Below, in pieces: positions 1 to 39,316 of a stretch of DNA of 39,316 nucleotides. The stretch spans positions 1 through 39,316 of the forward strand of contig NZ_RPOH01000028.1 in NCBI RefSeq assembly GCF_003818135.1, given 5' to 3'. The notes under the pieces are model-generated. The model ran no database searches. It saw only the letters and a program-made list of their open reading frames with translations, and was not told the DNA's origin. How positions within the stretch are numbered: the first letter of the stretch is position 1; every line of letters starts with the position of its first letter. Source of the stretch: Buttiauxella warmboldiae (GTDB lineage Bacteria > Pseudomonadota > Gammaproteobacteria > Enterobacterales > Enterobacteriaceae). The position numbers were made by a program, and so were the translations under genes.

Positions 1-288
1 TTTCTGAAAGAAGTTTTTATAGCCGCGCTCAAGGTCTTTTAACGCCTGCTGCAAAGGCTGAGATGGTGCTTCTTTCAACCATTGAGTTTCAGGTTCTTTT
101 TTCCACTCAACCAGCCATGCTGTCATTTGTGCATAAGAAAGGTATTTGTTACCGGCCTCATGATTTTCATTCTGAAACGCAAGTGAGCGATTAAAAACAA
201 AGCGACAAGCCCCAGCGAAGCGCCGCATATCGCGCTCTTGCTGACCATTAGGTCTTAACTGGAATTTGAAGGCTTGTAGTCGTTTCAT
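1..288 (-). CDS. tnpB: TnpB/OrfB-type accessory protein of IS605, N-terminal fragment
   Basis: Reading the minus strand from the ATG at 288-286 gives 96 codons without a stop before the window edge. The protein starts MKRLQAFKFQLRPNGQQERD and continues with a FAGACRFVFNRSL segment, the characteristic N-terminal helix-turn-helix region of IS200/IS605 OrfB/TnpB proteins. The family are RNA-guided endonucleases ancestral to Cas12; the RuvC and zinc-ribbon portions and the guide-RNA-encoding right end would lie left of the window, so activity cannot be judged. The start codon is 23 bp from that of tnpA on the opposite strand. Truncated only by the window edge as far as can be seen. Confidence 0.9.
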   Translation of the reverse strand, partial: MKRLQAFKFQLRPNGQQERDMRRFAGACRFVFNRSLAFQNENHEAGNKYLSYAQMTAWLVEWKKEPETQWLKEAPSQPLQQALKDLERGYKNFFQK

Positions 289-311
289 ATGGAAGATGAT
301 ATTTTTGGCCT

Positions 312-728
312 ATGACAAAAGAAATTGATATTCGTCGAGGAAGACATTGCACATTCCTGATGCATGTTCACCTGGTATTTGTTGCCAAGTATCGACGCCG
401 AGTATTTGATCAGGATGCTATCGAGAAGTTACGCAGTTACTTTGCCAGTGTATGTGCTGATTTTGATGTTGAACTGGTTGAGATGGATGGAGAAGGTGAT
501 CACATTCATTTGTTGGTCAACTACCCGCCAGAATTAGCGGTATCCAGTTTGGTTAACAGTCTTAAAGGGGTGTCCAGTCGATTGCTTCGTCGTGACCGCC
601 CTGATATTGCGGCTCGGTATTACTACAAAGGCGTTCTGTGGACTCCGGGCTACTTTGCCAGTAGTTGCGGCGGTGCGCCAATATCCATCATCCGGCAATA
701 CATTGAGCAACAGCAAACACCAGGTTAG
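312..728 (+). CDS. tnpA: IS200/IS605-family TnpA Y1 (HUH) transposase
   Basis: 138 residues, full length for the family. The HUH motif is H64-I-H66 in GDHIHLLV, and the catalytic tyrosine is Y130 in the C-terminal helix IRQYIEQQ. The N-terminal strand with HVHLVFVAKYRRRVF is typical. The enzyme acts as a dimer on single-stranded DNA, excising the element as a circle and reinserting it next to a short target on the lagging strand. It appears intact, with all catalytic residues present. No strong Shine-Dalgarno sequence precedes the ATG, consistent with the low expression usual for these transposases. The stop is 10 bp before the terminal palindrome. Confidence 0.95.
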   Translation: MTKEIDIRRGRHCTFLMHVHLVFVAKYRRRVFDQDAIEKLRSYFASVCADFDVELVEMDGEGDHIHLLVNYPPELAVSSLVNSLKGVSSRLLRRDRPDIAARYYYKGVLWTPGYFASSCGGAPISIIRQYIEQQQTPG

Positions 729-738
729 GTAGAAAACC

Positions 739-780
739 GTGCCTTATATCCCCGCCCTGAAGGACGGGGATATAAGGCAC
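739..780. repeat. Subterminal hairpin of the IS element
   Basis: A near-perfect palindrome: arms GTGCCTTATATCCCCG (739-754) and CGGGGATATAAGGCAC (765-780) pair without mismatch. The interior can add three more pairs with one C.A mismatch around a TGAA loop. Single-strand hairpins of this kind at IS200/IS605 ends are bound by TnpA. It is also strong enough to block transcription or translation running out of tnpA, though no U-tract follows. Confidence 0.75.
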
Positions 781-792
781 ACTGGGTAAAAT

Positions 793-818
793 AAAAATGG
801 CGGGACCGGGTCCCGCCA
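793..818 (-). terminator. Rho-independent terminator of feoABC
   Basis: A 10-bp stem, TGGCGGGACC (798-807) with GGTCCCGCCA (809-818), is followed on the minus strand by a T-rich run (complement of 790-797). It lies 9 bp beyond the feoC stop. Read on the minus strand this is a textbook intrinsic terminator. Confidence 0.85.
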
Positions 819-826
819 CTTCAGGT

Positions 827-1066
827 TCATGCCTTCAGCGCCCACACTTCCCGAATACATTTCTTTCCTTCCGGGCAGCTTTTACAGCTGCCGGTCAGGC
901 AGTCACTGGGATCTTCGGTAATGCGTATCGCTTTGCCCATCGCTTCAAGACGGCCGAGCATGGCGTTCACCAGCGGCAACGGCGTGGCGAGCTGTTGGCT
1001 GATCTGTATCGCATCCAGGCGGCCTTGCAGCGCCAGCGCATCGCGGATCTCAATTAAACTCGCCAT
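827..1066 (-). CDS. feoC: FeoC, small iron-sulfur/winged-helix regulator of ferrous iron transport
   Basis: 79 residues with a winged-helix fold in the first ~50 residues ([20 protein letters not shown]) and a cysteine cluster [15 protein letters not shown] near the C-terminus, with four Cys able to hold an Fe-S cluster. FeoC proteins of enteric bacteria bind the cytoplasmic domain of FeoB and protect it from FtsH proteolysis under low oxygen; direct DNA binding is doubtful. It is the last gene of feoABC, starting 9 nt after the feoB stop, and is followed at once by the operon terminator and then the IS element. Length matches the family. Confidence 0.95.
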
Positions 1067-1075
1067 CTGCGCTCC

Positions 1076-3397
1076 TTAGTGGCAATCGCCAGCGGCGCTT
1101 TTACAGCACGCCGCGGCGACCGTTTTACGGGTAGACACCAGGCTGACATCCACCCGGCTACGCGCCCGACGCAGGCCGCTTATCAACAGCACATTGAATA
1201 ACACCACCGCCAGGATACAGACCAGGCTGTATTGCGGATGGGCGCTAAATGTCACGCTCTGGTAGTAAAGCGTGGCAAGCGAGTAAGCGATATTGAGTCC
1301 CCACAGCACCGAGAACATCATCCAGCCACGGCTTGACTCACGCGCCACGGCACCCATTACTGAAATGCAGGGGATGTAAAGCAGAACGAAAATCAGATAG
1401 CTGTAGGCCGCAGCGGCGCTGCCGAATTTGCTGCTCATCACGCCCATCGCACCGCTGGCCATTTCACCGTCGCCTTTGCTGGCCTCGATGGGGTTAGCCA
1501 GCACGCTCAGGCTGAAGGTGTCTTTCAGACTCTGCCAGGTTTCGCCTGCGGCGGCACCTAATTCATCGGTCAGGCTGAAGCTTGCTGCATCAAACGGCTC
1601 TTCATGCATATCTTCAGCGGTGTAGAGGGTATTGAGTGTCCCTACCACCACCTCTTTCGCCATTGCCCCGGTAAACAGGCCAACCGTTGCTTGCCAGTTG
1701 TCTTCGTGAACCCCAATCGGCTGCAACAGCGGGGTCAGCACGCGGCTAACCGACGCCAGCGCAGAGTCGTTAATGTTGTCCACTTCTTTGCCGCTAAACG
1801 AGAAGCTGTTGAGCGCGCCGATGAAAATACTGACGATAACGATAACTTTACCGGCGCGCAGCACGAAACCTTTCAGGCGCTGCCAGGTTTGCAGCAGCAG
1901 GCTTTTCAGATGCGGAACGTGATAGACCGGCAGCTCCATCACAAACGGCGTGGCTTCGCCGCGCATGATGGTGTGTTTAAGCATCAGGCCGGTGAGGATC
2001 GCCATCACGATGCCGAGAATGTAGAGCGAAAAGACCACCAGCGCGCCCTGCTGGCCAAAGAAGGCTGCGGCAAATACCGCAAAAATCGCCAGACGCGCGC
2101 CGCAGGACATAAACGGCGCCATCATGATAGTCATCAGGCGTTCACGCGGTGCATCAAGAGTACGCGCGCCCATCACTGACGGCACGTTACAACCGAAGCC
2201 GACGATCAGCGGTACGAATGATTTCCCCGGCAGGCCAAGAGACTGCATCAGGCGGTCCATTACAAATGCCGCGCGAGCCATGTAGCCGGAGTCTTCAAGG
2301 AAGGACAGGAACAGGTACATCATGCCGATTTGCGGTACCAGCGGCAGCACGGTGTTGATCCCGCCGCCGATCCCCTGAGCCAGGAAAATGGTCAGCCAGC
2401 TCGGGAAGTGCAGGGTGGCGCCAATCCACTGAATACCGTGGATAAAGATGGCCGCAGAACCACCGTCGAAAATGGGCTGTAATGCGCCGCCGATGTTAAT
2501 CGCCAGCAGGAACATCACATACATCACCAGCAGGAAAACAGGCAGGCCGAGGAAGCGGTTGAGGATAATTTTATCCATCATGGCCGTTAAACGGTGCGGT
2601 TCAGCCGTCAGGCTGTTGCTGATGGAATCACAGATTGCGGCGATAGTCTGGTAACGTGCATCGGCAATCAATAGTGCCGGATCTTCATTTTCCGCTGCCA
2701 GCTGCGCACGAACCTCATCCAGTTGCTCTGCGGCGTGACCGGCATATTCACGGCTATAGATATCGCCTTCGAGCATTTGTAGCGCCAGCCAACGGCGCTG
2801 CTGCGCAGCCAGATCGGCAGGCATGTCTGCTGCCAGTTTGTCCGCTTCTGCCAGTAATTTCGGCAGATAGAGCACTAAATCGGTATGCGCATTGGGCTGA
2901 CGGCGGTCGATGGCCAGCTTCAGGCCCTCCATTCCACGGCCACGGGTCGACACCAAAGGCACTACCGGGCAGCCTAAACGGGCGGCAAGGGCATCGATAT
3001 CAATGCGAATATCCTGCTTCTCGGCGATGTCGAGCATGTTAAGCGCGACCACGCAGGGGATCCCCAGTTCAAGCAGCTGCAATGTTAAATAGAGGTTTCG
3101 TTCGAGATTGGAGGCATCGACAACGTTAATCAGCAGGTCGGCGTCACCGCTCAGAATGTAATGGCAGGCGATTTGCTCATCGAGAGAGGTTTGCGATGAA
3201 ATGGTGGTCAGCGAGTAGGTGCCCGGCAGGTCAACCAGAGTGACCTGGTGCGAAAGCGTTGAAAACTGACCCTCTTTACGTTCTACGGTAACGCCCGCCC
3301 AGTTACCCACCCGTTGGCGCGAGCCGGTGAGCTGGTTGAAGAGGGTCGTTTTCCCCGAGTTAGGGTTACCGATTAAGCCAATGGTTAATTTTTTCAT
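1076..3397 (-). CDS. feoB: FeoB, ferrous iron transporter with N-terminal GTPase domain
   Basis: 773 residues, the same length as I recall for E. coli FeoB. The N-terminal G domain shows G1 GNPNSGKTTLF, the switch/G3 motif DLPGTYSL, and G4 NMLD. It is followed by a helical insertion and a C-terminal membrane domain with two Gate motifs; the conserved FGCNVPSVMGAR segment is visible. The C-terminal tail ends with a Cys pair (AACCKSAAG), as in enterobacterial FeoB. It drives Fe(II) import across the inner membrane, mainly under anaerobic conditions. A 54-nt gap separates it from feoA; this contains a small hairpin (GAGCG/CGCTC, 3428-3441) and only a weak Shine-Dalgarno sequence, so translation may be low or coupled. 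Confidence 0.98.
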   Translation of the reverse strand: MKKLTIGLIGNPNSGKTTLFNQLTGSRQRVGNWAGVTVERKEGQFSTLSHQVTLVDLPGTYSLTTISSQTSLDEQIACHYILSGDADLLINVVDASNLERNLYLTLQLLELGIPCVVALNMLDIAEKQDIRIDIDALAARLGCPVVPLVSTRGRGMEGLKLAIDRRQPNAHTDLVLYLPKLLAEADKLAADMPADLAAQQRRWLALQMLEGDIYSREYAGHAAEQLDEVRAQLAAENEDPALLIADARYQTIAAICDSISNSLTAEPHRLTAMMDKIILNRFLGLPVFLLVMYVMFLLAINIGGALQPIFDGGSAAIFIHGIQWIGATLHFPSWLTIFLAQGIGGGINTVLPLVPQIGMMYLFLSFLEDSGYMARAAFVMDRLMQSLGLPGKSFVPLIVGFGCNVPSVMGARTLDAPRERLMTIMMAPFMSCGARLAIFAVFAAAFFGQQGALVVFSLYILGIVMAILTGLMLKHTIMRGEATPFVMELPVYHVPHLKSLLLQTWQRLKGFVLRAGKVIVIVSIFIGALNSFSFSGKEVDNINDSALASVSRVLTPLLQPIGVHEDNWQATVGLFTGAMAKEVVVGTLNTLYTAEDMHEEPFDAASFSLTDELGAAAGETWQSLKDTFSLSVLANPIEASKGDGEMASGAMGVMSSKFGSAAAAYSYLIFVLLYIPCISVMGAVARESSRGWMMFSVLWGLNIAYSLATLYYQSVTFSAHPQYSLVCILAVVLFNVLLISGLRRARSRVDVSLVSTRKTVAAACCKSAAGDCH

Positions 3398-3451
3398 TTT
3401 ATTCTTGAACTTAAAGAAAATAGCAACGAGCGCGAGCGCTCACCCCGCCGG

Positions 3452-3676
3452 TCAGGCAATGGCTTCAATGTGCACTAATTCGAGATCTTTTTTACGCAGC
3501 ACCAGGCTTACGCGACGCGTTTCAATATGAATGGGATCGCCTAAAGGGGCGACGCGTACAACGCTGAACGAAGATCCGGGCAACATACCGAGTGATAATA
3601 ATTTTTGACGGTATGACGGGCTAATTTCACTGGCAAAGCCGGTAATTTTCCACGCACTACTTGGCAAGAATCGCAT
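3452..3676 (-). CDS. feoA: FeoA, small SH3-like ferrous iron transport protein
   Basis: 74 residues. The conserved core [16 protein letters not shown] followed by APLGDPIHI is diagnostic of FeoA, an SH3-like domain protein that associates with FeoB and is needed for full Fe(II) uptake. It is the first gene of feoABC. The ATG at 3676 is preceded on the minus strand by an AGTAGGTCC stretch as ribosome-binding region. The upstream promoter carries a Fur-box-like sequence, and the leader is predicted to be about 65 nt. Confidence 0.97.
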
Positions 3677-3748
3677 AGGACCTACTTAGAGCCTGGCTCA
3701 GGTATTTAAAATATCGTTAGGCATTGAGGAGAAATAACGAACAAATCA

Positions 3749-3777
3749 ATGATAATGAGAATGGTTTCTGTCTTCAA
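3749..3777 (-). promoter_or_regulatory. feoA promoter with overlapping Fur box
   Basis: On the minus strand a -35 TTGAAG (3777-3772) and a -10 TATCAT (3754-3749) are separated by exactly 17 bp. The plus-strand sequence GATAATGAGAATGGTTTCT (3751-3769) matches the 19-bp Fur consensus at 13 positions, with the first eight matching perfectly, and covers the -10 and spacer. Binding of Fe-Fur here would block RNA polymerase, as known for feo in enteric bacteria. The predicted start is near 3742. Confidence 0.65.
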
Positions 3778-3994
3778 TATTTATTTTTGCGCCGCATAAT
3801 TGGTTTTGGTTTATTTTTCTGCGGGCTTTTACTTATTCATTCGTCAGGTATTTGAAGGCTTGTTTGTATCAAACAATATAAATAACAGCAGGTTGTGATT
3901 ATTTTAAAATGATAAAAATATTATTTAATCTCCGTTAATGTTGTCGAGATATTTCATCTGTTACGTATTTGATAAATATTAGTGGCGTTTTTAA

Positions 3995-4087
3995 ATGGCT
4001 GCGGAAATTGATCTGCCGCAAACTTATTCTCATTGGGATGAATTGGTTAGGGTGATAACGAAATGTTATTTAGACCATGCCTGGTGA
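3995..4087 (+). CDS. Possible 30-residue small protein, unrecognised
   Basis: An ATG-initiated frame of 30 codons ending in TGA lies in the feoA-tex gap and runs divergently from feoA. It begins MAAEIDLPQTY and ends CYLDHAW, with a balanced composition rather than the low-complexity look of random A/T-rich sequence. There is no convincing Shine-Dalgarno sequence (only a GTGG about ten bases upstream). I do not recognise the product. It may be a chance frame: coding status rests only on composition and its place in an otherwise unexplained gap. Confidence 0.25.
   Translation: MAAEIDLPQTYSHWDELVRVITKCYLDHAW
4008..4021. promoter_or_regulatory. FNR-like half-perfect site upstream of feo
   Basis: TTGATCTGCCGCAA matches the FNR consensus TTGAT-N4-ATCAA at 8 of 10 defined positions; the left half is perfect. 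feo is known to be FNR-activated in E. coli with sites well upstream of the promoter. Here the site would be about 270 bp upstream of the predicted start, which is far. Low confidence. Confidence 0.25.
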
Positions 4088-4126
4088 AAATAAACAAATT
4101 GTGCTGGATCTGGAGTCAGGGAAATC

Positions 4127-4156
4127 CCCCCTCTCGCCATTGAGTGGGAGAGGGGG
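4127..4156 (-). terminator. Hairpin beyond tex, probable terminator
   Basis: A 9-bp G/C-rich stem, CCCCCTCTC (4127-4135) with GAGAGGGGG (4148-4156), lies 16 bp beyond the tex stop. Only a short TTT follows on the minus strand, so intrinsic termination may be inefficient. Confidence 0.55.
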
Positions 4157-4172
4157 AATGGTTCATCAAAGA

Positions 4173-6503
4173 TTAGCGCTTCTTACCTAATGCCGCTGCC
4201 AGTGCGTCACTCATTGCGCTGTTGCCTGCGCTACTGCTGGCGTTTTCACGGCCACGCGGTTTTTGCTGCTGGGCCGGGCGGCGTTCAGTTTGTTCACGCG
4301 GTGCGCTGCCACGACGGTTGGACTCGCCTGGTTGCTCATCCAGGCGCATGGTTAGCGCAATACGTTTGCGCGCCAGATCCACTTCCATCACTTTTACTTT
4401 GACGATATCACCGGCTTTCACCACTTTATGGGGATCGTCGATGAACCTGTCGGAAAGTGAAGAAATGTGGACCAGGCCATCCTGATGTACGCCGATATCC
4501 ACAAAGGCACCGAAGTTGGTGACGTTGGTGACCGCTCCTTCCAGCACCATACCCGGCTGCAGGTCATTCATGGTTTCAACGCCATCGGCAAATTTCGCGG
4601 TTTTGAATTCCGGGCGTGGGTCGCGGCCGGGTTTTTCCAGCTCTTTAAGGATGTCGGTTACCGTTGGCACACCAAAACGCTCGTCGGTAAATTCGCTTGC
4701 CTTCAGGCCCCGTAGCGCTTCGCCGTTGCCCATCAAATCCTGCAAGGCCTGTTCGGTTGCCGCCAGAATGCGCTCAACAATCGGGTACGCTTCCGGGTGA
4801 ACGGTGGACGCATCCAGCGGGTTATCGCCATGGTTAATACGTAAAAAGCCCGCACACTGCTCAAAAGCTTTCGGCCCTAAACGGCTGACTTTCAGCAACT
4901 GCAGGCGATTCTGGAAACGGCCGTTCTCATCACGCCAGTTGACGATATTCTGCGCCATCATACGCGTTAAACCCGCTACGCGAGTCAGCAACGGCACCGA
5001 GGCGGTATTCAGATCCACGCCCACGGCGTTTACGCAGTCTTCGACTACCGCATCCAGTTTTTTCGCCAGCTGTGACTGGCTAACGTCGTGCTGATACTGG
5101 CCGACGCCGATAGATTTCGGGTCGATCTTCACCAGCTCCGCCAGCGGGTCTTGCAGGCGACGGGCGATAGAGACGGCGCCACGAATGGAGACATCCAGAT
5201 CCGGGAATTCCAGCGCGGCCAGCTCGGATGCCGAATAGACGGAAGCGCCCGCTTCGCTGACAATCACTTTTTGCGCGGTGACCTGCGGGAATTGCTGCTG
5301 CACATCAAGGAAGAAGCGCTCGGTTTCACGGGATGCCGTCCCGTTGCCAATCGCAACCAGCTCAACGTTGTGTTTTTCGCACAGCGCGGCCACCGCGACG
5401 GCGGCTTTTGCTGCTTGCCCGGTGTGTGGGTAAATCGTATCGGTAGCAACCAGTTTGCCAGTGGCATCAACCACCGCTACCTTCACGCCGGTACGCAGGC
5501 CAGGATCGAGGCCCATGGTCGCGCGCAGGCCAGCAGGTGCCGCCATCAGCAGGTCATGCAGGTTACGGGCGAAAACGTTAATCGCTTCGTCTTCGGCGCG
5601 TTCGCGCACGGTGCCCATCAGCTCGGTTTCGAGGTGCATCAGCACTTTGATGCGCCAGGTCCAGCTCACTACGGCACGGCGCCAGGCGTCTGCCGGTGCG
5701 TTATTGAGGCGTAAACCGAGATGGTCGATAATCAGCTGTTCGCAGTAGCTTTCACGCGGCGGCTCGTCGTGCTGCGGATCGGCATTCAGCGCGAGCTGTA
5801 AAATACCTTCGTTGCGGCCACGGAACATGGCGAGGGCGCGGTGAGAAGGGACGGTGGCGATCGGTTCGTGGTGGTCGAAATAATCACGGAACTTTGCGCC
5901 TTCCTCTTCTTTACCGCTAACAACCCTGGCAACCAGGTGCGCGTTCTTCCATAAATAGTGGCGTACTTTCGCCAGCAGCGCCGCATCTTCCGCGAAACGC
6001 TCCATCAGAATATAACGGGCGCCATCGAGCGCCGCTTTGGTGTCGGCAACGCCTTTGTCGGCGTCAACGAAACGCGCCGCTTCTTCCTCAGGCGCGTGGG
6101 AAGGTTCGTTCCACAGCAGTTCGGCAAGCGGTTCCAGACCGGCTTCGATAGCAATCTGGCCGCGCGTACGGCGCTTCTGTTTGTACGGTAAATAGAGGTC
6201 TTCAAGCTCGGTTTTGCTCAGCGTGCCGCTGATGGCCGCGGCGAGCTCGTCACTCAATTTACCTTGTTCGGCAATCGATTTGAGGATCGTCTGACGACGA
6301 TCTTCTAATTCGCGCAGATAGCCCAGACGGGTTTCTAGCTGACGCAGTTGCGTATCATCCAGACCGCCGGTGACTTCCTTACGATAGCGTGCAATAAACG
6401 GTACGGTATTCCCTTCATCGAGCAGGCGAACGGCGGCATCAACCTGTTCATTTCGGGCCTTTAGCTCGCCGGCAATAATGCGGCAGAGTGAATCATTCAT
6501 CAT
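4173..6503 (-). CDS. tex: Tex-family RNA-binding transcription accessory protein
   Basis: 776 residues, close to the E. coli homologue YhgF. The order is the Tex N-terminal helical domain (about 1-200), a YqgF/RNase H-like domain (about 325-450, [20 protein letters not shown]), helix-hairpin-helix repeats (about 500-560, [13 protein letters not shown] to VGVDLNTAS then GPKAFEQ), and a C-terminal S1 domain (about 650-725, [16 protein letters not shown]). The tail after S1 is low-complexity and basic ([10 protein letters not shown]). Tex proteins bind nucleic acid and affect transcription and toxin expression in other genera; the precise role in enterics is unclear. ATG ATG at 6503/6500 gives two possible starts. 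greB lies upstream on the same strand with a 120-nt gap. Confidence 0.96.
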
Positions 6504-6623
6504 GGCTTTTTCATCTGTGTCAGTCGGAATTTCAGGGTGTAGTTATACGGATTGAAGGGTGAAAATGCCAGCCACAGCGCCCGGGAGCGGATGAATCGGA
6601 CTCTTCTGTTGCTGGCCTGTGGG

Positions 6624-7097
6624 CTATTTCACATACTCGATTTCATTGATGTACCACTGCGCTTCACCGCCAGGCGTCTGCACGATGGCCAGATCCCCCA
6701 CCTCTTTTTTCAGCAGGGCGCGGGCCATCGGTGAGTCGATTGAGATGTAATCTTTGCGGCCGAAAATTTCGTCATAGCCGACGATGCGAAAGCGCAGCTG
6801 GTTTCCGTCATCGTTTTCAATCTCCACCCACGCACCAAAGAACACTTTGCCCTCTTGCTGCGGTGAATAGTCGACGATCTTTAATTGTTCGAGACATTTC
6901 GTCAGATAACGCACTCTGCGATCTATTTCTCGCAGCCGTTTTTTGTTGTACTGGTAGTCGGCATTTTCGCTGCGATCGCCAAGGCTTGCCGCCCAGGTGA
7001 CCTTTTTTGTTACCTCCGGGCGCTCTTCACGCCACAAGGTGTCCTTTTCTTGTTTAAGCTTTTCGTAGCCTTCGCGGGTAATTAATGGCGTTTTCAT
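6624..7097 (-). CDS. greB: GreB, transcript cleavage/elongation factor
   Basis: 157 residues. The N-terminal coiled coil carries the conserved tip with acidic residues (GDRSENADYQYNKKRLREID), which reaches into the RNA polymerase secondary channel and stimulates cleavage of backtracked RNA. The C-terminal FKBP-like domain shows IVGYDEIFGRKDYISIDSP and ARALLKKEVGD. Two ATGs and a TTG occur in tandem; the ATG at 7097 is preferred because AAGG then lies 7 nt upstream and the protein starts MKTPL as in relatives. It is divergent from ompR, with 236 bp between their starts. Confidence 0.97.
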   Translation of the reverse strand: MKTPLITREGYEKLKQEKDTLWREERPEVTKKVTWAASLGDRSENADYQYNKKRLREIDRRVRYLTKCLEQLKIVDYSPQQEGKVFFGAWVEIENDDGNQLRFRIVGYDEIFGRKDYISIDSPMARALLKKEVGDLAIVQTPGGEAQWYINEIEYVK

Positions 7098-7247
7098 CAT
7101 CAAGCCTTGAATGGATGCAGCAATGTAGGTGATTTAAACCGAAATATCAGGGTAATGGCAATCCTGCTGATTTGCGAAGTCAGTCATTATTCTGTGTTAA
7201 AAAGTACCTATAACCATCTGTTTAATATGCTTTGTAACAATTTCGAC

Positions 7248-7253
7248 TAGAAT
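7248..7253 (+). promoter_or_regulatory. Candidate -10 of the ompR-envZ promoter
   Basis: TAGAAT lies 80 bp before the ompR start in an A/T-rich stretch. No good -35 sits at 16-18 bp, so an activator or additional promoters are likely. The ompB promoter of E. coli is known to be complex and CRP/IHF-influenced; I could not assign those sites here by eye. Confidence 0.35.
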
Positions 7254-7333
7254 ATATACCAGATTTGACTGGTCGTAACGCCCCAGTTTTTGAAGAATAC
7301 GCACTCACTGTTCGTGCCTTTGGGAGTAGAAAA

Positions 7334-9405
<2,072 letters not shown>

Positions 9406-9407
9406 AA

Positions 9408-9436
9408 AAAGGCCCTCGTCACTTCTGAGGGCCTTT
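9408..9436. terminator. Bidirectional terminator between envZ and pckA
   Basis: Stem GGCCCTC (9411-9417) with GAGGGCC (9427-9433) is extended by A/T pairs at its base. On the minus strand it is followed by seven T, a strong intrinsic terminator for pckA; on the plus strand only TTT follows, so it is weaker for envZ. Confidence 0.85.
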
Positions 9437-9474
9437 GCGTTGCTTTTCAACGAGATATTTATCGCATGGGCGAA

Positions 9475-11094
9475 TTAGATTTGTGGCCCAGCGCTCACCA
9501 GTGCAGCCCCTGCCGGGGTGTCGGTGTACTTTTCGAAGTTTTCGATAAACAACTTAGCCAACTGTTGTGATTTTTCTTGCCACTGCTCCGGGGACGCGTA
9601 AGTGTTACGCGGGTCCAGAATATGGTCATCAACGCCTGCCAGCGTGGTTGGAACCGCAAGCCCAAAGATCGGCAGCGTGAAGGTTTCGGTATCGTCCAGA
9701 GAACCATTGAGAATGGCATCAATAATCGCGCGCGTGTCTTTAATGGAGATACGCTTGCCGGTACCGTTCCAGCCGGTGTTAACCAGATAGGCCTGCGCGC
9801 CAGCGGCCTGCATACGTTTCACCAGCACTTCTGCGTATTGTGTCGGGTGCAGAGAGAGGAATGCCGCACCGAAACAGGCAGAGAAGGTTGGCGTTGGTTC
9901 AGTGACGCCACGCTCAGTCCCGGCAAGTTTGGCGGTAAAACCAGACAGGAAGTGGTACTGAGTTTGGTTAGCCGTCAAACGTGAAACCGGTGGGAGAACA
10001 CCAAAAGCATCGGCGGTCAGGAAGATAACTTTATTGGCGTGGCCCGCTTTAGAAACGGGTTTGACGATGTTCTCGATATGGTAAATCGGGTAGGAAACAC
10101 GGGTGTTTTCGGTTTTTGAACCGTCGTCAAAGTCGATAGAGCCATCGGCGCGTACCGTCACGTTTTCCAGCAGCGCGTCCCGGCGAATCGCATGATAAAT
10201 TTCCGGTTCGGCTTCTTTGGACAGACGAATGGTTTTTGCATAGCAGCCGCCTTCGAAATTGAAGACGCCATCATCGTCCCAGCCGTGTTCGTCATCGCCA
10301 ATCAGGCGGCGTTTCGGATCGGTGGAAAGCGTGGTCTTGCCGGTGCCGGACAGGCCAAAGAACACCGCCACATCGCCTTTCTCGCCAACGTTCGCCGAGC
10401 AGTGCATGGAAGCAATGCCTTTGAGCGGCAGCAGATAGTTCATGATAGAGAACATCCCTTTCTTCATTTCGCCACCGTACCAGGTGCCGCCAATTAACTG
10501 CACGCGTTCGGTGAGGTTAAAAGCGATGAAGTTTTCGGAGTTCAGCCCCTGCTCTTTCCACTGCGGATTGGTGCATTTCGCGCCATTCATCACCACAAAG
10601 TCAGCTTCGAAGGTGGCCAGCTCTTCTTCCGTGGGGCGGATAAACATGTTCTTAACGAAATGAGCCTGCCAGGCCACTTCGGTAATAAAACGTACCGAGA
10701 GGCGGGTGTCCGCATTCGCACCGCAGAATGCATCAATGATAAACAGACGCTTACCTGAGAGCTGCCTGGTGACGAGGCCTTTCAGATGCTGCCAGGTCTC
10801 TTCGCTGAGCGGTTTATTGTCGTTTTTACCTTTGCCGTTGTCGGCCCACCACAGCGTATCGCGGGTGGTGTCATCGCGCACGATGTACTTATCTTTCGGG
10901 GAACGGCCGGTAAAAATGCCGGTATCAACAGCAATGGCGCCGAGATTTGTTTCTACGCCGCGCTCAAAACCTTCCAGGTCGGGGTTAAGCTCTTCGCGAT
11001 ACAAGGTGTCGTAATCGGGGTTGTAAATCACTTCGCTTGCGTCATGAATGCCATAAGCCTTGAGATCTTGCGGGGTTATGCCTTTAACTCGCAT
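9475..11094 (-). CDS. pckA: Phosphoenolpyruvate carboxykinase (ATP)
   Basis: 539 residues. The enzyme converts oxaloacetate plus ATP to PEP, CO2 and ADP, the first committed step of gluconeogenesis, in the cytosol. The kinase-1a P-loop [11 protein letters not shown], the metal/substrate segment [11 protein letters not shown], and the [11 protein letters not shown] motif are intact, as is [11 protein letters not shown] near the C-terminus. AGGAG lies just upstream of the ATG. A monocistronic layout is likely: its own CRP-type promoter upstream and a strong terminator downstream. Confidence 0.99.
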
Positions 11095-11157
11095 TTCACT
11101 GCTCCTTAGCCAATTTCTACTGCCTGAGATTGTAGGGGTGTTTATCTGTGGTTAACC

Positions 11158-11227
11158 GCGACACCAATCATAGATTTGAGCATCCACCCAAATCCATCTG
11201 GCGGAAAACGCTGTGAAGCTAGCCACA
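11158..11227 (-). promoter_or_regulatory. pckA promoter with class I CRP site
   Basis: TGTGAAGCTAGCCACA (11212-11227) matches the CRP consensus TGTGA-N6-TCACA at 9 of 10 positions. On the minus strand a -10-like TATGAT lies at 11172-11167, putting the start near 11158-11160 and the CRP centre at about -60 to -61, the classical class I position. The -35 region (GGATTT) is poor, as expected for an activator-dependent promoter. Catabolite repression of pckA is established in E. coli. Confidence 0.6.
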
Positions 11228-11333
11228 ACGGGGGGAGAGTATGGCAGGAAATGGTGAGCCGGCAGGGAGAATAGGCTGAATATGCTATAAAACAGTGCGA
11301 TTAACGGACGAGGTGTGAGCCAGCGCAAAGATT

Positions 11334-11358
11334 GGCCCCTCCATCAACCGGAAGGGCC
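11334..11358 (-). terminator. Hairpin after hslO
   Basis: A stem of nine positions with one C.A mismatch, GGCCCCTCC (11334-11342) with GGAAGGGCC (11350-11358), is followed on the minus strand by AATCTTT. It lies 9 bp past the hslO stop and probably ends the yrfG-hslR-hslO transcript. Confidence 0.55.
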
Positions 11359-11366
11359 CGGGGAAA

Positions 11367-12245
11367 TCAGTGAACCTGCGGATCGGCTGGAGAGGAATTG
11401 TTGCGGATTTCTGCGATGTCCATGGAGTTGAACACGTAGTGATTGCCGCAATAATCGCAATTCATGTCGATTTCGCCTTCCTCGGCAATGATGCTGTTCA
11501 CTTCTTCATCCGGCAGCGTTCTTAGCGCATCGGCACAGCGCTCGCGGGAACAGGTGCACTTAAATTCGACGTTTTGCGGATCGTAAAGGGTCACTTCTTC
11601 TTCGTGATACAAACGCCACAGCACATCATTCGCCGGTAGGGTCAGCAGCTCTTCAGCCTTGATGGTTTCCGTTAATGCCGCCAGGTGATTGAAATCATCG
11701 GCCTGCGCATCTTGTGCTGGCAGAACCTGCAGCAGCATGCCGCCTGCGGCTGGCTGGCCTTCAACATCGCCGGTGCGAATAAACAGGCGCGTTGGCAACT
11801 GTTCGGAACGTAAGAAGTAATCTTCCAGACAGGCCGCCAGCGTATCGCCTTCCAGCCCAACTACACCCTGATAACGTTCGCCTTCGGCCGGGGTGATGGT
11901 AATCACCAGGTAACCATTGCCCACCAGCGCCTTCAGATCTGCATCGGCAGGAATGTCGCCTTTAAAACGCGCTACGCCGCGCATTTGCTGGTTGTTATTA
12001 CCGTTAATCACGGCGAGGCTCATTGGGCCATCCCCCTGTAATTGAACGGTAATGTCACCATCAAACTTGAGGGTGGCGGTCAGCAGGCTGGTTGCCACCA
12101 GCAATTCACCGAGAATAGTTTTCACCGGCGTCGGGTAGCTATGGTTTTCCATGATCTGTTTCCAGGTCTCGGAAACGGTGACCAGTTCACCGCGCACGGC
12201 GAAGTTCTCAAACAAATAACGGTGCAGTTGGTCGTGTTGAGCCAT
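11367..12245 (-). CDS. hslO: Hsp33, redox-regulated holdase chaperone
   Basis: 292 residues. The four zinc-binding cysteines form CTC in [12 protein letters not shown] and CDYC in [12 protein letters not shown] near the C-terminus. In reduced cells they hold Zn(II) and the chaperone is off; oxidation (HOCl, or H2O2 with heat) releases zinc, unfolds the linker and activates it. The N-terminal substrate-binding domain ([20 protein letters not shown]) is typical. It follows hslR with a 24-nt gap, with a GAGAG ribosome-binding site. Confidence 0.98.
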
Positions 12246-12269
12246 AATTTTCTCTCATTCAGATGGCAG

Positions 12270-12671
12270 CTATTCGTTGCCACCGTGTTTAAATTTCATT
12301 AAGTCGCGTCGCTCTTTTTTATCAGGGCGACGGTCGGGGTGGGGCATGGTCAGCGCATTCATTTTGCGCGCCAGCGCCACTTTCTCCCGCTTAGCGATAC
12401 TTTCCGCGGTCTCTTCATAAAGCTGTGTGGCATCGGTGGCGGGGCGTCGCTGTTCGGTCACCGCCAGCACTTTGACGGTCTTCTCGTCATTGCCCTGACG
12501 CAGCGTCAACATGGCATTAAGCTCCACGATTTTACTCGGCTTGCTGCGCTGCCCGTTGTAATGCACCTTGCCGCCTTCCACCATTTCCCGGGCAACGGCA
12601 CGCGTTTTATAAAAACGCGCGGCCCACAGCCATTTGTCGAGGCGTACGCCTTCAGATGATTTTTCTTTCAT
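12270..12671 (-). CDS. hslR: Hsp15, S4-domain ribosome-associated heat-shock protein
   Basis: 133 residues from the ATG at 12671. The N-terminal S4 domain (VRLDKWLWAARFYKTRAVA and GGKVHYNGQRSKPSK) binds RNA, and the C-terminus is basic (PHPDRRPDKKERRDL). Hsp15 binds 50S subunits that carry a stalled nascent chain-tRNA and helps to recycle them. Two ATGs occur in tandem at 12674 and 12671; the second has better spacing from GGAGG and matches the family N-terminus MKEK. The stop of yrfG overlaps this start. Confidence 0.97.
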   Translation of the reverse strand: MKEKSSEGVRLDKWLWAARFYKTRAVAREMVEGGKVHYNGQRSKPSKIVELNAMLTLRQGNDEKTVKVLAVTEQRRPATDATQLYEETAESIAKREKVALARKMNALTMPHPDRRPDKKERRDLMKFKHGGNE

Positions 12672-13351
12672 CATGCCTCCTTAAACATTAGCTTCGGGAG
12701 CAGTTGACGATAGTCGTTCAGCGCCGGATAGCGCAGCCAGGTTTTATCGGCCTCGCCTGAATCGGGATTGCTCACGCCCAGACAATAGCGAATGCCAAAC
12801 TTCGCGGCGGAGTCCAGAATCGGTTCGCTATCGTCAATAAATAGCGTTCTGGCGGGTTCCAGCCCGGTATGTTCGGTAACGGCTTGCCACAACCGCCTGT
12901 CTTCTTTCGGATAACCAAATGTGTGGGTGGAAAGTAATAAATCAAGGTGCTGGGCTAAACCGGTATGTTCTAGTTTGACCGCCAGGTTATGCGGATGCGC
13001 GTTGGTCAGTAAAATACGGCGCTTGCCACAGGCTTTCAGCGCCTCAAGCAACGGAACGCTATCTTCACGTAGCAGCGCGTTTGGCCCCTGAGCCGTGGTC
13101 ATGGCGCAAATATCCAGCCCCAGACGCTCACTCCAGTAATCCAGACAGTACCAGTTTAGCGTATGTTGCACGGCGTGATATTCGCGGGCGATCAGCTGAT
13201 GGGCTTCATTCAGGGGAATATTTCTTCGCTCGCTGACGGTTTCTGGCACCAGCTTTTGCCAGAAGTGGTTATCGAACGCGAGGTCCAGCAGCGTGCCGTC
13301 CATATCGAGCAGGACGGTATCGACATCCTGCCAGGCAATATCAATATGCAT
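12671..13351 (-). CDS. yrfG: HAD-like GMP/IMP nucleotidase YrfG
   Basis: 226 residues. HAD motifs are intact: I LLDMDGTLLD (nucleophile and general acid Asp), II LTNAHPHN, III around YPKEDRRLW, and IV FIDDSEPIL. The E. coli homologue dephosphorylates purine nucleotides, mainly GMP and IMP; specificity here is inferred from overall similarity. The TGA stop overlaps the hslR start, so the two are coupled. It starts 60 nt after the igaA stop. Confidence 0.93.
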   Translation of the reverse strand: MHIDIAWQDVDTVLLDMDGTLLDLAFDNHFWQKLVPETVSERRNIPLNEAHQLIAREYHAVQHTLNWYCLDYWSERLGLDICAMTTAQGPNALLREDSVPLLEALKACGKRRILLTNAHPHNLAVKLEHTGLAQHLDLLLSTHTFGYPKEDRRLWQAVTEHTGLEPARTLFIDDSEPILDSAAKFGIRYCLGVSNPDSGEADKTWLRYPALNDYRQLLPKLMFKEA

Positions 13352-13378
13352 AGGTTCGGGCCTGATTAGAGGAGACTG

Positions 13379-13405
13379 CGCGACAGGTTAGCACAACCTG
13401 CCGCG
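13379..13405 (-). other. Intergenic hairpin between igaA and yrfG
   Basis: CGCG-A-CAGGTT (13379-13389) pairs with AACCTG-C-CGCG (13395-13405), ten base pairs with a single A/C mismatch. No T-tract follows in the direction of transcription, so it is more likely a processing, stability or Rho-linked element than an intrinsic terminator. Confidence 0.4.
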
Positions 13406-13411
13406 TAAGGT

Positions 13412-15553
13412 TCAGAACAGCGGGCGTACCGCAGTGATGGCGGTTAACGATGGATTGATACAGCTGTCGTAGTACTGCTGAATTTGCGCGAGGCGACTGC
13501 GGTTGCGGCGATAGCGGCGAATCGCCAGCACGCCATTAATGAGCAGACAGGCAAGCATAGCGATCAGCAACAACGTGGTGCTGATATAACGCCACAGACT
13601 GCTGCTATCGGGAATTTTATGCAGCGTGATGTGCTGCGTGCCGTTTGCATCCTGATGGATACCGGTAATAATGCCTTCAGCGCGGAACGGCGTTTTGAGC
13701 AGCATACCAGCCAGCCGCTGGAATTCGCGCCATTGTTCCTGTGGTGGAATGTCGTACAGCGGAACCGGCGGTAATGGCTGGTCTACCAGGTCGCTACCTT
13801 CATCGTTAATAATCACATATCCGGCAGGTGCCGGGCTGTTGAGCGCCTGTGCCGCGCGAGCGGTTTCGCGAATAAAGAACGGCGCTGTAGAAGTGGTGAC
13901 CAGGTTATCCAGCGATTCCGCGCTGACTGGACGCAGCAAGACATTGACACCAGTGAGTTTTCCCGCATCCGCCTTCCTGGTGAGTGCATCCCAATCTTTC
14001 GTGTTTCCAAGGTTTACCAGCGCATTTTTCAGCCGCACGCACTCATCTTCGGCGGTACAGAGCGCCTGCGTTTTCAGCACGATTCCGGCGAAATCATCCA
14101 GTAACACCATGCCTGATTTTTGAATGGCGCTACGGAGCTGCGGGTTTACCTTTGAATCGTCGCTGGGCTGCGGATGAATTTGTCCACTGACGGCCTGCGT
14201 CAGCGCGATAGCTTTATCCATAATATCGGATTCCGGCAGCGGCAGCGCCTGTGCGCTATTCCAGACAATCTGCGAACAGTCGAATGGGGTAAACGGATAC
14301 GCTTGACGGTTGGTGTAATTGCTCGGCGAGTGAATGTTACACATGCCGGTGCCGTTCACCATCAGGGTATCGCCCACGCGAAGCGCTGTTCTGTCGAGGT
14401 CCGCAACGGTCCTGGCTTCGATGGTTTGCGCCCCTTTCAGCCATGACATGCTCAGTTTCAGGGGCATTTCCAGCGGCACCCAAATCGTCAGCATCAGCAG
14501 CACGGCGAGGCTTCCGACGGCAATCACCAGATTACGAACCCAGTGCTGAACGGGAAAGTTTCGCACCTCGTCATGCAGCGACAGGAAGCGCCCCTGACGA
14601 ATGACATGCCTGTCGAGGTAGATATCAATATCGGTTTTCTGCCCAAGATCCTGAGCCACATACGGCTGCCAGTGGCTCGGGTAGATCAGGTCAATAATCC
14701 CTAATGAAATATTGTTAATCTGATCCTGATTTGACTCGCCAAAAAGCCCCCAACGCTTAGGGGTGCCGCGCAAGCAGTGGACTTCGCGCAGCGCATTTTT
14801 TGCCGGAGGGGCAAATAAGCCCCACAGGCTTGCCGCCAGCAGCATAAAGGCACCGCCCACCAGCCACGGTAAAACAATCGGCGGCGTCACCAGGCATAAA
14901 AACAGCATGATAAAAGCCACGCAAATCAGTATCGCTTCACGCAGGCCGTCGGGGCGGCTTAGGGCGTACTCTTCGGGCGTTTCCTGGCGGATGTTAAGAA
15001 GCTCTATCTGTTCGCTCTCTTCACCGCGAATCGACGCCTGAGTATGCGGGTTTTGTTCCAGAGCGAAGCCGCGATTCTCGCTGCTGTAGTCGCTAAGCGT
15101 GTGGCCGTTGAGGGAGATAACCAACGGCATGGTTTCAGTACGCACCAATTCAACGTGGTTATCGTTAGTAATGTACTGCTCCCAGAATGGCGGAAGATGA
15201 ACCTCTACTGAATCAAGGTAATAGCGCCATTTATTGGGATCGTCAGTGGATAAGCCATAGCGGGTGATGGCACGCGTAAGAGAAAGCGCGGTGTTGCTTA
15301 GTGAATTCAGCACCAGCTTTGCGGGTGCCGCACTGGCGCCAGAAGGCCCCACGATATCCTGGGTGCGATCTAATGATTCAATATAGTTTTCAACTGCGGC
15401 ACGCTCATCAGCGGTTAATTTACGCGCGCTGGCACCGCTAAAGGACTGGGCTTGTGAAACTCGAGTGCGTAATCGCAGGCTGCGCCAGATGAGCCACCCC
15501 GCAATTAAGATGCAGGCCAGCATAGCAGCTAAAAGAAGTAATAAGGTGCTCAT
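13412..15553 (-). CDS. igaA: IgaA, inner-membrane inhibitor of the Rcs phosphorelay
   Basis: 713 residues from the ATG at 15553. There is an N-terminal membrane helix (LLLLLAAMLACILIAGWLIW), a cytoplasmic region with GISTDDPNKWRYYLDSVEVH-type conserved text, a pair of helices around residues 205-250, a further helix around 340-360, a large periplasmic domain with paired cysteines, and a C-terminal helix (YISTTLLLIAMLACLLING). IgaA holds the Rcs system off by contacting RcsD, and its loss is lethal in Salmonella unless rcs is inactive. The frame opens farther upstream, but MSTLLL fits the family start and GGGGAAGG is close by. It is divergent from nudE. Confidence 0.96.
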   Translation of the reverse strand: MSTLLLLLAAMLACILIAGWLIWRSLRLRTRVSQAQSFSGASARKLTADERAAVENYIESLDRTQDIVGPSGASAAPAKLVLNSLSNTALSLTRAITRYGLSTDDPNKWRYYLDSVEVHLPPFWEQYITNDNHVELVRTETMPLVISLNGHTLSDYSSENRGFALEQNPHTQASIRGEESEQIELLNIRQETPEEYALSRPDGLREAILICVAFIMLFLCLVTPPIVLPWLVGGAFMLLAASLWGLFAPPAKNALREVHCLRGTPKRWGLFGESNQDQINNISLGIIDLIYPSHWQPYVAQDLGQKTDIDIYLDRHVIRQGRFLSLHDEVRNFPVQHWVRNLVIAVGSLAVLLMLTIWVPLEMPLKLSMSWLKGAQTIEARTVADLDRTALRVGDTLMVNGTGMCNIHSPSNYTNRQAYPFTPFDCSQIVWNSAQALPLPESDIMDKAIALTQAVSGQIHPQPSDDSKVNPQLRSAIQKSGMVLLDDFAGIVLKTQALCTAEDECVRLKNALVNLGNTKDWDALTRKADAGKLTGVNVLLRPVSAESLDNLVTTSTAPFFIRETARAAQALNSPAPAGYVIINDEGSDLVDQPLPPVPLYDIPPQEQWREFQRLAGMLLKTPFRAEGIITGIHQDANGTQHITLHKIPDSSSLWRYISTTLLLIAMLACLLINGVLAIRRYRRNRSRLAQIQQYYDSCINPSLTAITAVRPLF

Positions 15554-15877
15554 GCCTTCCCCATCAAACACTCGTTTTCTGATTAAAACGTAGCAAGTTG
15601 CACCCGTTATAGCATGCGGGCATAAAAAATTATCGGCAGGCCAGAGCTCAATCTTGAGGTATTTTTATCGCTAGCGCCTGCTGTAACATAATGTTAGCAA
15701 AGCGACTTTACGGGAAATATCAGCAAATTCCTATTTCATTTATTCCCTCAGACCAGGTAATAACGACAGAGAAAATACCTAAAGTTGCAAAAATGTAAAT
15801 AATGCCAATCTCCATTGCGTGAGCGATGTGGCATAACGCACAATGATGCACCTGCATTCACTGTTAGCCCAGCCACG
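15554..15877. other. Divergent igaA/nudE intergenic region
   Basis: 324 bp between divergent genes. It contains the candidate igaA promoter. Closer to nudE there is an imperfect TGCGT/ACGCA inverted repeat (about 15815-15840), which I cannot assign. No RNA gene or small frame stands out. Confidence 0.5.
15606..15614 (-). promoter_or_regulatory. Candidate extended -10 promoter of igaA
   Basis: The minus strand reads TGCTATAAC, an extended -10 (TGn plus a 5/6 hexamer), about 53 bp upstream of the chosen igaA start. The -35 position (GATAAT) is poor, which extended -10 promoters tolerate. Confidence 0.45.
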
Positions 15878-16438
15878 ATGAGTAAACCATTACAAAAACC
15901 GACCATTTTACATGTGGAAACCGTAGCGCGTTCACGGCTGTTTAATGTTGAAACGGTGGACCTGGAGTTCAGCAACGGTGTGCGCCGGGTTTATGAACGT
16001 ATGCGTCCGTCTGCTCGCGAAGCGGTAATGATAGTCCCTGTCGTCGATAACCATTTGATTTTGATTCGCGAATACGCGGTGGGTACGGAATCTTATGAGC
16101 TTGGTTTTGCCAAAGGGTTAATCGACCCCGGTGAGACGGTTTTTGAAGCGGCGAATCGTGAACTGAAAGAGGAAGTGGGCTTCGGCGCGAAGCAACTGAC
16201 CTTCCTGAAAAAGCTCACCATGGCCCCCTCTTATTTCTCCAGCAAAATGAATATCGTCATTGCTGAGGATCTCTACCCGGAATCCCTGGAAGGCGACGAG
16301 CCTGAAGAGCTGCCGCAGGTGCGCTGGCCGCTGGAATCGATGCTTGCTCTGCTAGATGAGGAAGATTTTAGCGAGGCGCGCAATGTGAGCGCGCTTTTCC
16401 TGGTGCGTGAATGGCTGAAAGGGCAGGGGCGTTTGTAA
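15878..16438 (+). CDS. nudE: NudE, ADP-sugar/dinucleotide Nudix hydrolase
   Basis: 186 residues from the ATG at 15878. The Nudix box is complete: GLIDPGETVFEAANRE followed by LKEEVGFG, with the catalytic glutamates in REL-K-EE. NudE in E. coli hydrolyses ADP-ribose, NADH and Ap3A. The frame is open upstream to 15815, but the MSKPLQKPTI start matches the family. Unusually, no Shine-Dalgarno sequence precedes this ATG (AGCCACG only). It runs convergently toward mrcA with a shared terminator. Confidence 0.96.
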   Translation: MSKPLQKPTILHVETVARSRLFNVETVDLEFSNGVRRVYERMRPSAREAVMIVPVVDNHLILIREYAVGTESYELGFAKGLIDPGETVFEAANRELKEEVGFGAKQLTFLKKLTMAPSYFSSKMNIVIAEDLYPESLEGDEPEELPQVRWPLESMLALLDEEDFSEARNVSALFLVREWLKGQGRL

Positions 16439-16447
16439 CGTATTCTT

Positions 16448-16476
16448 AAAGCCCGTTTCAGGGTGAAACGGGCTTT
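16448..16476. terminator. Bidirectional terminator between nudE and mrcA
   Basis: A perfect 13-bp palindrome, AAAGCCCGTTTCA (16448-16460) with TGAAACGGGCTTT (16464-16476), around GGG. It sits between two converging genes; the A/T base pairs supply the U-rich end in either direction. Confidence 0.85.
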
Positions 16477-16485
16477 ATCAGGCGC

Positions 16486-19038
16486 TTAGAACAGTTCGTG
16501 GCTTTCGCCGTTATCCATTAACGTGGTGCCCACTTCATGCACCGCCTGCTGCGTAGGTTGGGTTCCTTCAATAAAGAATTCAGCACGGCTGCTGCCACCA
16601 TTTGCCAGTTGACCGCTGTAACGGTCAATGTTCACGGTGACAATGCCCGGAGGCGGCGTTAACGGCTCTTCCGGCACACCTTCCAGCGCGGCTTGCATAA
16701 ACTCATCCCATGCAGGTTGAGCGCTCTTCGCCCCGCCTTCGTAGCCAGAAATCTGGTCTTTGATAACCCCTGATGCGGATGTGCGGCCCAGGTTGCGACG
16801 GTGATCGTCAAAACCAATCCACACAGAGGTCACCACTCCTGGACCGTAGCCTGAGAACCATGCGTCTTTCGAGCTGTTGGTGGTTCCTGTTTTCCCGCCG
16901 ATATCGTTACGTTTCAGGTCACGACCAGCGCGCCAGCCGGTACCTTGCCAGCCCGGTTCACCGTAAATATTCGAGTTAAGCGCGCTCTTAATCAGAAACG
17001 CCAGCGGGGTATTGATGACGTGCGGTGCGTACTCCGGCGGGCTGCTTTGGGCAACCAGTTCGCTGTTCGCCTGTTCGAGCTTCGGCATTGGAACGCTGAC
17101 ATGTTGCGTTTCCTGGGATTGCGCAACGTCTTCAACATCCTTATTTTCCAGAACGTCAGACTTCTGCGTTTCTCCATAAATCACGGGAATATCGCAGTTC
17201 GGACAAGCGACTTTCGGTTTTGCTTCAAAGAGGGTGCCGCCGATTTCATTCTCAATTTTCGAGATATAGTAAGGATCGACCAGGAAGCCGCCGTTAGCCA
17301 TCACCGAGTAGCCGCGAGCCACCTGCATTGGGGTGAAGGATGCGGAGCCAAGCGCCAGCGACTCGGTATGTACAATATTTTGCGCCGGGAAGCCGAAACG
17401 CTGCAGATATTCTGCCGCATAATCAACGCCCATCGCGCGCATTGCCCGCACCATTACCACGTTTTTCGACTGGCCAAGGCCCTGACGCAATCTGATTGGC
17501 CCGGCATATTCCGGCGGTGAGTTTTTCGGGCGCCAGTCTGAGCCGGCACCCGCATCCCAGCGGGAAATTGGCACATCATTCAGCACGCTCGCCAGCGTCA
17601 GGCCTTTATCCATGGCGGCGGTATAAAGGAATGGTTTGATGTTCGAGCCCACCTGGCGTAGGGCCTGGGTGGCACGGTTGAACTTGCTCTGGTTGAAGTC
17701 GAAGCCGCCCACTAACGCCACTACGGCACCGTTATGCGGATTGATAGACACCAGCGCGGAGTTGACGTCCGGGACTTGTCCAAGCCACCAGCTGTCTTCT
17801 ACTTTTCGCACCCAAATTTGCTGCCCCGCCAGCACCACATCGGTCACTTTACGCGGGGTTGGGCCTTGGGCAGTATCTGAACGATAAGGGCGCGCCCAGC
17901 GCATGCCTTCCATGTTAAGGGAAACGGCGCTGCCATCAGCCAGCAAGGCGGTGGCTTCATTGGGCGCAGCCTGGGTCACTACCGCCGGGAAAAGCGGGCC
18001 GTAGACGGGCAGGTTCTTCAATGAATCGACAATCTTAGTTTTGTCCCACGGCGTTTCGCCGATTTTCCACAACACATTTGACGGGCCGCGATAACCGTGG
18101 CGCATGTCATAAGCCATAACGTTGTTACGTACGGCCTGCTGTGCGGCTTGCTGCGTTTTTCGGGTAATGGTGGTGTAAACTTTGTACCCATCCTCGTAAG
18201 CCTTCTCATCGTATTTGGCGACCATATCCTGGCGCACCAGTTCAGAGAGATAAGGGGCAGAGAACGCAATTTCCGGCGCGTGGTAGTTCGCATCAATCGG
18301 CTGATTACGCGCTTCGTCATACTGCGTCTGGGTAATGTAGCTTTCACTCAACATACGCGACAGCACGACATTACGACGGGACGTAGCCCGGTCCATTGAG
18401 TAAAGCGGGTTGAATGTTGACGGCGCTTTTGGCAAACCGGCAATCACCGCCATTTCGCTAAGCGTTAGTTGCTCCACCGACTTACCAAAATAGACCTGGG
18501 CTGCGGCGCCCACGCCATAGGCGCGGTAGCCGAGATAAATCTTGTTGAGGTACAGCTCGAGGATTTCGTCTTTGGTAAATAACTGCTCAATACGAATCGC
18601 CAGGAATACTTCTTTTATCTTGCGCGTCAGCGTGCGTTCAGGGCTCAGGAAGAAGTTACGTGCCAGCTGTTGCGTGATGGTGCTTGCACCTTGCGAGGCA
18701 TGGCCGGAGAACAGCGCTACGCTTGCGGCACGGAAGATCCCAACCGGATCAACACCGTGGTGCTCGTAAAAACGGCTGTCTTCAGTGGCAATGAACGCTT
18801 TGACCATGACCGGGGGAATCTGGTCGAGCGTCACCGGGATGCGGCGTTTTTCACCGTATTGCGCGATTAACTCACCATCAGCGGTATAAACCTGCATTGG
18901 GATCTGCAGCCGCACGTCTTTCAGCGTGGCGACATCAGGCAGCTGCGGCTCAATAAATTTGTAAAGCCCGAAGATCGAGCCTGCTCCCAGCAGGATGCAA
19001 CATACTGCCAGCACTAATAAATACTTTACGAACTTCAC
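16486..19038 (-). CDS. mrcA: Penicillin-binding protein 1A, bifunctional peptidoglycan synthase
   Basis: 850 residues, the usual length. A membrane anchor (YLLVLAVCCILLGAGSIFGLY) is followed by a GT51 glycosyltransferase domain (about 55-230) with the catalytic Glu in ATEDSRFYEHHGVD and the conserved GASTITQQLARN. An OB-like insert follows, then the transpeptidase domain with the SxxK serine in GSNIKPFLYTA, an SxN-type motif and KTGTT. It polymerises and crosslinks septal and lateral wall peptidoglycan in the periplasm. It is divergent from hofM with 119 bp between starts. Confidence 0.98.
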   Translation of the reverse strand: MKFVKYLLVLAVCCILLGAGSIFGLYKFIEPQLPDVATLKDVRLQIPMQVYTADGELIAQYGEKRRIPVTLDQIPPVMVKAFIATEDSRFYEHHGVDPVGIFRAASVALFSGHASQGASTITQQLARNFFLSPERTLTRKIKEVFLAIRIEQLFTKDEILELYLNKIYLGYRAYGVGAAAQVYFGKSVEQLTLSEMAVIAGLPKAPSTFNPLYSMDRATSRRNVVLSRMLSESYITQTQYDEARNQPIDANYHAPEIAFSAPYLSELVRQDMVAKYDEKAYEDGYKVYTTITRKTQQAAQQAVRNNVMAYDMRHGYRGPSNVLWKIGETPWDKTKIVDSLKNLPVYGPLFPAVVTQAAPNEATALLADGSAVSLNMEGMRWARPYRSDTAQGPTPRKVTDVVLAGQQIWVRKVEDSWWLGQVPDVNSALVSINPHNGAVVALVGGFDFNQSKFNRATQALRQVGSNIKPFLYTAAMDKGLTLASVLNDVPISRWDAGAGSDWRPKNSPPEYAGPIRLRQGLGQSKNVVMVRAMRAMGVDYAAEYLQRFGFPAQNIVHTESLALGSASFTPMQVARGYSVMANGGFLVDPYYISKIENEIGGTLFEAKPKVACPNCDIPVIYGETQKSDVLENKDVEDVAQSQETQHVSVPMPKLEQANSELVAQSSPPEYAPHVINTPLAFLIKSALNSNIYGEPGWQGTGWRAGRDLKRNDIGGKTGTTNSSKDAWFSGYGPGVVTSVWIGFDDHRRNLGRTSASGVIKDQISGYEGGAKSAQPAWDEFMQAALEGVPEEPLTPPPGIVTVNIDRYSGQLANGGSSRAEFFIEGTQPTQQAVHEVGTTLMDNGESHELF

Positions 19039-19157
19039 CTTAAATTTCCCATTACGTTTCCATTGGGCAGTTTATAAACAATCGCGCAGTAGTATAAAGG
19101 CAAGCCAGTGGCATTGGTATGGCATTTTCCGTAACGGCGATAAGGAGGTCGTAACAA

Positions 19158-19982
19158 ATGGTATTCACCAGCTGGCAAATTGGCATGGATATTCAGCATG
19201 AAAGTATTCGTATTGTCGCGGTTGTGCGCCAGCGGCAAGGGTGGCAGCTTCGGCGCTGGTGGCGGCTGCCCTTACCGGAAGGAACCTTCGGCGACGGTTT
19301 GTTAATCAATGCTGAAGCCTTCACTAAGGTACTGGCGGGCTGGCGAAAAGAGCTACCTTTGCGTCATCAGCTGCGGGTCTCTTTTCCCTGTCAGAGAACA
19401 TTACAACGTTCGGTTGCCGCACCCGATAAACGTCTGTCTGAACCGGCAAGCGAGGCTTATATCGCCTCGGCAACCGCCCGCCAGCTGCAAATGACGCCAT
19501 CACAGCTGTGTTGGGATTATTTACCGTCACAGGAGGTGACTGACCCACCTTTGATCGTGGCTGCGCGTAAGACAGATGTAGCGGCGTTGCTCAAACACCT
19601 GGCGGCAGTCAGGCTCTTTCCGGCAACGATAACCCCTGATGCCAGCGCATTACCTGCGCTTATCGCCCCGTGCCGTCTCGAAAAATATCAATATCTGGCC
19701 CATTGCGAACGTTGCCACTGGCTCTGGGCTTCGACTGAACCTTTAGCGCGGTGGGGATGGTTTGATGCTAAAGCGGTGCCGACGCTTTCCGATTTGTGTC
19801 AGCAACTTAATAGTGAACCCGAGTTTGTCGCGCTCAGCTGTGTACCGCCCGTATCCGTTCCGCTGAACGTTTTCCCCCTGGATATCTGGCGGGTATTTTC
19901 CCGCTTACAGCCACCCTTACCGCAGCATGGTGGGGAGTTTGTGGTCGCGGTAGCGCTGGCTATCGGCAGGGTAGCCGGATGA
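19158..19982 (+). CDS. hofM: HofM, PilM/ComA-like assembly protein
   Basis: 274 residues with strong AAGGAGG 9 nt before the ATG. It resembles the actin-like PilM family of type IV pilus assembly, weakly conserved, with a short N-terminal strand (WQIGMDIQHESIRIVAVVRQ) and a later TPDASALPALI segment shared with E. coli HofM. In E. coli the hofMNOPQ genes are needed to use DNA as a nutrient; the pilus itself is not normally seen. The stop overlaps hofN by 4 nt. It is the first gene of the hof operon. Confidence 0.88.
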   Translation: MVFTSWQIGMDIQHESIRIVAVVRQRQGWQLRRWWRLPLPEGTFGDGLLINAEAFTKVLAGWRKELPLRHQLRVSFPCQRTLQRSVAAPDKRLSEPASEAYIASATARQLQMTPSQLCWDYLPSQEVTDPPLIVAARKTDVAALLKHLAAVRLFPATITPDASALPALIAPCRLEKYQYLAHCERCHWLWASTEPLARWGWFDAKAVPTLSDLCQQLNSEPEFVALSCVPPVSVPLNVFPLDIWRVFSRLQPPLPQHGGEFVVAVALAIGRVAG

Positions 19983-20533
19983 TGCGCCTGCTTAATTTAC
20001 TGCCGTGGCGTCAATCACAGCGGCAACAGCGCGTATATCGTTGGGTAGGGCTCTTTGGCCTGGTTTTGGTGCTGGTTCCGCTACTGGCGACCATGGTGCG
20101 GCTATTTTTGCTCCCGGATATTCGCCAGCAGCAGGCCCAAAACGGCTATCTGGCCAATGTGCAATCTGCTTTGCAGCGCCTGCACCAGCAGCGGCTGGTT
20201 TTGCAGGAGCAGCACAAAAAATGGCTGGCCCTACAGCAGCTTCGGGATGTGCAGCAACAGGCAATTCAGCTCTGGGAATCTCGCTTGATCCAGCTCGCAA
20301 GCGTCATGCCCGGTGGTTCATGGCTCTCTTCTCTGGCCCTGCACAAAAGACAATTTGTTGTTAAAGGGCACGTTAATTTACTGCAGGACGTACAGCGGCT
20401 GGAAAAGGAGCTTGCCCGGCTTGCTGGGGTTGCCAGGGTTCAGACGGGATCGGTGCAGCAGGAAACACGGGGTGGATTTGGTTTTGTTTTCACCTTAACG
20501 CTTGCTGAGGGAGTGGATGGACGGGGTCATTGA
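19979..20533 (+). CDS. hofN: HofN, PilN-like inner-membrane assembly protein
   Basis: 184 residues. The cytoplasmic start MMRLLNLLPWRQ is the typical PilN-type leader that docks with PilM, followed by one membrane helix (about 23-45, WVGLFGLVLVLVPLLATMV), a Gln-rich coiled coil (about 55-105) and a C-terminal ferredoxin-like domain. It is coupled to hofM by the ATGA overlap. Its role in DNA uptake is by homology with ComB/PilN. Confidence 0.88.
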   Translation: MMRLLNLLPWRQSQRQQRVYRWVGLFGLVLVLVPLLATMVRLFLLPDIRQQQAQNGYLANVQSALQRLHQQRLVLQEQHKKWLALQQLRDVQQQAIQLWESRLIQLASVMPGGSWLSSLALHKRQFVVKGHVNLLQDVQRLEKELARLAGVARVQTGSVQQETRGGFGFVFTLTLAEGVDGRGH

Positions 20534-20984
20534 GCGCTGGTTGAGTGGCCCGCTGTGGCGGCGCGTGGCGTCACTGGTTGCCGTTATCGGTGTGGTCATG
20601 CTTGCCGCCTGGCAGGTCCTGATTGAGCCGCCGTTTTCACAGCTGCCGCAGCTAGCAGCCAGCGGTGAGCAGGCGGAGCGGCAAGTTGCAGAATGGCGCC
20701 GAAAAATCCGTGCCATCCCCCGATACCCGTTGCCGGTACAGCCTTCTGCTCCTCAGGTATTTTCCGTGGCTGAGTTTGTCAGACAATCCAACGGACAGCT
20801 GCTGAAATGGCAGCCTGGTGATAAGCAAGGAACTCTGCAAATGGTGGTTCCCTGGGAGGTGCTGCCGGGTCTGTTTGCCAGGTTAGGCGCATACCGCGTG
20901 GTGTCTGACCTCTCTTTTACTATCACCGCCCAGGGGGAGCGACTTAATCTTTTGCTGACTCTGGAGTTTGCCGATGAATCGTAG
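20517..20984 (+). CDS. hofO: HofO, PilO-like assembly protein
   Basis: 155 residues from the ATG at 20517, with AGGGAG 4 nt upstream; a TTG at 20502 is a less likely start. One membrane helix (VASLVAVIGVVMLAAWQVL) is followed by a periplasmic domain resembling PilO, the partner of PilN. The start lies inside hofN (17-nt overlap), so translation is coupled. Sequence conservation in this family is low; the identification leans on position and architecture. Confidence 0.82.
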   Translation: MDGVIERWLSGPLWRRVASLVAVIGVVMLAAWQVLIEPPFSQLPQLAASGEQAERQVAEWRRKIRAIPRYPLPVQPSAPQVFSVAEFVRQSNGQLLKWQPGDKQGTLQMVVPWEVLPGLFARLGAYRVVSDLSFTITAQGERLNLLLTLEFADES

Positions 20985-21360
20985 CCTGTGTTGGGGCTTA
21001 CTGATGGTGATTTCGACTGTGAAGGGGATGCCTGCCAACCCGTTTCAACAGCAAATTTCGCCTTGTGAAAAGCTCACCGCGCAGCTGACGAGCTGGGTAT
21101 TAAGAGGAGTGATGAGCTCGCCGACGGCGAACATCGCTCTGATGCTTAGCCCACAGGGAAGCTGGCAGAGAGTCAGGGCTGATAGCGAGCTTTTCCAGGC
21201 TGTGCATATTGAGAATGTGGGGGCAGGGTTCGTAGTGGCGAAGATTAACCCTGCCTGCCAACCCCCCTACTACCGTTGGGAAATAAAAAGAGACCTCTAT
21301 GCTAAGGATGCGAATACTGCTGCTGGCGCTGTTTCTTCCCCTCGCCAGTCAGGCAGATAA
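20974..21360 (+). CDS. hofP: HofP, PilP-like protein
   Basis: 128 residues from the ATG at 20974, with GGAG 7 nt upstream. It has a signal-like N-terminus (SLCWGLLMVISTVKGMPANPF) and a small beta-rich periplasmic domain as in PilP lipoprotein-like partners of the secretin, though I see no clear lipobox Cys. It overlaps hofO by 11 nt and hofQ by 62 nt, the latter unusually long. The name rests largely on gene order. Confidence 0.78.
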   Translation: MNRSLCWGLLMVISTVKGMPANPFQQQISPCEKLTAQLTSWVLRGVMSSPTANIALMLSPQGSWQRVRADSELFQAVHIENVGAGFVVAKINPACQPPYYRWEIKRDLYAKDANTAAGAVSSPRQSGR

Positions 21361-22546
21361 CGAGATTTCACTGGTGCTCGATGATGTACCGGTCACTCAG
21401 GTTTTACAGACCCTGGCTGAGAACCAGAATGTAAATCTGATGGTCGCGCCGGGCGTGGAGGGCGTGCTGTCACTTAACCTGGTTAACGTGCCCTGGAAAC
21501 AGGCTTTCCAGCTGATACTAAACAGTGCCGAACTTAGCCAGCAGCGGGAAGGCAATGTGATACAGATATTCCCAAAGGCCCGGCTGCGTGAGCAGCGGGC
21601 GTTAGCGGCTGAACAGCGTAATCAACAGGCACTCGATCAACCTCTGCTGTATCAGGTTTTTACGCCGCGTCACGCGGATGTTGAAGCGCTGTCCACATCA
21701 TTAACATCGGGGGGCAATAAGCTGCTGAGTGCGCAGGGGAATATCACCATAGATAAGCGCACCAATCGGCTGATTGTTCGCGATAACAAGAGGGTGCTAA
21801 AACAGATCGCGGAGTGGATCGCTCAGATGGATTGGCCGATTGGACAAGTCGAAATTTCGGCTCATATTGTGACGATTAATCAGGATAAGCTGCGTGAGCT
21901 CGGCGTGAAATGGTCGGCTGCGGAACAAACGGCTCAAGGAAAACGCTATCAACCCAGCGGGATTTCAGCCGCTCTCTCAGTCGGCAACGCGACAACAAAG
22001 CTCGGTTTCAACATTGCCCGCATTGATGGCCGCATCCTGGAGTTTGAGCTATCAGCCCTGGAGCAACAGCAGCAGCTGGAAATTATCGCCAGCCCTCGCC
22101 TGATGGCGGCCCATCAGCAGCCTGCCAGCATTAAACAAGGCACGGAGATCCCTTATCAGGTTGCCAGCGGCGAGCGCGGAGCGACCGCCATCCAGTTTAA
22201 AGAGGCGGTTTTGGGGATGGAGGTGACGCCAACAATCCAGGCGCATGGCAATATTCGCTTAAAGCTGCGCATCAGCCAAAATATGCCCGGGCGCAGCATT
22301 CAGCAAGCGGATGGCGAAGTTCTGGCGATAGATAAGCAAGAGATAGAAACGGTGGTCGCTGTAAAAGATGGTGAAACTCTCGCCCTGGGGGGCATTTTCC
22401 AGCAGCACCGCAAAGGCAGCCGTGATAGCGTCCCTGTTCTGGGGGCAATACCCCTGCTGGGCGGCCTGTTCAGGCATGATGCCAAGAATCAGCAACGTCG
22501 GGAATTAGTGGTATTTATTACCCCCCGGGTGATCCCCGCCGGGTAG
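21299..22546 (+). CDS. hofQ: HofQ, secretin-family outer-membrane channel
   Basis: 415 residues. A signal peptide (MRILLLALFLPLASQA) is followed by an N0/STN-like domain (SLVLDDVPVTQVLQTLAENQ), an N1 domain, and the secretin core (about 190-415) with the conserved IIASPRLMA, GTEIPYQV and the C-terminal VPVLGAIPLLGGLFR and RRELVVFITPRVI. It is related to PilQ/ComE secretins through which DNA enters the periplasm. The ATG at 21299 is inside hofP; an alternative ATG at 21308 lacks a ribosome-binding site. It is the last gene of the cluster; no terminator is obvious. Confidence 0.95.
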   Translation: MLRMRILLLALFLPLASQADNEISLVLDDVPVTQVLQTLAENQNVNLMVAPGVEGVLSLNLVNVPWKQAFQLILNSAELSQQREGNVIQIFPKARLREQRALAAEQRNQQALDQPLLYQVFTPRHADVEALSTSLTSGGNKLLSAQGNITIDKRTNRLIVRDNKRVLKQIAEWIAQMDWPIGQVEISAHIVTINQDKLRELGVKWSAAEQTAQGKRYQPSGISAALSVGNATTKLGFNIARIDGRILEFELSALEQQQQLEIIASPRLMAAHQQPASIKQGTEIPYQVASGERGATAIQFKEAVLGMEVTPTIQAHGNIRLKLRISQNMPGRSIQQADGEVLAIDKQEIETVVAVKDGETLALGGIFQQHRKGSRDSVPVLGAIPLLGGLFRHDAKNQQRRELVVFITPRVIPAG

Positions 22547-22865
22547 CTTTTTCTTCTCTTCTCACAGGGTTTTTCGTCGAAACGCAGCCCAGGTGTTTGA
22601 CGGCAGAGAGGAATTAGCTTACAAGGTGTACCGTTTCGAGAGGCTGGTTGCTCAAGTCCTGTGACCGACAACCCCGATTGGTGCCTTTTCTTCTTCATAA
22701 GAAGGCTGGGGAATATAATCGGTTGCCAAACCACCTTGAGTATTGAGATAATTTTCAGTCTGACTCTCGCACTATCGCTTATGAGGTTTCAGTTCATGTC
22801 CCGCTGCACCTGGTTGTAACAGGGCGGGTTTATCATCAACGAATTGTCTTAGTAGTACCGAAAAA
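22547..22865. other. hofQ-aroK intergenic region with aroK leader
   Basis: 319 bp. It holds a perfect -10 hexamer TATAAT at 22714-22719 and a small CTTCTT/AAGAAG hairpin (22690-22704) just upstream of it. About 140 bp separate that -10 from aroK, leaving a long leader in which I find no recognised riboswitch. Confidence 0.5.
22714..22719 (+). promoter_or_regulatory. Candidate aroK operon promoter -10
   Basis: TATAAT matches the sigma-70 hexamer exactly. The -35 position at 17 bp (TTCTTC) is weak. It is the best candidate to drive the aroK-aroB-damX-dam series, which in E. coli has several promoters. Confidence 0.4.
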
Positions 22866-23387
22866 ATGGCAGAGAAACGCAATATCTTTCTGGTTGGGCC
22901 TATGGGTGCCGGCAAAAGCACTATTGGGCGTCAGTTAGCTCAGCAACTCAATATGGAATTTTTCGATTCTGATCAAGAGATTGAGAAACGTACCGGAGCT
23001 GATGTGGGCTGGGTATTCGACGTTGAAGGCGAAGACGGCTTCCGCGATCGCGAAGAAAAAATCATCAACGAACTCACTGAAAAACAGGGCATTGTGCTGG
23101 CAACTGGCGGCGGCTCTGTGAAGTCTCGTGAGACCCGTAACCGTCTCTCCGCCCGTGGAGTTGTGGTGTATCTTGAAACCACAATTGAAAAACAGCTTGC
23201 TCGCACGCAGCGTGATAAAAAGCGCCCGCTGCTGCAGGTTGAGACTCCACCGCGTGAAGTTCTTGAAGCCTTAGCTCAGGAACGCAATCCTCTTTATGAA
23301 GAGATTGCTGATGTGACGATTCGCACTGACGACCAAAGTGCCAAAGTGGTTGCTAACCAGATTATTAATATGTTGGAAAGCAACTGA
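22866..23387 (+). CDS. aroK: Shikimate kinase I
   Basis: 173 residues. It phosphorylates shikimate at the 3-OH using ATP in the cytosolic route to chorismate. The Walker A is [11 protein letters not shown], the shikimate-binding residues include D in FDSDQEIE, and R in FRDREEK and GGGS in LATGGGSVK, with the lid around RDKKRPLL. The sequence is nearly identical to other enterobacterial AroK. It is the first gene of the aroK-aroB-damX-dam-rpe-gph-trpS run; aroB follows after 59 nt. Confidence 0.98.
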
Positions 23388-23446
23388 TTCTGGCTTAATC
23401 GAAAAAAACGCCTGCGGGCAAAGCTTCAAAAGGTGGACTTCGCGTT

Positions 23447-24535
23447 ATGGAGAGGTTAACAGTTACTCTCGGGGAACGTAGTTACCCTATCACCATTGCT
23501 GCTGGGTTATTTAGTGACCCGGCATCTTTTGGGCCGCTGAAAGATGGCGACCAGACGATGCTGGTGACCAATGAAACCCTGGCGCCGCTCTACCTGGATA
23601 AGGTGCGTAGTGTGCTGGAGCAAGCGGGCGTTAAAGTCGATTCCGTCATCCTTCCGGATGGCGAACAATTTAAAAGCCTCGCCGTATTAGACACGGTCTT
23701 TACTGCGTTGCTTGAGAAGCCACACGGTCGTGACACGACACTCATTGCCCTTGGCGGTGGTGTCGTGGGTGACCTGACCGGCTTTGCTGCGGCAAGCTAT
23801 CAACGCGGCGTGCGTTTTATTCAGGTTCCGACCACGCTGCTTTCGCAGGTGGACTCTTCTGTCGGCGGTAAAACAGCCGTTAACCATCCCCTCGGTAAAA
23901 ATATGATTGGCGCCTTCTACCAACCGGCTTCGGTGGTGGTGGATCTCGACTGTCTACAGACTTTACCTGCGCGGGAGCTGGCGTCTGGCCTGGCAGAAGT
24001 GATTAAGTACGGAATTATACTCGACGGCGATTTCTTCAGCTGGCTTGAGGAGCATCTGGATGCTCTGCTTGCGCTTGATGGGAAAGCTTTAGCCTGGTGT
24101 ATTCGCCGCTGTTGTGAGTTAAAAGCAGAAGTTGTGGCTGCTGATGAGCGCGAAAGCGGCTTACGTGCTTTACTGAATTTGGGCCATACCTTTGGCCACG
24201 CCATCGAAGCTGAAATGGGCTATGGCAACTGGCTGCACGGCGAAGCTGTTGCCGCAGGTATGGTGATGGCGGCGCGAACAACTCAGCGTCTTGGCAACCT
24301 CAGTGAGAGCGAGGTGCAGCGCATTATTACGCTGTTACAGCGTGCCGGACTGCCGGTGACCGGGCCGAAAGAAATGTCAGCCGACGCGTATATGCCCCAC
24401 ATGATGCGTGACAAGAAAGTTTTGGCAGGTGAGCTGCGCTTAGTGCTGCCACTAGCAATCGGGAAGAGTGAAATGCGTGGCGGAGTGCCACACGATGTCG
24501 TTTTATCCGCCATTGCTGATTGTCAGCAGGCTTAA
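23447..24535 (+). CDS. aroB: 3-dehydroquinate synthase
   Basis: 362 residues, as in E. coli. The NAD- and metal-dependent enzyme converts DAHP to 3-dehydroquinate, the second step of the shikimate pathway. The nucleotide-binding [32 protein letters not shown], and the Zn ligands in [12 protein letters not shown] and [11 protein letters not shown] are all visible. GGAGAGG covers the start region. damX follows after 97 nt. Confidence 0.98.
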
Positions 24536-24632
24536 TTATTAGAAATTTCGGTCGCTGAAGTCAGGCGATTTTTAACTTCGGGTTTTATGCTGAGTTTGAA
24601 TCACTGGCATAAGCCTTTGAGTGGGGTGTTAA

Positions 24633-25940
24633 ATGGATGAATTTAAACCGGAAGACGAGCTGAAACCCGATCCCAGCGATCGCCGTTCTGGCCGTAACCG
24701 TAAAGCTGATGAGCGCGAACACGAGCCGCAGCTCAATGTCGATGATGTCGAGTTAGACGCCGACGAGCCTCGTCCTGCGCGCACCCGCCGTACTCGTGAT
24801 GAAGAAGAGTATGAAAGTGATGAAGATCTGCAGCTTGAAGCAGAAGAACGTCGCCCGGCACGCACGCGTAAAAAATCCGCTAAACAGAACGTTCCGGTAT
24901 CCCGCCAGCATCTGATGATGGGCGTGGGTATTCTTGTCCTGCTGCTGTTAATCATCGGCATCGGCTCGGCGCTCAAAGCCCCTTCTGGCGATGCTGAAAC
25001 TGCAAATCAGCAGCCGGGTGCGGAGAAAAATATTGATTTATCTGGCGCAAATGGCAGCCCGGCCGATCGGGCTAATGGCGCGCAGCCGCAGCCAGGTAAT
25101 ACTTCTGTCACTAACCAGACCGAAAACGCAGGTAACCCACAAGAAGTGACGCTTCCAGCCATTTCTTCAACGCCGACTGAAGCCCTGGCTCAGCCTGCGC
25201 CTCAGGGCCAGCAACGCGTTGAAGTTCCGGGCGATCTGAATAATGCTCTGACTCAACAGTCGGGCCAGATTGATAACGCGGTGAACAGCTCTACGCTGCC
25301 AACGGCTCCGGCTACTGTTGCAGCTGTGGCCGGCGCAACTACCGCTCCTCGTGCCGTCGCGAAATCGCAGCCGGAGAAACAAGCAGCGCCGCGTCAGGAA
25401 CGTCGAACCACCGTGATTGAGCCGCAGCACAAAGCCCAGCCCGTTAAACCTGCTCAACAAGTTGTCAAAGCCGAGCCAAAACCAGCGGCGGTAGCCAAAC
25501 GTAGCGAACCGGTTACGGCCACTACGCCTGCTAAAGCACCGGTTAGCGCAGTCGCTCCGAAAGCGAACGTGACTCAAACGGCAGCCGCTCCGGCACCGAA
25601 AGCGGCTGCCGCGCCTGTCGCTGTGGCCGCAGGCGCAGTAGCAGGCGCAGTAGCAGGTGATGCCAGCGCCATCAAAGGTGCGCCAGGCAGCCATTACACC
25701 TTGCAGCTCAGCTCCTCGTCTAACTCAGCCAATCTGAACGCCTGGGCGAAGAAAGAGAATCTGCAGCACTATATGGTTTACCAGACGGTGCGTAATGGTC
25801 AGCCGTGGTATGTGTTGGTCAGCGGTATCTATGCCAATAAAGACGAGGCAAAGCGCGCCGTTGCAACATTGCCGGCCGATGTACAGGCCAAGAATCCATG
25901 GGCAAAGCCTATCCACCAGGTTCAGTCCGATCTGAAGTGA
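24633..25940 (+). CDS. damX: DamX, SPOR-domain cell-division protein
   Basis: 435 residues. An acidic/arginine-rich cytoplasmic part (1-90) precedes one membrane helix (about 94-114, [18 protein letters not shown]), then a long Ala/Pro/Gln-rich periplasmic linker (about 115-350) and a C-terminal SPOR domain ([11 protein letters not shown] to [18 protein letters not shown]), which binds denuded glycan at the septum. DamX is a non-essential divisome component that affects bile sensitivity and filamentation in E. coli. The linker contains a perfect 12-bp tandem repeat at 25629-25652. Confidence 0.96.
25629..25657 (+). repeat. 12-bp tandem repeat within damX
   Basis: GCAGGCGCAGTA occurs twice in tandem (25629-25640 and 25641-25652), followed by the start of a third copy (GCAGG). 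Each unit adds four residues of the A-G-A-V type to the flexible linker without a frameshift. Confidence 0.8.
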
Positions 25941-26004
25941 TGAGCAAGCGCAGCCGCTGTTGGAGCCTTTCCACAGCAGGAAAAGGTGTAAATAGTCAGG
26001 CAGC

Positions 26005-26826
26005 ATGAAAAAAAATCGCGCTTTTCTGAAATGGGCGGGGGGGAAATACCCCCTGCTCGAAGAGATTAAAAAGTATCTGCCGCAAGGTGATTGTCTGATT
26101 GAGCCGTTCGTCGGCGCAGGTTCAGTCTTTCTGAATACTGATTACTCACGCTATATCCTCGCCGATATTAATAGCGATCTGATTAACCTCTATAACATCG
26201 TCAAAACTCGCACGGATGAGTACGTTCAGGAGTCGCGTAAGCTCTTTACCGCAGAGCAAAACGATGAGCAGGCGTTCTATCTTAATCGCGGTGAATTTAA
26301 CCAGTGTCGGGATGAGTTTCGCCGTGCGCTGCTGTTTTTATATCTGAACCGCCATTGTTACAACGGACTGTGTCGTTATAACCTACGGGGCGAATTTAAC
26401 GTTCCGTTTGGCCGCTACATCAAACCCTACTTCCCTGAAGAAGAGTTGTATCATTTTGCCGAACGAGCACAGAACGCCACATTCCTGTGCCAGTCGTATG
26501 ATGTCAGCATGGTGGATGTGAGTGCGGGTTCGGTGGTCTATTGCGACCCTCCGTACGCGCCGTTGTCTGCAACGGCTAATTTTACGGCCTACCACACCGA
26601 CAGCTTTAATATGGTGCAGCAGCAGCATCTGGTGCAGCTGGCCGAAAGTCTGCAGGGAAATCGCATCCCGGTGCTGATTTCTAACCATGATACGGAGCTG
26701 ACCCGGTTGTTATACCAACAGGCGGAAATGTATAAATTGCAGGCCCGTCGCAGCATTAGCCGAAATGGTGGAACGCGTAACAAGGTGGACGAACTGCTGG
26801 CGCTGTATAAGGTCGTCGGTGCCTGA
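26005..26826 (+). CDS. dam: Dam, DNA adenine methyltransferase (GATC)
   Basis: 273 residues. The SAM-binding FVGAGSVF motif and the catalytic DPPY (VVYCDPPYAPLS) are present, with KWAGGKYPLL at the N-terminus, the normal D12-class order. It methylates N6 of adenine in GATC, serving mismatch repair, SeqA-dependent replication control and phase variation. Its position after damX and before rpe is conserved in enterics. It starts 64 nt after damX. Confidence 0.98.
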   Translation: MKKNRAFLKWAGGKYPLLEEIKKYLPQGDCLIEPFVGAGSVFLNTDYSRYILADINSDLINLYNIVKTRTDEYVQESRKLFTAEQNDEQAFYLNRGEFNQCRDEFRRALLFLYLNRHCYNGLCRYNLRGEFNVPFGRYIKPYFPEEELYHFAERAQNATFLCQSYDVSMVDVSAGSVVYCDPPYAPLSATANFTAYHTDSFNMVQQQHLVQLAESLQGNRIPVLISNHDTELTRLLYQQAEMYKLQARRSISRNGGTRNKVDELLALYKVVGA

Positions 26827-26871
26827 AATATTTCGTCCGCGGTCGTTTTTGATTTGCTACTGGAGAAGCGG

Positions 26872-27549
26872 ATGAAACAGTATTTGATTGCCCCCTCAAT
26901 CCTCTCAGCCGACTTTGCCCGCCTGGGCGAGGATACGGCCGCAGTGCTGGCTGCTGGTGCGGATGTGGTCCATTTCGATGTTATGGATAACCATTATGTG
27001 CCTAACCTCACCATTGGTCCGATGGTGTTAAAAGCGCTGCGTGACTACGGTATTACCGCCCCTATTGATGTGCACCTGATGGTGAAGCCCGTCGACCGTA
27101 TTATTCCGGATTTCGCCGCCGCGGGTGCCAACATTATTACCTTCCACCCGGAAGCGTCAGAACATGTTGACCGTTCCCTGCAGCTGATTAAAGAGCATGG
27201 CTGCCAGGCAGGCCTGGTGTTTAATCCGGCGACATCGCTCAGCTGGCTCGATCACGTGATGGATAAACTGGATGTTATTTTGCTGATGTCGGTGAACCCA
27301 GGATTTGGTGGGCAGTCATTTATTCCTCATACGCTGGAAAAGCTGCGTCAGGTGCGTGAGCACATTGATGCTTCCGGCTATAACATTCGGCTGGAAGTTG
27401 ACGGCGGCGTCAAGGCAGACAACATCGCTGAAATTGCCGCGGCAGGCGCAGATATGTTTGTTGCAGGCTCTGCAATCTTCAATCAGCCTAATTACAAAGC
27501 CGTAATTGACAGCATGCGTAGCGAATTGGCAAAGGTAACTCATGGATAA
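26872..27549 (+). CDS. rpe: Ribulose-phosphate 3-epimerase
   Basis: 225 residues from the ATG at 26872, with GGAG 6 nt upstream; an in-frame upstream start at 26854 is less likely. A TIM-barrel enzyme interconverting ribulose 5-phosphate and xylulose 5-phosphate. Metal and catalytic residues are in [32 protein letters not shown] and EVDGGV, and the phosphate-binding [10 protein letters not shown] is intact. The last 8 nt overlap gph. Confidence 0.98.
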
Positions 27550-28255
27550 GTTAAATAAAATTCGCGGTATCGCCTTCGATTTAGACGGTACCCTGGTTGA
27601 CACCGCATTGGGTTTAACCGAGGCTTTGGACCAGGCGCTGTACGCGCTGGAGCTGCCAACGGCGGGTGAAGAGAATGTTGAAAAGTGGATTGGCAACGGG
27701 GCCGATGTGCTGATTCAGCGCGCGCTGAGCTGGGCATTAAAAGGCGAAGAGCCAGAGGCTGACAAATGCCGCATCGCTCGTAAGCTGTTTGACACTTTTT
27801 ATGCACAAACAGCGGAAGAGGGGAGCTTCCTGTTCCCGGAAGTGGCCGCCACGCTAGCGGTTTTGGCTGAAAAAGGCCTGCCGATGGGGCTGGTGACGAA
27901 TAAGCCGACGCCGTTTGTGCTGCCGATGCTGGAAAGATTAGGCATCGCGCATTATTTTAAAGTCATTATTGGTGGCGATGATGTGGAACATAAGAAACCG
28001 CATCCTGAAGCGCTGCACAAAGTGATGGAAACGTTGAATTTGAGCGCTGAGGAATTACTGTTTGTGGGCGATTCCCGCAACGATATTCTGGCCGCGCAGG
28101 CAGCCGGATGCCGTGCGGTGGGCCTGACTTACGGTTATAACTATGGTGAATCCATCGAGTTGAGCCACCCCGATTTTGTGTTTGACCGTTTCAACGATTT
28201 ATTGCCCGCGTTAGGGCTCTCCAGCAAAGAACATCAGGAATCAGATCATGAGTAA
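27542..28255 (+). CDS. gph: Phosphoglycolate phosphatase
   Basis: 237 residues. HAD motif I is FDLDGTLVD, motif [11 protein letters not shown], motif III KKPHP and motif [10 protein letters not shown]. It removes phosphate from 2-phosphoglycolate, formed in repair of oxidised DNA ends. It is about 15 residues shorter than the E. coli protein as I recall it; the missing part is in the helical cap just after the ALSWALK segment. Overlaps of 8 nt at both ends (with rpe and trpS) show tight translational coupling. Confidence 0.95.
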
Positions 28256-29252
28256 ACCCATTGTCTTTAGTGGCGCGCAGCCATCAGGTGAATTGACCAT
28301 TGGTAACTACATGGGTGCGCTGCGTCAGTGGGTCCAGATGCAGGATGACTACGACTGCATTTACTGCATCGTCGATCAGCATGCGATCACCGCGCGTCAG
28401 GATGCGACACAACTACGCAGCCGTACTCTCGATACGCTGGCGTTGTATCTGGCTTGCGGTATCGACCCGGCTAAAAGCACTATCTTTGTACAGTCCCACG
28501 TGCCAGAACATGCGCAACTGGGCTGGGTGCTGAACTGCTACACCTATTTCGGAGAGCTGAGCCGTATGACTCAGTTTAAAGACAAGTCTTCCCGTTATGC
28601 GGAAAACATTAACGCCGGTCTTTTCGATTATCCGGTGCTGATGGCCGCGGATATCTTGCTGTACCAGACCAATCTGGTGCCGGTCGGCGAAGATCAGAAA
28701 CAACACCTGGAACTGAGTCGCGATATCGCTGCACGTTTCAATGCGCTGTACGGTGATGTGTTCAAAGTGCCTGAACCGTTTATTCCGAAATCCGGTGCTC
28801 GAGTGATGTCTCTGCTTGAGCCGACCAAGAAAATGTCTAAATCAGACGATAACCGTAATAATGTTATCGGCCTGCTGGAAGACCCGAAATCCGTCGTGAA
28901 GAAAATCAAACGCGCAGTCACCGATTCCGACGAGCCGCCTGTTGTGCGCTACGATACCGCCAGCAAAGCGGGTGTCTCCAACATGTTGGATATTCTTTCC
29001 GGTGTGACGGGTAAATCCATTACTGAGCTTGAGCAGCACTTCGAAGGCAAAATGTATGGTCACCTGAAAGGTGAAGTTGCTGAGGCGGTTTCTGGCATGC
29101 TCACTGAATTGCAGGAGCGTTTCCACCGTTTCCGTAATGACGAAGCCTATTTGCAGCAAGTGATGAAAGATGGTTCCGATAAAGCCCGCGCACACGCCAG
29201 CGCTACGCTGAAGAAAGTCTATGAAGTGATTGGCTTTGTGGCACAGCCTTAA
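28248..29252 (+). CDS. trpS: Tryptophanyl-tRNA synthetase
   Basis: 334 residues, normal length. Class I signatures are present: the HIGH-equivalent region [17 protein letters not shown] and KMSKS in KKMSKSDDN. It charges tRNA-Trp. Coupled to gph by an 8-nt overlap and the last gene of the aroK run; a hairpin follows 15 bp after the stop. Confidence 0.99.
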
Positions 29253-29267
29253 TCGGTAAGTTCTTCT

Positions 29268-29293
29268 AATCCCTCTTCTCCGGAAGAGGGATT
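29268..29293 (+). terminator. Hairpin after trpS
   Basis: An 11-bp stem, AATCCCTCTTC (29268-29278) with GAAGAGGGATT (29283-29293), around TCCG. Only GTCC follows, with no U-tract beyond the stem's own ATT, so termination could be partial. Confidence 0.6.
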
Positions 29294-29357
29294 GTCCAGC
29301 TTCTCCCGCTCCTCATTCATTCCCCCGCTAAATATCTTTTGTGACCCCATTCTCTTT

Positions 29358-29386
29358 TTGCATCTTTCACGTTTGCCATTTATATT
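29358..29386 (+). promoter_or_regulatory. Candidate promoter of the yhf operon
   Basis: A -35-like TTGCAT (29358-29363) and a -10 TATATT (29381-29386) are spaced by 17 bp, with a start near 29393. A CRP-like sequence TGTGA-N6-TCTCT (29340-29355, 8/10) lies just upstream, centred about 45 bp before the start; its spacing is not ideal for class II activation. Confidence 0.45.
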
Positions 29387-29392
29387 CATTTT

Positions 29393-29425
29393 AATGAAGA
29401 TATAAAGATTCAATAAAATGAAGAT
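29393..29425 (+). repeat. AATGAAGAT direct repeats before yhfZ
   Basis: AATGAAGAT occurs at 29393-29401 and again at 29417-29425, 24 bp apart, covering the predicted start site and leader. A TTCATT/AATGAA inverted repeat (29385-29398) overlaps the first copy. Position suits repression by YhfZ itself; this is inference. Confidence 0.4.
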
Positions 29426-29430
29426 TAATT

Positions 29431-30333
29431 ATGAGCCGTAGCTTTATCAAGAAAGAAGGTGTCGCCCAGGCGAGCCTGGCACGTTATTTACTGGGTGAGA
29501 AAAAAGGTAATCGACTGAAAACTATCGACGAACTTGCAACAGAATGTCGATTCTCAGTCGGGCTGATTCAATCCGCATTAAAAACTCTTGAGAAAGCGGG
29601 TGCGGTATCTGTTGAGCGTCGTGGGCGCAACGGCAGCTATCTGGTGAATATGGATAACAAAGCCTTATTGGCTTTTGCCGATATTGGCAATGTCGTGTGT
29701 GCTATGCCTTTGCCTTACACCCGGCTGTACGAAGGTTTAGCCAGTGGCCTGAAGGCACAGTTTGATGGCATACCATTTTATTACGCACATATGCGTGGCT
29801 CAGATGTCCGCGTAGAGTGCTTGTTGAATGGCGTTTACGACCTGGCGGTAGTGTCCCGCCTGGCGGCACAAAGTTATCTTGATAACGGTGATGTTTGCAT
29901 GGCGCTGGAACTTGGTCCGCATACTTACGTTGGTGAACATAAGCTGATTCGCCGCGCAGCATCGCAACACATCAGGCGCGTTGGTCTGGACCCGCGTTCT
30001 GCCGATCAGCGCATCATGACCGAGATTTATTTTTCTGCTCAGCCCGTTGAGATACTCGATGTGCCTTACCACGAGTGTATTAATCGCATAGCGAAAGGCG
30101 AAATTGACGCCGTTATCTGGAACGTGGGTGGCGAGGCCGATTTGGCATTGCTCGGCCTGCTGGCACAGCCATTGAATGGCGACCCTCGTTATGTGCAGGC
30201 CTCCGAAGCCGTGGTGCTGACTCGAGCGGATGATGTGCCCATTCAGCAATTGCTGCGCACGGTGGTGCACAAAAGTGAATTGCTTGCCCATCAACAAAGA
30301 GTGTTACAGGGCAAGCAGGAGCCAAGCTACTGA
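29431..30333 (+). CDS. yhfZ: YhfZ, winged-helix regulator with effector-binding domain
   Basis: 300 residues. An N-terminal winged helix-turn-helix of GntR type (about 10-70, KTIDELATECRFSVGLIQSA with the wing VERRGRNGSYL) is joined to a C-terminal domain (about 75-300) that looks like a periplasmic-binding-protein-type ligand sensor (VCAMPLPYTRLYEGLASGLK, VYDLAVVSRLAA, DAVIWNVGGEADL). It is the first gene of the yhf operon and so the likely regulator of it. The ligand is unknown. yhfY begins 22 nt after its stop. Confidence 0.92.
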   Translation: MSRSFIKKEGVAQASLARYLLGEKKGNRLKTIDELATECRFSVGLIQSALKTLEKAGAVSVERRGRNGSYLVNMDNKALLAFADIGNVVCAMPLPYTRLYEGLASGLKAQFDGIPFYYAHMRGSDVRVECLLNGVYDLAVVSRLAAQSYLDNGDVCMALELGPHTYVGEHKLIRRAASQHIRRVGLDPRSADQRIMTEIYFSAQPVEILDVPYHECINRIAKGEIDAVIWNVGGEADLALLGLLAQPLNGDPRYVQASEAVVLTRADDVPIQQLLRTVVHKSELLAHQQRVLQGKQEPSY

Positions 30334-30355
30334 GTTTTACAAGGGGGAGGAAATA

Positions 30356-30712
30356 GTGGAAGAGCGGCTAAATCTATTGTGTGAAGCGGGAGTTATCGAC
30401 CGTGATATTTGCGACGGCATGTTGGGCGTTGTTGAGCAGCTAGAAAACGTATGGGCAATTCCGGTACGCAATGAACAAGGTGAAATGGCAATGACGCATA
30501 TGGCGAATGCGTTGATGCGTAGCCGCCGTGGCGAGGAAATCGGCCCGCTTGATGAGGCGCTGCTGGAGGAAATTGTCAGCTCGCAGGCCTGGGCAGAACT
30601 GCTGCCGATTCATCGCGCCATGCTGGCACCATTTGACGTAACGCTTCATCCCAATGAAGAGGGTTACCTGCTGGCTAACCTGTTTAGCCTGTGGATGGCC
30701 AGCAAAGGCTAA
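30356..30712 (+). CDS. yhfY: YhfY, stand-alone PRD-domain protein
   Basis: 118 residues from a GTG at 30356, chosen because GGGGGAGG lies 5 nt upstream; longer in-frame starts would run into yhfZ. The whole protein is a single PTS-regulation-domain unit: H48 in MAMTHMANALMRSRRGEE and H98 in LHPNEEGYLLANLF match the two conserved PRD histidines. PRDs are usually paired and attached to RNA- or DNA-binding domains (BglG, LevR), and respond to phosphorylation by HPr or EIIB. A single free PRD with no partner domain is unusual; it may act on YhfZ or on YhfU/YhfT. No enzymatic role is suggested. Confidence 0.87.
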   Translation: MEERLNLLCEAGVIDRDICDGMLGVVEQLENVWAIPVRNEQGEMAMTHMANALMRSRRGEEIGPLDEALLEEIVSSQAWAELLPIHRAMLAPFDVTLHPNEEGYLLANLFSLWMASKG

Positions 30713-30734
30713 CAATTTTTTTCAGCAAACCGCT

Positions 30735-30772
30735 TTGCTTTAAATATTCAAAAAAATGATTATTTAATGATT
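30735..30772 (+). promoter_or_regulatory. Candidate internal promoter and repeats before yhfX
   Basis: TTGCTT (30735-30740) and GATTAT (30758-30763) are 17 bp apart, a weak sigma-70 pair. AATGATT occurs at 30755-30761 and 30766-30772, 11 bp apart, overlapping the -10 and start. A small AGCAAA/TTTGCT hairpin (30724-30739) precedes. The motif core resembles the AATGAAGAT repeats before yhfZ. Confidence 0.35.
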
Positions 30773-30801
30773 TTTCCAGCTAAGCGTCGAGAGGCAAAGG
30801 C

Positions 30802-31974
30802 ATGTTTATTGAAGCACTCAAGGCACAGAATCCGGCGCTAATTGAGGCCGCAATCAAGTTATGGCGTCAGGGCGATATTCTGCCCGACACCTGTGTTATC
30901 GATGTTGATCAGGTCCTGGAAAACGGCCGCCGTCTGCTGGAAATAGCGGAAAGTCACGGCATCACCTTATATCTGATGACTAAACAGCTCGGGCGTAACC
31001 CGTGGATGGCAAAGCGGCTAATAGAAATTGGTTTTCACGGTGCCGTGGCGGTGGATTTTAAAGAAGCTCGCACGTTACGTAATGCCGAAGTCCCTGTCTC
31101 GCACGTTGGGCATTTGGTGCAGGTGCCTTCAGGTTTGGTCCACGAGAATGTGACGTCGGCTACGGAGATGATCACCGTGTTCTCACTCGAAAAAGCACAG
31201 GAAATCTCAGATGCGGCGCAGCGAGCCGGATTGACTCAAGCCATTATGCTGAAAGTCTTTGATGAAAAAGACAAACTTTACCCGGGGCAAGAGGCAGGCT
31301 TCCCGCTGTCTGAGATGGAAAAAACGGCCGCGGCCATCGGCAATATGCCCGGTGTGAAAATCTCGGGGTTGACCCATTTCCCCTGTCTGCTTTGGGACCA
31401 GGATTTGCAGCAAACGCAGCCAACACCGAACCTGCATACGCTTTTGCAGGCACGCGACCGGCTTCGCACTCTGGGTATAGAAGTGGCTCAGCTCAACGCG
31501 CCATCGGCTTCAAGTTGCAGCACACTATCGCTGCTTGCCGAATATGGCGTGACGCATGCCGAGCCGGGACATGCGCTGACCGGCACCATTCCCGCCAACC
31601 AGCGCGGCGACCAGCCAGAACGCATCGCCATGCTGTATCTCACCGAAATATCACATCAATTTCAGGGCAACAGCTACTGCTTTGGCGGTGGCTACTATCG
31701 TCGCGGCCATGCGCAACATGCCCTGGTTTATCCGTTACAGGGCGGTGTGGCTTGCGCAAACGTATTACCCATGGATGACAGCAGCATTGATTACCATATT
31801 GGGCTGGCGGGGGAATTCCCCATTGCTACCCCGGTGGTGATGTGTTTTCGCACCCAGGTTTTTGTTACGCGCAGTGATGTCGCATTGGTTTCTGGAATCA
31901 GTCACGGAAAACCAGTGCTCGAAGCACTGTATGACAGCCTCGGTAACCCTATTTGCGGAGGTTCACGTGAGTAA
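30802..31974 (+). CDS. yhfX: YhfX, fold-type III PLP enzyme (alanine racemase-like)
   Basis: 390 residues. An alanine racemase/ornithine decarboxylase-type barrel with the PLP lysine expected at K61 in [11 protein letters not shown], a His in [10 protein letters not shown], and a C-terminal beta domain with [13 protein letters not shown]. The conserved racemase sequence around the lysine (VKANAYGHG) is replaced, so the substrate is probably not alanine. In the yhf operon it follows yhfY after 89 nt, the longest gap in the operon, and overlaps yhfW by 8 nt. It may racemise, epimerise or decarboxylate an amino-acid intermediate. Confidence 0.92.
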
Positions 31975-33202
31975 GTTTGTGGTGATAGTGATAGACAGTT
32001 TTGGCGTGGGGGCAATGGATGATGTGCCGCTGGTTCGCCCGGAAGATATTGGCGCGAATACGTGCGGGCATATTTTACAGCGCTTCCCACAGCTTCGCTT
32101 ACCGGTGCTGGAAAAACTTGGCCTGATTAACGCGCTGGGCTTTAGCGAAGGGGTGATGCGCCCTTCAGCAGAGGCTGTGTACGGTACTGCGGCGCTGCAA
32201 CATGAGGGAGGAGATACTTTTATGGGCCACCAGGAAATCCTGGGGACTCGCCCACAGGCACCGCTGCGCATGCCGTTCTCAGAAGTTATCGACGAAGTGG
32301 AACGGGCATTAAAAGCTGATTGCTGGCAGGTCGAGCGTATTGGTAACGGCCTGCAATATTTGTGGGTCAATCAGGCGGTGGCGATTGGCGACAATCTGGA
32401 GGCCGATCTCGGCCAGGTGTTTAATATCAGCGCCAATTTAAACGCGATCTCTTTCGATGAAGTGCGCGCCATTGGTGCCATTGTGCGCCGCTGCGTGCAG
32501 GTCGGGCGGGTGATTGCTTTTGGTGGCGAGCTTGAAAGCAGCCAGCAGCTCCAGAGGGCGGTCGAGGAAAAACAGGGAAAATATATCGGCATTAATGCGC
32601 CGCGATCCGGCATTTATCAGCATGGGTTCCAGGTTGTTCATATGGGCTTTGGCGTGAATGCCAGCGTGCAGGTGCCGCAAAAATTATATGACGCAGGCGT
32701 TAAAACGGTGCTGGTCGGTAAAGTCGCAGATATCGCTATTAACCCGCACGGCGTCAGCTACCAGAACCTCGTCGATACCCAGCAGATTATGGATCTCACG
32801 CTGGATGAACTGCAAAAACCGGGCGATGTTTTTATCTGCACAAACATTCAGGAAACCGATCTTGCCGGGCATGCTGAAGATGTCGCACGTTATGCGGAAC
32901 GGCTTGAGGTGGTCGACAAAAATCTCGCTCGTCTGATGGATGCCATGCAGCCAGGCGATTGCCTGGTCGTGATGGCCGACCATGGTAACGATCCCACTAT
33001 CGGTCACAGCAAACACACGCGTGAAAATGTACCGCTATTAGTCTGGCAGCCTGGAATATTCCCTTCCTCTCTTGGTGCCAGAAAAACGCTGTCTGATGTT
33101 GGCGCGACCGTCTGCGATTTCTTCAAAGCGAGTGCGCCACAAAACGGTACATCCTTCCTGTCGCTGCTCAACACTACAAATACTGGAGTCAATCATGGCT
33201 GA
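31967..33202 (+). CDS. yhfW: YhfW, phosphopentomutase-like metalloenzyme
   Basis: 411 residues from a GTG at 31967, with CGGAGG 5 nt upstream; a longer frame to 31862 lies inside yhfX. It belongs to the alkaline-phosphatase superfamily close to DeoB: metal site D10 ([15 protein letters not shown]), the phospho-threonine of the D-T-x-x-G-H motif (T84 in [10 protein letters not shown]), and the C-terminal metal ligands in [20 protein letters not shown]. All catalytic elements appear present, so a phosphate-transfer reaction is likely, though the substrate need not be a pentose. Overlaps of 8 nt with yhfX and with php imply coordinated synthesis. Confidence 0.93.
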
Positions 33203-34085
33203 ACCGCTGCGCATTGACGCGTCGGGTTATACCTATGCTCACGAGCATCTGCATATCGACCTGTCGTCATTCAAAAACAACATTGATTGCCGTCTCGATC
33301 AGTACGGCCCGATCTGTGCGGAAATGAAAACGCTTTATGGATTAGGCGTGCGCAATATCATTGAAATGACCAACCGCTATATGGGGCGCAACCCCCAGTT
33401 TATGCTGGATATTATGCGCGATAGTGGCATGAACGTGGTGGCGTGTACCGGTTACTACCAGCATGACTTCTTCCCGGCGCATGTTGCCAGCACCAGCGTA
33501 GAAAAGCTGGCGCAGGAGATGATCGACGAAATCGAAATTGGCATTGATGGTACCGCGCTTAAAGCGGGCATCATTGCGGAAATCGGTTCGAGCGTGGACG
33601 TGATAACGCCGGATGAAGCAAAAGTGTTTGCCGCTGCGGCCATTGCGCACCGGGAGACAGGGCGTCCAATTTCCACGCACACCTCTTTTAGCACTATGGG
33701 CCTGGAACAGCTGGCGCTACTAAAAAGCCATGGCGTGGATCTTTCCCGAGTGGTTATCGGCCATTGCGATCTGAAGGATAATCTCGACAACATTCTGCGC
33801 ATGATTGAACAGGGCGCGTATGTGCAGTTCGATACCATTGGCAAGAACAACTATTACCCGGATGTAAAACGCGTGGCGATGCTGCAAGAGATCGCCAGCC
33901 GCGGCTTACTCGACCACGTGATGCTCTCTATGGATATCACCCGCCGTTCGCATCTCAAGGCCAACGGCGGTCCCGGTTTTGATTATTTGCTGACAACGTT
34001 CGTGCCTTTGTTGCAGGAGGCGGGTTTCTCTCAGGCCGACGTTGATTTGATGTTACGTGACAACCCCTCTGTCTTCTTTAAATAA
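33195..34085 (+). CDS. php: Php, phosphotriesterase homology protein
   Basis: 296 residues from the ATG at 33195 with GGAG upstream. A TIM-barrel amidohydrolase with H16-x-H18 (YAHEHLHI), a bridging carboxylate at E129 (GIIAEIGSS) where phosphotriesterase has a carbamylated Lys, two further His (STHTSF and [10 protein letters not shown]) and the catalytic Asp in SMDITRRSH. The Glu bridge is known from the E. coli protein. No substrate is known to me; a phosphodiester, cyclic phosphate or lactone is chemically reasonable. It overlaps yhfW by 8 nt and is followed by yhfU after 9 nt. Confidence 0.94.
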
Positions 34086-34094
34086 GGATTTCTC

Positions 34095-34448
34095 ATGAAA
34101 AAGATCGGTGTTGCTGGCTTACAGCGCGAACTCATTAAAAAAACCATCGAAACTTCTGCTCCTGGCTGCTTTGAAGTGTTGATTTATAACGATATGGAAG
34201 CGGCAATGAAGGTGAAATCCGGGCAACTTGATTATTACATCGGTGCTTGTAATACCGGTGCCGGTGCGGCGCTATCTATCGCCATTGCGGTGATTGGCTA
34301 TAACAAAAGCTGCACTATCGCGAAGCCCGGTATCAAGGCGAAGGAAGAGCTGATTGCCAAAATGGTGGCGGAGGGCAAAGTTGCTTTTGGTCTGTCGGTT
34401 GAGCATATCGAACATGCCATTCCGATGCTTATCGCTCACTTAAAATAA
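34095..34448 (+). CDS. yhfU: YhfU, small cytosolic DUF2620-type protein
   Basis: 117 residues, no membrane segment. It begins MKKIGVAGLQRELIKKTIE, reads like a small Rossmann-type alpha/beta domain, and contains GACNTGAGAAL in the middle. It is always paired with yhfT in this operon, 10 nt apart. The size, fold impression and pairing are like a cytosolic B subunit of a PTS-type permease, but I see no certain phosphorylated Cys, so this is only an idea. Function unknown. Confidence 0.85.
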   Translation: MKKIGVAGLQRELIKKTIETSAPGCFEVLIYNDMEAAMKVKSGQLDYYIGACNTGAGAALSIAIAVIGYNKSCTIAKPGIKAKEELIAKMVAEGKVAFGLSVEHIEHAIPMLIAHLK

Positions 34449-34458
34449 AGGCAGCGCT

Positions 34459-35763
34459 ATGGATTTCTACATTCAACTAGCCGTGGTGGCTTGCCTGACC
34501 GGCATGACCGCACTACTGGCACACAAGTCAGCAGCAGTATTCCACGATGGTATTCGTCCGATCCTGCCGCAACTGATTGAAGGCAATATGAACCGCCGTG
34601 AGGCAGGCAGTATCGCCTTTGGTCTGAGTATTGGTTTTGTGGCCTCGGTGGGTATTTCCTTTACGCTGAAAACTGGGCTGCTTAACAGCTGGTTACTGTT
34701 TTTGCCCACCGATATTCTCGGTGTGCTGGCGCTTAACGGATGGCTGGCGTTTGGGCTAGGGGCGGTATGGGGAATACTCATCCTGACCTGTCTGCTTCCG
34801 GTAAACCACCTGCTGACGGCACTGCCGGTGGATGTCTTGGGTTCACTGGGCGAATTGAGTTCACCGGTGGTTTCCGCGTTTGCTTTATTCCCGCTAGTGG
34901 CGATTTTCTATCAGTTTGGCTGGAAGAACAGTGTTTTTGCCGCGGTTGTGGTGCTGATGACGCGCGTACTTATCGTACGTTTCTTCCCGCATCTAAACCC
35001 TGAGTCCATTGAGATCTTTGTCGGCATGATTATGCTGCTGGGAATTGCTATTACCAAAGATAGCCGTGCTCGCGCGCAACAGGAGCATGATGATGGCGGG
35101 GTGTCGGTCTTTGAAGAGCGAACCTCGCGCATTATCAAGAACCTCCCGTACATCGCTATTGTGGGGGGCTTGATTGCAGCCGTTGCCAGCATGAAGATTT
35201 TTGCCGGCTCTGAAGTGTCTATCTTTACGCTTGAGAAAGCCTACACCGCAGGTCTCGACCCCGCGCAGTCACAGACGCTGATTAATCAGGCTGCTCTGGC
35301 TGAATTCATGCGTGGCCTGGGGTTTGTGCCGATGATTGCGACTACTGCGCTGGCGACTGGCGTGTATGCTGTGGCAGGCTTTACCTTTGTGTTTGCCATC
35401 GGCTATCTAATCTCGAATCCGCTGATAGCATTTTTAGTGGGTGCCGTGGTGATTTCCATCGAAGTCCTGCTGCTGCGCTCCATCGGAAAATGGCTGGGCC
35501 GCTATCCATCAGTGCGTAACGCCTCGGATAACATACGTAACGCCATGAATATGCTGATGGAAATGGCATTGCTGATCGGCTCCATTTTCGCCGCTATCAA
35601 AATGGCTGGCTACACCGGCTTTACCATTGCGGCGGCGATTTATTTCCTCAATGAATCCCTGGGCCGTCCGGTTCAGAAAATGGCATCGCCTGTGGTTGCG
35701 GTGCTGATCACCGGTATCGTACTGAATATTCTCTATTATTGCGGCCTGTTTATTCCGGTCTGA
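34459..35763 (+). CDS. yhfT: YhfT, polytopic inner-membrane protein, predicted transporter
   Basis: 434 residues, roughly ten to twelve membrane helices by eye (for example IQLAVVACLTGMTALLA near the start, LLFLPTDILGVLALNGWLAF, LPYIAIVGGLIAAVASM, and VVAVLITGIVLNILYYCGLF at the end). A charged cytoplasmic loop (KDSRARAQQEHDDGG, about 197-212) divides it into two halves. It probably carries the operon's substrate across the inner membrane with YhfU. The stop is followed by a strong hairpin before yhfS. Confidence 0.88.
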   Translation: MDFYIQLAVVACLTGMTALLAHKSAAVFHDGIRPILPQLIEGNMNRREAGSIAFGLSIGFVASVGISFTLKTGLLNSWLLFLPTDILGVLALNGWLAFGLGAVWGILILTCLLPVNHLLTALPVDVLGSLGELSSPVVSAFALFPLVAIFYQFGWKNSVFAAVVVLMTRVLIVRFFPHLNPESIEIFVGMIMLLGIAITKDSRARAQQEHDDGGVSVFEERTSRIIKNLPYIAIVGGLIAAVASMKIFAGSEVSIFTLEKAYTAGLDPAQSQTLINQAALAEFMRGLGFVPMIATTALATGVYAVAGFTFVFAIGYLISNPLIAFLVGAVVISIEVLLLRSIGKWLGRYPSVRNASDNIRNAMNMLMEMALLIGSIFAAIKMAGYTGFTIAAAIYFLNESLGRPVQKMASPVVAVLITGIVLNILYYCGLFIPV

Positions 35764-35774
35764 TTTCTCTCTTT

Positions 35775-35800
35775 GCCCACGGCCCTAAAGGGCGGTGGGC
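35775..35800 (+). other. Hairpin between yhfT and yhfS
   Basis: GCCCAC-G-GCCC (35775-35785) pairs with GGGC-G-GTGGGC (35790-35800) around TAAA: ten base pairs with one G.G mismatch. No U-tract follows. It may stabilise the upstream mRNA 3' end or lower yhfS expression. Confidence 0.55.
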
Positions 35801-35817
35801 TTCACGGAGCGCATAAA

Positions 35818-36903
35818 GTGAAAACCTGGCCTTTGCAGAGCCTGACGATGGAACAGGCGCAGCATAAACAGTTCCAACTGGTTGATATTATTTGCCGCCA
35901 TTTTCCCGGCAGCGATTTTCTTAACGCAGGCGATCTTGGCCTGGTTCCGGGGCTGAATCAGCCGCAAATGACTCACCGGGTTGAATCTGTCCTGGCAGAT
36001 TTCTTCGGTACATCTGCAGCGGTGATGGTGCAGGGGGCAGGGACAGGCGCCATTCGCAGCGGGCTGGCGGTATTACTGAAAGCGGGTGGCCGCTTGCTGA
36101 TTCATGATGCACCGCTGTATCCCACAACGGCGGCGATCGCTGAGCAAATGGGATTACAGCTTATCCGTGCCGATTTTAATCAGCTTGATAAGGTTAAAAA
36201 GGTTATTGAAAATCACCGGCCACAGGCCGCACTGATTCAGCATACGCGCCAGAAAATGGATGATTCATACGGATTACAAGAGGTTATAGCTTGTTTTAAC
36301 CAGTATGGATTAGCGTCGTTAACCGATGATAATTACGCGGTGATGAAGGTGGATAAGATTGGCTGCGAATGTGGCGCGACGCTTGCAACATTTTCCTGTT
36401 TTAAACTCTTTGGGCCACCGGGAATTGGCGTGGTGGTTGGGGATGACAAAGCGGTGAAGGCGGTGCGACAGAGTATGTATTCAGGTGGGAGTCAGATTCA
36501 GGGTTTCCAGGCTATGGACGCGTTACGTGGGTTAGTCTTCGCACCTGTGATGCATGCGGTTCAGGCTCAGGTAAATGATAGCCTGGTTAAGCAACTCAGC
36601 ACAGGGAGTATTCCACTGGTGAAACAAGCATTTATCGCCAATGCGCAATCTAAAGTGCTGTTGGTGGAGTTTCATCAACCGATTGCTGAAAAGGTTCTGG
36701 CGAAGGCCCAACGGCTGGGGGCATTGCCCTATCCGGTTGGTGCTGAGTCCAGATATGAAATCCCGCCGCTTTTTTACCGGGTATCGGGCACGTTCCGTCA
36801 GTCTGACCCGACGCTTGAGCAGCGTATGATTCGCATCAATCCAAACCGCAGTGGCGCGCAGACGGTACTGAGAATATTGCGAGAGAGCTGTGAGGGATTA
36901 TAA
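35818..36903 (+). CDS. yhfS: YhfS, fold-type I PLP enzyme
   Basis: 361 residues from a GTG at 35818, with GGAG 8 nt upstream; the frame is open farther to 35773 but that stretch is the intergenic hairpin. PLP features are the phosphate-binding GAGTGAIR (73-80), Asp in SLTDDNYAVMK (D170/D171) and the lysine K196 in TFSCFKLFGPPG. The general type is aminotransferase/beta-eliminating lyase. With YhfX it gives the operon two unrelated PLP enzymes. It is the last gene of the yhf operon, and a palindrome begins in its stop codon. Confidence 0.93.
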   Translation: MKTWPLQSLTMEQAQHKQFQLVDIICRHFPGSDFLNAGDLGLVPGLNQPQMTHRVESVLADFFGTSAAVMVQGAGTGAIRSGLAVLLKAGGRLLIHDAPLYPTTAAIAEQMGLQLIRADFNQLDKVKKVIENHRPQAALIQHTRQKMDDSYGLQEVIACFNQYGLASLTDDNYAVMKVDKIGCECGATLATFSCFKLFGPPGIGVVVGDDKAVKAVRQSMYSGGSQIQGFQAMDALRGLVFAPVMHAVQAQVNDSLVKQLSTGSIPLVKQAFIANAQSKVLLVEFHQPIAEKVLAKAQRLGALPYPVGAESRYEIPPLFYRVSGTFRQSDPTLEQRMIRINPNRSGAQTVLRILRESCEGL

Positions 36904-36937
36904 ATGACATCGCCCAGGTAAAAAGGGCGATGTCATT
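36903..36937. terminator. Hairpin between converging yhfS and cysG
   Basis: A perfect 13-bp stem, AATGACATCGCCC (36903-36915) with GGGCGATGTCATT (36925-36937), lies between two converging genes. U-tracts are short on both strands, but position and stability suggest a bidirectional terminator. Confidence 0.7.
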
Positions 36938-36944
36938 AAAGGAA

Positions 36945-38318
36945 TTAATGATTAGAGAACCAGTTAAGTCTATCGCGCAGCGCAACAACGCGGCCGACAA
37001 TAATCAGCGCCGGGCTTGCAACCTGAGTTGATAATACGCCGAGTTCACTTAATACGCCGCTGACAACGCGCTGTTTAACGGAAGTCCCATTTTCAACCAG
37101 CGCCACCGGCATATCGGCCGCCATACCGTGCTCAATCAGTTTTTGCTGGATTGCCGGTGCCTGGTTCAGGCCCATATAAAAGACCAGCGTCTGTTTTTCC
37201 GCCGCCAGGTTTTCCCAGTCCAGTTCGCCGCCGGTTTTCAGATGGCCCGTTACCAGACGCACGCTTTGCGCGTAATCACGGTGAGTTAACGGGATACCGG
37301 AATAAGCTGAGCAGCCTGATGCAGCGGTAATGCCCGGCACCACCGAGAACGGAATATCTCCATCGCACAGGGTTTCCAGCTCTTCACCGCCGCGGCCAAA
37401 GATAAAGGGATCGCCGCCTTTCAGGCGCACGACGCGCTTACCGCTTTGCGCTTCGCGCAGCAGGATCTGGTTAATCTCTTCTTGTGGGACGCAGTGATAG
37501 CCCGCGCGTTTGCCGACAAACACACGGTCTGCATCGCGGCGCACCAGGTTCATAATATCGTCGGAAACCAGGCGGTCATACACCACTACGTCAGCCTGCT
37601 GGATTTGCTGTAACCCTTTCAGCGTCAATAAACCCGCATCACCGGGGCCAGCCCCGACCAGCACCACTTCGCCGCGGTGATCGAGCGGGGTGGCGAACAT
37701 CGAGTCAGTTTCTTGGTCGATAGCCTGCTGGTCTTCGTTAGCCAGGTATTGCGCCAGACGATCGTTAGTGAAGAATTTTTCCCAGAAGCGGCGACGCTCG
37801 CCCATGGTTTTGAAATTGGCTTTTACCCGGCCCCGCAGCGTGCCGGCATAAGAGGCGATTTTCCCCAGGTGCAGCGGCAGCAGAGATTCGAGTTTTTCAC
37901 GCAGCAGACGGGCCAGAACCGGGGAGGTGCCACCGGAGGAAACGGCCACCATCAGCGGTGAACGGTCGATAATCGATGGCATGATAAAGCTTGCCTGTTT
38001 TGGCGCATCGACCACATTACAGAAAATACGGCGGGATTCGCAGCTCGCGCTGACCTGTTGATTCACCGCATCATTGTCTGTGGCGGCAATCGCCAGCCAG
38101 CAAACGTCAAGCAGTGCGGGGTTAAATTCCCCCTGAGCAAGCGTAATCATGCCCTGTTCCGCCCACGCATGAAATTGCGGCGAGAAGTCCAGGGCATTAA
38201 CGGTGACTCGTGCACCTGCCTCCATCAACAAACGCGCTTTACGCTCTGCAACATCGCCACCGCCGACTAACAGGCAGGCACGGCCTTGCAATTGACAAAA
38301 TATAGGCAGGTGATCCAC
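36945..38318 (-). CDS. cysG: CysG, siroheme synthase (fused)
   Basis: 457 residues from a GTG at 38318, chosen because GAGG lies 7 nt upstream and the length matches E. coli; an in-frame TTG lies two codons upstream. The N-terminal CysGB part (dehydrogenase/ferrochelatase) has the NAD motif [14 protein letters not shown] and [10 protein letters not shown]; the C-terminal CysGA part (uroporphyrinogen III methyltransferase) has [31 protein letters not shown] and PGITAASG. It makes siroheme for nitrite and sulfite reductases. It follows nirC by a 19-nt gap. Confidence 0.98.
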
Positions 38319-38337
38319 GGTCAATCCTCAAAAGAAA

Positions 38338-39144
38338 TTAGTTGCGTGCAGTCTCCGGCGCAGCGATTCGCTCAGGCTGTGGACGCTCGGCTTTCGGCGT
38401 AGCATACCAATAACCCAGACCCATGAATACTACGCCAGAAAGGGTATTCCCAAGCGTTACCCACAGCAGGTTGTGACCGATGCCAGAGAGGGTATAAGCA
38501 TCGCCGTGATGACCAAACCAGGAGAGTGCAAACAGCGTCATGTTAGCGATGGAGTGCTCGTAACCGGAAGCGATAAACGCCAGCAGGCACCACCAGATGG
38601 CGATGAATTTCGCCGCGCCTTCAGTACGCACAGCCATCCAGATTGCAAGACAAACCAGCCAGTTACACAGTGCGCCTTTAAAGAACAGCACCATTGCTGG
38701 AGCGGAGGTTTTTGCCAGCGCCGCAGTATGAAGCAGGCTGGTATCTAACGGCAGCAGGCTACCGCCGCCCCATTTGTACAGCAGCGCGACAAATACGGAG
38801 CCCGCCAGGTTACCCAGCCAGGTTTGTGGCAAAATGCCCCACATCTGAGCTTGAGAAATAGTGCCCGCTTTCACACCAAAGGTCAGGAACATGGTGTGGC
38901 CGGTGAATAATTCAGAGCCCGCGATGATAACCAGCGTCAGGGCGATACCGAAAGTGGCTCCCATCACCAGCGGACGCAGTGCGGGATCAACCAGGTTTCC
39001 GAGGGTGAAAATCAGAATGATCCCCAGACCCACGTAAGCTCCCGCCATTGCGGAACTGATCCAGAAACCAAGCGGGTTGTTTGACGACAATCGGGCAATG
39101 CGCGCGGCATTCGCCGCACATTTATTAATGGTATCGGTGAACAT
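38338..39144 (-). CDS. nirC: NirC, nitrite channel of the FNT family
   Basis: 268 residues, six membrane helices expected. Conserved FNT segments are visible: SSAMAGAYVGLGI, ELFTGHTMFLTFG, the GALCNWLVCLAIW stretch with FKG before it, and GYEHSIANMTLF. It moves nitrite across the inner membrane, pentameric in the family. It precedes cysG on the minus strand as in the nirBDC-cysG operon; nirB and nirD would lie beyond the right edge. Confidence 0.98.
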   Translation of the reverse strand: MFTDTINKCAANAARIARLSSNNPLGFWISSAMAGAYVGLGIILIFTLGNLVDPALRPLVMGATFGIALTLVIIAGSELFTGHTMFLTFGVKAGTISQAQMWGILPQTWLGNLAGSVFVALLYKWGGGSLLPLDTSLLHTAALAKTSAPAMVLFFKGALCNWLVCLAIWMAVRTEGAAKFIAIWWCLLAFIASGYEHSIANMTLFALSWFGHHGDAYTLSGIGHNLLWVTLGNTLSGVVFMGLGYWYATPKAERPQPERIAAPETARN

Positions 39145-39192
39145 TTGTGTTATCCCAATAAAGTGAAAGAAAAGTAAATAAGTGAGATTTTT

Positions 39193-39230
39193 GACAAAGA
39201 AGGAAAAAGCGTGGTTTTTCCTTCTTTGTC
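39193..39230 (-). other. Perfect 16-bp hairpin upstream of nirC
   Basis: GACAAAGAAGGAAAAA (39193-39208) pairs perfectly with TTTTTCCTTCTTTGTC (39215-39230) around a six-base loop. It would form in the mRNA leader between nirD and nirC. On the minus strand it is followed by AAAAA, not by T, so it is not an intrinsic terminator in that direction. Confidence 0.65.
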
Positions 39231-39241
39231 GTTATCAGCCT

Positions 39242-39263
39242 GAAAATCAATAACTTGATTTTC
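39242..39263 (-). other. Second hairpin upstream of nirC
   Basis: GAAAATCAA (39242-39250) and TTGATTTTC (39255-39263) form a 9-bp stem with a TAAC loop, 11 bp beyond the larger hairpin. Together they make a structured stretch before nirC. Confidence 0.55.
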
Positions 39264-39316
39264 CCTTGTTTTTTTATTAATGGTCTATGTTCGTTTTGGC
39301 ACAACTCATGAGGTTT

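Follow-up and report, generated by a model that had tools for sequence, protein, structure and literature searches.

The conserved yhf operon of Buttiauxella warmboldiae, a possible route for the degradation of a phosphorylated amino-sugar compound

The yhf operon is an old unit shared across three phyla (Pseudomonadota, Bacillota and Fusobacteriota). We tentatively propose that its products take up and break down an amino-sugar compound that is already phosphorylated and linked to an amino-acid-like group, with a hexosamine-1-phosphodiester, for example GlcN(Ac)-1-P-O-amino acid, as the probable substrate. The copy described here lies in a 39,316-nucleotide stretch of Buttiauxella warmboldiae DNA, analysed as a whole and referred to as the window. 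The operon itself has been described before, as have several crystal structures of its proteins. The linkage to nagB, Glu254 of YhfX, the RpiB/LacAB fold prediction for YhfU, the lack of any solved-fold match for YhfT and the operators ahead of yhfZ and yhfX are new.

Eight intact co-directional open reading frames (29431-36903, + strand) are the orthologues of E. coli yhfZYXW-php-yhfUTS (Table 1). Overlaps of 8 bases link yhfX to yhfW and yhfW to php, and gaps of 9-10 bases separate php from yhfU and yhfU from yhfT; the tight eight-gene unit of the preliminary description is thus borne out. Pfam or NCBIfam models for YhfZ_C, Ala_racemase_N and YhfX-like_C, Metalloenzyme, PTE, DUF2620, YhfT and YhfS-like_C are matched above their cut-offs, and YhfW scores 665 bits with PRK12383. 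The window YhfT shares 97% identity with that of Buttiauxella gaviniae (the nearest relative found) and 86% with that of E. coli. When the window genes are compared with those of four relatives, dN/dS is 0.018-0.130 in 28 of 32 comparisons, dS being saturated in the other four. The catalytic residues named earlier are intact, as counted in family alignments across relatives with the window taken once: Lys61 of YhfX in 107/107, His16, His18 and Glu129 of Php (together with His162, His190 and Asp247) in 105/105 and Lys196 of YhfS in 67/67, position 84 of YhfW being Thr in 88 and Ser in 10 of 98. The two PLP enzymes indeed have unrelated folds, type III for YhfX and type I for YhfS.

Table 1. Genes and predicted operators of the yhf operon in the window
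Feature	Position	Strand	Description
Operator 1 (predicted)	29382-29401		YhfZ-type, ATMTTCA-N6-TGAAKAT, 0 mismatches
Operator 2 (predicted)	29406-29425		1 mismatch
yhfZ	29431-30333	+	Regulator with HTH_41 and YhfZ_C domains; solved relative 2ozz
yhfY	30356-30712	+	GTG start; small PRD-like protein
Operator 3 (predicted)	30744-30763		yhfY-yhfX gap, 1 mismatch
yhfX	30802-31974	+	Fold-type III PLP enzyme; K61, Glu254 in EPGH; structure 4kbx
yhfW	31967-33202	+	GTG start; metalloenzyme superfamily, phosphopentomutase-like; T84 at nucleophile position
php	33195-34085	+	Phosphotriesterase-family metal hydrolase; H16, H18, E129, H162, H190, D247; structures 4lef, 1bf6
yhfU	34095-34448	+	DUF2620; predicted RpiB/LacAB fold; Cys52
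yhfT	34459-35763	+	Polytopic membrane protein, putative permease
yhfS	35818-36903	+	GTG start; fold-type I PLP enzyme, K196; structure 4j8l

Among 117 YhfT loci, a set that includes the window and some duplicates, YhfU is found in all 117, YhfX and Php in 113 each, YhfW in 106 and YhfS in 71, and yhfU adjoins yhfT in 112 of 115 cases. This strong co-occurrence supports the earlier claim that the enzymes form one system. In a set of 398 Bacillota genomes, YhfX is present in all 12 that encode an over-cut-off YhfT; a 13th (G562) has a YhfT match below the cut-off and no YhfX. YhfX without YhfT occurs in only 3/398 (one S-X-W group at a contig edge and two divergent copies), one more divergent copy being at a separate location within a YhfT-bearing genome. 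YhfS was found in 7 of the 25 genomes or records searched, the operon copy being the sole match in each. This check for enzymes occurring apart from the operon covered YhfX and YhfS. The occurrence of the operon is patchy (8/398, 13/398 and 15/80 genomes); DNA matching most of it is carried by 5,016 of 5,426 complete E. coli genomes. YhfW is missing from nine loci for reasons other than a contig end (seven from Yersinia, L141 and L190), Php from 4/117 and YhfS from 46/117. Since each of these is absent in some lineages, the four enzymes do not constitute one fixed linear pathway and no single reaction order fits every locus.

Several features of the locus set define these counts. L009 and L147 are one record, L010 and L075 come from one species, L064 and L092 have an identical YhfT end, and L069/L079 and L072/L082 are two copies per genome, in one genome each. 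Contig ends account for gene gaps in L033, L055 and perhaps L042 and L154, and in L077 the Php match is an incomplete frame that lies 5 kb from the other genes, where the locus ends. For the architecture table, L001-L007 and the short L093-L128 were set aside in favour of longer sequences from the same sites or relatives; L008 was dropped (weak match) and L140 lacks YhfT. One relative search consisted of the best 80 of 203 and is biased to close relatives.

YhfX carries the alanine racemase barrel (PF01168, Ala_racemase_N, 65.8 bits) with its PLP-binding Lys61. Its Glu254, found in 107/107 relatives, falls in the column of alanine racemase Arg209, as judged from a distant sequence alignment only. 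According to the available part of PMC5025676, Arg209 of E. coli Alr adjoins the pyridine nitrogen of PLP. As YhfX has Glu254 in place of this arginine, racemisation, the role first assigned to it, is disfavoured.

The preliminary description also included a two-part membrane system. YhfT is clearly a membrane protein; YhfU is predicted to be a soluble Rossmann-type protein with an RpiB/LacAB fold and has one borderline hydrophobic stretch (1.74 vs a threshold of 1.6). Foldseek matches its predicted model to RpiB/LacAB with a probability of 1.00 (ranks 1-17, TMq 0.63-0.77), at only 9-19% identity to these 17 best-ranked matches, and PF02502 (LacAB_rpiB) gives 13.5 bits, below its 24.7 cut-off. 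Cys52 is found in 110/110 rows. Its loop resembles that of a PTS IIB protein, but every one of the nine hits at E <= 0.001 is an RpiB protein, and PTS IIB is absent from the 50 structure matches listed. YhfT resembles no solved structure at E <= 0.001 (the best match has E 0.083 and TM 0.12), and hhalign of its two halves detected no internal repeat (probability 0.2%).

An inverted-repeat operator is conserved ahead of both yhfZ and yhfX. Sites with at most two mismatches are found within 150 bases upstream of yhfZ in 71 of 112 regions (1.0% of mononucleotide shuffles) and upstream of yhfX in 40 of 112 (0.7% of shuffles), and operator 3 suggests a second control point between yhfY and yhfX. 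A genome scan allowing one mismatch yielded 14 operator-like sites, three of them in the yhf operon, the backward control giving one. Since the five inspected among the other 11 all lie inside open reading frames, no broader YhfZ regulon is claimed. YhfY has no Pfam match and scores 22.5 bits with the PRD model TIGR03582 (cut-off 69.35); its His48 is kept in 103/103 rows.

Neighbouring genes, most of whose family names derive from one scanned member per cluster, give indications about the substrate. A glucosamine-6-phosphate deaminase gene, nagB (TIGR00502 over cut-off in 6/6), is located within the operon or next to it in six loci from Vibrionaceae, Bacillota and Fusobacteriota (L077, L084, L085, L133, L146 and L191). 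Five of these are inside co-directional runs, against a chance expectation of 0.05-0.15, assuming a 3,500-gene genome that holds 1-3 nagB. Three divergent YhfX copies outside the operon neighbour a BadF/NAGK-like kinase (L176 and L178) or AgaS-like SIS and M20 deacylase genes (L177). From the nagB linkage and these NagK-like and AgaS-like genes, the intermediate is likely an amino-sugar phosphate. A protein with a CBM5/12 (chitin-type) module is encoded after yhfW in L066. The earlier idea of a phospho-amino-compound pathway is thus made likely by its neighbours, without the racemisation step. Of 39 Bacillota/Fusobacteriota loci, among which one record appears twice, 16 carry an amidase-like gene, with the Lys/Ser/Ser motif kept in 16/16, and PTS genes lie upstream of the operon in L010, L074, L075 and L143. 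No sugar-kinase cluster common to at least two loci was seen among the co-directional neighbours (compared by eye over the first 110 residues); as YhfW, NagB and the RpiB-fold YhfU look phosphosugar-related, the phosphate probably arrives on the substrate itself or via a PTS.

Other observations speak against the amino-sugar proposal. nagB accompanies only 6/117 operons and was seen with none of those from the Enterobacteriaceae relatives of the window. In four Enterobacterales loci, the operon is followed by acid-phosphatase genes of the PhoC-like PAP2 and e(P4)-like types, whose products begin with signal-peptide-like sequences and would remove phosphate outside the cytoplasm. The nearest characterised relative of YhfW is a pentose rather than a hexosamine mutase, and many PTE-family relatives of Php are lactonases.

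Taking these data together, we infer a scheme that is conditional throughout, from the transport step and the phosphodiester to each of the reactions, the order in which they occur and the substrate itself. YhfT and its soluble partner YhfU would import the compound, from which the amidase-signature-like enzyme, where present, would take off an N-acyl group. Php would then cleave the ester, releasing a sugar-1-phosphate. The amino-acid part would be the target of YhfX, joined by YhfS in some lineages; their quinonoid-type chemistry would be an elimination, an aldol cleavage or a decarboxylation rather than a racemisation. YhfW would shift the phosphate from C1 to C6, and NagB, operon-borne or encoded elsewhere, would convert GlcN-6-P to Fru-6-P and ammonia. 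YhfZ would bind the paired operators and sense the compound or an intermediate, and the PRD-like YhfY may couple the operon to PTS status. It is doubtful, though conceivable, that YhfT-YhfU represents a new transporter class (an RpiB-fold, Cys-bearing soluble subunit with a permease of unseen fold) feeding an undescribed breakdown of hexosamine-1-phosphodiester amino-acid conjugates, with YhfX switched to an electron-sink lyase.

The proximity of YhfW to DeoB and the predicted RpiB-like fold of YhfU could instead indicate the degradation of a pentose-phosphate (ribose-1-phosphate, nucleoside-like) amino compound by a true phosphopentomutase and an RpiB-type isomerase. This is rather unlikely: YhfW scores 155.6 bits with the deoB model TIGR01696 (cut-off 341.2), its cap region aligns only with large gaps, a separate deoB is present in the genome (650.9 bits), and the nagB, AgaS-like and NagK-like neighbours would be left unexplained. 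The same neighbours, the metalloenzyme YhfW and the patchy distribution make a sugar-free role in amino-acid or PLP housekeeping improbable; here, Php would act as a lactonase and YhfW as a mutase of amino-alcohol phosphates, in keeping with the two PLP enzymes and with weak YhfX profile matches to alanine racemase, PLP-homeostasis proteins and D-threonine aldolase.

Degradation of a cell-wall fragment (muramic acid or an amino-acylated wall sugar) is likewise improbable. It would agree with the amidase-like gene, an M19 dipeptidase near L129 and a serine hydrolase of beta-lactamase fold encoded in seven Bacillota/Fusobacteriota loci (six that cluster together, plus L157, 64% identical to L152). 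However, the M19 link is a single scanned case, the only hydrolase scanned with NCBIfam is PBP4B-like with a score below cut-off (226.7 vs 385), and no MurQ-type etherase was present among the few neighbours scanned. Detoxification of organophosphates or phosphonates centred on Php is very improbable: Php belongs to the PTE family (PF02126, 392 bits), but reaches only 81.9 bits with the OPH model NF041153 (cut-off 500), and the few neighbours scanned include no phosphonate gene.

Neither a function for the yhf operon nor biochemical data on it were found in the literature searched, and the available parts of PMC7513527, PMC4448311, PMC11227560, PMC3423039, PMC5293155, PMC2965389, PMC7937436, PMC10652928, PMC4401734, PMC6411801 and PMC5025676 report no tested yhf substrate. 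The same part of PMC10652928 describes a reduced E. coli strain from which the operon was deleted; yhfW as an orphan-reaction candidate, in that of PMC3423039, has an E of 0.47, too weak for use. In the best-studied bacterium, the operon thus stands as an orphan pathway whose solved structures lack a substrate, and the amino-sugar-phosphate prediction, if it narrows the compounds, makes the pathway testable. If true, it would give enteric and marine bacteria one more nutrient source and perhaps reveal a transporter of a new type.

The eight genes and their order are shared with E. coli K-12 (b3376-b3383, yhfS-yhfZ), where they are annotated as putative or uncharacterised and lie beside frl, whereas the window operon lies beside cysG. 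RefSeq labels the K-12 YhfY as PRD, yet the window protein scores below the model cut-off. YhfX shares its N-terminal PLP barrel and Lys61 with alanine racemase and fold-type III decarboxylases, but its Glu254 resembles LysA rather than alanine racemase. YhfS has the fold-type I core of methionine gamma-lyase and cysteine desulfurase, but differs by its own C-terminal domain and by scores far below the cut-offs of the NCBIfam models touched. YhfW belongs to the DeoB superfamily, and alignment gives it metal-ligand positions and a Thr/Ser that we take to be a phosphorylatable nucleophile, although its middle region diverges. Php has the PTE domain and metal histidines of phospho-furanose lactonases and OPH, but is below the cut-off of both models and has Glu129 at the bridging position, where many PTEs have a carboxylated Lys. 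Finally, YhfU has a predicted fold and a Cys-containing glycine loop like those of RpiB/LacAB isomerases, but differs from them by its 117 aa, its low identity and its yhfT neighbour.

The yhf operon of the window (yhfZ-Y-X-W-php-U-T-S) has the same eight gene types in the same order as b3383-b3376 of Escherichia coli K-12; the window itself is closest to Buttiauxella (YhfT 97% identical to that of B. gaviniae). Pfam and NCBIfam assign YhfZ, YhfX, YhfW, Php, YhfU (DUF2620), YhfT and YhfS to families, and YhfY has only a sub-threshold PRD match. Structures are solved for YhfX (4kbx), YhfS (4j8l), Php (1bf6, 4lef) and the ligand domain of YhfZ (2ozz); a structure search for YhfW gave distant relatives only. 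The catalytic residues named in the preliminary description are correct and conserved across the aligned relatives, Thr84 of YhfW being replaced by Ser in 10 of 98 rows. The yhf genes are under purifying selection, since dN/dS is 0.018–0.130 in 28 of 32 gene comparisons (the other 4 are saturated). The stretch from the 3' half of yhfZ to the start of yhfS is present in 5,031 of 5,426 complete E. coli genomes (5,016 with coverage of at least 80%). Deletion of yhfS in E. coli was reported to lower biofilm by ~30% (PMC11227560).

Coordinates of the window operon and of two phosphatase-like genes in related operons
Locus	Positions	Feature	Context
Window	29431-36903	Eight open frames, all co-directional	yhf operon
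L084	16584-17333	ComB-family (2-phosphosulfolactate phosphatase-like) gene	After nagB, Thalassobacillus operon
L091	12264-13004	Tyrosine-phosphatase-family gene (Y_phosphatase3)	After php, Breznakia operon

YhfT is rare, occurring in 8 of 398 genomes of Pseudomonadota (7 above cut-off), 13 of 398 of Bacillota (12 above cut-off) and 15 of 80 of Fusobacteriota. YhfU is present at all 117 loci with YhfT, and YhfZ and YhfY at 110 each. The gene set around YhfT thus recurs, and of the four enzymes YhfX and Php occur at 113 loci each, YhfW at 106 and YhfS at 71. The Vibrionaceae, Yersinia and Serratia-type loci that were read lack YhfS, YhfW is missing at nine loci (seven of Yersinia, plus L141 and L190), and Php at L059, L062, L139 and L142; these absences are genuine. 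A search of 25 genomes or records detected YhfS in 7, always as a single copy within the operon. Four loci are devoid of YhfX: L033 and L055, which are contig ends, and two second copies from Photobacterium genomes in which a full operon is present as well. In two Photobacterium genomes (L069/L079, L072/L082), a reduced Z-P-U-T second copy lies ~13 kb from the full operon. Among the first 113 loci, 112 of 115 yhfT genes adjoin yhfU. The reverse search with YhfX_C retrieved 15 of 398 Bacillota genomes, namely the 12 with above-cut-off YhfT and three others, one on a contig that begins inside S-X-W. A divergent YhfX occurs in G730, in G561 and as the second copy of G801; the sequence read around each contains none of W, Php, U, T and S. 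In the order of the window, YhfX occurs in 7 of 187 genomes, six with YhfT and the seventh outside the YhfT search. The steadiest core of the system is YhfX-YhfU-YhfT. All eight families also occur on an 11.7-kb record from human faeces filed as unverified bacteriophage (L011, MT836239.1), which is probably misfiled bacterial or mobile-element DNA; NZ_CP134663.1 and two similar 4.8–4.9 Mb records, named E. coli in the plasmid collection, look like misfiled chromosomes.

The neighbours of the operon include amino-sugar genes. nagB lies in or beside it at six loci (L077, L084, L085, L133, L146, L191), all six proteins exceeding the TIGR00502 cut-off. It takes at least three different places (ahead of Z, between W and U, or behind W or X), and the best-scoring model is of two different subtypes. 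For the five nagB inside co-directional runs, the chance expectation is 0.05–0.15 from 175 non-core genes, assuming a 3,500-gene genome with one to three nagB. The three loci of divergent YhfX carry either BadF/NAGK-type kinases (L176, L178) or, at L177, an AgaS-like SIS protein together with an M20 deacylase; because the NagK and AgaS models score below their cut-offs, only kinship is claimed for these putative relatives. In Photobacterium, an extra gene follows the operon, with a CBM5/12 module in the one scanned (L066). At four Vibrio-type loci (L010, scanned; L074, L075 and L143, by clustering), lactose/cellobiose-type PTS genes and a DUF7916 protein gene lie immediately upstream. Amidase-signature-like genes are present at 16 of 39 Bacillota/Fusobacteriota loci (one record is counted twice), and all 16 keep the Lys-Ser-Ser pattern (above the Pfam cut-off at L133 and L134, below at L009 and L067). 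Seven of these 39 loci have a hydrolase of beta-lactamase fold; the one compared with NCBIfam is PBP4B-like. Acid phosphatase genes adjoin four Enterobacterales operons.

The predicted structure of YhfU (pLDDT 95.6) has nine matches at E ≤ 0.001, every one an RpiB enzyme, and Cys52 of its GxCxxGxG loop is invariant in all 110 rows. That of YhfT (pLDDT 84.7, pTM 0.81) is mostly helical, and its best PDB match has E 0.083 and TM 0.12. Adjacency and topology suggest that YhfTU is a transporter. A near-perfect inverted repeat, ATMTTCA-N6-TGAAKAT, has two copies ahead of yhfZ and one ahead of yhfX; when up to two mismatches are allowed, it occurs upstream of Z in 71 and of X in 40 of 112 regions, versus ~1% of mononucleotide shuffles in each case. 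From its position, we infer that this operator is read by YhfZ.

The best reading is that the yhf operon takes in and degrades an amino-sugar compound that carries a phosphate and is linked to an amino-acid-like group. After import of this compound, Php would hydrolyse the ester, YhfX (and YhfS) would carry out PLP chemistry on the amino part, YhfW would shift the phosphate from position 1 to 6, and GlcN-6-P would enter glycolysis through NagB. Since no sugar-kinase cluster common to at least two loci was seen by eye among co-directional neighbours, the simplest source of phosphate for the phosphosugar enzymes is the incoming compound itself or a PTS. Amino-sugar phosphate catabolism as a broad claim is better supported than any individual step, and GlcN(Ac)-1-P-amino-acid as the substrate is a guess. 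The operon was already known, as were its families and several structures; the open-access papers searched, which leave out most subscription journals, gave neither a substrate nor a pathway for it. As far as these searches show, the definition of core and accessory genes, the link to nagB and amino sugars, the predicted YhfU fold, YhfT without fold match, the operators and the argument from Glu254 of YhfX are new.

This argument bears on the racemisation previously attributed to YhfX. In alanine racemase, an Arg (Arg-209 in E. coli) keeps the pyridine nitrogen unprotonated (PMC5025676); the sources describe Glu at that position in ornithine decarboxylase (PMC6411801) and Gln in D-threonine aldolase (PMC4401734). 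All 107 rows of the YhfX alignment have Glu at position 254, and so does a second alignment of 33 rows, in which the divergent copies are included. YhfX is probably not a racemase, and the presence of Glu254 in the column of the racemase Arg points towards a decarboxylation, elimination or aldol reaction. In a distant alignment (15–20% identity) to the E. coli proteins Alr and LysA, YhfX differs from alanine racemase, which by its verified numbering has Arg-209 in this column (VRPG), and resembles LysA, which likewise has Glu (EPGR, versus EPGH in YhfX).
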